Of a stretch of DNA of 40,631 bases, positions 1-40,631 are shown piece after piece (within the stretch, counting starts at the first letter, position 1; each line of letters opens with the position of its first letter). Made by a program: the position numbers and the translations under genes. The stretch is from IMG/VR virus record IMGVR_UViG_3300035663_000033, positions 1 to 40,631 of that record. One strand, 5' to 3'. A model generated the notes under the pieces. That model was not told where the DNA came from. It did not search any database and worked only from the letters and a program-made list of their open reading frames with translations. The stretch is from a virus.

Positions 1-144
1 ACCAGGGGATGGAATCGGTTTTACGGCGACTAAGGAGGATGCCTCCAGCTGGGTCACCTACGAAAAGGCTGTCGCTGCGGCGCGGGTTGTTGCTGATCGC
101 ACTGACAGCTTTGTTGCTGTTCATAGTATTGAAGAACCCAACTA
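1..144. repeat. Left copy of terminal direct repeat
   Basis: Positions 1-144 are repeated at 40488-40631. The copies differ at one base: T at 127, C at 40614, a synonymous Ser codon change. A gene reads through the junction, so this looks like overlap of a circular or circularly permuted genome rather than a repeat at a fixed physical end. Confidence 0.95.
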
Positions 145-163
145 CCCCAAGTCATGGAAATAG
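2..163 (+). CDS. 3' part of junction-spanning small protein (unknown)
   Basis: This is the C-terminal 53 codons plus stop of a 71-residue protein whose start lies at 40435 near the right end. Joined across the repeat it reads MTRYVVMAGDRW... and ends ...NYPKSWK. It has an even spread of charged and aromatic residues, no membrane segment and no motif I recognise. The frame stays open through the 144-base duplicated segment in both copies, and the one base difference between copies is silent, which supports real coding. The next gene starts inside its last codons (10-base overlap), suggesting translational coupling. Confidence 0.75.
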   Translation, partial: PGDGIGFTATKEDASSWVTYEKAVAAARVVADRTDSFVAVHSIEEPNYPKSWK

Positions 164-423
164 TGCCAGCGCAGGGAAAACTTCGGCAGTACGAGCTAAC
201 GATTTGGTTGCCCGGTAAGGGTGCCAAGCGGGATCTGGTGAAGGGGTTGTCGCTGAATCACGCGATTCAGGTGGCAAGGAATCTTTACCCGAATTGCATG
301 GTGGAGGTGCCGCCTGAGGCGGCGCCGAAGCCTAGGCTGGCGCGGTCACATGCCGGTCCCAAGGAAGGACGGAACCGGCGACTCAAACTCGTGGAGAAAA
401 AGCAGAATGAGCACACCAGCTGA
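154..423 (+). CDS. Small phage protein, unknown function (89 aa)
   Basis: The protein is 89 residues. Residues 1-55 look like a folded unit with alternating hydrophobic positions (QYELTIWLPGKG... LNHAIQVARNLYPNCMVEV), followed by a Lys/Arg-rich tail from about residue 58 that could bind nucleic acid. I do not recognise the family. It starts 10 bases inside the preceding gene and its end overlaps the next one by 17 bases, so it sits in a tight plus-strand run that begins at 40081 and crosses the genome junction. No strong ribosome-binding site precedes the ATG; coupling to the gene before is likely. Confidence 0.6.
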   Translation: MEIVPAQGKLRQYELTIWLPGKGAKRDLVKGLSLNHAIQVARNLYPNCMVEVPPEAAPKPRLARSHAGPKEGRNRRLKLVEKKQNEHTS

Positions 424-589
424 TTGGGCGACGGAAGCCTGGGCGCGGGTTTGCGTGGATGATGCGCGGACTCGTTTCCTGGACAGGTTATATGTACAAG
501 ATGGCCGGGACAGTTCCGATCATCCGCTCCATTCGCTGTACACCGGCTTGTACCAGCAGTACATCGAGCAGTTGGAGAAGGGCGACTAG
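407..589 (+). CDS. Small phage protein, unknown function (60 aa)
   Basis: The protein is 60 residues, starting MSTPADWATEAW and ending in a helix-like segment (YTGLYQQYIEQLEKGD). The frame is open further upstream to 350, but the ATG at 407 is preferred because the region before it is in-frame read-through of the previous gene's basic tail. It is the last gene of the plus-strand run and its stop overlaps the stop of the convergent minus-strand gene at 586. No motif is recognised. Confidence 0.55.
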   Translation: MSTPADWATEAWARVCVDDARTRFLDRLYVQDGRDSSDHPLHSLYTGLYQQYIEQLEKGD

Positions 590-813
590 GCCGAGTCGCG
601 GTCTAGGCCGAATTGCTCGGTGAGGTTTTCTGCGGCTTCGCGGATGGCCCACCGGGCTTTTGTTTGCTCCAGCTGGTGGAGCGTGTTCAGGATGAGGGCG
701 GCTTCGAGGAGGCCACGGTAATCGCCGGAGTTGAAGCGGTCGATCAGCCACTGGTCGGTGGCGGCCTTGTGGAAGCAGGACTCGGTGGTGTGTTCGATGG
801 GGCGCATGGTCAC
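586..813 (-). CDS. Small alpha-helical protein downstream of endolysin (75 aa)
   Basis: This 75-residue protein (73 if the ATG at 807 is used) is predicted mostly helical: residues 20-70 contain DQWLIDRFNSGDYRG, LLEAALILNTLHQLEQ and REAAENLTEQFG. The GTG at 813 overlaps the endolysin stop (AGGTGACCATG), so it is translated directly after the endolysin and is probably co-transcribed with it. There is no signal peptide or membrane segment, so it is not an obvious spanin or holin. Function unknown. Confidence 0.65.
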   Translation of the reverse strand: MTMRPIEHTTESCFHKAATDQWLIDRFNSGDYRGLLEAALILNTLHQLEQTKARWAIREAAENLTEQFGLDRDSA

Positions 814-1937
814 CTAGGGCGAACTTTAAGGAACCAGCCGGTATCGTCACCCTCAATTAGCCAACGAGGCAGCCAGTTTTTGCGGGAGTAGGCGACGCCA
901 GCTCCACCCTTGTGGCTGACGTAGCCACCGTTGACGAGGTTGGCCTCGCCGTAGGGATCGTTGTGGATGAAGTGGGTTGGGGTGAAGCCGACGACGACAC
1001 TCCAGTGGCCGGTGCCGGATGGGTTGCTTACGGGGCCTTTGTGGAGCCAGCCGACTGGAGTGGGGTAGCCATTGTTAATCTCGTTCTCCAGCTCTTCGAC
1101 TGTGCCGTCCATCTCGAAGGTGGCGGTTAGTCCCAGGGCTTTGAAGGCAGCGATTTGGGCTTTGGGGTCGGTGGTGTCGCCAAAGCGGGCGCGGAGTTTG
1201 TTGTACTCGTAGTCGCCCGAGATCTTGCCGTAGTAGCGGGCCACCATCGCGCAGCTGGAGCTGAAGCACTGCCGGTAGCCGGTGGCGCCGTCGTCGGGTC
1301 CCAGCTGATACTCGTATGCAACCTTTAGGATTTTTTCTTTCGGCTTGACGAGAGGTTTAGCTCCCGCGTGCTGGGTCATCAGCTCGATCAGCTTGCCGGC
1401 ATAGTTTGGATCAGTTGCGTAACCCTCTTTCACCAGCCATTGGGCGGCTTCTTCGCGGGTGCTGGCGTTGTTGCAGCCTTTGTAGGTTTTGAAGTCTTTG
1501 TACCAGTGGTCAACGAGGTAGATGACGCAGGACAGTAAATCGGGGAAGTCGATGAAGCTGTCGGTGATCGTCACCCACTGGTTGTTGATGAACTCTTGGG
1601 TTTTGGTGTCGCTGCCCGAGCCCTTAAGGCCGAAGAAGTTGTTGCGGCCTGAAACGAGTTTGCCGTAGCTGGATTCCAGTGCCCACTGGGCGGCAACAAG
1701 TTCGGGGAATTTGGCGCCGGCGACGCGGGCGGCTTCGAGCACGCCTTCCCAGGTGTTGGGGAAGTTGGTTTGTTTGCCGGCCACGCTCCAGGTCTTGAAC
1801 CAGCCTTGGTCGCGGCCGAGAATGTTGGGATTGGCCTTGTTGATGAGTTGTTCCAGTTCGGTGATGGCCGCCATCTGGTGAGGGAGGGCCTTGTAGTACC
1901 GGAACAAATCGCCTAGGCGGATCTTGTTGGTTGCCAT
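810..1937 (-). CDS. Endolysin: glucosaminidase plus C39-like peptidase
   Basis: A 375-residue lysin with two catalytic modules. Residues about 60-190 match the glucosaminidase (GH73-like) pattern: AAQWALESSYGK with probable catalytic Glu88, then NNFFGLKG at 99-106 and the later DSFIDFPD block. Residues about 205-375 look like a papain-fold C39-type peptidase: Cys224 in QCFSSSCAMVARYYG, His311 in GHWSVVVGF and Asp327 in HNDPYG form a plausible triad. It should cut both the glycan backbone and peptide or amide bonds of cyanobacterial peptidoglycan. There is no signal sequence, so release would need a holin; small membrane proteins lie just upstream. Confident on the first domain, fairly confident on the second. 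Confidence 0.87.
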   Translation of the reverse strand: MATNKIRLGDLFRYYKALPHQMAAITELEQLINKANPNILGRDQGWFKTWSVAGKQTNFPNTWEGVLEAARVAGAKFPELVAAQWALESSYGKLVSGRNNFFGLKGSGSDTKTQEFINNQWVTITDSFIDFPDLLSCVIYLVDHWYKDFKTYKGCNNASTREEAAQWLVKEGYATDPNYAGKLIELMTQHAGAKPLVKPKEKILKVAYEYQLGPDDGATGYRQCFSSSCAMVARYYGKISGDYEYNKLRARFGDTTDPKAQIAAFKALGLTATFEMDGTVEELENEINNGYPTPVGWLHKGPVSNPSGTGHWSVVVGFTPTHFIHNDPYGEANLVNGGYVSHKGGAGVAYSRKNWLPRWLIEGDDTGWFLKVRPR

Positions 1938-1956
1938 GACAAGGCCCTCTTCAGTG

Positions 1957-2097
1957 TCAGCGACGCTTGGGGAATGTCAGGCGGAGCGCCTGGAGCACCA
2001 GCTGGATCCAGCTATTGGATTTGAGCTTGCTCATGCCGATGATCTCGCTGCCGGCGGCAACGACGATGGCAACGACAGCAATGGTCTTGTCGTCCAT
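1957..2097 (-). CDS. 46-aa membrane protein next to endolysin, holin candidate
   Basis: A short frame of 46 codons. Residues 5-21 (TIAVVAIVVAAGSEIIG) form one hydrophobic helix, followed by SKLKSNSWIQLVLQAL, an amphipathic stretch, and a basic end (FPKRR). Its stop is 19 bases before the endolysin start and on the same strand. Small one-helix proteins of this kind beside lysin genes are seen in cyanophages, and a holin or membrane-anchoring role fits, but no biochemical motif proves it. No clear Shine-Dalgarno precedes the ATG. Confidence 0.7.
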   Translation of the reverse strand: MDDKTIAVVAIVVAAGSEIIGMSKLKSNSWIQLVLQALRLTFPKRR

Positions 2098-2167
2098 GAG
2101 AAATCAGTAGTTCCATTGAAGTTTAGCTGTAGTAGACAAGAGCGCCAGAGCACGTAATAGTTTCTAC

Positions 2168-2186
2168 GGCTACCGTTCGGGTAGCC
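2168..2186. promoter_or_regulatory. 7-bp hairpin just before the HNH gene
   Basis: GGCTACC (2168-2174) and GGTAGCC (2180-2186) pair perfectly around a 5-base loop, ending 10 bases before the HNH start codon. There is no following T-run, so it is not an intrinsic terminator in either direction. It could limit translation of the nuclease or serve as a protein-binding site. Confidence 0.5.
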
Positions 2187-2196
2187 ACTGCCGGGT

Positions 2197-2517
2197 ATGG
2201 ACCATCGCATCGAAGATGGCGAATACTTAAACAAAAAAGAGGCAAAGTTAAGGTTTAGGCAATCAATCCTGAGCGATTGGGATAACTGCTGCGCGTATTG
2301 CGGGGATGACCTGGGGCGTGCTGCAACGCTGGATCACGTGCACCCAAAAATGAAGGGGGGTTTGACGCACCAGCAGAATTTGGTGGCGTGCTGTTTTGCG
2401 TGCAATATTGCTAAGTCGTCGGAGGATTGGATTGAGTGGTACAGACGCCAGCCGTTTTGGACGGAGGAGCGGGAGGATCAGATTATTTATTGGGTTACTG
2501 GGGGTCTTGTTGCTTAG
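2197..2517 (+). CDS. HNH endonuclease
   Basis: A 106-residue protein with a complete HNH core: CAYCG at 33-37, LDHVHPKMKGG near 47-57 (catalytic His region), and NLVACCFACNIAKSS at 62-76. The CxxC pairs bind structural zinc and the ββα-metal fold cuts DNA. It may be a free-standing homing-type nuclease or aid packaging, but it lies next to the lysis genes rather than the terminase and is the only plus-strand gene in a long minus-strand block. Its 3' end overlaps the convergent gene at 2495 by 23 bases. Orientation and isolation suggest insertion. Confidence 0.85.
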   Translation: MDHRIEDGEYLNKKEAKLRFRQSILSDWDNCCAYCGDDLGRAATLDHVHPKMKGGLTHQQNLVACCFACNIAKSSEDWIEWYRRQPFWTEEREDQIIYWVTGGLVA

Positions 2518-2680
2518 GGTCCCAGCCCATGCCTTCGAGATACATCATGGCGATGTAGTGGTCTTCGGCGTAGCGGCACACGCTGTCTTTGCAGGCGCGG
2601 TAGTAGATGTCGCCGGAGTCGCCGATGAGTTGATCCAGGGAATAGCCGCCGTCGTATTCGGTGGTGTGGATGACAGACAT
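2495..2680 (-). CDS. Small protein, unknown (61 aa)
   Basis: The 61-residue product has sequence features of a folded protein: DQLIGDSGDIYYRACKDS followed by a helix YAEDHYIAMMYLEGMGW. Two Cys residues (CKDSVC) are spaced for possible metal or disulphide pairing. Its ATG overlaps the stop of the upstream membrane-protein gene (TGATG), indicating coupled translation. Its end overlaps the HNH gene on the other strand. No family recognised. Confidence 0.65.
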   Translation of the reverse strand: MSVIHTTEYDGGYSLDQLIGDSGDIYYRACKDSVCRYAEDHYIAMMYLEGMGWDPKQQDPQ

Positions 2681-2922
2681 CAGCGTCTCAGCTCCAGTTT
2701 GATAATACGAACGTCGTGATCTTTTACGGTGTCTTCCAGTTCACCAACGCGGGTTTTGAACTGCTCTTGATTTTGGATGACACGCTCCAGTTGGGATGGC
2801 ACTGTGTACACCAAATAGCCGATGCCGGTGATGGCGCCGCCGGCAAGAAGTACCAGTAGACCGGCTGCGGCTTCTTGCTTGACGCCCCGCCAAAAACCAG
2901 TGTCAGACGGGGTTTCGGCCAC
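2680..2922 (-). CDS. Membrane-anchored coiled-coil protein, lysis candidate
   Basis: An 80-residue protein from a GTG start. Residues about 18-42 (AAAGLLVLLAGGAITGIGYLVYTV) form a membrane helix; residues 44-78 (QLERVIQNQEQFKTRVGELEDTVKDHDVRIIKLEL) are a heptad-like coiled coil. This layout resembles small phage membrane proteins in lysis modules (compare XhlA-type, which has the order reversed). It could be a holin or accessory lysis factor. It lies in the minus-strand run two genes upstream of the endolysin and is coupled to the next gene by TGATG. Confidence 0.65.
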   Translation of the reverse strand: MAETPSDTGFWRGVKQEAAAGLLVLLAGGAITGIGYLVYTVPSQLERVIQNQEQFKTRVGELEDTVKDHDVRIIKLELRR

Positions 2923-2940
2923 GGGTACCAGTGGATCTAC

Positions 2941-3090
2941 TTATATCTTATTCGGCGTTGGGGAGTCTTCCGGGTCGCGCCCGGTTTTTAAGATAGCGAC
3001 CGCACGAATGTAGAAAAAGGAATCGGTCTTACCAGCGGCTTCTAGTGCCAGTTTGACTTTTTCCCAGTTCTGCTTTGTGCGGTCATCCAC
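2941..3090 (-). CDS. 49-aa soluble protein (GTG start, coupled)
   Basis: A 49-codon frame starting at GTG 3090, giving MDDRTKQNWEKVKLALEAAG followed by KTDSFFYIRAVAILKTGRDP. Its start codon shares its G with the stop of the preceding gene (TAGTG), a classic stop-start overlap, which decides the start. It is predicted helical, no membrane segment, no family recognised. The amphipathic pattern and typical residue mix support true coding. Confidence 0.65.
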   Translation of the reverse strand: MDDRTKQNWEKVKLALEAAGKTDSFFYIRAVAILKTGRDPEDSPTPNKI

Positions 3091-3224
3091 TAGCCTTTGC
3101 CTTGCCCGCGGAGCTTTTTGCGATTGCGTGGACGAGAGTGTTGGCCTTGGCCGATAGATGTGCGTTTCGGTTTGCCCGGCTGGTGCTGAACGACCTTGGC
3201 GCCAACCTTACTCTTTACGGCCAT
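3090..3224 (-). CDS. 44-aa very basic small protein
   Basis: The 44-residue product begins MAVKSKVGAKVVQHQPGKPK and continues with Arg/Lys/Gln-rich sequence to the end. Short basic proteins beginning in this way are common in marine and freshwater cyanophages, from memory of that group; function unknown, possibly nucleic-acid or structural binding. The start overlaps the end of the gene upstream by one base, and its stop overlaps the GTG of the next gene, so at least three genes here are translated as a chain. Confidence 0.7.
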   Translation of the reverse strand: MAVKSKVGAKVVQHQPGKPKRTSIGQGQHSRPRNRKKLRGQGKG

Positions 3225-3393
3225 TATTCGAGTCCGGCGTCATGGGACCCTGTGAACCCGCCATCGCTAAAAGCGCCCACCCCATCAGCAGGAGCATCGC
3301 CAGCAGGAGCAGGGCTATATGGGTCACTTGGCCAGACGGGGTAATCAGCACCAGTAATGTATGCCGCCAACGCCGGCGTATCGGCTGTGTCAC
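3208..3393 (-). CDS. Possible overlapping-frame membrane protein
   Basis: A 61-codon GTG frame lies inside the 3' half of the gene at 3224-3778 in another frame. It encodes a basic N-terminus (MTQPIRRRWRH), a strong hydrophobic segment (HIALLLLAMLLLMGWALLAM) and a polar tail, which is holin-like. AAGGTGA lies 9 bases before the GTG. Against it: the host frame's C-terminus is Ala/Gly/Pro-rich, and such sequence readily yields hydrophobic shadow frames. Treat as a candidate only. Confidence 0.3.
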   Translation of the reverse strand: MTQPIRRRWRHTLLVLITPSGQVTHIALLLLAMLLLMGWALLAMAGSQGPMTPDSNNGRKE

Positions 3394-3778
3394 GGATTTC
3401 GGTCACCTTGGCGCCGGTTGCCAGGCGAATCTCCTCCCGCCAGGTCTTCAGCACCGGGTCAGCCGCTTTGCCGTTGTCAGCTTCGCGGATGATGATCCAG
3501 TCGGTGGGGGCCAGCAAGGTGTTGGCGGTGGCGCGGGTTTGGGTCACCCACTGATCAACGAGTTGGGCGTGATCCTTCGGGATCAGATGACCTTCAGCGT
3601 CATAGCCCCAGTAGAAGCGTTGATCGTACGGTTCGGGGTCGGGCACCCAGACGATGCCAAGGCGATCGCGGTCCAGCTCAGTGCTCAGACGCAGCCAGTT
3701 GGCGGGGTAATTGATGTTTTCGTACTCCCATGGGGTGTCCATCGGGAGGGTGCGGCCATCAGGAAGTGCGTAGGGCAT
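3224..3778 (-). CDS. Tail fibre assembly chaperone-like protein
   Basis: A 184-residue protein. Residues 80-125 (TRATANTLLAPTDWIIIREADNG... VLKTWREEIR) resemble the tail assembly chaperone pattern in which a TDW motif is followed by a helix with a W-REE/YRQ signature. The N-terminal 75 residues contain an aromatic-rich segment (WEYENINYPANWLRLS) and the C-terminal 35 are Pro/Ala/Gly/Asp-rich and probably disordered. Position directly after the large fibre gene fits a chaperone or small fibre-tip protein. Function by analogy, moderate confidence. Confidence 0.55.
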   Translation of the reverse strand: MPYALPDGRTLPMDTPWEYENINYPANWLRLSTELDRDRLGIVWVPDPEPYDQRFYWGYDAEGHLIPKDHAQLVDQWVTQTRATANTLLAPTDWIIIREADNGKAADPVLKTWREEIRLATGAKVTEIRDTADTPALAAYITGADYPVWPSDPYSPAPAGDAPADGVGAFSDGGFTGSHDAGLE

Positions 3779-3801
3779 GGGTCTAGGTCCGTAAATGAAG
3801 G

Positions 3802-6186
3802 TTAGCGAGCGCGGGAATACTTAAAGGGCGACTCCGCGAAGGCGGCGTAGATGTAGGTGGCCGCATTAGTTCCTGAGTCGCTGCTGTTATCCCGAACCTT
3901 GAATCCGTTGCTCAGAATGTCGATCTTGGCATCTGGGCTGTATTCGGCAGCAGAGGTGTTTGGCAAAATAATGCTGTTTGCCACGTTGTAGCTGTTGCGA
4001 ACTGCGTCCCAAATTACCCAGTTGCCGGTGGAGTCACTGCGCTTCAGTAGGACGAATCGGGGGCGCATCCCCGTGAAGACGAACGTATTGTCGGTCGTGC
4101 TGCCGTTGCCCGTATAACTTCCAAAGGCGCTAAAACCAGCCACAGGGGCGAAGCAGTAGGCGACGTAGGTAGCGCTTGATGTATTCAAGCCGGTACCAGT
4201 TCCAAGACTAAATACTGTGGAAGTAGGAGCTGTATTATTCCATACGTTGGCGCTCGAAGTGGAGGCATCTGTGGCGTTTAAGAGCAGATAATTGCCCCAA
4301 CCAATGGAAGTATGACCAGCCACCCAGACCTGTGTGAAGCTGCGAGCTTTGCCGATTATCAGGCTCGGTGCCACGCCAAGGCCATGACCCACCGTGGCGT
4401 TCGATCCCGTACCCGTATAGGTGACCACACTGCAGCCATTGGTGGCCGATGCCCTGACTTGGCTGCTGATGCTGCCGCTGGTGTTCGTGACGGTGGAGCT
4501 GCCGGCGTCCCAGGCCCAGGCGACGAATGTACTCGCATTTTCATTGTAAACAACATCGCTACCCAAGCTAAATCCAGTAGCATTAAATGCTGTTACACCA
4601 TTAGATTCAACAAACTCAGCAGCAGTTGAGGACGAAGCTAGAGCGTTTGTTGCGCCTCGTACAATATCCAGCAAACGGTGACCATAAGCGACACTACGAC
4701 CTTTAATCCACACCAGATCGGGGCTCATTCCACCCGTCAGCGTGATCGTCTGCGTGCTGCCGTTGCCGGTGTAGAGCGCCACATCCATCGCGGTATTGCC
4801 TTGGAGGATGGTCGGCTCTGGGAGATTATGCGAGCACAGTGCTTTGTAGCCGGAGGGGGCGGTTGAGGAGAACGCCCTAGCGCCAAAGTTAGCGGCCCAA
4901 AGTGTTCCGTTATAACCTGTGACCATAAAGAAATAAGGTCCAGACGTTAAACCTGAATACGCCTGCCCCTGACTGGTTCCGTTTTTGTAAAACGTCAGAG
5001 TGCCATTGTCCGCATCAAATGCGACTCCGATGACATCGCCGGTTGTGTAACTTGCGCCATAAGTAACGGCGGCCGTATTGCCAGATTGTTTTTTGCCGTC
5101 GTTGACGTATCCGAAAGTGTTTGAATCACCAATGTTGCTGGTCAGGCTTGCCGCTGCGGTGCCTATACCGATGTACGCTGCGCCACCAAGCGTGGATACA
5201 GTACCTTCCCAATACCATTTGCCAGATGAGATGGCAAAAGTAGAGCGAACATTTCTAAAAGCTGCGGAACTTTGACTGAAATCAAGATTCCCGTTTGCCA
5301 GCGTGCCAGCGTTATCTAGCGGGTTCCAAGTGCAGTAATTCCCCCTTACCTCACCCCCCGCACCAGTGTCCGTGCCATAGCCGGTGGGTGAATCAACGAG
5401 CGAATCGTTGCCCGCACCAGATGCCACTGAGAAATTGTTTGGCGTCCAGTTGTTGCTGCCTGCGCTGTCTTTGCCAAGGGTCGCGGCCGTCGTGCCCGAG
5501 TTATCCGAGAAGGGCAGCCTGAAGCCGTTGGTGCCGTAGCTGCCGGTGAAAGCCTTGGGTATGAGCTGGCCGGTAATGGCGTCGGTTTCGGTGAAATAGC
5601 TGGGGTCGTAGGCGTATCCGTCGCAGAAGTGTACGTCGGCTAGGTAGCCGTCTGCATAGCCATTGCCCGCGCCTATTCTGTGCTCGGACGTATTGTTAAT
5701 GTCGCGGCCAACAGAGGATGTGCTTATCGTATTAGTATTAGTGGAAAAATTTGTTTCGCGAACTCCGTTGATGTAGATTTGTGCTCGATCGGCTTGAGTG
5801 GAATTTGCAAGATCAAAATAAAATAAGAGATGAAACCATGCTCCATAGTCTCTAAATACTCTGGTTGTGATTAAATCAAGAGGAACAGTTGCGCCAGACT
5901 GAGTAAAAAATTCAATCTGATAAGGACTTCCCACTGAGCCGCTGCGAATTATGAGACCGGTGTTTCCACTATTGGCTGTAAAAACAGAAAAAATGTTATT
6001 AGCAAGACCTGCTCCAAGCTTGACCCAGCACGAAAAGGTCCACTTGTTTCGGTCGCCAGCAGACCCGGGAGTGCGGTTGAGGTAGGCCGAATCGGCGGAG
6101 TTGAACCTGAGGCTTCTGGAGATCTGGTAACCCACCGCAGCGTCAGCGCCAGCGCCAAGCAGGATGCCGTTATTGATAACGCTCAT
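3802..6186 (-). CDS. Large tail fibre / receptor-binding protein (LamG and SPRY-like)
   Basis: A 794-residue protein built of carbohydrate-binding type β-domains. Residues about 25-195 look like a LamG/concanavalin-A fold (SLRFNSADSAYLNRTP, WTFSCWVK, AQIYINGVRE, GYLADVHFCDG). Residues about 310-440 look like a SPRY domain (GKWYWEGTVS, YIGIGTA, GDVIGVAFDADNGTLTFYKN). Residues about 465-790 hold two related repeats (LYTGNGSTQTITLTGG... and SYTGNGSTTDNTFVFTG...), the C-terminal architecture seen in cyanophage fibre proteins (DUF7483-like). It should sit at the tail tip and contact the host surface. It overlaps the preceding gene by 4 bases. Its middle is more AT-rich than its neighbours. Confidence 0.75.
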   Translation of the reverse strand: MSVINNGILLGAGADAAVGYQISRSLRFNSADSAYLNRTPGSAGDRNKWTFSCWVKLGAGLANNIFSVFTANSGNTGLIIRSGSVGSPYQIEFFTQSGATVPLDLITTRVFRDYGAWFHLLFYFDLANSTQADRAQIYINGVRETNFSTNTNTISTSSVGRDINNTSEHRIGAGNGYADGYLADVHFCDGYAYDPSYFTETDAITGQLIPKAFTGSYGTNGFRLPFSDNSGTTAATLGKDSAGSNNWTPNNFSVASGAGNDSLVDSPTGYGTDTGAGGEVRGNYCTWNPLDNAGTLANGNLDFSQSSAAFRNVRSTFAISSGKWYWEGTVSTLGGAAYIGIGTAAASLTSNIGDSNTFGYVNDGKKQSGNTAAVTYGASYTTGDVIGVAFDADNGTLTFYKNGTSQGQAYSGLTSGPYFFMVTGYNGTLWAANFGARAFSSTAPSGYKALCSHNLPEPTILQGNTAMDVALYTGNGSTQTITLTGGMSPDLVWIKGRSVAYGHRLLDIVRGATNALASSSTAAEFVESNGVTAFNATGFSLGSDVVYNENASTFVAWAWDAGSSTVTNTSGSISSQVRASATNGCSVVTYTGTGSNATVGHGLGVAPSLIIGKARSFTQVWVAGHTSIGWGNYLLLNATDASTSSANVWNNTAPTSTVFSLGTGTGLNTSSATYVAYCFAPVAGFSAFGSYTGNGSTTDNTFVFTGMRPRFVLLKRSDSTGNWVIWDAVRNSYNVANSIILPNTSAAEYSPDAKIDILSNGFKVRDNSSDSGTNAATYIYAAFAESPFKYSRAR

Positions 6187-6968
6187 TTGAGGTCCGAGAT
6201 CAGGCGGGCGGAAATGCGGGTGGCGGATTCGACATACAGCGCCAGTACATCAACAGCATTGGCGGTCGTCGTAAGCGTCGGTGCCGTACCTCCCGGGAAT
6301 TTCCAGTAGTTGCCAAACGCCAAGGTCCGGCCACCCGTGCCGTCCTGCGTAATCACGATCACCCCGCTTTGCCCCGCCGTCAGGTTCGTTGGGTTGGCAA
6401 GTGTTCTGTTCCCACCGATGGTTAGTGAGTAGAAGTTTGCTGCTGAGAAATCGGGGGTTATGGTCGTCCCATCGGTCAGTGCCGTGATCGTGCCGCGCTG
6501 GGCAACGGTGAAGTTCTGATTGATGTTCGTGCCAGCCACGGTGTAGGTGGCGTTCTGCAGCGTGACGGTCTGGTCAGCCGTTGGGTCGGTCACCGCCAGC
6601 GTGGTCTCAAAGCCGTCAGCGGTGCTGCCCTCAAACACCAGCGAGCCAGCCGTGCCGATCTCCAGTGCGCCGGTAACCGTGCCACCAGCCAAGGCGAGGT
6701 AGGTGCTCGCGGCGCTGGTGCTGGTCAGCAGGCCAAGGTTGGTGGCGGTAACATCGCCCACCGTGATAAAGGCGCTGTTGGCGGCGTTGCGGATCTTGAG
6801 CAGAGCCGGACTGACGCCGGTGTCGATCCAGAACTGGAAGGCGTAGGTGGTGGTCGGGGCGGTCGAGCCGCTGTTCTGGCTGACGATCGCCGCAAGGATC
6901 GTGTTCAGCTCCGAGCGGAAGTTTGCGCCCGACTGGTTGGCTAGCGAATAGTCAGTTGCCTGTGCCAT
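6183..6968 (-). CDS. Tail fibre protein
   Basis: A 261-residue β-rich protein. The N-terminus (residues 1-50: NFRSELNTILAAIVSQNSG followed by YAFQFWIDTG) is a typical fibre head that docks to the tail tip. The middle has LALAGGTVTGALEIG, a motif common in phage fibre shafts, and the C-terminal 110 residues are a jelly-roll-like domain ending YVESATRISARLISDL. It lies between gpJ and the large fibre, overlapping each by one to four bases, so the three are made as a unit. Exact receptor unknown. Confidence 0.7.
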   Translation of the reverse strand: MAQATDYSLANQSGANFRSELNTILAAIVSQNSGSTAPTTTYAFQFWIDTGVSPALLKIRNAANSAFITVGDVTATNLGLLTSTSAASTYLALAGGTVTGALEIGTAGSLVFEGSTADGFETTLAVTDPTADQTVTLQNATYTVAGTNINQNFTVAQRGTITALTDGTTITPDFSAANFYSLTIGGNRTLANPTNLTAGQSGVIVITQDGTGGRTLAFGNYWKFPGGTAPTLTTTANAVDVLALYVESATRISARLISDLK

Positions 6969-9900
6969 TAGGTAATCTGCCTGCCGTGGCCAACGGCTTG
7001 GTAGTCAAAGGTCTTACTCACCATGCTACCCCCACTGTTTCTGAAGGTCACCGTAAATCCGGTGCGACTAATACTTGACAGTGTGAAGAAGTCGCCGGTG
7101 GCCATATCTTGCGCTGTGATGCCAATGCTTGGGGCAGCATAAAACGCAGTTGGGAAGGTGACGGTGTAAGCGGCAGCACCACTGCTGAGGTTGCGCTGGG
7201 TTTCCGTCCGCCTTTGGAATTGTGTAACAACACCGAGTTCGTCGATCAGGATGTTCTGCGCGGGGTTGTTGCTGGTGGCATCAACGCGGAACTGGAAGGC
7301 TCGGCCACGGGTGGTGCCATTGACGAACGGCTGCCAATCGTTCCAGGTCGGAGTGCCGCTGGGGTTGTCGTTGGTTGTTCGCACGTAGAGCTCGGCGTTG
7401 ACTGCGCTGAGGTCGTCGCCGTCGATGTCGTCCCACTCGTCGATCAGTTCGGTACGCTCGTCCCAAGCATCACCAGGCTGGAAGGCGCGGGTCAGCAGGA
7501 TTGCCCGCAGGTCAATGTCGTAGACGTTGCTGAGGTCCAGCGTGTTCAGGAACTGGTAACTGCCGCTGGTGCTGGTGGCGCCATAGAAATCAACGCTGCT
7601 GATGGCGTCCCAGTCCGGGATGTCGTCGATCAAGCCGGTGGAGGTTAGGACTAGGCCGCCTTCATCGGCGCTATAGAACATATCGGTGGCGGTGCCTTGG
7701 AATGGCGGGGCGTCGTCGTCCTCGCGGTATTCCTCGATCAGGTAAATGTCCTGCGGGGCGGGCAGGTCCACCACCACGGTTGCCACGTCGGCAGATTCGT
7801 TGCCGGTGCTATCGACAGCGCGGATGAGGTAGGTGCCCTCCAGCAGCGGGACAATTTTGCGGGTGCTGCTGCCGTTGACCGCAGGAACGATGTCGTTGGC
7901 GCGGCCCCAGGTGGCGTTGACGCCGATGTTCGGGGTGTAGCGGATGCGGACCTGCCCGCCGATGCGAACGTCAAGGTCAACCGCTTGCGGCCAATGCAAC
8001 TCTGCGTTGTGGTCGTCAATCGGTGCGATGAACAGGTCCGGGATGCTGGCCGGTGGTGCGGTCTTGCCAAGGGCGTTGAAGCTGGCTGTTGCCGTACCAG
8101 AGCGCTTGAAACCGCTGCTTTCGGCCTGCAGCTCAAAGTCGTAGAGGCCGACCTCGCTGTTAAGGATTTCGTAGTCAGGTGAGCGGGTGGTCAGGGTGGT
8201 CCAGTTGCCGCTGTTGTAGCGGTAGCGGAAGATGTAACGCGGTGCATTTTCAACCGGCTGCCAGCTCACGATCAACTTGGAGAGCACCTGGCCGTTGGAT
8301 TCGTACAGCAGTTCGGTGGCGCCAAGGCCCTGCGGTGTTGCGGGTGCTACATCCAGTTCACTGATGTCCCGCGCCACCAGTGGAATATCGCGTTCGATGT
8401 AGTCGTATTTGCCGGTTTCATGCAGCAGTGCGGTGATGGCAAAGGTCTGGCCGCCTTCCTGCTCCTGCACCGTGAGCACTTGGTAGAGCTGGGTATTGAC
8501 GCTGCTGGTGGAGATCGCCCAAGTGGAGCCGACAGTGGGCACCAGATCCAAAGATGACGGCAGGGTCAGGGTGCTGCCGTTTAGCGCGGTGCCGTTGATG
8601 CCGGTTATGGTTTGACTGACACCAGTAGGTAAGACCACGCTGAAATCCATGGTGGCGGGCATACCGTCAGCGAACATGTCTTCTGCTGAGCGATCCAGCG
8701 TGACTGCCAGTGCGGTGCCGCCTGTGATGCGTCCAGCGCGGAAGCGGCCTGCCTTGACAGGATCAGCCACCTGCACAATCTGACCGGGACGGACTTGGGT
8801 GCCTTCGGCAATGCCCGTAGCGAAGCTGATGACCTCGCCTTGCCGTTGCTCTGAATACAGCAGCCACTCGCCAACGCGGCGGGCCTGAGCACGACTGGTG
8901 CAGGCAAAGGCAGCAATCTCGACTTTGTTGACGCCGTATTTCCGCATGGCGTCGGTGTCTTCCACCATCTCGTAGGCGGTCTCGCGGGTTTCGAGATCCA
9001 AGTAGCTGACAACGGCAACGGTGTGGCGCGTTTTGAGGCTGCTGCTGCTGTAGGTGAAACCCTCGGGGGTGACGTTGCCTTGGTTGAAGACGAAGGTGGG
9101 GTCAGTGGGGCGATCCTGCGCAATCGTCAGGCTGCCGGTGCTCCAGAACGGTTGGGCGCGGAAAACTGAGCACAGATCGTTGATGAGTTTGTATGCCTCC
9201 TCTTGGGTCTGGATGCTGACGTTGCAGGAGAAGCGGGGTTCAGTGCCACCGAAACCATTTGGCACCAGCTCGTTGCAATAAACACTGGCCGCATAGAACG
9301 CAAATTTGTCCAAGCTGGCGGCGGCAATGTAATCGCCGAATCCGTAGCGGGTCGATGTAAGGAGATCCCACAGGATCCATGCCGGGTCGCTGCACCACTT
9401 GGCGCTTTGGAAGGTGCCGTCGAAGACACCGCTGTAAATCAGCCGGCCATTGGTTGCATCGACGGTGGCGTTACTGGGAAGGGCAATTTTGATGCCACGG
9501 ATGCGATAGGAACGCTGCGGAAAGCTGCTGAATTGTTCGGCGTCAGCGAGGATGCCAACGACGGCGCTGTTGGGGTAGGCGGTCTTTGCATAGATCAGTT
9601 CGGTGTAACTGGCCCAGTAAAAGTCACTCAGGATTGTGTAATTGCCAGAGACAGCGGGATCTGCATTGATACGCACCACGCGCACATCAACAGGCGGCGC
9701 TTGCGTGAAGTCGATCTTGTATTTGCGTTGATATAGGTCTGTGGTGCGACCTTTGATGGTGTCAGTTAGAACTGTGGTGTAGGGACCGCCGTTGTAGGAG
9801 AGGCGGACTTCAAGATCAATTTGTGTGCCTTCAATGCCACCGTCGTTGAAGATCTTTTGCAGTTGCGGAACCGATATTGTTACGCGAACGGCGTTGACGT

Positions 9901-10330
9901 TGACATCAGTAATACTGCGAGTAACGGGCGAGGCTTGAAGGACTTTGACATTAACGCCGCTTTCTTCTTGTGTTGATGTACCAGTCTCTGTCAGGTAGGT
10001 CTGGTTTTGCGTGCCGTAACGCGGATTGATTGCGATGCCTTTGAAGTTGAAATCTGCGTCCTGGTATGGCTGGCTTGCATCAGCACCGGCTCGCACCAGT
10101 GGTGTTTCTTCGATGTAAATGTCCTTGAGGAGAGCGCGGTTGTAGGAATCCGTGCCACGGGTATAAGCGCGAGCGGATGGGAAGCCTTCAATTTCGCCCT
10201 CGCTAATTAGATCGACGATGCGGGCGTATTGCTTAGATTCGAGGTTGTCACGTTGAACGCTGGGCGGCGAAGGCGCCGAGTAAGAAGGCTGACCGCCACC
10301 AGAACCAGCAATCTGACGGTCGCTCATCAC
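6968..10330 (-). CDS. Tail tip attachment protein, gpJ-like
   Basis: A 1120-residue homologue of lambda gpJ, the central tail-tip protein that binds the host receptor and anchors side fibres. The N-terminus carries the diagnostic gpJ block (ARIVDLISEGEIEGFP at about 36-51, then ALLKDIYIEETPLV). The segment around 370-400 (RFSCNVSIQTQEEAYKLIND) is also typical. Residues about 660-760 form a fibronectin type III domain (LSKLIVSWQPVENAPRYIFRYR). A second Fn3-like module follows. The C-terminal 150 residues end in a fibre-like TVTFPTAFYAAPSIGITA motif. It is last of the M-L-K-I-J series, overlapping gpI by 4 bases. Confidence 0.88.
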   Translation of the reverse strand: MMSDRQIAGSGGGQPSYSAPSPPSVQRDNLESKQYARIVDLISEGEIEGFPSARAYTRGTDSYNRALLKDIYIEETPLVRAGADASQPYQDADFNFKGIAINPRYGTQNQTYLTETGTSTQEESGVNVKVLQASPVTRSITDVNVNAVRVTISVPQLQKIFNDGGIEGTQIDLEVRLSYNGGPYTTVLTDTIKGRTTDLYQRKYKIDFTQAPPVDVRVVRINADPAVSGNYTILSDFYWASYTELIYAKTAYPNSAVVGILADAEQFSSFPQRSYRIRGIKIALPSNATVDATNGRLIYSGVFDGTFQSAKWCSDPAWILWDLLTSTRYGFGDYIAAASLDKFAFYAASVYCNELVPNGFGGTEPRFSCNVSIQTQEEAYKLINDLCSVFRAQPFWSTGSLTIAQDRPTDPTFVFNQGNVTPEGFTYSSSSLKTRHTVAVVSYLDLETRETAYEMVEDTDAMRKYGVNKVEIAAFACTSRAQARRVGEWLLYSEQRQGEVISFATGIAEGTQVRPGQIVQVADPVKAGRFRAGRITGGTALAVTLDRSAEDMFADGMPATMDFSVVLPTGVSQTITGINGTALNGSTLTLPSSLDLVPTVGSTWAISTSSVNTQLYQVLTVQEQEGGQTFAITALLHETGKYDYIERDIPLVARDISELDVAPATPQGLGATELLYESNGQVLSKLIVSWQPVENAPRYIFRYRYNSGNWTTLTTRSPDYEILNSEVGLYDFELQAESSGFKRSGTATASFNALGKTAPPASIPDLFIAPIDDHNAELHWPQAVDLDVRIGGQVRIRYTPNIGVNATWGRANDIVPAVNGSSTRKIVPLLEGTYLIRAVDSTGNESADVATVVVDLPAPQDIYLIEEYREDDDAPPFQGTATDMFYSADEGGLVLTSTGLIDDIPDWDAISSVDFYGATSTSGSYQFLNTLDLSNVYDIDLRAILLTRAFQPGDAWDERTELIDEWDDIDGDDLSAVNAELYVRTTNDNPSGTPTWNDWQPFVNGTTRGRAFQFRVDATSNNPAQNILIDELGVVTQFQRRTETQRNLSSGAAAYTVTFPTAFYAAPSIGITAQDMATGDFFTLSSISRTGFTVTFRNSGGSMVSKTFDYQAVGHGRQIT

Positions 10331-10980
10331 GCTGCAATCTCCTCGGTGTTAATGCCGGACGAAATGACGACTGAGCCAACAATCGTCTCGCCGTAAACAA
10401 TCGGTACAGGTACACCTTGACGGCTTACGTTTTGGATGCCGCTGAAGCTATAGGACTTGCGTGGATCGTTGAAACTATCGGTGCCACTTGTTACGGCTGA
10501 TGTTTGTGCTGTTGGTGTTAATAGTTGAGCGGTACCTGCCAGCGCCAGTGATAAACCGACAGCGCCTATAGCTTGAGCTGCAGCACCTCCCAACAATGCA
10601 GATCCGGCTGCTCCACCAAAACCAACGCCGAGAAAACCTCCAGCGGCAGGTCCGGCCAAGATCGCTAGCGCCACAAGACCAATACCAGCCGCAATCTGAC
10701 CGAAACCGCTACCTGCACCAGCGACAACAGGGATGATGCGGATCGGCTCGCTTTCGGCAACGGGATAACCCAGCACTTCCGGATGGTCGGCAATCGCAAG
10801 CTGCAGGCGTCCAGTTGTCACCTTGTAATGGTGCTGCGCCATGTGCCCTTCCAGCTTTGGGAAGTTGGCCAGCAGGAAACGAATTGCCTCCGCAGGGGTG
10901 CTGACTGCTGCTTTGAAGCTGCGGTGGCCGAGGAATTTAGCCAGGCTGCCGTAGACCTTGATGACCCTCATCAGCGGCAC
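10327..10980 (-). CDS. Tail tip assembly protein, gpI-like
   Basis: A 217-residue protein of the lambda tail assembly protein I family. The N-terminal about 80 residues form a small β-grasp-like unit ([18 protein letters not shown] ... [16 protein letters not shown]). A long Gly/Ala-rich hydrophobic segment follows (about 92-150), typical of this family. The end contains [20 protein letters not shown], also characteristic. It acts in building the tail tip with gpK and gpJ. It overlaps gpK by 10 bases and gpJ by 4. Confidence 0.82.
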
Positions 10981-11687
10981 CTACTGGAGTGGCGGAGCAC
11001 TCGCCCCGTCTGCTTTTGATAGTAGCCGCCGTAGATGTCGCGGGAACTAAGCCGTCCGCGAATGTGGTGAAGAATTTGCTGCTCACCCACGTACACCGCG
11101 ACGTGATTCAAGCCGGACGATCCATCCAACGACATCAAGATGGCGTCTCCGACCTGCATCGTTTCCAGCGGCACCTCAACAAAACCTGCCTCCTTCCAGC
11201 AACCATCGAACATCGGGTTGGTGGTGAAGCCGTCCATGTCAAGCGGGCGCTCCCAGTCAGGCAGTTCTAGACCCCAGGTTTCGGCGTACCAGTCGCGGAC
11301 CAGTGTCCAGCAATCGCTGATGCTCCAGACCCACTGCCGCCCGATTAACGGTGCCTTGTAGTCGCTTGGGGCGATCTCGCACCATGCCAGCGTGCCGGGG
11401 TTGACGATGTACCAGCGCAGGCCGGATTTGGTGCACCCGAGGCGATCGGCGTCACTGGGGGTGGCGGGTGTTTTCGGGTGGCTATGGAAGACAGCAACCA
11501 CCTCACCGGCGTCCTCGGCATCGGCGTAGTCGGCGGGATCCAGCAGGAAGAAGTCGTCGGCGGTGGGGGCAAGGTTTTGGCATGGCCAGTACCGTTCGCG
11601 TCCTTTGATCACAACCACCAAGCCGCAGGCTTCCCGTGGCGCTTCGGCCAATGCGTGCTCAACTGCTGCCTTCTGCCAGCTTTTCAT
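10971..11687 (-). CDS. Tail tip hydrolase, gpK-like (JAMM plus NlpC/P60)
   Basis: A 238-residue two-domain protein. Residues 1-110 form a JAMM/Mov34 metallopeptidase with Glu19 and the signature His68-x-His70-(7)-Ser78-x2-Asp81. Residues 115-238 form an NlpC/P60 cysteine peptidase with Cys126 ([11 protein letters not shown]), His195 (LNHVAVYVG) and a third polar residue at His207 or 208. Proteins of this type sit at the tail tip and open peptidoglycan during DNA entry or process tail proteins. All key residues appear intact. It directly follows gpL, sharing one base. Confidence 0.9.
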
Positions 11688-13246
11688 TAGTAGGAAGCTC
11701 CAACGCCTGGGAATGAGCCGAAGGGCAGCTCCGCGTTTTCACCGAAGCGCACCTTGCAACTGCTGAGCCGTTTGCCGCATACATCGTTTAGCGGGTCGCC
11801 GGTGCCGGAAATGACGCGAGGCTCAGTGGTGTTGTTGATGCCTGTTTCCCAAATCACGGCATCGCTGGAGTTCAATAGGCGAAGGTTGCCGTTGTTTTCG
11901 ATTACAGCGCGGTTGGCCGTGCCAGTCACAGAGGCGATGGTATAAACCGCCGAAACCGTTTCAAGCGTGCCGTAGCCAACGGGTGAACGGAATGGGTTGT
12001 TTAGGGCAGTGGTAACCGTTGCCTTAAATACGGTGTCCTGCTTCCACAGGCCAGTGGAGGAGATCACGGTTGCAGTAGCTCCAGAGCCACTGGTTTGACG
12101 CCAGCGGTTGGTGGCAGAGGGGTACAACGATGCCTCCTCGGCAGGGATCAACTCGCAAGTTGCTGCAAGCTGCAGCGTCATCGTCTTGCCTTCGTAGGTG
12201 AAGGTGTAGTTGACGGTGCGGGTGGTGCCGACGGCATAACTATCGGCGTTGCCTAGGACTTCGTGGAAGAACGAGCCGTTGCGACCTGCACGGATGTCGG
12301 TTGGCTCCCAGTTTTGGTAGGTGACGGTGACAGGTGTTCCAAGGAAAGCAGTGCCCGTGCGCCACACCGATACACCAGCAGTGGTCAGCAGGCGCAGGTT
12401 GCCGTTGGCTTCCATCTCCAAGCGGTAGCCGCCAATGTCTTGGGTGTTGGCGCTCCACACAACGTTGCCGGCTTTGTCCTGCACAAATACGTTGCCTCGT
12501 GAGCCGATGCGCCAGCGAAACCACTGATTGCTGCTGACCAGTTGCGTCTCAAGCACAAAGGTGGTGGTGCCAGGACTCAGCGTGTTGGAGCCGCTGGGCC
12601 AGTTGGTGGCGGGCACGCTATTGAGCGGGGTGTCGTTTTCGTCGAAGTAGTTGGTGCCCGTGTAGCCGCACTCGGCACTGCGGTAGACCCACTGGCACAG
12701 GTTGGCGATGCACTGGCGCTTGGGGGCACGAACACCAGCAAGGTCAAACGCAGCGGCCAGTTCAAACTCCACCACGTCGCGGTTTTCAACCGTCTTGCGA
12801 TCGACGTAATACACCTCCTTGGGAAACTCAATATCGGATGGAGTGCCGTAGGGGTTGACGCCACCGGGGAAGTTGACGGCATCCAAAAACCGGCTCAGGG
12901 TGCGGATGCGTGTCACCTTCGCGCCAGTCAGGTCATTGCCGAAGGTCTCGTCGTTGATGTTGATGAGGATGGCCGAGATGCTGCCGAGGAGGTTGGCAAC
13001 GCGGATCTTGGGGCGTGGCAGTTGACCGTTGCCGTTGTACTCAAATCCCTCGGCTTCAATAGGCAGGGCGTAGTAGCTGTTGCCTTTCCACACCACGTCA
13101 CCAGCAGCAATGGTTTGGTTAACGCCGTTGTGAAAGCGGTAAATTTCGTCGCTGCCGTGCAGGTCTTGGCGCAGTTCAATTTCAAACAGCTCGATAATCG
13201 CGTAGGGCGAACTGCTGATGAGGTCTTCAAAGACGCTTGAGGTCAT
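11687..13246 (-). CDS. Minor tail protein L with bulb-lectin-like insertion
   Basis: A 519-residue protein; the family norm is roughly 230. Residues 1-200 and 483-519 match lambda gpL, including the final [17 protein letters not shown]. The cysteines that in lambda gpL hold an iron-sulphur cluster occur with the same spacing: Cys184-x8-Cys193 and Cys490-x6-Cys497. Between the pairs lie about 290 extra residues instead of about 20. This insert holds two bulb-type (D-mannose) lectin-like repeats: [20 protein letters not shown] (about 276-295) and a second [20 protein letters not shown] (about 450-469), with [16 protein letters not shown] at about 253-268. It probably displays a sugar-binding module at the tail tip. 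Confidence 0.85.
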
Positions 13247-13581
13247 GGCTCAAACACTTGGATGAAGGTGGCAGTGATCGTGGCGCGGTTGACGTAGGGG
13301 ATTGTTTTGTTCCACTGCGGGCAAATCCACTTGCCGGTGCTGCCTTCTGGCGTGGTCCAGTCGAAAGACTCGGCGCCAGCGCGGGCTTCAAGGAAGGTTT
13401 CGATGGTGTCGGCGTTGGTTTCGGTGATGTTTTGCCAAGTCAAATCCCATCGCTTTGCATCTTGATTCAAGCCATAACGCAACCGTTGGCTGTAACCATC
13501 TCCGTATTGGACCGTGCGGACGTTGGGCTGGCTGCTTTTTTGAGCGCCATATGCGGGTGTGATCGCGGGGAATGTTGCCAT
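13243..13581 (-). CDS. Minor tail protein M-like
   Basis: A 112-residue protein of the phage minor tail protein family (lambda gpM). Typical features are the start MATFPAITPAYGAQKSSQPN, the segment VQYGDGYSQRLRYGLN, and a conserved W-rich centre (RWDLTWQNITETNADTIETF, ESFDWTTPEG). The usual length of about 110 residues is kept. It forms part of the baseplate-like ring below the tube. It overlaps gpL by 4 bases and follows the tape-measure gene directly. Confidence 0.85.
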   Translation of the reverse strand: MATFPAITPAYGAQKSSQPNVRTVQYGDGYSQRLRYGLNQDAKRWDLTWQNITETNADTIETFLEARAGAESFDWTTPEGSTGKWICPQWNKTIPYVNRATITATFIQVFEP

Positions 13582-16283
13582 TACGCCAGCAAGCCTCCTG
13601 GACGCTTTTGTTTAATCAATTCTGCCTGCAGTGCAGCTCCAACAACACGTCCCAGGGCAGCAGCATCGGGTCCGCTACCTTGCACGCTGGAGCCGCTGGC
13701 GTCGACGTTCACTACTACATTAGCGCCGCCCATGCCGAGGGCGTCGTTGGGGTAGATACTGCCGCTGGTGCGCGGCATGAACAGTTCGGGGCCACGCTCG
13801 CCGACGAGATAGGGCGAACCAGCAGAGACTGGACCCCCAGCTGCACGCTTACCAAAGCGGCCCGTAAGGATGCTGAGGAGACCTACCCCTTGACCTTTGG
13901 GATCTCCCATATCTGCTAAGGAAGTTAGACCAAAACGCACCAGCGTCATGGCCATCATGTTGAGGGCTCCGGCAAGGCTTTCTTGCCAGCTATTAGTAAC
14001 AAAAATAAGATCCTGAAACACGCGCATTGTTGTATTGCCGACATCATTTACTAAACCATGAAGTCTTTGCTGCGCTTCTACTTCCTTGGTAAGTTCGGCA
14101 TTTTTACGCATTTGGGTAGCGATACTCGCTGTTTGAGCTGCATCTTTACCCTGTATTGCGTTAGCTATTTCAACTTCTAAGCGCGCTTCCTCACCTTTAC
14201 CAATTAAAGTTTGCTGCAAAATATAAGCTTCTTGCTGTAATTGAGTTTGTAACTCATAGCCAGTTGCTTTACGCTGCATATCTAGCTGTAGCAAAGCTTG
14301 CTCTGTTTCTTGTATAATTACAGCTTGTTTTGCTTGTTGAGCTTTAGCAATGGCTAGTTGGGCATTAGAGTTTTTCTCTTTTTCAAGTAAGTTGGCAGTT
14401 TCGATGCCCCACTCAAGTAATTGTTGCTCTCCTTGTAGACGACGTGCAAGTATCGGATCGTTAGCTAGTTCAGCTTTAAAAATGGCGTCTTTAAATATAA
14501 GTTGACGCTGATTTTCAAGGGTAACTAAACTTTGGGCACGGATTACTTCTTTAACCCGTTCAATCTCTCTTTTGGCTTTATTCTCGGCTGCAGTCGAGCC
14601 TGCGCCACCGCCTGCAGCTGGTGCTTGGCTAGGTGCGGTAAACGATTCTAGTGGTACAGGTGTTTCTGGCGGTGCAAAAGCTCCGGGTACAAGTCTTTTT
14701 AGTTCTGACTGTTTTGTAGCTTCGTAAAAAGCTTGTGCCCCAGCTTTATTGAGACCGGGTATACCACTTCTAGATAGAACACCGAATTTTTTATTTGTTG
14801 CTGTTTCTGCTGCACGTTCAGCAAGAATCGTGGCTTGAGTCATTCGACCTCCTCTCATGAGATCGCCCAGTCGAGAAATTGCGCGAGAGACGGCGTTAAT
14901 GAAGTCTGTTACTCTGTCAGTCAGCCATTTAAATGCCGGACCGAAAGTTGTAACAAGTGCAGAGGCTAATTTAGTGGTTGCATCCTGCAAGTTACGGACG
15001 CTTTCACTTAGAGCGTCCATAGAAGATTTTGGCTTTTTGCCGGCTTCATCGCCTTTATTCCCCATATCGACGAGCGTGTCTACGAGATCTTGGACGGATA
15101 TAGTGCCGTCCTTGGCCATCTTCAGTACAGCATCTCGACTTACGCCGTACTTAGTGGCTAAAGCGCCTTGAACATTTATACCTTGGCTCGTTAGTTGATT
15201 AAGTGTTGCTTGGCTTACTTTGCCGCTTTCTAGGGCGGATGTAATAGCGTTACCTACCTTTTCAAAGGAACCACCGTACTTATTCGTTAGTTCGGTGACT
15301 AGTTGTATAGCGCGACCTTGATCTTGAATATCAAGACCCAGGCCCCGAATGTTTTGGATAACGCCTGTAAATTTCTCTACATCGGTATTAGCAACTTTAA
15401 ATGCGTTCGACAAGAGTTTTGTCTGCTGTGCAGAGAAACCGATATCTTGTGCCAGTTCTTTAATTTGTTGGCCCTGACCCGCGATGTTCCCAATCAACGT
15501 GCCCGCAAGTGATCCGGCAAAACTTCCGCCTGGACCAGCTAGGCCACCAAGTAAACCACCAATCGCGCCACCTGTAGCTGCAGCGCCACCTTGCCCAAAT
15601 AGCAGCGGAAATGCGCCACCGATAACGCCTCCACTGATTGCTCCGCCTAACCGTCCTCGCAAGCCCGGAGGGATAAAATTTCTACTTGGCCGCGCCGGCG
15701 GCATTGCCGGTCCTTGAACGCCAAAGCCTGCATTTTCGATTAGTGCCTGCCTAGCTAAAGCCTCTTGGATACGTCGGGCTACTGGCGAACGTAAGGCTGC
15801 AGGACTTGCGGGACCTGGACCAATGGGGCCCGGATACGCAGTCGTGATACGCGCATTGGTGACACGCTGCATACGTGCCAAGTCGATATTCCGCTGTGCC
15901 CCAGGTCCCATTCCTGGGCCGGCGCCTTCTGGGTAGGCGATACCAGCAATCGTGCGACGCTGCACTCCAGGGGAAGCTGCTCTGCGTGCCTGCACTTGCA
16001 CGGCAAGATTTTGCCGAGCAATTTCACTATTTATGCCTCTCTGGATGCGTTCTTGCTCACTTAAAGCGCGGTTTGTTTCTTTAATAATGTTTAGACGTAA
16101 TTTATCTAGTTCCGTTACTCTTCTAGCGCCTGAAACATCGTAAGGATTCTGTTGTTTTACGCTTTTTAGAGCCTTTTCAAGTTTATTTAATTCGTTTACA
16201 CTATTTGTAATAATACGGTCAAAGTCGCGCAGTTTGTCTACACCTTTAAGCGCAACTTCAATATCTACGCTGTAATTAGCCAC
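13581..16283 (-). CDS. Tape measure protein
   Basis: A 900-residue tape measure. Residues about 1-110 are helical; about 225-275 form a Gly/Ala-rich hydrophobic segment (ISGGVIGGAFPLLFG, LAGTLIGNIAG) that may insert in the membrane during DNA entry. About 275-470 match the tape measure N-terminal domain (FKVANTDVEKFTGVI, GKVSQATLNQLTSQGINV). About 570-745 is a long coiled coil. The end (RFGKRAAGGPVSAGSPYLVGERGPELF) is the conserved lambda H-like tail. At about 1.5 Å per residue the length suggests a tail of roughly 130-140 nm. The gene is visibly AT-richer than its neighbours (about 13,900-16,280). Confidence 0.9.
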   Translation of the reverse strand: MANYSVDIEVALKGVDKLRDFDRIITNSVNELNKLEKALKSVKQQNPYDVSGARRVTELDKLRLNIIKETNRALSEQERIQRGINSEIARQNLAVQVQARRAASPGVQRRTIAGIAYPEGAGPGMGPGAQRNIDLARMQRVTNARITTAYPGPIGPGPASPAALRSPVARRIQEALARQALIENAGFGVQGPAMPPARPSRNFIPPGLRGRLGGAISGGVIGGAFPLLFGQGGAAATGGAIGGLLGGLAGPGGSFAGSLAGTLIGNIAGQGQQIKELAQDIGFSAQQTKLLSNAFKVANTDVEKFTGVIQNIRGLGLDIQDQGRAIQLVTELTNKYGGSFEKVGNAITSALESGKVSQATLNQLTSQGINVQGALATKYGVSRDAVLKMAKDGTISVQDLVDTLVDMGNKGDEAGKKPKSSMDALSESVRNLQDATTKLASALVTTFGPAFKWLTDRVTDFINAVSRAISRLGDLMRGGRMTQATILAERAAETATNKKFGVLSRSGIPGLNKAGAQAFYEATKQSELKRLVPGAFAPPETPVPLESFTAPSQAPAAGGGAGSTAAENKAKREIERVKEVIRAQSLVTLENQRQLIFKDAIFKAELANDPILARRLQGEQQLLEWGIETANLLEKEKNSNAQLAIAKAQQAKQAVIIQETEQALLQLDMQRKATGYELQTQLQQEAYILQQTLIGKGEEARLEVEIANAIQGKDAAQTASIATQMRKNAELTKEVEAQQRLHGLVNDVGNTTMRVFQDLIFVTNSWQESLAGALNMMAMTLVRFGLTSLADMGDPKGQGVGLLSILTGRFGKRAAGGPVSAGSPYLVGERGPELFMPRTSGSIYPNDALGMGGANVVVNVDASGSSVQGSGPDAAALGRVVGAALQAELIKQKRPGGLLA

Positions 16284-16311
16284 GGCGCGGCGCAGAAGTT
16301 CTCAAGAAAGT

Positions 16312-16506
16312 CTAACGCCTGCTCATGGCTTGAACAGCTTTGCCGGTTTTGGCGCTGTTCATGGCCTTTTCTTCTTCATCGCTTTTAAGCTCGTAAAAGG
16401 CTGCCCAGCCCGTCAGCTCCTCAGTGGTTAATTCCTGAGTTAGCTGGCGGACTGTCATGCCCAGCTCCTTTGCTATGAAAAAGATGAAGAGCCAGTCTTT
16501 ATTAGC
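16312..16506 (-). CDS. Tail chaperone T-domain, read by frameshift from G
   Basis: The frame open from the end of gpG encodes ANKDWLFIFFIAKELGMTVR followed by QLTQELTTEELTGWAAFYEL and a basic end, a clear gpT-type domain. It has no start codon at its head, as expected for the shifted half of a G-T fusion. Relative to gpG, the frame requires moving -2 (or +1) near the A5 run at 16507-16511. An internal ATG at 16458 has AAAGGAG six bases upstream and would give a free 48-residue form. The domain helps load tail-tube subunits onto the tape measure. Confidence 0.75.
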   Translation of the reverse strand, partial: ANKDWLFIFFIAKELGMTVRQLTQELTTEELTGWAAFYELKSDEEEKAMNSAKTGKAVQAMSRR

Positions 16507-16852
16507 TTTTTAGGGCGGCTTTCGCTTCCTCCACCTTGGTTTCAGCGCCGGAGGTCAGCATTGCCAGTTGGATGTCCTGGAGGATGCTGGCTTCGACTTC
16601 GCGGCGGAGGGCGGCGCGGTCGCCGTCTTGGAACAGGCGCTTGCCGTCTTTGTCGAGGGCTTTTTCGATCATCAGACTCAGCGCGAAGTCGCCGGCGTCA
16701 TCGGTGCCGGACTTTTTCTGGATGGACTCGCGCTCGGCGATGGTCAGCGGGTGCCAGTAGATCTCCAGCAGGGTCTCGTCGCCGGATTTGACTTCGTGCT
16801 TGTAAAGCTGGCTGACTCCGAATTTGTTGCGGAGCAGTTCAACGGCTCGCAT
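16502..16852 (-). CDS. Tail assembly chaperone G
   Basis: A 116-residue helical protein in the standard chaperone position, immediately before the tape measure. Residues 20-80 (HEVKSGDETLLEIYWHPLTI, SIQKKSGTDDAGDFALSLMI) match the gpG-like tail assembly chaperone pattern. The last codons before its stop (GCC CTA AAA AGC TAA) contain the run of As where ribosomes could slip to produce the longer G-T protein. Such chaperones are made in excess during tail assembly and are absent from virions in lambda. Confidence 0.8.
   Translation of the reverse strand: MRAVELLRNKFGVSQLYKHEVKSGDETLLEIYWHPLTIAERESIQKKSGTDDAGDFALSLMIEKALDKDGKRLFQDGDRAALRREVEASILQDIQLAMLTSGAETKVEEAKAALKS
16504..16514 (-). promoter_or_regulatory. 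Programmed frameshift site in G-T chaperone
   Basis: On the minus strand the sequence reads CCTAAAAAGCTAA. Zero frame is CTA AAA AGC TAA (stop). The T frame is entered as AAA GCT AAT, which needs a two-base backward slip on the A run, or a one-base forward skip. Most phages use -1 here; -2 has been proposed for Mu-type phages. Confidence 0.6.
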
Positions 16853-16881
16853 GGAGCAAGTGCAGGTTGTTCAATAATACA

Positions 16882-17310
16882 CTAGGCGTTTGCCGTGAAT
16901 TGGCAAGAGATAATTCCCACAAAGTGTGAGCGGTCCTCAATGTCCAACGGTGTTGGGCCTGTGATATCCCGGACTTTGGGCTTGCAGGTAAAGGTGTCGG
17001 TGTAGCCCGAGGCATTGACGGAGGTGAGGCCGTCAATCACCGCTTCGCACAGGGATGAGAGGGTGGACGTTCCAGCGTTCTTGGGGACGTAGACGTTGCA
17101 CTGGACGACGCCGCTATAGAAGTCGGAAGCGGCGCCCATGTTTTGCATGGTGGCTTGGGTGAAGTTCACCGTCATCGCCACGTACTTGGTGGTTTTGCTG
17201 GGTGTGGTGTAGGGGACGTTGTCGTACACCATGGTCACCGTGGGATCGACGGCGGCCACGGCGTCGGTGACGGCTTTTTCAAATGCAGCGCGGGTGCTTA
17301 CAAGTGCCAT
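16882..17310 (-). CDS. Tail terminator-like protein
   Basis: A 142-residue protein in the usual place of the tail terminator, between the gpZ-like protein and the chaperone. Features include an N-terminal helix (TRAAFEKAVTDAVAAVDP), a β-strand run with VAMTVNFTQATMQ, and VQCNVYVPKNAGTSTLSSLC. This resembles DUF4128/lambda gpU-type terminators that cap the tail tube and join it to the head. The assignment rests on size, fold pattern and position rather than a diagnostic motif. Confidence 0.6.
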   Translation of the reverse strand: MALVSTRAAFEKAVTDAVAAVDPTVTMVYDNVPYTTPSKTTKYVAMTVNFTQATMQNMGAASDFYSGVVQCNVYVPKNAGTSTLSSLCEAVIDGLTSVNASGYTDTFTCKPKVRDITGPTPLDIEDRSHFVGIISCQFTANA

Positions 17311-17313
17311 CGG

Positions 17314-17817
17314 TTAGATCCTCTCGTAAGAAACATAATCGCGTCCGCCCAAGAAGCCCAAGCCGCCTGTGCCGCGAGTCGTTCCAACGAGGACTTGAGG
17401 AGCGCGTTTTTCGTTAAAGGTGGATTCCAGCAAAGGCCGAAGTTGGCTCTGTACAAAAGTGGCTACTTTCGGGTTTTCCAGGGCGTAGGCGGCGTACTTC
17501 GTGCTGTTGCCGATAAATACTTTGTCGGTGTAGCGAAAAGAAGGGACGGCAAAACGTGGCGATATTTTGTAGGCGCTTGTGTCGCCTTTGTCGCGGCGTT
17601 TCTTGAGCTGTGCCCAGGGCTCGAAGTCTTCGACGCGGTCTGTTGGTTTGGTGCGTTGGGTTGATGCCTTCCAGCTGGAGGCGAAAAAGCCCGTGTAGAC
17701 AGGGCTGTGGTCCTTGCTAGCGAGACCTTCAAGTGCCAGTTGGATGAAGGTGTTGTAGTCGGCGCTGAGTTTTTTGTTGAGGTCGGGCAAGATGTCCCGC
17801 AGGCCGCGTCGTGCCAT
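17314..17817 (-). CDS. Neck/tail completion protein, gpZ- or HK97 gp10-like
   Basis: A 167-residue protein. The conserved pattern of this family is present: PVYTGFFASSWKAS at about 39-52 (the SPVxTGxxRxSW-like signature) and VFIGNSTKYAAYALENPKV at about 99-117. In lambda the counterpart is needed to finish tails and orient DNA. It sits between the head-closure gene (sharing one base) and the tail terminator, as expected. The C-terminal 40 residues are Gly-rich. Confidence 0.72.
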   Translation of the reverse strand: MARRGLRDILPDLNKKLSADYNTFIQLALEGLASKDHSPVYTGFFASSWKASTQRTKPTDRVEDFEPWAQLKKRRDKGDTSAYKISPRFAVPSFRYTDKVFIGNSTKYAAYALENPKVATFVQSQLRPLLESTFNEKRAPQVLVGTTRGTGGLGFLGGRDYVSYERI

Positions 17818-18203
17818 TAGAAGCGCACCAGCAGGATGAAGAGGTAGGTTTGGCCGCCGCGGTAGGTGCGGATGTCGGTGATCTGGGCGGTGCGGCTGGA
17901 GCCGGCGTAGGTGAAGCTGACTTCATCGCCGAGGGTTGGCTGGTTGTTGCCGATTAGGTCGGGGGTTATGTAGAGCTTGGCTTGGCGTTGTTCACGGCCT
18001 TCCTCTTCCTCGGAGACCACAAATTCGATTGGAACTTTGATGTTGGAGTAGGTGGTGTTGGTTGTGGTTAGTGCGCCAGTGCTGGTGTTGTAGGTGGGGG
18101 TGGCTTTGCGGGTGTAAGTGATGGTGGTGTCGAGGGACGTGCCAAGCTCGGCGACGACGTCTTTGGCGACGGACTTGAACAGGGAGTCGAGTGCGCCAGC
18201 CAT
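17817..18203 (-). CDS. Head-tail joining / head closure protein
   Basis: A 128-residue protein that fits the head-closure family: an N-terminal helix (LFKSVAKDVVAELGTSLD) leading into a β-barrel core (TITYTRKATPTYN, VPIEFVVSEEEEG, KLYITPDLIGNNQPTLGDEV) and a closing strand (TYLFILLVRF). It would seal the portal-adaptor channel after packaging. It lies directly after the adaptor gene and overlaps the next gene at its end by one base, in the canonical adaptor-closure-Z order. Confidence 0.68.
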   Translation of the reverse strand: MAGALDSLFKSVAKDVVAELGTSLDTTITYTRKATPTYNTSTGALTTTNTTYSNIKVPIEFVVSEEEEGREQRQAKLYITPDLIGNNQPTLGDEVSFTYAGSSRTAQITDIRTYRGGQTYLFILLVRF

Positions 18204-18204
18204 T

Positions 18205-18735
18205 TCAGCCTCTGTAGACGCGGAGTTGGAAGGAGCCCGAGCCGCCTAGGCAGTAGGGGCCAAGGTAGGTCTGCAGCCAGGGGTAAACATCAAAGACGTT
18301 GTTGATGGTGCCGACGGCTTGGCTGGTTTTGCTGTATTTGACTTGGAGGTCGCCCAGTTTGACTTCGTCGTAGAGGCCGGTGGTGCCAGTGCTATCGGTG
18401 ATGGCGCCGGTGTCATTGGCGAGGGCGCGTGCCAGCTCGTAGGCGGCGTACTTGATTTGGGCGGGGATTAGGGAGCACTCCAGCTCGACGCCGTCAACGT
18501 CGTAGTTGTTGCGGGGCCATTTGAGGGCTTGGTCTTCGTCGCAGCGATCGCCCAGGTAGTTGAGGCTGTCGATCCAGCGAGTGGCGGAAATGAGGGCGCG
18601 GTTTTTCTGGTCGTCGGTCTTGTTGGTCCAGGTGGCGGAGTCGGGGACCGTTTCGAAGTACGAGTTGGCGTCGGCCAGCGTGACGTAGCTGTTGGCCGTG
18701 GCGCTACTCAAGGTGGCGTTAATTGTCGCGGCCAC
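18205..18735 (-). CDS. Head-tail adaptor (connector) protein
   Basis: A 176-residue protein with the start typical of the gp6-like adaptor / 'DnaT-like' head protein family: SYVTLADANSYFETVPDSAT at about 16-35, then RALISATRWIDSL and LKWPRNNYDVDGVE, followed by LIPAQIKYAAYELARALAND. Proteins with this W-x-N/D-P and AxxELA pattern form the ring below the portal. The DnaT-like label in databases is misleading; position after the capsid gene argues for connector. It begins 87 bases after the capsid gene's stop, beyond a terminator. Confidence 0.72.
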   Translation of the reverse strand: MAATINATLSSATANSYVTLADANSYFETVPDSATWTNKTDDQKNRALISATRWIDSLNYLGDRCDEDQALKWPRNNYDVDGVELECSLIPAQIKYAAYELARALANDTGAITDSTGTTGLYDEVKLGDLQVKYSKTSQAVGTINNVFDVYPWLQTYLGPYCLGGSGSFQLRVYRG

Positions 18736-18773
18736 AGCAACTGTTCATTCTTTATTGCAGTGTAGCGGCAATG

Positions 18774-18798
18774 AAAAAGCCCCACCCGAAGGTGAGGC
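18774..18798 (-). terminator. Intrinsic terminator after major capsid gene
   Basis: On the minus strand GCCTCACC-TTCG-GGTGGGGC forms an 8-bp stem (one G·T) with a stable UUCG loop, followed by TTTTT. It lies 24 bases past the capsid stop and before the adaptor gene. It should end or reduce transcription after the capsid gene, so tail genes are made at lower level. Confidence 0.9.
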
Positions 18799-18821
18799 TT
18801 GAGTCGTCCACGGTCTGATTA

Positions 18822-19919
18822 TCAGATGGTGGAGGTGTCGAGGGGGCTGTTGACAACGATCCGCACCAGGGGGATGAGGTCGATGTCGTAGGTGGCCTGC
18901 CAGTTGTCCTTGTCGTACAGCTGGGCGTTGGTCGGGTTGTCGGAAGCGGAGATCCACTTGGTGCCCATCACGTGGTAGGCGCTGTGGTAATCCACCGAGA
19001 GCACGTCCTGCTTGGACAGGATGTTGCGGTCGGCTTCGATGCGGAGATCCTGCTGCACACCTTCCAGGATGGTGCCGGACTTGGTGAGGTAGCAGTTGAA
19101 CTCACGCTGGTCGCCAGCGTCGCCAGGGGCAACGGTGTTGACCAAGGGGTCGATGATCACGCGGCAGCCGGCGAATTCGCCGATGCTGCGGGCACCGATG
19201 CCCACACCGCCACCGCCCCACACCACGGAACCGGCAGCAGCCAGAGCCGAGGTGGAGAAGGTCAGCAGACCCACCTGATACAGGTAGTAACCCACGGAGG
19301 GGTGAACAACCAAGGTGTCCAGCTCATCGCCGCGCTCGCCCAGCTTGGCGCGGGCTTCAGCGATGGTGGCGCCGGTCAGGAAGTTGGCTTCGGTAGCACC
19401 AGAAGCGGTGCCCTTGCCCTTATACATGCCGTTGGCGCCCAGAGGACCGTTGTTGGTGTCGGAGGCACCAAACAGGCCATAGAGGTGGCTGAACAGACGC
19501 TGGCTGCTCAGTTTGTTGATGGCGTCGGCCAGCTGGTTACGGATGTGAAGCATGGGGTCTTCACCAGCCGCAAGCATTGCGACGTCGTCCACTGCATACG
19601 CGAAACCACGGTGGCAGATGGTGGCGATCTGGGTGGCGGTGCCGATCTTCTGAGGGGTCAGATAACCGGCGTTGCTGGTGCCCCAGGTGGCCGTCCCGTT
19701 CATGATCTCCTCGGTAGGAGACACGGGGTTGAATTCGGGGACTTGGATGCGGGTGCCGCCTTCGCGGGCATCCAGCAGGCTGTTGCGAACCACAGCGCCG
19801 CTCTTCAGGAAGAGGCTGCGCTCTTTGATGGCCTCAGACACATAGGTGCTGAGGTTATTGCGCTTGACGATGTCCGCAAGAAGGACACCGCCGGAATAGT
19901 TCTGAAATGGTGCGGCCAT
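18822..19919 (-). CDS. Major capsid protein
   Basis: A 365-residue capsid protein. It follows the scaffold gene and precedes the adaptor, and its start is set by MAAPFQNYSGGVLLADIVKR. Features consistent with HK97-fold coat proteins of this type are an N-terminal arm and EFNPVSPTEEI, a spine helix (DPMLHIRNQLADAINKLSSQ), the A-domain segment (ELDTLVVHPSVGYYLYQVGL) and a late GCRVIIDPLVNT strand. It forms the icosahedral shell. It has its own downstream terminator and a perfect hairpin upstream, which suggest separate control for high expression. Confidence 0.85.
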   Translation of the reverse strand: MAAPFQNYSGGVLLADIVKRNNLSTYVSEAIKERSLFLKSGAVVRNSLLDAREGGTRIQVPEFNPVSPTEEIMNGTATWGTSNAGYLTPQKIGTATQIATICHRGFAYAVDDVAMLAAGEDPMLHIRNQLADAINKLSSQRLFSHLYGLFGASDTNNGPLGANGMYKGKGTASGATEANFLTGATIAEARAKLGERGDELDTLVVHPSVGYYLYQVGLLTFSTSALAAAGSVVWGGGGVGIGARSIGEFAGCRVIIDPLVNTVAPGDAGDQREFNCYLTKSGTILEGVQQDLRIEADRNILSKQDVLSVDYHSAYHVMGTKWISASDNPTNAQLYDKDNWQATYDIDLIPLVRIVVNSPLDTSTI

Positions 19920-19951
19920 TTCTTAGTACCAGGGTTGGGGGTTTGCGGGGT

Positions 19952-19968
19952 CCTAGTCACGGACTAGG
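19952..19968. promoter_or_regulatory. Perfect 7-bp inverted repeat before capsid gene
   Basis: CCTAGTC-(3)-GACTAGG at 19952-19968, 33 bases before the capsid ATG on the minus strand and in the leader between scaffold and capsid. No T-run follows, so it is not a terminator. It may stabilise the capsid mRNA, mark a processing site, or bind a regulator. Confidence 0.55.
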
Positions 19969-19988
19969 TGAAGCGCCACAGACGCAAT

Positions 19989-20696
19989 TTAGAGTCCTGC
20001 TTCTCTCTTCAGCACAGCTGCGAGATCAGGGTCTTGACTAGAAATTAGCATCTGCTGGGTAAGGTTGATTGAACCTTCTTTCCAGGGGTTTGCTACTCCA
20101 GTCGAGGCAACTCCGACGGGAACGGGTTTGGCGCCCATTCCAGCGGCGGAGCTGGGTTTGAAGTGGTGCTCGTAGCCCGAACCAGGGGCTTTCAGGGTGG
20201 CTAGATAGGTCGTGAGATCCTGCTCTACACCGCCGTTGAGCACGACGACGGCGCCTGAATCGTTTTTGCGAAGGTTGTTCTGCACCAGTTGCAGCATTTG
20301 CTCGGCGTTAATAGCGCCGGCTTGGCTGATTGCGGCCATTGCGCGTGTACGAATGGCGGCGTTTTCGTTGGACTGGCGCAAGTCCTCCAGCTGTTTTTGC
20401 AGGTCGAGGATTTGTTGGTCCTTTTCCTGTGCGGTGCGGTTTGCCTCTTCCCAGAGGTCTTTCCACTGGCCTTGGTCTTCCAGCGTCTTTTTACGCTGTT
20501 CGTCCTGTTTTTTGTAGACCTCGTCCAGTTTGGTTTTGATGCCTTGGAAACGTTCCTCGGCTTCGACGGCTTGGTTTTTTAGGGCGTTGATTTGAGCCTC
20601 ATACTCGGCTCGGAAATCAAGTTGTGGAGCGTCGGTTCCAGCCACGGGCTGGGTAGGAGACGCCACGGGCGTTTCCTGGATGACTTGCTCTTCCAT
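19989..20696 (-). CDS. Capsid scaffolding protein
   Basis: A 235-residue acidic protein dominated by a long coiled coil from about 28 to 112 (EYEAQINALKNQAVEAEERF, KKQDEQRKKTLEDQGQWKDL, KDQQILDLQKQLEDLRQSNE). The C-terminus (about 205-235, ending LAAVLKREAGL) is a short helix of the sort that binds coat subunits. It lies immediately before the capsid gene. It should assemble procapsids and then leave. No protease motif is visible, so scaffold removal is probably by exit rather than by an encoded protease. Confidence 0.82.
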   Translation of the reverse strand: MEEQVIQETPVASPTQPVAGTDAPQLDFRAEYEAQINALKNQAVEAEERFQGIKTKLDEVYKKQDEQRKKTLEDQGQWKDLWEEANRTAQEKDQQILDLQKQLEDLRQSNENAAIRTRAMAAISQAGAINAEQMLQLVQNNLRKNDSGAVVVLNGGVEQDLTTYLATLKAPGSGYEHHFKPSSAAGMGAKPVPVGVASTGVANPWKEGSINLTQQMLISSQDPDLAAVLKREAGL

Positions 20697-20699
20697 GAA

Positions 20700-20885
20700 T
20701 TAGAACTCTGGGGTTTCGGTGGTTTCGGGGGCTTCGTAAGAAGCTGGCTCGGCGCTGGCTTTGCGCGTGCGCTTTGGCTTGTCTTCGGCGGGCGGTTCCG
20801 GCTTAGCCTGTGCCGCTTCATCCAGTTCGACCATCTCCCAGCGAGTGGAACCGTCGGGTTGGATGACTTCAGCAAGTGTTTTCAC
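20700..20885 (-). CDS. Small Pro/Glu/Lys-rich protein (61 aa)
   Basis: The frame can start at TTG 20900 (66 aa) or GTG 20885 (61 aa); I prefer GTG, giving MKTLAEVIQPDGSTRWEMVE. Residues 1-25 look folded (a short β unit); the rest is a disordered tail (AQAKPEPPAEDKPKRTRKAS...). It ends 3 bases before the scaffold gene. Proteins of this build occur in head modules as minor or unknown components. No family recognised. Confidence 0.55.
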   Translation of the reverse strand: MKTLAEVIQPDGSTRWEMVELDEAAQAKPEPPAEDKPKRTRKASAEPASYEAPETTETPEF

Positions 20886-20906
20886 TGCTAAAAGTATCAA
20901 CTACTT

Positions 20907-20919
20907 TTGTAGTCTACAA
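20907..20919. promoter_or_regulatory. 13-bp palindrome with GTAGACT leader motif
   Basis: TTGTAGTCTACAA is a perfect palindrome around a central base, in the short gap between the collagen-like gene and the next gene. On the minus strand it contains GTAGACT, also found before the genes starting at 24324 and 25716. It could be a -10-like element (TAGACT) or an operator. Confidence 0.45.
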
Positions 20920-20927
20920 CAAAAGAA

Positions 20928-21881
20928 TTAAATGGTCGCCCCAACGTCGTCGACGGTGGCGGGCGAGAGATTTACCCAGGCGCTGCCGGTGTAGCCCTCG
21001 AAGCAGCCGGCAGTTGTGTTGAAGCGAATCATGCCGGTGGCGGGTGTTCCAGGGCGCTGTTCGGTGGTGCCGGTGGGGGCTTGGATGTATTGGTTGGTTG
21101 TATAGAAGGAGGCGGCGAGGGAGACGACGCCGCTGGAGACCGTGATGCCGGTGCCGGCGGTGACGCTGGCGTTGGAACCAGCGGGGCCGGTGGCGCCAGT
21201 GAGACCTTGAGGGCCTTGCTCGCCGGTGTCGCCCTTATCGCCTTTGTCGCCCTTGGGGCCAGTAGGGCCGGTTAAACCTGTTTCGCCCTGAGGGCCGGTT
21301 GCACCTTGGGAGCCGGTGGTGCCTTGTGGACCTTGAGGGCCGGTTTCACCCTGGGGACCTTGGGGACCAGTCGCTCCAGTCGGGCCGGCGGGGCCTGTGG
21401 CTCCGGTGGCTCCCGTGGCTCCGGTAGCGCCTGTTGAGCCGGCGGGGCCGGTCTGGCCGGTGGAGCCGCGAGGGATGACGAAGTTCAGGATGGCGGCACT
21501 GGATGTGCCGACGTTGGTGACTGTGGCGGAAGTGCCAGCGTCGCCAGTTGTGACGGTGCCGATGGCGATGGTGGCGCCGCCTTCGCCTCCTCCACCGCCG
21601 CCTCCGTTGTTGGCGGTTTCGGTGCTTAAGTTGCCGTTGATTAGTAGTTCGGAGTTGCGGGCTCGGCCGGCTAGTGCCAGGGGGCTGTCGTTCCAGCCGG
21701 TGGAGGATTTGGGGCCGTAAAGCTCGGTGGTGCGGGTGTTGATGTACCAGTCGCCGGTGCGGCCTTCGGTGGTTGGGGGACCGTCGCCGGAAAGCAGGCT
21801 CTGGAATTGTTTGACGTCACGCGCCAGCTTGACCAGTGCGGTGACCTGGGCAAGCGTCAGGTATTCCTGCTTGGTGGCCAT
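20928..21881 (-). CDS. Collagen-like protein, head or virion fibre
   Basis: A 317-residue protein. Residues 1-85 are a helical/β head ([39 protein letters not shown]). A Gly-rich hinge follows, then 33 uninterrupted Gly-X-Y triplets (about residues 139-237) rich in GPQ, GAT and GDK. The end (about 262-317: [34 protein letters not shown]) is a knob module found at the tips of phage fibres. It should trimerise as a collagen-like rod. Its place between portal and scaffold genes suggests a head fibre rather than a tail fibre, but that is inference. Confidence 0.8.
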
Positions 21882-21884
21882 CGC

Positions 21885-23426
21885 TTACTGAAGCAGCGCG
21901 TTGAGGAGCTGCTCCATGCGGTCTGGGGTCAGTTCTTGTTCGTCGTTTTCTTCGCCGGGGGATTCTTCCGTTTTGGATTCGTCTTCGACTTCGCCGGGTT
22001 CTTTGCTGGGGAGGCTGCCGAGTTCCATCGAAGGGAGGATTTCGCCTTGGGTCAGGATGGCGCGGACTTCTTCGAGGGTGATGACGCCTTTGTCGAAGAG
22101 GGCTGTGATGGCGGTGACATCTTGACCGATCAGGCGGTCGATGTCGAAATCGCGGCTGATGCTGACTTCAGGGGGTTCGATGCCGAGGTAAGCGCCAGCG
22201 AAGTCAAAAGCCTTTTGGAGGGTTTGTTCGAGGTCGAGGCTGACGGAGGCCAGCATGGAGTTGGTATCGACGCGGTCGAGGCGGCGAGCGTCGGCAGATT
22301 CGGCGACAAACTTTTGCTGGCTCAGCGTGCTGATGCCGAGCGTGGCCATTTGTTGCTGGAGTTCTTTGATCTCGTTGGATTGGGCTTCAAAGGCGCTGGA
22401 AGCGGGCTCCACGTAGTAGACCTTGTTGCCGGGGGCGGTGGCCATCGCGTAGTTGACGCTGATGGCCATGTCCTTGGTTTGGTCGTCCCAGCCCTCAAGG
22501 ACGAGCATCGGTTGGGAGGCGATGTGGAGGCTGTGGATTAGGTCAGCTTGGCGCTGGAAGTGGGCCAGGTTTAGGTAGGCGATGTCGATCAGCGGTGGGC
22601 GGCTGATCATGGTGTCCACCTTGTTGGAATAGGTGGTCACCAGGGGGATTTGGTTGAGGCTGTAGGTGCCGGTGTCGATGAGTTCGTAGTCGCCGCTTTG
22701 GGCGTTGGGCTCCATGAAGCCGGGGCCGAGGGGTTTGATGGCTTGTTTTTGGCGGTAGACCTCGTAGCGACCGGGTTCGATGACGCGGATTTGTTCGTAG
22801 GTTTTTTCGCCGAAGCGGCCTTCGGGGACGATGGCTTTTTCGTAGATGCGGACTTGGGTGAGGGTGCCGTAGGCGGCGTCGCGGTCCAGGCGCCAGCCGT
22901 AGATGTTGTAGGGATCGACTTCGACCCAGTAGGGGCGGCGGCCCAGGGCGCGTTCTTCGGCGAGGCTGCGGATTTCGGTGGGGGCTGGGAAGTCGATAAG
23001 GGTGTGGGCTTGGCCGTAAGTCAAGCTGCAGATCAGGAGGCGGCGGGCGTACTCGTCGAGGTCGGAGCCACAGCCGTCAACGTCGCGGGCGAAGACTTCG
23101 CGCCAGTAGGGGTCGCCTTCGAGGGCGATGGGTTTGCGGAGGATGAGGCCAGCGGCGGCGCGAATCAGGCGTTGGGTGTAAGGCGAGAAGACGGCGCGGT
23201 TGACGCGGCTCATGTAGGCCCGGTAGTCCTCTCGGGGTTCCAGTGGGAGGAAGGCTTCGCTGTTTTCGCGCAGGTACTCGGTGCCGCGGGTGACGGCTTT
23301 CATGATTTCCCAGCCTTTCATCATGTCCAACACGGCTGCCGTGCGAATGAAGGGGCTGTCGCCACCGTTCTGGTACGTCGTGGCGACGATGTGGGTGGGG
23401 AATTGGCCGGGTACTGCGTAGGTCAT
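21885..23426 (-). CDS. Portal protein (DUF4055-type)
   Basis: A 513-residue portal. Characteristic segments: TRGTEYLRENSEAFLPLEPR and EDYRAYMSRVNRAVFSPYTQ in the N-terminal third, YAMATAPGNKVYYVEPASSA in the wing/stem region, and IKELQQQMATLGISTLSQQK followed by ESADARRLDRVD in the helical crown. The C-terminal about 45 residues are acidic and probably flexible. It forms the dodecameric ring at one capsid vertex through which DNA is packed. Distance from the terminase gene (about 2.3 kb) is unusual because tail-tube and small genes lie between. Confidence 0.85.
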   Translation of the reverse strand: MTYAVPGQFPTHIVATTYQNGGDSPFIRTAAVLDMMKGWEIMKAVTRGTEYLRENSEAFLPLEPREDYRAYMSRVNRAVFSPYTQRLIRAAAGLILRKPIALEGDPYWREVFARDVDGCGSDLDEYARRLLICSLTYGQAHTLIDFPAPTEIRSLAEERALGRRPYWVEVDPYNIYGWRLDRDAAYGTLTQVRIYEKAIVPEGRFGEKTYEQIRVIEPGRYEVYRQKQAIKPLGPGFMEPNAQSGDYELIDTGTYSLNQIPLVTTYSNKVDTMISRPPLIDIAYLNLAHFQRQADLIHSLHIASQPMLVLEGWDDQTKDMAISVNYAMATAPGNKVYYVEPASSAFEAQSNEIKELQQQMATLGISTLSQQKFVAESADARRLDRVDTNSMLASVSLDLEQTLQKAFDFAGAYLGIEPPEVSISRDFDIDRLIGQDVTAITALFDKGVITLEEVRAILTQGEILPSMELGSLPSKEPGEVEDESKTEESPGEENDEQELTPDRMEQLLNALLQ

Positions 23427-23430
23427 TTAG

Positions 23431-23703
23431 TCACCACTTGGTGCGATCCGCCCAGTAAGCGGCTGACATTTTTCCTTTCTTGATGTTAGCCGCGTGCCTA
23501 GCTTTGAACGCTTCGCGGCGTTTGCGGTCGGCTTCGGATTCTCCAGCAGATTTGGGGGAGCCGGAGACGCCTTGTTGTCCGAAGCGGATAAGTTTTACTT
23601 CGCCGTTTTCTTTTGCGAGGACGGCGTGTGATTTATTGGGGTGTTTTGGAGTGCGTTTGGGTTTGTTATAACCGTCGAATTTTTCGCCGCGGTATTCAAT
23701 CAT
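23431..23703 (-). CDS. Small conserved basic phage protein (DUF6321-like)
   Basis: A 90-residue protein starting MIEYRGEKFDGYNKPKRTPK and containing SHAVLAKENGEVKLIRFGQQ and FKARHAANIKKGKMSAAYWA. This pattern (GYNKPKRTP, KLIRFGQQGV, RHxxNIxKGxxSAAYWA) is shared by many phage head-region proteins of unknown function. It lies between the portal and an acidic small gene, overlapping the latter by 8 bases. A role in packaging or head structure is guessed from position only. Confidence 0.75.
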   Translation of the reverse strand: MIEYRGEKFDGYNKPKRTPKHPNKSHAVLAKENGEVKLIRFGQQGVSGSPKSAGESEADRKRREAFKARHAANIKKGKMSAAYWADRTKW

Positions 23704-23893
23704 CGTCGTCTTCCTCGTCATCGGGATCTTCGATGGGCACCAGCACTTCGATGCCGAGGGCAAGCATTTTGATGAAGTTGCCCAGGGTGTCGGGGACGGA
23801 GGGGGTTTTGAACACGAAGGTAGCGTGCGTGATACCTTCCTCGCCATCAATTTCGATGTGGAGGCAGCTGCCGGTGACTGTTTGGATAGTCAT
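23696..23893 (-). CDS. Small acidic-tailed protein (65 aa)
   Basis: A 65-residue protein from the ATG at 23893 (a GTG two codons earlier is possible). It reads MTIQTVTGSCLHIEIDGEEG at the start and ends in a run of Asp/Glu (DPDDEEDDDD). The acidic tail could imitate DNA or bind basic partners such as its overlapping neighbour, which is basic. It follows the tail-tube pair. No family recognised. Confidence 0.6.
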   Translation of the reverse strand: MTIQTVTGSCLHIEIDGEEGITHATFVFKTPSVPDTLGNFIKMLALGIEVLVPIEDPDDEEDDDD

Positions 23894-23907
23894 TCGCACC
23901 AGCGGAG

Positions 23908-24324
23908 TTAGATGGAGGCGGTGATGGCGCCGCTGGTAATGAAGTTGCAGGTGATGACTTCGAGTTCGCCCACCGTGGCGCTGAAGTCGGCGCTGGTGAT
24001 GATGCCCGAGAAGGCGATCTTTTTGCCGCCGCTGGTGTCCAGGTACAGCTCGAAGGCTGCGTTGGCATTGTCCTCGGTGGTGAGGACGTCCTGGAGGAAG
24101 GCGGCGGTTTCGTCGGCGCTGGAGGCCGTGTACATCAGTTCGACCGTGCCAGAGCCTGAGATCAGGCCGCCGACGAACTCGCGGCTGGTGGAGCCGTGGT
24201 CAGTGGTGTCGAGCGTGTCCTTGTTGATGGTCAGGGACCAGCTGCGGGTTGAGGTGATAGCAGCAGGGGTGGAGCCGTCGTTTTCGAATTTGACGGAGCC
24301 CTCTTCGCCACGAAAAAAGGCCAT
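23908..24324 (-). CDS. Tail tube protein A (paralogue of B)
   Basis: A 138-residue protein with the tail-tube pattern: N-terminal MAFFRGEEGSVKF, a central WSLTINKDTLDTTDHGSTSR followed by GSGTVELMYTA, and a final strand set ATVGELEVITCNFITSGAIT. It aligns without gaps to the next upstream gene, about 98 of 138 residues identical by hand count. Tube subunits stack as hexamers around the tape measure. It starts just after a hairpin and a GTAGACT motif, so it may be separately transcribed or translated. Confidence 0.75.
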   Translation of the reverse strand: MAFFRGEEGSVKFENDGSTPAAITSTRSWSLTINKDTLDTTDHGSTSREFVGGLISGSGTVELMYTASSADETAAFLQDVLTTEDNANAAFELYLDTSGGKKIAFSGIITSADFSATVGELEVITCNFITSGAITASI

Positions 24325-24326
24325 AG

Positions 24327-24355
24327 CTGGAGCGGGGTGCTTTGCTCCAGTCTAC
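24327..24355 (-). promoter_or_regulatory. Hairpin and GTAGACT motif before tail tube A
   Basis: CTGGAGC/GCTCCAG (24327-24333, 24344-24350) form a 7-bp stem that ends 2 bases before the start codon, where a ribosome-binding site would normally be. GTAGACT lies at 24349-24355. No T-run follows. It may tune the ratio of tube A to B. Confidence 0.45.
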
Positions 24356-24381
24356 GGCCTAAGTCGAGGGGTGTTTAGTTA

Positions 24382-24798
24382 TTAGATAGAGGCGGTGATT
24401 GCGCCAGAGCTGATGAAGTTGACGGTGATGACTTCCAGTTCGCCGACGGTTGCGCTGTAGTCAGCGCTGGTGATGATGCCGGTGAAGGTGATTTTCTTGG
24501 TGCCGGAGGTGTCCAAGAAGAGTTCGAATTGGGCGTCGGTTTGGTCCTTGGTGGTCAGGACGTCGTCGATGAAGTTGAGGGTTTCGCCCGAGCCGGGGGC
24601 GGTGTACATGACTTCGGCGCTGCCGCTTCCAGAGAGGAGGCTGCCAATGAATTCACGGCTGGTCGAACCTTGGTCGGTTACGTCCAGAGTGTCTTTGTTG
24701 ATGGTGAAGCTCCAGCTGCGGGTGGACGAGACTGCGGCCACGACGCCGGAGCTGTCCTTGAAGCTGATGGAGCCCTCCTCGCCGCGAAAGAAAGCCAC
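24382..24798 (-). CDS. Tail tube protein B (paralogue of A)
   Basis: A 138-residue protein, gap-free paralogue of the neighbouring tube protein. Differences cluster at residues 11-22 and 66-90; the C-terminal third (KKITFTGIITSADYSATVGE onward) is almost unchanged. The clustering suggests the same core fold with altered surface loops. Two tube genes in a row are uncommon; one may be a tube variant, a different ring, or a chaperone-like decoy. Both lie next to the portal rather than next to the chaperone G gene, where tube genes normally sit. Confidence 0.75.
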   Translation of the reverse strand: MAFFRGEEGSISFKDSSGVVAAVSSTRSWSFTINKDTLDVTDQGSTSREFIGSLLSGSGSAEVMYTAPGSGETLNFIDDVLTTKDQTDAQFELFLDTSGTKKITFTGIITSADYSATVGELEVITVNFISSGAITASI

Positions 24799-24829
24799 GG
24801 GTCGTTATGCAGTAGGGGATGTTTTGAGT

Positions 24830-25012
24830 TTAGTTGATGATTTCTTCGACGAGTTCCAGTGCAAGGGCGACTTCTTTTTTGGTTTTTGCGGGGGTAACGG
24901 CGATGACGGCCTGTTTGGCGAGGAAGCGGGCGCAGCGGGGGTCCCAGAGATTTGGGTTGCGCTTGCCCTTGACGGCGAAGATCGCGTCAAGCATTACGGA
25001 GGTGATTTCCAT
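24830..25012 (-). CDS. Small helical protein, unknown (60 aa)
   Basis: The 60-residue product reads MEITSVMLDAIFAVKGKRNP then FLAKQAVIAVTPAKTKKEVA and ends in the helix LALELVEEIIN. No motif recognised. It sits between the tail-tube pair and the 114-aa gene, four bases past the latter's stop, and so belongs to the same transcript. Its length and place suggest a minor structural or assembly protein. Confidence 0.55.
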   Translation of the reverse strand: MEITSVMLDAIFAVKGKRNPNLWDPRCARFLAKQAVIAVTPAKTKKEVALALELVEEIIN

Positions 25013-25016
25013 GGGA

Positions 25017-25361
25017 TTAGCCGTGGTAGGCGACGGCGATGTGGGGGACGACGTCTGGGGTGCCAGAGTTTACTTCTGAGATTCGCATACGGATTTTGGC
25101 GGCGGGTTTGCCGTCGTAGAAGTAAACGTAGCTGCCAGCTGAGTTGATGGTTTTTGCGGTGTCAATAGTGAACCACGTGCTGTCGAAGCTGCACTCCAAG
25201 GCGAGTTTGAAGTTGGCGCTGCCTGTAACGGTGGCGGCAAAGGTATAGCTAGAGGACTGAGCAGGGACTTCGAACCACTCGTCGACGGCGTCCATGGTGG
25301 CGCCGGTGTATTCCACGAGGTTGGTGAAGCGGTCTTTGGCGGTGATAGAGACGGCGGCCAT
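25017..25361 (-). CDS. β-rich virion-type protein, unknown (114 aa)
   Basis: The 114-residue protein starts MAAVSITAKDRFTNLVEYTG and is rich in alternating strands (SSYTFAATVTGSANFKLALE, STWFTIDTAKTINSAGSYVY, PAAKIRMRISEVNSG). It resembles β-sandwich structural proteins (decoration or tail), but I cannot assign it. It lies just before the tail-tube genes in transcription order. A capsid decoration role is one option; the long distance from the capsid gene argues neither way. Confidence 0.55.
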   Translation of the reverse strand: MAAVSITAKDRFTNLVEYTGATMDAVDEWFEVPAQSSSYTFAATVTGSANFKLALECSFDSTWFTIDTAKTINSAGSYVYFYDGKPAAKIRMRISEVNSGTPDVVPHIAVAYHG

Positions 25362-25363
25362 GG

Positions 25364-25534
25364 TTACTTGCTCCGTTTTTTGGGTTTTTTGGCGGTTTTG
25401 GCCGCGGCTTTGAAGGCGGCATCGGTGGGGGCGCCTTTGGTGCCAGGCTTACGCATTTTTTCGCCGCTGCCGGCTTCGATGCGCTTGCGTTTGGCTGCAA
25501 TGTTGGCGTAAAGGCCCTTTTTTTTGGCGGCCAT
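25364..25534 (-). CDS. 56-aa Lys/Ala-rich basic protein
   Basis: A 56-residue frame starting MAAKKKGLYANIAAKRKRIE and ending in KTAKKPKKRSK. The start MAxKKKGLYANIxxKxxRI is a recurring motif in small phage proteins found between terminase and structural genes. It is strongly basic and probably binds DNA or packs inside the head. ATG at 25534 overlaps the stop of the upstream gene (TAATG), and GGGAGG lies upstream as a good ribosome-binding site. Confidence 0.72.
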   Translation of the reverse strand: MAAKKKGLYANIAAKRKRIEAGSGEKMRKPGTKGAPTDAAFKAAAKTAKKPKKRSK

Positions 25535-25716
25535 TACTTTTTGCCTCCCTTTTTGGTGGGTTTTTTGCGCGCCATGCCTGCTTCGCTGAGGGCAATGGCG
25601 ATTGCCTGCTTGCGGGAGGTCACTTTTTTGCCCGAGCTGGATTTAAGGGTTCCAGCAGAGTATTCGGACATGACCTTTTCGACCTTTTTCTGGCCTTTTG
25701 TAGGTTTCTTGGCCAT
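25534..25716 (-). CDS. Small basic protein, DUF6496-like
   Basis: A 60-residue basic protein with the conserved core KVEKVMSEYSAGTLKSSSGK then KVTSRKQAIAIALSEAGMAR. This SGKKVTxxxQAIAIALSEA signature occurs in many phage and bacterial small proteins of unknown role. The tail is Lys-rich (KKPTKKGGKK). It is the first gene after the terminase large subunit and is coupled to the next basic protein. A GTAGACT motif lies 20 bases upstream of its start. Confidence 0.75.
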   Translation of the reverse strand: MAKKPTKGQKKVEKVMSEYSAGTLKSSSGKKVTSRKQAIAIALSEAGMARKKPTKKGGKK

Positions 25717-25735
25717 GTTTTGCGGGCTTTTCTGC

Positions 25736-25742
25736 AGTCTAC
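25736..25742 (-). promoter_or_regulatory. GTAGACT motif in leader of 25716 gene
   Basis: On the minus strand the leader reads CCGTAGACTGCAGAAAAGCC, close to CCGTAGACTGGAGCAAAGCA before tail tube A. The shared motif at a similar distance from each start suggests a common promoter element, although no convincing -35 box is visible. Confidence 0.35.
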
Positions 25743-25748
25743 GGAGGG

Positions 25749-26999
25749 TTAGTAGAGGCGGTAGGAGGTTTGGCCGAGGGTGCCGTGTTTGGCGAGGTTG
25801 AATTGTTGGAGGCAGAGGTAGCCGAAGGCGTCGAAAGCGTGGTCTACGCCTAGGTTTTTGTTGGGGAGGCCAGTTCCAGGGGCGTAGGTGAGGGTGCGGA
25901 GGGATTTGATTAGTTCTTTGCAGCGGGGGTGGATGTAGGTGCGGCGTGTTCCAGTCGCATCCAAGAGGGCGGTGTTGACGGCGGTGATTTTGTCGCGGAT
26001 TTTCCAGGGGGCTTTGGGGCTGGAGACGTTAAAACCGCTGCGGCGGAGGATGTTGTGGTCGGTAAGTCCCACGCCGGAGGTTTTGCGAGCGCCACCGGTG
26101 GGGTCGGGACATGCGATGACGCGGCGATCCACGCCGAAGCGGCGGGTGACTTCTTCGGCAAAGTCCCAAGTGGTGGCGCCACCAGTGAGCATGATTTCGT
26201 CGAAGACGTAGAGGGTGTCGTCTTTGAGGACGGCGCAGATGCCGGACATGGGATCCACGTTGAAGTCCACCCCCAAAAGGAGTGGAAGTATTGAAATGTC
26301 GGCTGCGTCGGTGGAGATATTGGCGTCGCTGAAGGAGACGGCGACGAGGCCGCTCAGGTTTTCGAAGCTGGCTTCGAATTCTTGGCGGAAGGTGCGCGAG
26401 TCGAGTTGGCTGCGGGCGGCTTCGATTTCCTCGGCGGGGACGTTGTCGCCTTCGATGGTGGTGAACTGCCAGCGGCTCCAGTCGGAATCGCCGGAGTCGG
26501 CGTATTGCCAGAGTTCGTAGAACCAGCTGGCGGTGCCGTCGGGGGTGGAGATGAAGAGTGCCCAGCCTTGTTTGTCGGCGAGTGCGGGTCGGATGACTTC
26601 GAACCAGACGTCGCTGGACATGAACGCGGCTTCGTCGAGCACCACGCCAGCCAGACTGCGGCCTCGCAGGGCCATGGCATTTTCAGTGCCCTTCAGTTCG
26701 ATGGTGGAGCCGTTCACCAGCTCGATTTTTAGGTCGGTCTCGTTTTTGGATTTGATCCAGGCTTTTGGGACAAGTTTTTTTAGTACCTTCCAGGCGATGT
26801 CTTTCGCCATGCGGTAGGTGGGGGCGGCGTAGAAAAAGGTTTCGCCGGGGCGTTCGATTGCCCCACGCAAAAGTTCGATGCAGGAGAGGTAGCTCTTGCC
26901 GAAGCGGCGGCCGGCAACCAAGACACGGAAGCGTTTACGGCTGGAGAAGACTTGTCCCTGGGCGTAGCGGAGGGAGAGGGTTCCAGCCGTTTCGGCCAT
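25749..26999 (-). CDS. terL: Terminase large subunit
   Basis: A 416-residue packaging motor. The ATPase has Walker A AGRRFGKS (29-36), a coupling region ALFISTPDG (147-155) and Walker B GVVLDE (118-123). The RNase H-like nuclease has LGVDFNVDP (Asp245), ACPDPTGG (Asp299) and GVDHAFDAFGY (Asp386/Asp390). It translocates DNA into the head through the portal and cuts the concatemer. Length is normal. No Shine-Dalgarno is evident. A 222-base repeat-rich segment precedes it. Confidence 0.95.
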   Translation of the reverse strand: MAETAGTLSLRYAQGQVFSSRKRFRVLVAGRRFGKSYLSCIELLRGAIERPGETFFYAAPTYRMAKDIAWKVLKKLVPKAWIKSKNETDLKIELVNGSTIELKGTENAMALRGRSLAGVVLDEAAFMSSDVWFEVIRPALADKQGWALFISTPDGTASWFYELWQYADSGDSDWSRWQFTTIEGDNVPAEEIEAARSQLDSRTFRQEFEASFENLSGLVAVSFSDANISTDAADISILPLLLGVDFNVDPMSGICAVLKDDTLYVFDEIMLTGGATTWDFAEEVTRRFGVDRRVIACPDPTGGARKTSGVGLTDHNILRRSGFNVSSPKAPWKIRDKITAVNTALLDATGTRRTYIHPRCKELIKSLRTLTYAPGTGLPNKNLGVDHAFDAFGYLCLQQFNLAKHGTLGQTSYRLY

Positions 27000-27163
27000 T
27001 TTTCGGGGACGGGTACCTTCTAGGGTATTACAGAAATTCGACCCCTCCCCCCGGTGTGTAACAGAGGGAGGAAATGCGAATGTATCAGTAGGTTCCCTGC
27101 CCCCCGGTACGTACGTACTATTCTCGCAACCCTCCCCCCGGTCGCTGGTACGGTTGTATTGTA

Positions 27164-27175
27164 GTACAGCTGTAC
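27164..27175. promoter_or_regulatory. 12-bp palindrome GTACAGCTGTAC, copy 1
   Basis: Perfect palindrome. The same core recurs at 27204-27215, exactly 40 bases (about four helical turns) away, so both would face the same side of the DNA. Confidence 0.65.
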
Positions 27176-27202
27176 CCGCAGAAAATTAGATAAATTCCTG
27201 TG

Positions 27203-27216
27203 AGTACAGCTGTACT
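27203..27216. promoter_or_regulatory. 14-bp palindrome AGTACAGCTGTACT, copy 2
   Basis: Perfect 14-bp palindrome containing the same 12-bp core as copy 1. It ends 6 bases before the stop of the small membrane-protein gene. A dimeric DNA-binding protein is the likely ligand: a regulator or the small terminase. Confidence 0.65.
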
Positions 27217-27221
27217 AACCC

Positions 27222-27359
27222 TCAGCGGCTGGCGTCCAGGTAGAGCGCACCACCGCCGGCGAACACCAGGAGCGCGGTGAGGGGGAGGAACGTGCAGCAG
27301 GCAGCGCCAGCGAACAGGAGGCCGGCGGCGAGCTTGGGGTTGAGGGAGGGGTGGGCCAT
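27222..27359 (-). CDS. 45-aa hydrophobic membrane protein
   Basis: From the ATG at 27359, preceded by CGGAGC as a ribosome-binding site. Residues about 9-41 (KLAAGLLFAGAACCTFLPLT followed by ALLVFAGGGALYL) form one long or two short membrane helices; the ends are polar. It lies between the probable small terminase and the terminase large subunit genes. It might be a holin-like protein or early membrane effector. The frame continues upstream to 27419, but the SD-ATG pair argues for the shorter start. Confidence 0.6.
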   Translation of the reverse strand: MAHPSLNPKLAAGLLFAGAACCTFLPLTALLVFAGGGALYLDASR

Positions 27360-27473
27360 GGGTGAGCTCCGTTGTTGTCTTGCACAGTATAGAGACAGAA
27401 GCAGCGCGCGCCAGGGCATCGCCGCCGGTTGGGCAGCTGTCTACTGTTTCAACCTAAGACGCCGAATATCAGC

Positions 27474-27968
27474 CTAAGACTCTGCGCTGCGCTTGTCGTC
27501 GATCTCCACCCGAAGCACGGGGGCCGCGGCGGCCTGGGCTTCCGGTGCGACCTCGCCGACCACTGCGCCCATGTCCTTGAGCAGCATCGCTGCAGTCTGC
27601 AGCTGACCCTTCCGCACGGCAGCAGAGAACAGCCGTTCTCTCATCTGAGCGATTCGAGAGACTAACCGCGGCCTCTCTCGCTCAAAATCCTGCGCTACCC
27701 ACTGTTGCACAGCGTCCCAGTCTTTCCAGGCTGTACTTACAGCGATGCCCTCTCTTTCTGCGTGCTCTAGCACCAGTTGCCGTGTGGTGAGCCCGTCTAG
27801 TTGCCGTTTGTACAGCCGCTGTTGGCGTTGCTCTATCACTGCGTCAGGATTGCGCTTGCCGTAGATTCGCCGCATCCTTTCGGCGCTATCACGGGGATAA
27901 CCGTTCGCGGTTAAATCTTCCGCCGCAACTTCCGGCGCTTCGGTGTTAGCTTCCGGCTGTTCGGCCAT
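27474..27968 (-). CDS. Probable terminase small subunit
   Basis: A 164-residue protein from the ATG at 27968. Residues 1-30 are acidic and flexible. About 55-105 hold an HTH-like region (QRQQRLYKRQLDGLTTRQLV, HAEREGIAVSTAWKDWDAVQ) and about 108-145 a helical oligomerisation segment (RPRLVSRIAQMRERLFSAAV, KGQLQTAAMLLKDMGAVVGE). HTH followed by a long helix is the small-terminase layout, and the place upstream of terL supports it. It would bind the packaging site, perhaps in the adjacent non-coding segment. The 114 bases between its stop and the next gene show nothing else. A DNA-binding regulator is the alternative. Confidence 0.62.
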   Translation of the reverse strand: MAEQPEANTEAPEVAAEDLTANGYPRDSAERMRRIYGKRNPDAVIEQRQQRLYKRQLDGLTTRQLVLEHAEREGIAVSTAWKDWDAVQQWVAQDFERERPRLVSRIAQMRERLFSAAVRKGQLQTAAMLLKDMGAVVGEVAPEAQAAAAPVLRVEIDDKRSAES

Positions 27969-28037
27969 TGTTAAGATCCCCGGGCTGTTTGCTTCAATCT
28001 TAGGCTGTACCTTGCAAGCGGCCGCAGGCCGCGCAGC

Positions 28038-28064
28038 AAAAAGACCCGGCACACTGGCCGGGCC
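28038..28064 (-). terminator. Intrinsic terminator after ArdA-like gene
   Basis: On the minus strand GGCCCGGC-(6)-GCCGGGTC forms an 8-bp stem with one G·T pair followed by TTTTT. It lies 21 bases past the stop of the acidic protein gene, so that gene is a separate transcript from the terminase genes. Confidence 0.87.
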
Positions 28065-28085
28065 GTTGATCGGTAGGCGTTGGCC

Positions 28086-28751
28086 TCAAGCTGGGGAAAG
28101 TACCAGCCAACGAGCGGGAGACACTCGCGCCAGGCTGTAGCCGTCGGACTGCTGCAGGTACTCCCAGGCTTCGGCCCAATCGATGCAGCAATAGGGCCAG
28201 CGCATAGAGTCGGCGGCACCCTCGCCGATAGCCTCGGCCAGCATGGCAGCAGCATCAGCGCCGGCCTCGGCCTCGCTGTATCCTTCGGCTTCTCCACAGT
28301 AAGCCTCGGCCAGGTTGTCGGAGTCGTAGCCAAGATCGGAAAGCTCAGCGATCAGCAGCGCCAAGCGCTCGGGGCCGCAGTCCGTATCAACGCTGCAGGA
28401 GTCGAGCGCATCGCCCCAGGCTTCGTCAAGCCAGAAGCCGAAAGCGGCGCCATCTCCTTCGCTAGCTCCAAAATAGAAGCCAGCCGGGGCGGCGTCATCA
28501 AGTGCCAGGCTGAGATCCTCTAGGGTCAGGTTGGCTTCCTCGTCGTTCCAGTCCGACTCCTTGGAGTCTTCGCCCACCAACTTGGTCAGGCTGGCGAGGG
28601 TTTCGGCGTTTAGCAGCTGGGGACGATCTGCCAGCACTGCCACCATCTCAGCAACCTGCCAGAACTTCGGCAGCAGATCTTCAGCCTTAAGGGTGTCACA
28701 GCTGGCGATCCAAGGGAACTGTGCCAGCTGTTCGGGGGTGTAGTTGTGCAT
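28086..28751 (-). CDS. Very acidic protein, ArdA-like antirestriction candidate
   Basis: A 221-residue protein from the ATG at 28751. By hand count it has 44 Asp/Glu against 9 Lys/Arg, so net charge is about -35, in the range of DNA-mimic proteins. The C-terminal part (CIDWAEAWEYLQQSDGYSLA) resembles the ending of ArdA antirestriction proteins, and FYFGASEGDGAAFGFWLDEA in the middle looks like a folded β unit. ArdA proteins block type I restriction enzymes by imitating DNA. It has its own upstream intergenic region and a strong terminator, as expected for an early anti-defence gene. Family assignment is tentative. Confidence 0.5.
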   Translation of the reverse strand: MHNYTPEQLAQFPWIASCDTLKAEDLLPKFWQVAEMVAVLADRPQLLNAETLASLTKLVGEDSKESDWNDEEANLTLEDLSLALDDAAPAGFYFGASEGDGAAFGFWLDEAWGDALDSCSVDTDCGPERLALLIAELSDLGYDSDNLAEAYCGEAEGYSEAEAGADAAAMLAEAIGEGAADSMRWPYCCIDWAEAWEYLQQSDGYSLARVSPARWLVLSPA

Positions 28752-28904
28752 GGTGGGCCCACTGGTCGGTGGGTGCGTCGTGCCTGCCAATCATGCACCA
28801 GCAGTCAAGCTACCTGGGTCTGGTGTTGTGTAACTTAACAGATTGGCTGCGGGCTGGCAGGGGTCTGGTAGTATGTAACAGCAAACCCACAAACCAAGGG
28901 GGCC
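28752..28904. promoter_or_regulatory. Divergent promoter region
   Basis: This 153-bp gap separates the minus-strand ArdA-like gene from the plus-strand gene at 28905. On the plus strand GGTCTGG-TAGTAT (28862-28874) resembles the GGTCTGG...TAGTAT before 40435; TAGTAT is a plausible -10, 31 bases before the start. Two GTAAC-containing segments (28829-, 28875-) also occur. No -35 is convincing. Confidence 0.4.
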
Positions 28905-29123
28905 ATGCACTACGGCAACAGACCATTAGGACCACTGCAGCGGAACTGGCTTAACTTCCTCCGCCGCAACCCGGGGCCGCATTATGTGGCGATGCCCCAG
29001 CGCGATCAGCGGATCGCCGATTCCCTGCAGGCCCGCGGGCTGATCACACTGGCCCCAGCACCAGTCAGCGACCCCAAGGGGCTCCCAGTGTTCATCGTTG
29101 AAGCCCTGGAGGTCCAGCCGTGA
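28905..29123 (+). CDS. Possible winged-helix small protein (72 aa)
   Basis: The 72-residue product contains LGPLQRNWLNFLRRNPGPHY and RDQRIADSLQARGLITLAPA, a pattern like a winged-helix DNA-binding unit (helix, helix, wing 'GLITL'). A good ribosome-binding site (AAGGGGG) lies 4 bases before the ATG. It is first in a two-gene operon, with the next gene starting on its own stop (GTGA). It may be a small transcription regulator, but the assignment is weak. Confidence 0.6.
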   Translation: MHYGNRPLGPLQRNWLNFLRRNPGPHYVAMPQRDQRIADSLQARGLITLAPAPVSDPKGLPVFIVEALEVQP

Positions 29124-29578
29124 GCGGGGGAGACTGGAATACCAGCCGGGAGCGTAAACAGCTGGCCCTAGATGCCCGAGAGCTGGAGCGCGAACAGCTG
29201 CGGCTGGAGAAACGCCAGCTGCGGGACTTGCGGTGGGCAGTAGAACGCTCCAGCCTGGCGGCTTCAGACTGGGCTGATCTGCTGGCCCTGCAGGCTGCCC
29301 ACGGTAAAGAGGGCCCGCTCCAGCTGTGGCGGGAACTGGTGCCCTACTGGAGGGCCTGTCAGCGTTGCAACGGCGGGGCTGACATTCCCCCGGAACTTTT
29401 TCCACAGGCTACGGGTATTTTTCCGCGCACCGTTCCCACTAACGCCCCAGCTGTTGCGGGGAGCGCAGCGACCCGCGCCCCAGCCAACCGCACCCGCTCC
29501 AGCAAGGGGGCAGCCCGTAAGGTTCGATCCGATGCTGGCGTCAGCAAGCCCCGCAAGGTGCGAGCCCCGCAGGGGTGA
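29120..29578 (+). CDS. Coiled-coil protein with basic tail (152 aa)
   Basis: From a GTG that overlaps the previous stop. Residues about 8-50 are a charged coiled coil (RERKQLALDARELEREQLRL, EKRQLRDLRWAVERSSLAAS). A CxxC (RACQRCNGG, about 79-87) follows, and the C-terminal 45 residues are Arg/Lys/Ala/Pro-rich and likely bind nucleic acid. No family recognised. A strong terminator follows the stop, making a two-gene unit with the gene upstream. Confidence 0.55.
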   Translation: MSGGDWNTSRERKQLALDARELEREQLRLEKRQLRDLRWAVERSSLAASDWADLLALQAAHGKEGPLQLWRELVPYWRACQRCNGGADIPPELFPQATGIFPRTVPTNAPAVAGSAATRAPANRTRSSKGAARKVRSDAGVSKPRKVRAPQG

Positions 29579-29588
29579 GCACGTCCCA

Positions 29589-29620
29589 GCCCTGCCCTAC
29601 GGGGTGGGGCCTTACTTTTG
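29589..29620 (+). terminator. Intrinsic terminator after 29120-29578
   Basis: GCCCTGCCC-TACG-GGGTGGGGC (29589-29610) is a 9-bp stem with two G·T pairs, followed by CTTACTTTTG. It ends the plus-strand pair just before the convergent minus-strand small gene, whose stop lies at 29612. Confidence 0.7.
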
Positions 29621-29737
29621 TCTTGCCGTGAGACTCACGAGAATCGCCCTGAGACGCCCCAGCAGCAAGCCCCACGCCAGCCCCAGCAGGATCCCAGCCA
29701 ATGGCGCCAGCAGCACCGTCTCAGAGGTGAGACTCAT
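29612..29737 (-). CDS. 41-aa membrane protein
   Basis: A 41-codon frame beginning MSLTSETVLLAPLAGILLGL, continuing AWGLLLGRLRAILVSLTARQ and ending in Lys. Residues 7-26 are a strong membrane helix, followed by a basic, amphipathic C-terminus, giving an N-out, C-in topology by the positive-inside rule. It is the last gene in the minus-strand run that contains the recombination genes. Function unknown; a small lysis or superinfection-related membrane protein is possible. Confidence 0.6.
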   Translation of the reverse strand: MSLTSETVLLAPLAGILLGLAWGLLLGRLRAILVSLTARQK

Positions 29738-29802
29738 GAGACACGCAATAAGACACCATGAATGGGTTTTCATGCAGCATGAATGTCTTTTAGTCGAGGC
29801 CG

Positions 29803-30645
29803 CTAGGCCGAGACATGAATGGGATTCTGAAGAGCGGAGTAATACTGCTCCACCCTGGCCATGAATGACTTCTCAGCCTGCTGCAGTTCTTCGGGGGTCA
29901 TCCAGTGAATGTTTGGCGCTCCACAGCGGCGGGCTAGAACGATCACAGCTCCAGTCGGTTCCAGTCCGGTCAGGTGTTTTAGGCCGAGGCTGTAAGCCCC
30001 ACACTGGTCGATGTATGAATGCCCTGGGGGCAAGCGTTCCAGGCCATCTTCATCTTTTTTAGTTTTGCGCCCGACGCTGGTTTTCCAGTCGGCAACCACG
30101 ATGGAGTTGTTTTTGAATCCCAGCAGGGCATCTGCCGTTCCAGCAAAGCCTGCCGGGTGGTGGATGCTGAACTCGCTGGCGAAAATTTCGGTGACGTTTT
30201 CGGCGATCCAGTCAGACAAGCTGCGGGCGTAGCCGGAGGCGCTCCAGCCAACGCGGGGGACGTTGGGTCTCACTCGCTTGAGTGCCCATTGTGTGATTGG
30301 CGTGGGGATGCGGGCTAGTCCCTGATCGTCCCAGCGGATGGCGTTGCGTTTGTTGGCGGCGGATCGTGCCAGCTGCATAGAGCACTTCAGGAGATATTCC
30401 GCCTGACTGTGGGCCATGTTGCCTCGGGTGGCGGCAACACTGCGCTGACAGCTTGCCTCCACTGGTCCCAGGCGGGCTTCCCAACGCTCCAGCCCGGTTT
30501 TGTCGCTCGTCTCCTTCAGGATGTGTGTAACACTATGGTATACATTACCTTTGATGTCCCGGTAGACCCGGAAGGGGCCACTGTTGTCTTGCTCCAGCCT
30601 CCATTTACGCAGTCCTGCCAGCGTGTCTTGGGTGTTGGAGGCCAT
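29803..30645 (-). CDS. PD-(D/E)XK exonuclease (RecB/Cas4-like)
   Basis: A 280-residue nuclease from the ATG at 30645. The motif set is complete: RGNMAHSQAEYLL (His79), SEFSIHH (Glu158), GTADALLG (Asp172), VVADWKTS (Asp186, Lys188) and QCGAYSLGL (Gln214). This is the RecB/Cas4-type exonuclease pattern used in phage recombination and end processing. The gene two upstream is an ssDNA-binding protein, so together they form a likely replication/recombination pair. A terminator separates the nuclease from the gene before it. Confidence 0.85.
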   Translation of the reverse strand: MASNTQDTLAGLRKWRLEQDNSGPFRVYRDIKGNVYHSVTHILKETSDKTGLERWEARLGPVEASCQRSVAATRGNMAHSQAEYLLKCSMQLARSAANKRNAIRWDDQGLARIPTPITQWALKRVRPNVPRVGWSASGYARSLSDWIAENVTEIFASEFSIHHPAGFAGTADALLGFKNNSIVVADWKTSVGRKTKKDEDGLERLPPGHSYIDQCGAYSLGLKHLTGLEPTGAVIVLARRCGAPNIHWMTPEELQQAEKSFMARVEQYYSALQNPIHVSA

Positions 30646-30678
30646 GAAGTTATTCTTTCCCAATTTGATAATACCAGT

Positions 30679-30706
30679 AAAAAAGCCCCCTGGGTTAGAG
30701 GGGGCT
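30679..30706 (-). terminator. Strong terminator before the exonuclease gene
   Basis: On the minus strand AGCCCCCT-(7)-AGGGGGCT forms a perfect 8-bp stem followed by TTTTTT. It lies 12 bases past the stop of the Cys-rich small gene and 34 bases before the exonuclease ATG, so it should cut nuclease expression relative to the ssDNA-binding protein. Confidence 0.93.
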
Positions 30707-30717
30707 AAAGAATGCGC

Positions 30718-30906
30718 TTAAATCTTTAACTGGTAGTCGCCGCACCCGTCTTCTGTAGTAACTAAAGGCCAGTCTGTAATAAATACATCTGGATCTTCGT
30801 TACTACGTTTAAGTGCCGCACGAGGCGCGTAGCGTCTGCACTCTCCGACGCTTATATCATCATCTGTAAGCAAGAAAAACCTGCATACACCGCACAAGTG
30901 TTCCAC
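30718..30906 (-). CDS. Small Cys-rich (zinc-binding) protein
   Basis: A 62-residue protein with CGVCRFF (Cys5, Cys8), GECRRYAP (Cys23) and TEDGCGDYQ (Cys55), the arrangement of a widespread phage protein family (CxxC...CR...P...W...CG-Y) thought to bind zinc. It sits two bases after the ssDNA-binding gene's end and before a strong terminator. It may modulate nucleic acid binding or host RNA polymerase; role unknown. Confidence 0.75.
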   Translation of the reverse strand: MEHLCGVCRFFLLTDDDISVGECRRYAPRAALKRSNEDPDVFITDWPLVTTEDGCGDYQLKI

Positions 30907-30907
30907 T

Positions 30908-31489
30908 TCAGGCAGCCTTGAAGGGGTTGCCTCCGGTCAGCAGGCGGCTGATGTCGAAGCCTTCGGCCTTGGCTTCGAGCCAGGCGGCATCGACGTGCTC
31001 TTGGCTGCCTTTCTTGCGGGGGACGGGGCGGACGGTGTACTCGGTGAGCAGGCCGCTGCCCTTCTTGCTGATGGTGAAGTCCCACTCCAGCAGATTTTCG
31101 TAGTCCTCCATTTGGGAGATCTGGTCGATTTCCTTGAGGATGGACTTCTGGGTGATCTGCAGGACTTGGACTTTGCCGGACTCGTAGTTGTAGACCGGGC
31201 AGGCGATGGCGAACTTCACGTCGGCGGTGCCAGGGCCGCCGCGGCCTTCGCGGGGTTCGAACTCGCCCATCTCAGTCGTTACGTCCTCGATGGTGGGCTC
31301 GTAGTCAAAGCGGAAGGGCTTGGATGCGCCGTTGGCTTGGCCCCAGCACTCGTAGAACTCCAGGGGTTCGTCGGTCAGCAGCGCGAAGCGGACGGAACCG
31401 CCGTCGGGGAGCTTGCTGAGGCTGAGATAGCCGCCGCCGGTGCTGTTGGACGTAACAGCAGCAGAGGCTTGCTTGGAAAGGAAAGACAT
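30908..31489 (-). CDS. Single-stranded DNA-binding protein (phage type)
   Basis: A 193-residue protein from the ATG at 31489 (the frame upstream to 31618 is not supported). Conserved pieces: GGYLSLSKLPDGGSVRFALL, KFAIACPVYNYESGKVQVLQ, ITQKSILKEIDQI and LEWDFTISKKGSGLLTEYTV. This matches phage ssDNA-binding proteins with an OB-like core, though the usual strongly acidic tail is missing; the end is GNPFKAA. It should coat ssDNA at the fork and act with the exonuclease. It is first in its minus-strand unit, divergent from the primase-helicase. Confidence 0.75.
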   Translation of the reverse strand: MSFLSKQASAAVTSNSTGGGYLSLSKLPDGGSVRFALLTDEPLEFYECWGQANGASKPFRFDYEPTIEDVTTEMGEFEPREGRGGPGTADVKFAIACPVYNYESGKVQVLQITQKSILKEIDQISQMEDYENLLEWDFTISKKGSGLLTEYTVRPVPRKKGSQEHVDAAWLEAKAEGFDISRLLTGGNPFKAA

Positions 31490-31570
31490 TGGTGTTTCCG
31501 GTGTTTTGGTGGTCGCCAGAGGGCAACGTCTATGACAGTAACACGGGATTGACGGGACGGCTAGCCTAGT

Positions 31571-31603
31571 AAAACGCCCCAGCCGCGGAAGGCGGCCAGG
31601 GCG
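31571..31603 (-). terminator. Minus-strand terminator inside the divergent gap
   Basis: A 12-bp stem (31575-31586 with 31592-31603) around a 5-base loop, followed on the minus strand by TTTT. The two non-Watson-Crick positions are G·U only in the minus-strand RNA; in plus-strand RNA they are C-A mismatches, so the structure favours minus-direction function. It sits in the 31490-31635 gap, which must also hold both divergent promoters; I see no convincing boxes. Confidence 0.6.
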
Positions 31604-31635
31604 CGTGTAACACAACACTGTAGGAGTCTAACAAA

Positions 31636-34050
31636 GTGTCTCGTAAGACGCAAGAACTGCTGGATTTTGTGCGCCAGCTGCCTATTGGGCTGGCCTATGC
31701 ACCGATTTACGCCAAGAAGTACGCGATCCAGTCCGGGAAAATCTCGAAGGGCAAGACACCGCTAGAGCGCAGTCACCATCAGGTGATGGCACCGTCGGAT
31801 GTAGCGCTTCAGATCGAGCGCAAGCCGGATGTGTTCCAAGCGGTCGGTGTGTTCACCGGCGGTCGCAGCATGGGACTCGTGATTCTCGACGTGGATCGCA
31901 ACCTTTCCAGGCTGCTGAAGAAGTGGGGCGAGACGCTGGAGGGGGCGCCGAAGATCACCAGCACCAAGGCCAACGCGGCGAAGTACCTGTTTCGCGTCCC
32001 AGAGGCCCTGTGGGGCGATGTGAAGGGCTTTGGGCTGTCGGATACCGGCGCGGGGTATGAGGTCCTCTGGGGCCGTCAGGGCGTCATCTACGGGGCTTAT
32101 CCGGGCTCCAGTGATGGGAAGGCACCGGAGGGCTATTACGGCTTTGAAGGCGACCTAGAGGCGATTCCTGACGCCCCTGAGTGGCTGTTGGCGGAAATGC
32201 GCGATCACGCCGGTAAAGAGATTCAAGACGGCGGCTTCATCAAGAACCGCCGGGCGTTGGATTTTTCGGATCGAGATCCAGCTGAGGTGGCTGAGATCAT
32301 TCAGTCGGCGCTGAAAGTGATTCCCGGTCAAGGCAGCGGCAGCCGCGACCACTGGGTAAAGGTGGGGATGGCGATCCACAGCGAGTTGCCGACTGACCTA
32401 GGGCTGACGCTGTGGTCGGCGTGGTCTGCGGAAGATCCCGAATTTTCACAGGAATGGTCTGAAGGCAATCCCTGTGAGGACGTGTGGAAGTCCTTTCGGA
32501 AAGGGCCAGTCAGCCTTGGGACGCTGTTCTGGATGGCGGATCAGCAGCTGCCTGCTCGCATGTGGCTTTCCGAGGATCTGCGGAAGGTTGTTGAGAAGGT
32601 TGAGGCCGACAACATCATCAGGATTCGGCAGATCCAGATCGGCTTCCCAGAACTGATCAAACGGGCGAAAGAGATCCAGCAGATTCAAAACCCCGCGGAA
32701 GCTGCTCACGCCATGAACGCGCTGGCGTTAGAAGGCGGTTATCGGGACGCTGGGGCGCTGGAGCGGCTGCTGATTGCCCAGATGCAGTTCGAGCAGCAAG
32801 ATGACGAGATGGCCATGGACAGCCTGCTGGACAAGGATCTGCGGTTTGAGTACCTGATTCCTGATCTGTTGCCGTGCCCTGGGACCGTGATGATCCACGG
32901 CGCTGGCGGTGATGGCAAATCCATGTCGGCCTGGACCATCGCCAAGCACGTTGCACGCGGGATTCCGTTCTCGGTGCGGGGTGATCTTGTGCCAGTGGAG
33001 CCGGGCTCGGTGTTGATCCTTAATGGCGACCAATCCGAGGTGCAGGTCCAGCAGCAGTTGCGGGATCTGGAGTTCAGGAAGTCCGATCCGGTGACGGTGG
33101 TGATGGGGTGGGACCTGAACTGGTACTACCGCTTCGTCAAGCTGATCGAAAAGCACCGGCCCAAGCTGGTCATCATCGACTCGATCACCGGCTGCTCCAG
33201 GGGTTCGGCGTTCGACGAGAACAAGAAGGAGTTTGCGAGCCCGATCTACTGGTTGGCCAACAACAATGGGCGGCTTTTCCCGGCCTGCACGATCCTGCTG
33301 ATTCACCACGCCAACAAAACCGGCGGGTTCCGGGGTTCCACGGCCATCAGGGACGCTGTGGACGAGGTGTGGGGCCTGCGGCGGCCTGACAAGAAACAGG
33401 TGGAGCAGACCGGCTACAACGCCCGCCTCATCACCGTGGAGAAGTCCAGGGCTGGGCGCGACGGCAGCAAGTTGCTGATGAAGCTGGAGAGCGACCTGAC
33501 CTTCTCCCTGGCGGACTACATGGAAGTCGACACCGAGAGCGCCGGGCCGGCTTCCATCGTGGATCGGGTGCTCCAGCGCGTTAGGGCGGCTTATCCGCGG
33601 TCTGTATCCCGCTCTGACCTGGCTGCTGATTCCCTGTGTGGTGGAAGCGTCGCCGGGATCCGCAAGGCGGTCCAGCGGCTGGTCTCCAGGGGGTTGATTG
33701 AGGTGGCTGAAGAACGTCCCAGTGAGGGGGGTGGTTCTCCTACTGCTTTTTACCGAGCAATTACCTCGCGTGAAAAGCCTATAAATATGTGTCCCACTGG
33801 GGAAGAACCCAGTCAGGGACTGGAAAGTACAGTGGGACAGCCCTTGGACGTGTCCCACTGCTGTCCCACTGCTGGGGATGAGGTGGATTCACAGTGGGAC
33901 AACCCCCAACCGTGTCCCACTGCTAATCCCAGTGATACCAAGGGATTTGCCCCAGTGGGACAGGTTTTGGAGGTATCCCCAAAGGGAGAGGAGCGATCTG
34001 AGGCTGAGCTGGCCCACCTGATGGAGGAAGCCGCACGGCTGTGGGACTGA
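31636..34050 (+). CDS. Primase-polymerase / RepA-like helicase
   Basis: An 804-residue replication protein from a GTG with GTAGGAG nine bases upstream. Residues about 1-190 form an archaeo-eukaryotic primase-polymerase with LVILDVDRN (Asp85, Asp87). Residues about 210-300 match PriCT-2 (GSRDHWVKVGMAIHSELPTD, CEDVWKSFRKGPVSLGTLFW). Residues about 405-630 are a RecA-fold helicase with Walker A GAGGDGKS (422-429), Walker B LVIID (511-515) and LLIHHANKTGGFRGSTA. About 640-710 look like a winged helix. The last 90 residues are disordered and encoded by repeat-rich DNA. It should prime and unwind at the origin. Confidence 0.9.
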   Translation: MSRKTQELLDFVRQLPIGLAYAPIYAKKYAIQSGKISKGKTPLERSHHQVMAPSDVALQIERKPDVFQAVGVFTGGRSMGLVILDVDRNLSRLLKKWGETLEGAPKITSTKANAAKYLFRVPEALWGDVKGFGLSDTGAGYEVLWGRQGVIYGAYPGSSDGKAPEGYYGFEGDLEAIPDAPEWLLAEMRDHAGKEIQDGGFIKNRRALDFSDRDPAEVAEIIQSALKVIPGQGSGSRDHWVKVGMAIHSELPTDLGLTLWSAWSAEDPEFSQEWSEGNPCEDVWKSFRKGPVSLGTLFWMADQQLPARMWLSEDLRKVVEKVEADNIIRIRQIQIGFPELIKRAKEIQQIQNPAEAAHAMNALALEGGYRDAGALERLLIAQMQFEQQDDEMAMDSLLDKDLRFEYLIPDLLPCPGTVMIHGAGGDGKSMSAWTIAKHVARGIPFSVRGDLVPVEPGSVLILNGDQSEVQVQQQLRDLEFRKSDPVTVVMGWDLNWYYRFVKLIEKHRPKLVIIDSITGCSRGSAFDENKKEFASPIYWLANNNGRLFPACTILLIHHANKTGGFRGSTAIRDAVDEVWGLRRPDKKQVEQTGYNARLITVEKSRAGRDGSKLLMKLESDLTFSLADYMEVDTESAGPASIVDRVLQRVRAAYPRSVSRSDLAADSLCGGSVAGIRKAVQRLVSRGLIEVAEERPSEGGGSPTAFYRAITSREKPINMCPTGEEPSQGLESTVGQPLDVSHCCPTAGDEVDSQWDNPQPCPTANPSDTKGFAPVGQVLEVSPKGEERSEAELAHLMEEAARLWD
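33790..33962. repeat. Seven 10-bp iterons, candidate replication origin
   Basis: TGTCCCACTG occurs perfectly four times direct (33790, 33851, 33862, 33913) and three times inverted (33830, 33892, 33953), all inside the end of the primase-helicase gene. Copies fall in different reading frames (encoding Cys-Pro-Thr, Ser-His-Cys, Val-Gly-Gln, Gln-Trp-Asp), so selection acts on DNA, not protein. Origins within replication protein genes are well known (lambda O). Candidate initiator sites. Confidence 0.8.
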
Positions 34051-34394
34051 TGGACCTTTCCAAACCGCCTAACTTTTTCCTAGGGCTCATGCGGGTTGCC
34101 GCGTGGCTGATGTGGAGGACCCCAGTGGCTAAATCGGAAGCGCCCCAGCCCAAGCCGCCGCGGAAGCCGACGCTCGGTTTTACCACCGGCGACATTCCGT
34201 TTGAGTTGATGGCCGTGGTGCGGGTCCAGTGGTATCGCCGGGGCCGTACCTTCGAGGTCGAGGAGTACCAGATCGTCGAGTCGGACGATGCCTACAAGCA
34301 GTTTCACTATCTTGTTGGGCACGCCCTCAAACAAGGCGCCGACGTTTGCGTGCTGACTCAGTACCAGCCGGAGGAGCTGGGGGTGCCGACGTGA
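34050..34394 (+). CDS. Small protein downstream of primase (114 aa)
   Basis: The ATG at 34050 overlaps the primase-helicase stop (TGATG), deciding this start. The 114-residue product has an N-terminal hydrophobic patch (PNFFLGLMRVAAWLMW), a Pro/Lys hinge, and a C-terminal folded half (PFELMAVVRVQWYRRGRTFE, DAYKQFHYLVGHALKQGADV). No family recognised. It may be a replication accessory protein. Its end overlaps a tiny membrane gene (GTGA). Confidence 0.65.
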   Translation: MDLSKPPNFFLGLMRVAAWLMWRTPVAKSEAPQPKPPRKPTLGFTTGDIPFELMAVVRVQWYRRGRTFEVEEYQIVESDDAYKQFHYLVGHALKQGADVCVLTQYQPEELGVPT

Positions 34395-34477
34395 TTCCGC
34401 CGGTGGTGGTCTTTGGGCTGACGTGGCTGCTGGGGATGCTGGTAGTCACTGTCTACCTCACCCAATGGGCCACATGA
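34391..34477 (+). CDS. 28-aa single-helix membrane peptide
   Basis: The GTG at 34391 overlaps the previous stop (GTGA). The 28-residue product has a near-continuous membrane segment (VVVFGLTWLLGMLVVTVYLT) and a short polar end. Tiny membrane peptides coupled to replication genes can anchor replication or act on the host envelope, but nothing proves it. It lies just before a terminator, making it the last gene of the primase transcript. Confidence 0.5.
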   Translation: MIPPVVVFGLTWLLGMLVVTVYLTQWAT

Positions 34478-34529
34478 AGAATTGCAACAACCCGGCTGGA
34501 CGCCTAGCTGGCTGTGTGCAACAGTAAGG

Positions 34530-34557
34530 GCACGCCCGCAACGGCGTGCTTTTTATT
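34530..34557 (+). terminator. Intrinsic terminator after primase transcript
   Basis: GCACGCC-(6)-GGCGTGC forms a perfect 7-bp stem followed by TTTTTATT. It lies 52 bases past the tiny membrane gene and 11 bases before the next start, so the small genes from 34568 need read-through or another promoter. Confidence 0.9.
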
Positions 34558-34567
34558 ACTGATTGAC

Positions 34568-34810
34568 ATGGACGATTTCACCTGCACCAAAGTTGACAAC
34601 ACCAAGCTCAGCCCGTGGTACTTCGCCGTCCACTGGTCTGCGATTCAGCTCCAAGAAAAAATCGTCGATAGCGAGCGTCTCGGTGTAGACCCGACCTACG
34701 ACATGCTCCAGCTCCAGCAGCTGCAGGACTTGGAACAGTTCTTGAAGATGAGCTGGGATGCCTGGATGGACGGCATCGAAGCCCGCCAAACTGCACGGGA
34801 GGTTAAATGA
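34568..34810 (+). CDS. Small acidic helical protein (80 aa)
   Basis: From the ATG at 34568, just after the terminator. The 80-residue product begins MDDFTCTKVDNTKLSPWYFA and is largely helical after residue 20 (WSAIQLQEKIVDSE, QLQQLQDLEQFLKMSWDAWM). No motif recognised. It is first of a chain of overlapping genes; the next starts in its stop (ATGA). No clear SD, so it may be expressed by read-through past the terminator. Confidence 0.65.
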   Translation: MDDFTCTKVDNTKLSPWYFAVHWSAIQLQEKIVDSERLGVDPTYDMLQLQQLQDLEQFLKMSWDAWMDGIEARQTAREVK

Positions 34811-35070
34811 GCCAGGTACTGGAGATTGAAGATCTGTGGTTTGAAGATGGTGGTACTCGCCTCTGTGTCGATGCCCTTGTTGATGACATGGTTGTGGTCC
34901 ACGCGCAAACGCACCTTGACCCGCCAGAGTGGGGTCCTGCTTTGTGCAGAGGCTCCTTCTACCTTCACGAAGAGGATCTGATCCCCGCCAGCGATGACGG
35001 ACTCCGCCAACTCCTCACCAACAGAATCGACGACTGGGCCCCAATCGACACGTCTGATTGGGACGACTGA
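34807..35070 (+). CDS. Small acidic β-rich protein (87 aa)
   Basis: The ATGA overlap with the preceding gene fixes the start. The 87 residues contain a β-rich core (SQVLEIEDLWFEDGGTRLCV, DDMVVVHAQTHLDPPEWG, GSFYLHEEDLIPASD) and an acidic end (DTSDWDD). Family not recognised; overall negative charge. Part of the small-gene chain between the primase-helicase and dCTP deaminase genes. Confidence 0.65.
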   Translation: MSQVLEIEDLWFEDGGTRLCVDALVDDMVVVHAQTHLDPPEWGPALCRGSFYLHEEDLIPASDDGLRQLLTNRIDDWAPIDTSDWDD

Positions 35071-35320
35071 AGCCCGCGAGCTTCGGAACTCCGAGGACTA
35101 CGACGATTGGGAGTACGGCACCGAGCCAATCCCTGGAGATACGCACTGGGTCCGCGCCAAAACGCTGACCCAGCTCTATCGTCACCTGATCTACGTGCTT
35201 GCCACCAGTGACACGATCTGCTCCAGCAGACTCGCCCAGCTGGCCATCCACGAGATTCTCAAGTTGCGTCTCACGGATCTCACCCGGTTACGCCACCAAG
35301 ACCCCAGGTATTTCGCATGA
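34994..35320 (+). CDS. Small protein with uncertain start (≤108 aa)
   Basis: The only ATG that keeps the frame open is at 34994, overlapping the preceding gene by 77 bases. The first ~21 residues are Ser/Thr-rich and could be an artefact. The protein from about 35057 (ATT or CTG start needed) reads GTTEARELRNSEDYDDWEYG then LTQLYRHLIYVLATSDTICS, SRLAQLAIHEILKLRLTDLT. The helical body looks genuine. Ends with ATGA coupling to the next gene. No family recognised. Confidence 0.55.
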   Translation: MTDSANSSPTESTTGPQSTRLIGTTEARELRNSEDYDDWEYGTEPIPGDTHWVRAKTLTQLYRHLIYVLATSDTICSSRLAQLAIHEILKLRLTDLTRLRHQDPRYFA

Positions 35321-35511
35321 ACTTTGACTGGTACAACGATTACTATCGGCAGTCCCGAGGTTACGGCCCCGGTGAAATAGCCGATCTCTATCGGCAACCT
35401 GCTAAACCCTCCACCTCCGTTCCAAGGGAATTTCAAGGGCGTTTTGCGACGCCTGCTGAATACGACGCTTGGGTGCGCGAGCGCTGGAGCATTTACACCA
35501 ACGGCTATTGA
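35317..35511 (+). CDS. Small Tyr-rich protein (64 aa)
   Basis: The ATGA overlap sets the start. Sequence MNFDWYNDYYRQSRGYGPGE, a Pro/Ser hinge, then GRFATPAEYDAWVRERWSIY. High Tyr/Trp content and no membrane segment. The last part looks like a small amphipathic helix. Coupled by TGATG to the next gene. Unknown function. Confidence 0.6.
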   Translation: MNFDWYNDYYRQSRGYGPGEIADLYRQPAKPSTSVPREFQGRFATPAEYDAWVRERWSIYTNGY

Positions 35512-35768
35512 TGACTGAAACCAACGTGGTTCCGTTCTACAGGTCCTTCCTGTTGAGCCAGACCGTCTACTTGGACAAGATTAAGGAGATGCCGCTTCGA
35601 GACCTGGAGCTGCTCAACGTCGAGACGTTGGCGGCCCTCAACGAGTCGCGGCACAACTACTCCTTTATCGAGGACAAGCACAGCGACGATGCCAGCTCAG
35701 AATTTCGGCGCATGAAAATCGCCGGTTACTTCCAGGCTGCGCTCCAAATCGAGCTTTCTTCTCGCTGA
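35511..35768 (+). CDS. Small helical protein (85 aa)
   Basis: The TGATG overlap with the previous stop sets the ATG at 35511. The 85-residue protein is a likely helical bundle: FYRSFLLSQTVYLDKIKEMP, LRDLELLNVETLAALNESRH, SSEFRRMKIAGYFQAALQIE. No motif recognised. Last gene of the chain before a short gap with a possible -10 (TACACT at about 35775), which may start a new transcript for the HTH and dCTP deaminase genes. Confidence 0.62.
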   Translation: MTETNVVPFYRSFLLSQTVYLDKIKEMPLRDLELLNVETLAALNESRHNYSFIEDKHSDDASSEFRRMKIAGYFQAALQIELSSR

Positions 35769-35803
35769 TCCTGTACTACACTCTCACCGTTCTACCAACG
35801 ATC

Positions 35804-36178
35804 ATGCACATTCTTTCTGACGAACAGTTCCAGCAGATCACTACTGCCCTGGAGCGCGCCTTCGTGGCCATCAACGCCTGCCAGCACGTCGAACTGGACG
35901 TGACCAAGCCGGCAATCGCACCAGCAGCCAAGCCTGTGCGTGCAACCGCTACCCAGTCTCAACCTAAGACTCGTGTGTCGCGCCGCAAGACGCGGGCGGC
36001 GTTGACGGAGAAGAAGGTGCTGGAGATTAAGCGCCAGCTGCAGGCTGGTGGCAAGTCGGTCGCCAAGATCGCTAAGGAATTTGGCGTCCACAGCACCACG
36101 ATCAACTGCATCAAATGGAACAAGACGTGGAAACACGTGTCGCTCCAGCAGGATCAGCCCACCACGGTGGTGATCTGA
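35804..36178 (+). CDS. HTH DNA-binding protein 1
   Basis: A 124-residue protein. Residues about 68-112 form a resolvase-type helix-turn-helix (LTEKKVLEIKRQLQAGGKSV, AKIAKEFGVHSTTINCIKWN). An N-terminal helix (SDEQFQQITTALERAFVAIN) may dimerise, and a basic linker joins them. The HTH resembles that of the 72-aa gene at 36945, suggesting paralogues. It could regulate the downstream nucleotide and polymerase genes or bind the origin. Confidence 0.75.
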   Translation: MHILSDEQFQQITTALERAFVAINACQHVELDVTKPAIAPAAKPVRATATQSQPKTRVSRRKTRAALTEKKVLEIKRQLQAGGKSVAKIAKEFGVHSTTINCIKWNKTWKHVSLQQDQPTTVVI

Positions 36179-36179
36179 G

Positions 36180-36692
36180 GTGTCGATCCTGTGTGACCAT
36201 CAGATTGTGTCGCTGGTGCGGCGGAATCTGGTAAGCCCTTACGACCAGGAGATGGTGAATCCCGCGAGTCTCGATGTGAGACTCGGCGAGAACGTGTTGG
36301 TGGAGTCACCGCTGACGCGCCACATGGTGCATCGCTCCATCGTGGGGCACACGCAGGAGGAACCTTTCTTGCTCCAGCCGCGTGAGTTCATACTCGCGGA
36401 GACGTTGGAGGAGTTCCAGCTGCCTGACTGTATTGCTGGGCAGCTGGCGCTCAAATCCAGCCGGGCTAGGGAGGGGATTGAGCATTTGCTTGCTGGGTAT
36501 ATCGACCCTGGTTACAAAGGGCGGTTGACGCTGGAGCTGCAAAATGCACGCGCTTTGCATCCGGTTTCATTGTGGCCTGGGATGCGGATTGCACAGATTG
36601 TGTTCCACCGCATGTCGATGTTGCCCGGCAAAGACTATTCGATGACCGGCCGTTACCACGGCGATACCACCGTTCAGGAATCCAAAGGATGA
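36180..36692 (+). CDS. dcd: dCTP deaminase
   Basis: A 170-residue enzyme from a GTG start. Signatures: NPASLDVRLG (27-36), the nucleotide-binding LKSSRAREGIEHLLAGYIDP (91-110), GRLTLELQN with probable catalytic Glu119, and MRIAQIVFHRM. It turns dCTP into dUTP (or dUMP in bifunctional forms) to feed dTTP synthesis; I cannot tell which form from sequence. No thymidylate synthase or dUTPase is seen, so it relies on host enzymes. The next gene starts in its stop codon. Confidence 0.88.
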   Translation: MSILCDHQIVSLVRRNLVSPYDQEMVNPASLDVRLGENVLVESPLTRHMVHRSIVGHTQEEPFLLQPREFILAETLEEFQLPDCIAGQLALKSSRAREGIEHLLAGYIDPGYKGRLTLELQNARALHPVSLWPGMRIAQIVFHRMSMLPGKDYSMTGRYHGDTTVQESKG

Positions 36693-36952
36693 GCGACTTT
36701 CAGTTCCAGGTCAGCGACGCGGTGCATCATCCCAGCCACTACACCGCCGGGAAGATAGAAGTCATTGACATCTTGGAGGATTGGGTCCAGCACGCGCCCG
36801 ACGCTGTGGTTGGCTCGCTCCAGTGGCAATGCCTGAAGTACCTCAGCCGGATGTGGTTGAAGAAGGATCCGCTGGAGGATGCCGAAAAATGTCGGTGGTA
36901 TTTGAACCGGCTGATTAACACGTTGGCGACCGAGCCTTATCGGAATGAGTGA
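36689..36952 (+). CDS. DUF3310 protein
   Basis: The ATGA overlap with dcd sets the start at 36689. The 87-residue product holds the DUF3310 signature: HHPSHYTAGKIEVIDILEDW (17-36), then QWQCLKYLSRMWLKKDPLED and AEKCRWYLNRLI. This small domain is common in phage replication regions and sometimes labelled nucleotide kinase-like; its biochemistry is not settled. Context beside dCTP deaminase fits nucleotide metabolism. Confidence 0.85.
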   Translation: MSDFQFQVSDAVHHPSHYTAGKIEVIDILEDWVQHAPDAVVGSLQWQCLKYLSRMWLKKDPLEDAEKCRWYLNRLINTLATEPYRNE

Positions 36953-37163
36953 GCCGAAGAGACCAGCGACGAAGACGTCGTTTCGGGAGGGGTCGATTCC
37001 GGGGACGGCGGTTTTGACGCCGCAGAATGCGCTGGATTTGAGGCATCTTTATGCCTCGGGCACTTCGATTTCGGAGTTGGCCAAGGTGTACGGGATTTCG
37101 TACCAACACGCTTGGTGCATTGTGAAAAACAGGAAGTGGCGTAATGCGATGCGCCAGGTGTGA
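36945..37163 (+). CDS. HTH DNA-binding protein 2
   Basis: A 72-residue protein. Residues about 24-70 are a resolvase-type helix-turn-helix (LTPQNALDLRHLYASGTSIS, ELAKVYGISYQHAWCIVKNR KW). It resembles the HTH of 35804-36178 in spacing and in the W near its end. The first 20 residues are basic. It overlaps the DUF3310 gene by 8 bases and the next gene by 20. A small regulator or structure-specific DNA-binder. Confidence 0.72.
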   Translation: MSEPKRPATKTSFREGSIPGTAVLTPQNALDLRHLYASGTSISELAKVYGISYQHAWCIVKNRKWRNAMRQV

Positions 37164-37353
37164 TTTCAAGCGGATGGACGTGGATCGCACTTGCCGGGAT
37201 ACGGCGGAGTCGATTCTGCGCCAGCGGAAATGCCCGCAATGTGGGCACAAGGTTTTTACGGTCGAGGTTGAGTTGCCCGATGGCGCAGCTCAGCACACCA
37301 AAACTGGCGTGTTAAAGCGCCTTCCAAGATTTTTACGTGTTCGTTTTTTCTGA
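37144..37353 (+). CDS. Zinc-ribbon protein (NrdR-N-like)
   Basis: A 69-residue protein. CARCDF (Cys3, Cys6), a spacer with RTCRDTAESILRQR, then CPQCGHKVF (Cys30, Cys33) make a four-Cys zinc ribbon like the N-terminal part of NrdR (CxxC ... R.R..C..C..F.T.E). There is no ATP-cone domain, so it is not a full NrdR. It may bind DNA or act on host transcription. The start at 37144 overlaps the previous gene by 20 bases; the stop overlaps the next ATG. Confidence 0.68.
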   Translation: MRCARCDFKRMDVDRTCRDTAESILRQRKCPQCGHKVFTVEVELPDGAAQHTKTGVLKRLPRFLRVRFF

Positions 37354-37625
37354 TGCAAGTTCCAATCAACAGTCGCCGCTGCATCCAATGCGGCAGTATC
37401 ACCACCAACGCCGTCTACTGCTTCAAGTGTTATCGCTCCAGCGATGCAGGGAAAGAGGAGTTGCGGCTGCAGCATTTGTTGAAAAAGCACAAGCCGCTGC
37501 CGGATGGCGGGGAGTGCCGGACCTGCGTTCACTGGTATCACCGCTGCACGCTGGGGATTCCCGAGGGTGGGACGGTGCTGGCTGAGTTGTGTGCGGCCAA
37601 AGAGCTGACAGGTGTGTTAGAGTAA
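37353..37625 (+). CDS. Double zinc-finger protein (90 aa)
   Basis: The TGATG overlap sets the start. The 90-residue protein has CIQCG (10-14) and CFKCY (23-27), then CRTCVHWYHRCTLGIPEGG and a final Cys (ELCAAKE), enough for two zinc sites. The second half resembles small Cys proteins of phages (CxxCxxWY..C.......P). It lies immediately before the DNA polymerase gene. Role unknown; nucleic-acid binding is likely. Confidence 0.65.
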   Translation: MQVPINSRRCIQCGSITTNAVYCFKCYRSSDAGKEELRLQHLLKKHKPLPDGGECRTCVHWYHRCTLGIPEGGTVLAELCAAKELTGVLE

Positions 37626-37647
37626 TACAGAACACGCCCTACCCGGC

Positions 37648-39480
37648 ATGAACATTCTTCAGGGGATCGAGCACCTGCACACGCTCGACGGCGCCAGCTT
37701 CGTGGCGTTTGATGTGGAGACCACTGGGCTCCAGCCGAAATTTGGTGGTCTGCGGCTGCTGCAGCTGGCCACCGTGGATCAAGCGCCCGTTGTACTGGAC
37801 TGCTGGCAGTTCAGCGATGAGGACTGGATCACGCTGGAAAACTTCTTCACCAAGGAGCGGACCTGGCTGGCGCACAATGCCGTGTTTGATCTGGGCTGGC
37901 TCCAAGAGCATGAGATTTACCCGGAAGGGCAGGTGCTCTGTTCGATGCTGGCTAGCCGGATCCTGACCAACGGCTTGGCCAACGTGAAGAACGGGCTTCA
38001 GCACGTGGTCCGGCGGTATCTGGGCTACGAAATTTCCAAGGAGGAACAGCGCAGTGACTGGTCGGCGGATTTGTCGGCGAGCCAGCTGGAGTATGCGGCG
38101 AAGGATGTGGTGGTGTTGACGGAGTTGTGGGAGCCGATCATGCAGCGGATGGCGGCTGCGTCGCCGCCGTTGTTGCCGGCTTGGCACCTGGAGTGCAAGG
38201 CGTTGCCGGCGATGGCGCAGCTGTGGCGCACCGGGCTTCCTTTCGACAAGGACTCCTTACAACAGCTGATCGAGGACCTCGACATTGAGCACAACGAGGT
38301 TGGTGCCAAGTTCATCGAAGACTTTGATGTGGCGCTGCCGGAACCCGCCAAGCTGCATCGCGGGCTCGATGGCAACATCCTGTACCAAACAAAGCCTGGG
38401 GCGAAAGGTAAGAAAACTGATCCTGATGTTTTTAACCTAAATAGTCCGGTGCAGTTGCTGGCGAAGTTCACCGCGTTGTTGGGTGAGGCGCCTGTGGATA
38501 TGAAGACGGGGAAGAAAAGTGCGAGTAAGTCTGCGCTCCAAGAATACATCGGGGAGCACAAACTTATTGCGGATTATTTGCGGTGGAAACGTGTAGAAAA
38601 GCGGCGGCAAATGGCGGAGACTTTGTTAAAGAATTTGTCGGGTGATGGTTTTATTCGTGCCAGCTATCTGCAGATGGGGGCTGACACCGGAAGGATGAGT
38701 TGCATGAGTCCCAATCTGCAACAAGTGCCTCGGGACGTGCGTTTTCGGGCTTGCGTGCAGGCACCAACTGGTTGGCGACTGGTTGTAGCGGACTATGGAC
38801 AGATGGAGTTGCGGCTCGCGGCGGCAGAAGCTCAAGATCCTCTTATGACTCAGGTGTTCCAGCAGGGGAAAGACCTGCATACGATTACAGCGACGCAGAT
38901 TTATGGGGTCAAGGAAGAAGATGTTACAAAAGAACAGCGGCAAGTTAGTAAATCAGCCAACTTCGGTTTGTTATATGGAAGCGGTGCAAAAGGGCTCAGA
39001 AATTATGCAGCAGCGATGGGAATCCAGATGGATCTTGATGAGGCTGCGACGGTGCGGGAAAAGTTCCACGCTGCATATAAAGGCATCTCCAAATGGCAGC
39101 GCAACAATGCTCGCGCTGCTGATGCGGCTCCGGACAATCCATCTATCCGCATACGCATGTCGGGCTTGCGGCGGTTTCTACCGGGCGAGAACAATAAACT
39201 TACGACCCGTTGCAACACCCCAATCCAGGGAGCTGGTGCCGCCGTCCTCAAACTTACGCTCGGCAAACTGTGGCCGTTCCTTAAAGCAGACGGGGAAGAG
39301 CGGGTGCGCTTGGCCGGCGTGGTGCATGACGAGATCATCCTGCTCGTGAAAGAAGAACACGCCGACGTTTGGGCCGCTCAGCTCCAGGCAATCATGGAAG
39401 AAGCTGAAGCTAAGTGGCTTGGCGATATTCCACCGCTGGCCGAGGCTAAGGTCGGGTTGAGCTGGGACCAGGCAAAGTGA
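37648..39480 (+). CDS. DNA polymerase I (family A) with 3'-5' exonuclease
   Basis: A 610-residue replicative polymerase. Exonuclease motifs: FDVETTGL (Asp22, Glu24), LAHNAVFDLGWL (Asp81), YAAKDV (Asp153). Polymerase motifs: A, VVADYGQMELRLAA (Asp382, Glu387; most family members have DYSQIELR); O-helix RQVSKSANFGLLYGSG (Arg431, Lys435, Phe439, Tyr443); motif C VVHDEIILLV (Asp561, Glu562). There is no 5'-3' exonuclease domain, as usual in phage enzymes. It copies the genome with the primase-helicase. The gene after it begins in its stop (GTGA). Confidence 0.94.
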   Translation: MNILQGIEHLHTLDGASFVAFDVETTGLQPKFGGLRLLQLATVDQAPVVLDCWQFSDEDWITLENFFTKERTWLAHNAVFDLGWLQEHEIYPEGQVLCSMLASRILTNGLANVKNGLQHVVRRYLGYEISKEEQRSDWSADLSASQLEYAAKDVVVLTELWEPIMQRMAAASPPLLPAWHLECKALPAMAQLWRTGLPFDKDSLQQLIEDLDIEHNEVGAKFIEDFDVALPEPAKLHRGLDGNILYQTKPGAKGKKTDPDVFNLNSPVQLLAKFTALLGEAPVDMKTGKKSASKSALQEYIGEHKLIADYLRWKRVEKRRQMAETLLKNLSGDGFIRASYLQMGADTGRMSCMSPNLQQVPRDVRFRACVQAPTGWRLVVADYGQMELRLAAAEAQDPLMTQVFQQGKDLHTITATQIYGVKEEDVTKEQRQVSKSANFGLLYGSGAKGLRNYAAAMGIQMDLDEAATVREKFHAAYKGISKWQRNNARAADAAPDNPSIRIRMSGLRRFLPGENNKLTTRCNTPIQGAGAAVLKLTLGKLWPFLKADGEERVRLAGVVHDEIILLVKEEHADVWAAQLQAIMEEAEAKWLGDIPPLAEAKVGLSWDQAK

Positions 39481-39647
39481 TCCAGGAGGACTTCGAGTAT
39501 CGGGTCAGGATGTATGCACTCCATGGCCCGATGCACGATGTTTATGTGGTGGCGCCGGATGCGTTCCAGGCGCACCAGCAGGTCAGGCAGCAGTATCCCG
39601 GCAGACTGATCCAGTCCATTAAGCGAGTCTCAGAGTTGTACTCATGA
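39477..39647 (+). CDS. 56-aa protein coupled to DNA polymerase
   Basis: A frame of 56 codons from a GTG overlapping the polymerase stop (GTGA). The sequence MIQEDFEYRVRMYALHGPMH followed by DVYVVAPDAFQAHQQVRQQY and PGRLIQSIKRVSELYS has a ββα-like pattern. It looks real from its balanced residue use and coupling at both ends (ATGA with the next gene). No family recognised; a small replication accessory protein is possible. Confidence 0.68.
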   Translation: MIQEDFEYRVRMYALHGPMHDVYVVAPDAFQAHQQVRQQYPGRLIQSIKRVSELYS

Positions 39648-39853
39648 GTCCAGCCCGCACGGGAAGGGAACTTGTGATGGAGTGGCTCCAGCGGGAGATT
39701 CGGCTGGCGAAGACGGCGGATTTGCAGCGGGCGGCGAATTTTTTGGAGTGGGCGCGGGGGATTAGGGCTGGGTGTTCCAAGCAGAGGAGTGGGGCGAGGC
39801 GGGCGCAGTCCAATGCGTGGCGGAAAAAAGTGGATGAGGATATTCGGTGGTAA
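39644..39853 (+). CDS. Small basic helical protein (69 aa)
   Basis: The ATGA overlap sets the start. The 69-residue product is mostly helical and basic (RELVMEWLQREIRLAKTADL, QRAANFLEWARGIRAGCSKQ, RRAQSNAWRKKVDEDIRW). A DNA-binding accessory role is possible. It is the last gene of the rightward replication run; its stop codon abuts the stop of the convergent zinc-ribbon gene with no intrinsic terminator between. Confidence 0.62.
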   Translation: MSPARTGRELVMEWLQREIRLAKTADLQRAANFLEWARGIRAGCSKQRSGARRAQSNAWRKKVDEDIRW

Positions 39854-40024
39854 TTACCCGACGCCATGCCCACATTGGAGCAACAAAGCCTCGGCCTCTT
39901 CTTCTGTCGGTGATTCAATGACGGCGACAGGTTTACCGCAGGCGGTGCAGAGATACCAGTGGGTCGAGCCTTCGCCGCCGATGCCGTATTCAGCTTTGCA
40001 GCAGGGGGTGGAATACTCGGACAT
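39854..40024 (-). CDS. 56-aa zinc-ribbon protein, opposite strand
   Basis: A frame of 56 codons from the ATG at 40024. Features: PCCKAEYGIGGEGSTHWYLC with CTACGKPVAVI (Cys8-Cys9, Cys26, Cys29), then an acidic helix (ESPTEEEAEALLLQCGHG) with Cys51 and His53. This is a small zinc ribbon. It is the only minus-strand gene in the right arm, and shares its upstream region with the ribbon-helix-helix gene, suggesting joint control. Confidence 0.68.
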   Translation of the reverse strand: MSEYSTPCCKAEYGIGGEGSTHWYLCTACGKPVAVIESPTEEEAEALLLQCGHGVG

Positions 40025-40031
40025 GGCGCGT

Positions 40032-40072
40032 GTCTAGTGTTTCTCAGTATGATACTATGTATCAGACTAGAC
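40032..40072. promoter_or_regulatory. Operator-like inverted repeats between divergent genes
   Basis: GTCTAGT (40032-40038) and ACTAGAC (40066-40072) are inverted copies; between them lie AGTAT-G-ATACT (40047-40057) and GATAC-TAT-GTATC (40051-40063). TATGAT (40048-40053) is a plausible -10 for the 40081 gene. ACTAGAC recurs at 40403-40409. Ribbon-helix-helix proteins often bind such repeats in their own promoters. Confidence 0.6.
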
Positions 40073-40080
40073 CCCGTACC

Positions 40081-40356
40081 ATGCCGCTGAAGCACGGATC
40101 GAAGCTGTATTGCCAGTTGCTGCTGGACCCGCATCGGTACAAGCTGGCGGAAACTCTTGCGGCCGGGGAAGGTAAAAAGGTGACGGCGCTGCTGCGGGAG
40201 ATGGTTTATACGGCGCTCGAAAAAGCTCTGCCGGCCTCGGAGTACAAGGCGGCCGAGGCTGCAGATGAAGCACTGTGGCGTGAGTCGGTGAAAAAGCGGG
40301 TGGAGGGAAGGATGCGCTCCAGGCAAGAACAACCGAAAGCAGAACCGGACGCATAA
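40081..40356 (+). CDS. Ribbon-helix-helix transcription regulator
   Basis: A 91-residue protein from the ATG at 40081 (40057 is an alternative). Residues about 7-45 follow the MetJ/Arc pattern: β-strand SKLYCQLLLDPHRYK, helix AETLAAGEG, turn KKV, helix TALLREMVYTALEKAL. The rest is a charged tail. Such dimers bind repeated operators. It lies downstream of strong inverted repeats and may regulate itself, the divergent zinc-ribbon gene and the gene at 40435. Confidence 0.72.
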   Translation: MPLKHGSKLYCQLLLDPHRYKLAETLAAGEGKKVTALLREMVYTALEKALPASEYKAAEAADEALWRESVKKRVEGRMRSRQEQPKAEPDA

Positions 40357-40394
40357 GACTCAGTTAGATGTCTTCATAGTCTGGTCTGGTGGTG

Positions 40395-40429
40395 TAGTAT
40401 CTACTAGACTTACACAGTAATTCAATTAC
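40395..40429. promoter_or_regulatory. Operator/promoter before junction-spanning gene
   Basis: TAGTA-TC-TACTA (40395-40406), ACTAGAC (40403-40409) and the perfect palindrome GTAATT-C-AATTAC (40417-40429) precede the ATG at 40435. TAGTAT at 40395 is preceded by GGTCTGGT, as at 28862-28874. This suggests a promoter controlled by the ribbon-helix-helix protein. Confidence 0.5.
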
Positions 40430-40434
40430 AACAA

Positions 40435-40631
40435 ATGACGCGGTATGTGGTTATGGCCGGGGATCGCTGGGTCACAGCGGTCTACGGACCAGGGGATGGA
40501 ATCGGTTTTACGGCGACTAAGGAGGATGCCTCCAGCTGGGTCACCTACGAAAAGGCTGTCGCTGCGGCGCGGGTTGTTGCTGATCGCACTGACAGCTTTG
40601 TTGCTGTTCATAGCATTGAAGAACCCAACTA
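40435..40631 (+). CDS. 5' part of junction-spanning small protein
   Basis: This is the first 65 codons (plus 2 bases) of the gene that continues at position 2-163 on the left end. The start MTRYVVMAGDRWVTAVYGPG is set by the ATG at 40435, 6 bases after a palindrome; there is no clear SD. Joined, the product is 71 residues. No family recognised. Regulation by the preceding ribbon-helix-helix gene is suggested by the shared ACTAGAC motif. Confidence 0.75.
   Translation, partial: MTRYVVMAGDRWVTAVYGPGDGIGFTATKEDASSWVTYEKAVAAARVVADRTDSFVAVHSIEEPN
40488..40631. repeat. Right copy of terminal direct repeat
   Basis: Identical to 1-144 except C at 40614 in place of T at 127. See the left copy for interpretation. 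Confidence 0.95.

Follow-up and report, generated by a model that had tools for sequence, protein, structure and literature searches.

The window analysed here, a virus record of 40,631 nt from IMG/VR taken at its full length, contains a 222-bp segment (27000–27221) that an initial annotation described as free of genes, rich in repeats and palindromes, and placed between the two terminase subunit genes. The lack of genes was confirmed and the coordinates were right. The segment adjoins the terminase large subunit gene terL (25749–26999, minus strand; PF03237, 5e-17; phrog_2, 4e-46) and, proceeding upstream from terL in the sense of transcription, is followed by a small hydrophobic ORF and then by the presumed small subunit gene, terS. 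The ORF (27222–27419, minus strand) encodes 65 aa, or possibly 45 aa from an inner ATG, is without a family match, and has its stop codon at 27222, just beyond the gene-free segment; its place is occupied by different small genes in relatives. The presumed terS (27474–27968, minus strand) encodes a 164-aa helical, DNA-binding-like protein with homologues next to terL in 163 fetched sequences and an AlphaFold model that is nearly all helix (pLDDT 76). Family, fold, PDB and viral searches with this protein gave no significant match to a terminase small subunit; the location between subunit genes therefore holds on the terL side, while the identity of the other neighbour was not confirmed by family or fold. 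Among relatives, the presumed terS gene shifts in place and strand, lying in the sense orientation upstream of the repeat R1 (described below), as an antisense gene between R2 and terL, or beyond terL on its downstream side.

The phage genome is a complete circular contig whose last 144 bases repeat the first 144 with one mismatch (1–144 and 40488–40631); the circle measures ~40.49 kb, the record including the overlap at the seam twice. This near-exact 144-nt end overlap was considered as a terminal repeat at 27000–27221 and rejected as the product of ordinary circular assembly. GC skew is strongly positive across most of 17 to 27 kb and approximately zero from 27 to 30 kb, and this drop at ~27000 makes the segment a compositional boundary as well.

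The virus is a member of a probably picocyanobacterial siphovirus family. Within the set of sequences fetched from IMG/VR, at least 80 terL relatives share 83–99% identity with it; a further relative lies inside a Prochlorococcus single-cell genome (82% identity) and another in a cyanobacterial metagenome-assembled genome (MAG; 83%). Additional terL relatives in MAGs from assorted phyla are probably mis-binned contigs. Among annotated relatives, the closest capsid and portal proteins are mostly those of cyanophages (S-2L, KBS-S-2A, S-H1 and MED4-184). Because of the single-cell and cyanobacterial MAG matches and the cyanophage-like capsid and portal proteins, the host is most likely a picocyanobacterium. 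For comparison, 108 distinct relative regions were gathered using the R2 word together with terL, so R2 is present in them by construction; a recognisable R2 is missing from roughly eighteen relatives that are more distant. Contigs of relatives are designated by L-numbers (L003, L015 and so on).

GTAC boxes matching the cyanobacterial LexA consensus

Two GTACAGCTGTAC-centred palindromes, spaced 40 bp start to start and sharing 13 bases, lie where the initial annotation had placed them, although the spacing corresponds to 3.8 helical turns at 10.5 bp per turn and not to exactly four as it had proposed. The first, box A (AGTACAGCTGTACT, 27203–27216), is a perfect 14-bp palindrome; the second, box B (AGTACAGCTGTACC, 27163–27176), lies 40 bp from it. 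The reported GTAC triple is also present (box C, GGTACGTACGTACT, 27106–27119, between R1 and R2). All three contain GTACNNNNGTAC, or GTAC-N4-GTAC, which occurs three times in the 40.6 kb, always inside 27000–27221, compared to 0.13 sites expected; none of 100 shuffled sequences reached three. The GTAC triple is a site of the same type as the palindromes. GTAC itself is rare in the genome (97 copies compared to 149 expected), yet nine copies fall in these 222 bp, whereas no other 222-bp stretch of the genome holds more than four.

The form of these sites is that of the cyanobacterial LexA box, RGTACNNNDGTWCB (PMC3091678). Boxes A and B match this consensus fully on both strands and are predicted LexA-type operators; box C and a degenerate fourth site, box D (GGTACGGTTGTATT, GTAC..GTAT, 27147–27160), each have one mismatch to the strict consensus. 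Box D shares its form with GGTACAAATGTATT and GGTACACATGTATT, found upstream of picocyanobacterial lexA (PMC3091678). LexA-type words are reported upstream of recA and lexA, with AGTACAGATGTACT carried by Prochlorococcus recA and AGTACACCTGTACT by Nostoc (PMC3091678), and the operators of Nostoc PCC 7120 and of Prochlorococcus recA are the same 14-bp RGTAC-N4-GTWC pseudo-palindromes as those of the phage; box A differs from the Prochlorococcus recA site by one base. As in the phage, the word is carried by genomes of the inferred host's family, where AGTACANNTGTACT is enriched, being present in 71 of 121 genomes, compared to only two matches for a reversed control pattern. No LexA_DNA_bind or Peptidase_S24 homologue scored above the cut-off in the phage genome or in 11 long contigs of relatives. 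Unlike known cyanobacterial LexA operators, the phage array packs two strict boxes and two near-matches into 111 bp, adjoins a terminase gene and not a repair gene, and has two boxes that pair into a hairpin.

Several observations in relatives bear on these sites. First, the palindrome pair is kept in six contigs of the same clade (L003 = L329, L109, L330–L333), always 40 bp apart, and a related box array is found in L015, where box A is likewise conserved; in L109, box B is GGTACAGCTGTATT, a form that occurs upstream of lexA in marine picocyanobacteria. Second, the centre of box C varies while both GTAC halves are fixed (GTAC in the phage genome, GGAT in L333, GCCT in L015), and L015 contains five GTAC-N4-GTAC sites with differing spacers, three of which arise from GTACs at 8-bp steps. 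Third, across the 108 distinct relatives, 18 strict LexA boxes occur in the 63.5 kb upstream of R2 and five in the other 906 kb, a ~51-fold enrichment in which the counts are not independent since the relatives share ancestry. The boxes come from nine of the 108 regions, representing seven lineages by our count, and include GTTC forms in L012 and L191, which the consensus permits. Both the non-random placement and the conservation of half-sites expected of a LexA operator were thus found, the latter as spacer drift in box C and L015. Fixed half-sites, varying spacers and the match to cyanobacterial LexA operators together lend good support to the earlier suggestion that a DNA-binding protein acts at the palindromes.

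A conserved C-rich element upstream of terL

The three C-rich direct repeats of the initial annotation were recovered at 27042–27060, 27095–27113 and 27129–27147, each 19 nt long, with 74–79% identity to the first. Taken alone the repeat is not rare, as its C-rich 12-mer occurs five times at up to two mismatches compared to 6.6 expected, and the repeats are meaningful only because they are conserved in relatives. Read on the minus strand in the sense of terL, R1 is CCGGGGGGAGGG (27130–27141), whose G-run is found in all 108 distinct relatives; R2 is CCGGGGGGCAGGGAACCTACT (27087–27107), with AGGGAACCTACTG as the core common to relatives; and R3 is again CCGGGGGGAGGG (27043–27054), followed by a conserved CTGTAATACCCTAGAAGGTACCC. 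The G-run of R2 is special to the phage's own clade, and those of R1 and R3 are kept in relatives. An alignment of 13 diverse sequences contains strings of invariant columns, many of them from R2 to terL, and supports a conserved control element at 27000–27141 (minus strand). Since this element persists in relatives that lack the palindromes, the repeats and the palindromes are distinct features.

The element may be a late promoter or leader with binding sites, or a packaging site. A consensus scan of the segment found no sigma-70-type promoter; a TG-A-TAYAWY word within R2 looks like an extended -10, from which we claim no promoter. In a consensus RNA structure from R1 to terL, none of the 17 pairs had a compensatory change, and no conserved RNA structure is therefore claimed. 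An inserted gene between R2 and R3 in L004, L016, L056, L064, L081, L082, L086 and L109 encodes a Cys-rich, secreted-looking protein with a repeated CP.G.Y....YC; the gene, which has its own CTTCTGTACTACA motif, is present in many relatives.

The initial annotation named the segment a candidate packaging site. In this reading R1-R2-R3 would be the cos or pac site to which the small terminase binds, with the palindromes as accessories; we consider it unlikely while allowing it an appreciable chance. The element lies at the left boundary of the terL/structural module and stays before terL while the presumed terS gene moves, and the distance from R1 to R2 is 41–44 bp in 108 of 108 distinct regions with varying bases in between. 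Known phage packaging sites, namely the R-sites of lambda cosB and the pac sites near terS, likewise consist of repeats held at restricted distances next to terminase genes; they differ from the present element, for which no fixed genome end was seen and no terminase binding is known, and in which inserted genes can separate R3 from R1-R2. The distance between R2 and R3 is not fixed, as small genes or an antisense presumed terS are inserted there in some relatives, breaking a fixed three-repeat geometry, and the palindromes are missing from most relatives that retain R1-R2. Contig ends also speak against this proposal: in 11 contigs of relatives of 38–46 kb, five of them circular like the phage genome, the breakpoints are scattered 1.4–36 kb upstream of terL with none in the interval, and the breakpoint of the phage genome likewise lies elsewhere, though these are metagenomic contigs and not maps of virion ends. 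Contig ends in general are only mildly denser near terL, without a sharp pile-up, and this mild density can be explained by a conserved element shared among co-occurring phages. The breakpoints neither prove nor exclude a pac or cos function of the C-rich repeats. Shared contig starts upstream of R2 in L096, L137, L152 and L042 were rejected as physical ends, being an artefact of a 700-nt cut-off.

Hairpin formed by boxes A and B

Boxes A and B are joined in one hairpin by a long imperfect inverted repeat (27162–27217, minus strand) with 27-nt arms that are 85% complementary and reach beyond the palindrome words. The stem comprises 16 bp with one mismatch and a further 6 bp, and the predicted RNA fold has an energy of -33.4 kcal/mol (z -9.1). 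The hairpin is conserved in the clade, and L015 keeps an 11-bp inner stem despite changed bases. In the AT-rich clade, canonical intrinsic terminators consisting of a GC stem followed by a T-run occupy the same slot (L063, L068, L080, L118, L145 and L171), so that the segment looks like an early/late boundary and the slot may also have a terminator role.

These features, and the fact that R1 itself belongs to CCGGGGGGCGACCTCCGGCTTTTTT terminators in several freshwater-type relatives, would suit a palindrome pair that is primarily a stem-loop ending or attenuating early transcription before the late operon, its LexA likeness being incidental. The stem, although strong, is built from two GTACAGCTGTAC copies and not from a GC-rich sequence. 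We judge the stem-loop reading improbable. Neither a T-tract after the stem nor any terminator-like site was detected in the phage genome, whereas T-tracts do occur in relatives of the AT-rich clade and in some of freshwater type. Much of the folding energy is automatic, since a self-complementary word that is present twice will always pair with its copy. Box C and the LexA boxes of L006, L012, L128 and L033 lie outside this hairpin, and single LexA-like sites elsewhere among the relatives are not prone to hairpin formation (mean z -0.14).

Other occupants of the slot in relatives

Other lineages carry different sites upstream of R1, in the slot of the phage's LexA-type boxes. LexA-like sites with one degenerate half are present in about 20 relatives, and others have terminators. 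Fur/Zur-like TGAGAATCATTCTCA palindromes were found in about 26 relatives (including L058, L155, L199, L210, L228 and L236), and the word reaches a far higher density in the slot than outside it; a GC-clamped inverted repeat often surrounds it, and in a marine clade it overlaps the stop codon of the upstream gene. In L217, L218, L047 and L078, part of the marine clade, a long palindrome, GATACGAATTCGTATC, replaces the Fur/Zur-like one; we know of no operator of this form. In host-family genomes, TGAGAATCATTCTCA had only eight matches, compared to two for the control, and a Fur-type reading was rejected on this ground. Four host matches are C-centred, one between Fur-family and znuA-like genes (the latter named by us from sequence, without a family hit) and another where a CobW/ZigA-like gene begins; on this genomic context TGAGAATCATTCTCA would be at best a Zur-type lead.

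About 32 relatives, mostly of one marine clade, carry GTCACA-N4-GTAACA direct repeats upstream of R1, which resemble HLR1, the RpaB motif (PMC9241938). In the marine clade L199–L237, a nearly invariant, HLR1-like direct repeat, GTCACAAAATGTAACA, lies ~19 nt before R1; after it comes a covarying hairpin, ACCCG...CGGGT, of which R1 is a part. In L006, L009, L053, L094 and L175, a TAGTACAACTGCACTA-type site upstream of R1 is immediately preceded by the gene of a small HTH-like protein whose C-terminal sequence is TQQAIADRLGCSR.TVRRLLA, and this protein could bind the adjoining site.

One speculative idea, to which we give little credence at present, is that the slot is a regulatory socket into which different lineages plug LexA, Fur/Zur-type TGAGAATCATTCTCA or RpaB/HLR1-like operators, or plain terminators, so that, depending on the lineage, late expression would follow DNA damage, metal, or the light/redox state. 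The weakness of TGAGAATCATTCTCA as a host operator and the many sites in GC-clamped hairpins are the reasons to keep this idea tentative.

Discussion

Our results slightly favour the view that the segment carries an array of host-LexA operators at the early/late boundary, before the terL-led late operon of a picocyanobacterial siphophage. The match to the consensus, the enrichment in the interval, the spacer drift, the word in host-family genomes and the lack of a phage LexA-type protein point to host LexA as the probable binder of the boxes. In the mechanism that we infer, with a picocyanobacterium as the likely host, boxes A and B, and probably also C and D, would be occupied by dimers of host LexA. 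These boxes border the conserved R1-R2 element that precedes terL and extend into it. Bound LexA would act as a repressor on a putative promoter within R1-R2 and hold back late transcription until DNA damage or infection lowers LexA, and the A/B hairpin may additionally slow or end transcription arriving from the early side. Several points weigh against LexA control. Strict boxes occur in only nine of 108 distinct relatives, and the counts are not independent because of shared ancestry; the strong A/B hairpin could itself be the selected feature; the segment has no sigma-70 consensus promoter; other proteins with GTAC half-sites are possible binders; and in some cyanobacteria LexA does not drive a classical SOS response (PMC4759255). 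That the boxes are instead operators of a phage-encoded regulator, such as the presumed small terminase or one of the small HTH proteins encoded beside the slot in relatives, seems very doubtful: in several relatives the gene just upstream of a TAGTACAACTGCACTA-type site codes for a small HTH-like protein, and the 27474–27968 protein is predicted to be almost all-helical, but the adjacent 65-aa ORF of the phage genome is hydrophobic and not HTH-like, the presumed small terminase occurs throughout, regardless of the type of site, and the box word is also common in host-family genomes.

Control of a phage by host LexA is already known from the Bacillus phage GIL01, in which host LexA and the co-factor gp7 control the lysogenic promoter P1 (PMC4551915). 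The predicted LexA array would resemble GIL01 in that host LexA, acting through a group of SOS boxes, keeps phage transcription in check; it differs in that GIL01 is a tectivirus regulated at P1 with gp7, whereas here the array lies before terL and no co-factor is known. A literature search at the level of titles and abstracts found no report of LexA operators on a cyanophage.

The array, as read from its sequence and position, suggests that the late genes respond to the condition of the host cell. If LexA does control the late operon, DNA damage in surface waters, from UV or other causes, could directly determine when virions are made in an abundant picocyanophage family. If true, the replacement of one operator type by another at a single fixed position would be a natural experiment on how phages are rewired to host physiology.

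Follow-up and report, generated by a model that had tools for sequence, protein, structure and literature searches.

The window analysed here, a stretch of 40,631 bases of viral DNA, carries on its minus strand a gene for an extremely acidic protein built of two domains (28086..28751). Its open reading frame has two possible starts, TTG at 28790 or ATG at 28751, and ends at 28086. The same start methionine (ATG 28751) is used by close relatives. Read from this codon to the stop codon at 28088-28086, the product has 221 amino acids, with 44 aspartate or glutamate residues against 9 lysine or arginine residues and a net charge of about -35. The initial annotation had reported about 44 acidic against 9 basic residues, a count that proved exact. 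Acidic and basic residues number 22 and 5 in residues 1-110, and 22 and 4 in residues 111-221. With -0.158 per residue the protein is the most acidic among 27 open reading frames, hand-picked as the likely genes of the window; the runner-up reaches -0.087. Residues 1-109 (28425..28751, minus strand) form an N-terminal domain that we named the GDG domain for the purposes of this analysis, with the motif YFGxxxGDGAxFGFW near its end. Residues 110-221 (28089..28424, minus strand) form a C-terminal ArdA-like domain. The conserved motif at the junction, GFYFGASEGDGAAFGFWLD, spans residues 91-109 (28425..28481, minus strand).

Downstream of the gene, 21 nt past the stop codon, lies a terminator-like hairpin of 8 base pairs, 7 of them G-C, followed by TTTTT (28064-28043, minus strand). 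Two hairpin-plus-T-run sites occur in the 2.3-kb region against 1.3 expected, and their number alone is uninformative. Under a strict test, which asked for a perfect stem and a T run no more than 60 nt past the stop codon, such a hairpin was found in 23 of 47 family members including that of the window, and not in the other 24; a (G)CCCGGC/GCCGGG(C) stem is common to 13 of these 23. Upstream, a divergent intergenic region of 153 nt (28752..28904) separates the acidic gene from a divergent 72-aa ORF (28905..29123, plus strand) with a very weak MarR-like match (E 0.1), which is present also in some relatives lacking the acidic gene. The terminator of its own and the upstream gap that had been noted for the gene are both there. 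Next comes a basic 152-aa ORF (29120..29578, plus strand), a frequent neighbour in related loci. A sigma-70-type promoter was not found in 27400-29700. On the other side, the presumed small terminase subunit (27474..28052, minus strand) is named from its position only and has no convincing family match; its start is more likely an ATG further on, near 27971, than the listed GTG, which overlaps the terminator. The terminase large subunit is encoded at 25749..26999 (minus strand).

In viral contigs, 87 pattern-matching stretches encode a relative of the protein, of which the best 80 were kept. A pattern search of 84,980 bacterial and archaeal genomes, one per species, gave a single relative, on a contig from the MAG of an uncultured cyanobacterium; this contig has the same phage gene order as the related viral loci. 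No relative beyond that of this MAG resulted from a profile search of 292 genomes of its phylum. Among plasmids there was no relative of the window protein, and the C-terminal half of a relative gave one chance-level match; annotated phages provided a single weak partial match to the window protein. Hence, in the collections searched, the gene is almost confined to one group of uncultured phages. The family alignment of 47 rows, window included, is a selection from the related loci found, and the 47 loci used for counting gene order are an overlapping but different selection that leaves the window out.

In 13 chosen pairs of family members dN/dS was about 0.02-0.42 where computable, which indicates that the acidic protein is under constraint. 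Since relatives are encoded in many viral contigs and these values are low, 28086-28751 is a genuine, conserved phage gene. The net charge of the 47 members, window protein included, ranges from -28 to -39. Its spread of 2.43 is well below the 4.56 expected after permutation of alignment columns, and 0 of 1,000 permutations gave a value as low. The corresponding ratio is 0.54 for the acidic gene and 0.41-0.54 for five out of six neighbouring genes, the sixth having too few sequences. Charge buffering was dropped as evidence of mimicry, because neighbouring genes of the same loci are equally buffered.

The relationship to ArdA became visible in profile comparisons. The ArdA proteins were collected from annotated phages, starting from one weak match of a relative, and by applying the Pfam ArdA model to genomes of the MAG's phylum. 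An hhalign comparison of the C-terminal half of the family (47 sequences) with 19 ArdA proteins scored 97.1% (E 5.7e-11, for a single pairwise comparison), and 100 column-shuffled ArdA controls reached 1.1% at best with E never below 0.05. The N-terminal half scored 1.3% against ArdA, and 0.6% once 47 further GDG ORFs had been added. An HMM of 20 ArdA sequences, with E values set for a search size of 20,000, recognised all but 2 of the 47 family members at E<=1e-3. The window protein obtained 3e-4, its C-terminal half alone 3.8e-5, and the N-terminal half 440; among the controls, the best reversed family sequence stood at 86, and one of 14 other window proteins was reported, at 390. In the reverse search, 7 ArdA proteins out of the collection of 20 were detected by an HMM of the C-terminal half at E<=0.01, and the remaining 13 lay at 0.02-1.4. 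Its best match (2e-11) was the ArdA of the phi13:2 type, which had been collected because a relative had weakly matched it. Among 80 ArdA loci that had been retrieved by means of an unrelated ArdA query, the same HMM matched 6, the best E value being 5.5e-6. These values suggest that the relation of the C-terminal half to ArdA is distant, and nearest to one ArdA branch. Two anti-restriction PHROG families gave matches at E<=1, phrog_2059 to 38 of 47 members (best E 1.3e-4) and phrog_36653 to 29 of 47 (best E 5.5e-5).

Taken by itself, the window protein had no match in Pfam, NCBIfam, PADLOC or the anti-restriction PHROGs. The Pfam ArdA model (PF07275) matched neither this protein nor two sets of 10 and 8 proteins scanned at E<=10. 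Neither the single protein nor the 47-row alignment, used as queries against the sequences of solved structures, gave a meaningful match. The link to ArdA depends on the family and on profiles. An AbiEi match of one relative in PADLOC (E 7.5e-4, 61 residues) was judged to be due to chance; the window protein has no such match.

AlphaFold2 models were confident for the full-length protein (pLDDT 91.7) and usable for the C-terminal half (mean pLDDT 81). When the predicted C-terminal half was submitted to a structural aligner, the ArdA structure 2w82 came first of 193 chains with Z 5.1, followed by a row with Z 2.4; 89 of 113 residues were aligned with 2w82_A at an rmsd of 4.1, over ArdA residues 70-165. 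A Z score of 5.1 for a predicted fold is modest by itself, yet the aligner and the profiles agree on the same part of ArdA. In Foldseek, ArdA was not among the top 50 for the model of the C-terminal half, nor among the matches listed for the full-length model in the PDB and a viral library. In Tn916 ArdA, domain 1 comprises residues 1-61, domain 2 residues 62-103, and domain 3, which forms the dimer interface, residues 104-165 (PMC3906837). The match to residues 70-165 thus spans domains 2 and 3. Profile comparison shows homology between the C-terminal half (about residues 110-221) and ArdA domains 2-3. The initial annotation had called the protein ArdA-like with reference to its C-terminal segment: this holds within residues ~110-221, where the profiles are joined by a structure comparison that ranks ArdA first with a modest score, and fails for the N-terminal half with its 1.3% in hhalign.

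The N-terminal half belongs elsewhere. The family phrog_29605 matched 46 of 47 members, the window protein with E 3.5e-6, and the wider GDG family shares the motifs (G/S)TLRxEDL and YFGxxxGDGAxFGFW. When 47 loci were searched with an HMM of the N-terminal half, 47 ORFs scored E<=0.01, including one fused member. GDG domains were found as standalone proteins of about 95-130 aa, with a DHGN tail of 60 aa, and inside proteins of about 740-1,090 aa (among the loci carrying the latter are L126 2968-6249, L140 412-3504 and L124 1561-3777). Annotated phages also have this domain, e.g. in ORF041 of Pseudomonas phage KPP25. The standalone proteins are acidic too, with 17-27 aspartate or glutamate against 4-10 lysine or arginine residues (n=9). 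Neither PHROG nor Pfam gives a function for the family. For the full-length model the structural aligner reported weak rows over the N-terminal half (best Z 4.0), to which no known fold was assigned; a missing structural match is no demonstration of a new fold. The N-terminal half is an acidic phage domain, unrelated to ArdA, that occurs also on its own. The cysteine desulfurase label given to GDG-domain genes in the Pseudomonas phages phiR18 and CRPAP1904 is apparently a misannotation.

Of 47 family loci, 45 have a terminase gene, either the large or the presumed small one, downstream of the acidic gene on the same strand. The typical arrangement is primase-helicase, SSB, exonuclease, divergent ORFs, acidic gene, presumed small terminase, and large terminase; locus L095 has the acidic gene with its usual neighbours unrecognised. 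Presence of the gene was judged without bias by searching for the exonuclease, which gave the best 80 of 206 loci, some of them near-duplicates. The gene was missing from 47 of the 80, but 6 of these could not be judged because the contig ended before the next gene. Among the 74 assessable loci, 33 carry the fused gene, as one ORF in every case, and 41 carry neither half. Where it is missing the slot holds other ORFs, several of them acidic; no ArdA and neither half was found among the slot ORFs of 34 loci chosen out of the 47. Of ten slot proteins scanned, 6 had no PHROG match, 3 matched families of unknown function only, and 1 matched an HNH endonuclease. The gene is accessory, with a usual place upstream of the terminase genes, as expected of a counter-defence gene. 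One set of slot ORFs from loci lacking the ArdA-type gene consists of L190 2403-3014 and 15 ORFs clustering with it (plus strand, 125-309 aa); the representative has 34 acidic and 14 basic residues and matches phrog_3906, a family of unknown function. This cluster is perhaps another counter-defence gene.

Should the hosts be cyanobacteria, a suitable target would be common: of 146 genomes sampled from the MAG's phylum, 100 had type I specificity subunits (PF01420), and the MAG itself, one of these, had four matches. A cyanobacterial host is suggested by the one MAG contig and by a large terminase resembling that of cyanophage S-2L, to which Vibrio phages are equally near; the window's large terminase is 42.6% identical to that of S-2L and about 43% to those of Vibrio phages. 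S-2L is a diaminopurine ('Z') phage, and a purZ- or datZ-like gene was not evident by eye among the window ORFs from 34,000 on. Inspection by eye also brought up a dCTP-deaminase-like ORF (36180-36692, plus strand) and a family A DNA polymerase with an exonuclease part (37648-39480, plus strand). Two adjacent 138-aa proteins, both beginning MAFFRGEEGS (23908-24324 and 24382-24798, minus strand), appear paralogous by eye and likely represent a tandem duplication in the structural region.

The two halves of the fused gene have different histories. In loci L011-L013 the N-terminal half is 96% identical to that of the window protein, and the C-terminal half is about 98% identical to that of L023-L026. 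From about -240 to +300 relative to the start codon, the DNA of L012 mostly matches the window with an identity of 0.88-1.00; the change begins near the junction motif, and between +300 and +720, a little beyond the stop codon, L012 matches L023 with an identity of 0.92-1.00. Over about 400 nt after +720 neither the window nor L023 is closer throughout, and from +1140 to +1380 L012 is again closer to the window (0.85-0.93 versus 0.47-0.67). Thus, the C-terminal half has been exchanged between phages; the exchange starts in or near the stretch of the conserved motif and is less sharply bounded downstream.

GDG and ArdA proteins are also encoded by neighbouring genes. L156 has a tailed GDG gene and, 24 bp after it, a canonical ArdA gene; L136 has a GDG gene and then a small gene resembling the C-terminal part of ArdA. 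The opposite order, ArdA gene and then GDG gene, was found from the ArdA side in two contigs that gave an identical hit, L309 and L310. Starting from GDG genes, an ArdA-like ORF was nearby in 2 of 43 loci (L156 and L136). Starting from ArdA genes, a GDG gene was nearby in 3 of 80 loci, one being the query's own contig L307; without it these are 2 of 79 ArdA loci of one phage type. Anti-restriction was the commonest PHROG family among 36 GDG neighbours scanned, with 3 matches, of which only that in L156 is free of selection, as L136 was added knowingly and L309 came from the ArdA search. The 36 neighbours are 35 of the 46 listed, after 11 short or doubtful ones had been dropped, and the neighbour in L136; the gene caller recovered the GDG ORF in 35 of 47 loci. 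The fusion of GDG and ArdA in one group and their occurrence as separate genes, in both orders, in three phage types point to a shared task, although the neighbour cases are few and the counts stand without a background rate.

We consider it fairly probable that the gene encodes a phage counter-defence protein of the ArdA type with a new architecture, predicted from its homology to act as a DNA-mimic inhibitor of type I restriction. An antirestriction function of the protein is probable. Once the phage DNA has entered, the ArdA half would act like ArdA and use charge mimicry to fill the DNA-binding groove in the methyltransferase core of the host's type I enzyme. The N-terminal half would take the place of the missing ArdA domain 1, either making the mimic longer or providing further contacts, and a swap of the C-terminal half could alter which host systems are blocked. 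In Tn916 ArdA, domains 2-3 include the dimer interface and were modelled at the HsdS subunit of type I enzymes. Either end of ArdA alone is described to block type I restriction in PMC12548430, where sArdC protects lambda from it, with a stronger effect on EcoR124II than on EcoKI. Because sArdC alone confers this protection, a protein lacking ArdA domain 1 can work. The missing domain nevertheless matters, since in Tn916 ArdA domains 1-2 were credited with antirestriction and domain 3 with antimodification (PMC3906837). The GDG domain may supply what domain 1 did.

The protein could still be a DNA mimic of the ArdA type with another DNA-binding defence as its main target, such as BREX, another type of restriction or a nuclease. 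We regard this as rather unlikely, with some arguments in its favour: the host defences were surveyed for HsdS only and the host itself is deduced, the same slot is filled in relatives by other proteins, some of them acidic, and the known DNA mimic Ocr reportedly inhibits BREX as well. It is opposed by the fact that ArdA is the only homology with a known function, and its targets are type I enzymes (PMC3906837).

A decoy that regulates the phage's own packaging or transcription, the ArdA resemblance being structural heritage only, is improbable. The terminase genes downstream in 45 of 47 loci would suit a role in the phage's own cycle too, and ArdA-type proteins can bind the transcriptional repressor AllR (PMC13300388). 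Such a role fits poorly with the absence of the gene from 41 of the 74 loci of this same genome type that could be assessed, with its presence in L095 without recognised usual neighbours, with the terminator before the next gene in 23 of 47 members, window included, and with a swap that involved the C-terminal half alone.

The view that this is an unrelated acidic orphan whose ArdA likeness reflects composition can hardly be upheld: single-sequence Pfam searches and the Foldseek matches listed contain no ArdA, but the signal is lost in shuffled and reversed controls that keep the composition, the about equally acidic N-terminal half has no ArdA score, and structural alignment ranks ArdA first, by which this reading is refuted in the main.

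With an ArdA-type inhibitor of type I restriction as the preferred reading, ArdA-type antirestriction would extend to a group of phages where standard annotation of single sequences shows nothing. Beyond the initial annotation, our analysis adds the two-domain fusion, the accessory position, the form with neighbouring genes, and the swap of the C-terminal half. Fusion and gene neighbourhood together provide a lead to the function of a phage domain family for which none is given, and the natural swap is a ready-made experiment on the target range of a DNA-mimic inhibitor. More speculatively, and with the balance somewhat against it, the GDG domain, which occurs in many phages, may itself be a counter-defence module that works with ArdA-type mimics, so that the fused protein would be bipartite, with an exchangeable half for target recognition. 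If this were true, many standalone GDG proteins would be antirestriction or anti-defence factors that have escaped recognition, and the exchange of the C-terminal half would resemble the exchange of recognition domains in type I specificity subunits.

Among known systems, ArdA (PF07275; Tn916 ORF18, 2w82; gp048 of Cellulophaga phage phi13:2) shares with the window protein its acidity and the alignment of residues 110-221 with domains 2-3, including the WP..CIDW...W..L stretch (WPHNCIDWERAARDL in phi13:2). Judging from the 2w82 alignment and from Leu127 and Leu134 named in PMC3906837, this stretch covers the region of the dimer interface. Unlike ArdA, the window protein lacks domain 1, has the unrelated GDG domain instead, and is missed by the Pfam ArdA model. 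In sArdC, the C-type of small ArdA (PMC12548430), only the C-terminal part of ArdA is present, as in the window protein. However, sArdC is a standalone protein of about 114 aa, whereas here this part is fused to a domain of 109 residues, as a single ORF in 33 of 33 loci. Standalone small phage proteins of about 120 aa that resemble the C-terminal part of ArdA were also seen, namely gp139 of Curtobacterium phage Yappy (L180 1390-1746), annotated as ArdA-like, and L136 3118-3495. Furthermore, phrog_25535 matches 44 of 47 family members; it probably represents a small-ArdA family, judging from its match to one of the neighbour set that includes the L136 protein.

With the GDG proteins (phrog_29605; KPP25 ORF041) the N-terminal half has the motif (G/S)TLRxEDL...YFGxxxGDGAxFGFW in common. 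Those proteins are standalone, DHGN-tailed or large, whereas the window form is fused to an ArdA part. We found no description of a GDG-ArdA fusion in the open-access literature searched. Polyvalent proteins, as presented in PMC5512222, are comparable in that ArdA is one domain of a multidomain protein of mobile elements. Most of them come from Firmicutes, and in them ArdA is closely linked to ArdC-N; the window protein, by contrast, is a two-domain phage protein with a different partner domain. The best reading of these comparisons is that a GDG domain in place of ArdA domain 1 constitutes a new architecture for a known type of protein, that of ArdA.
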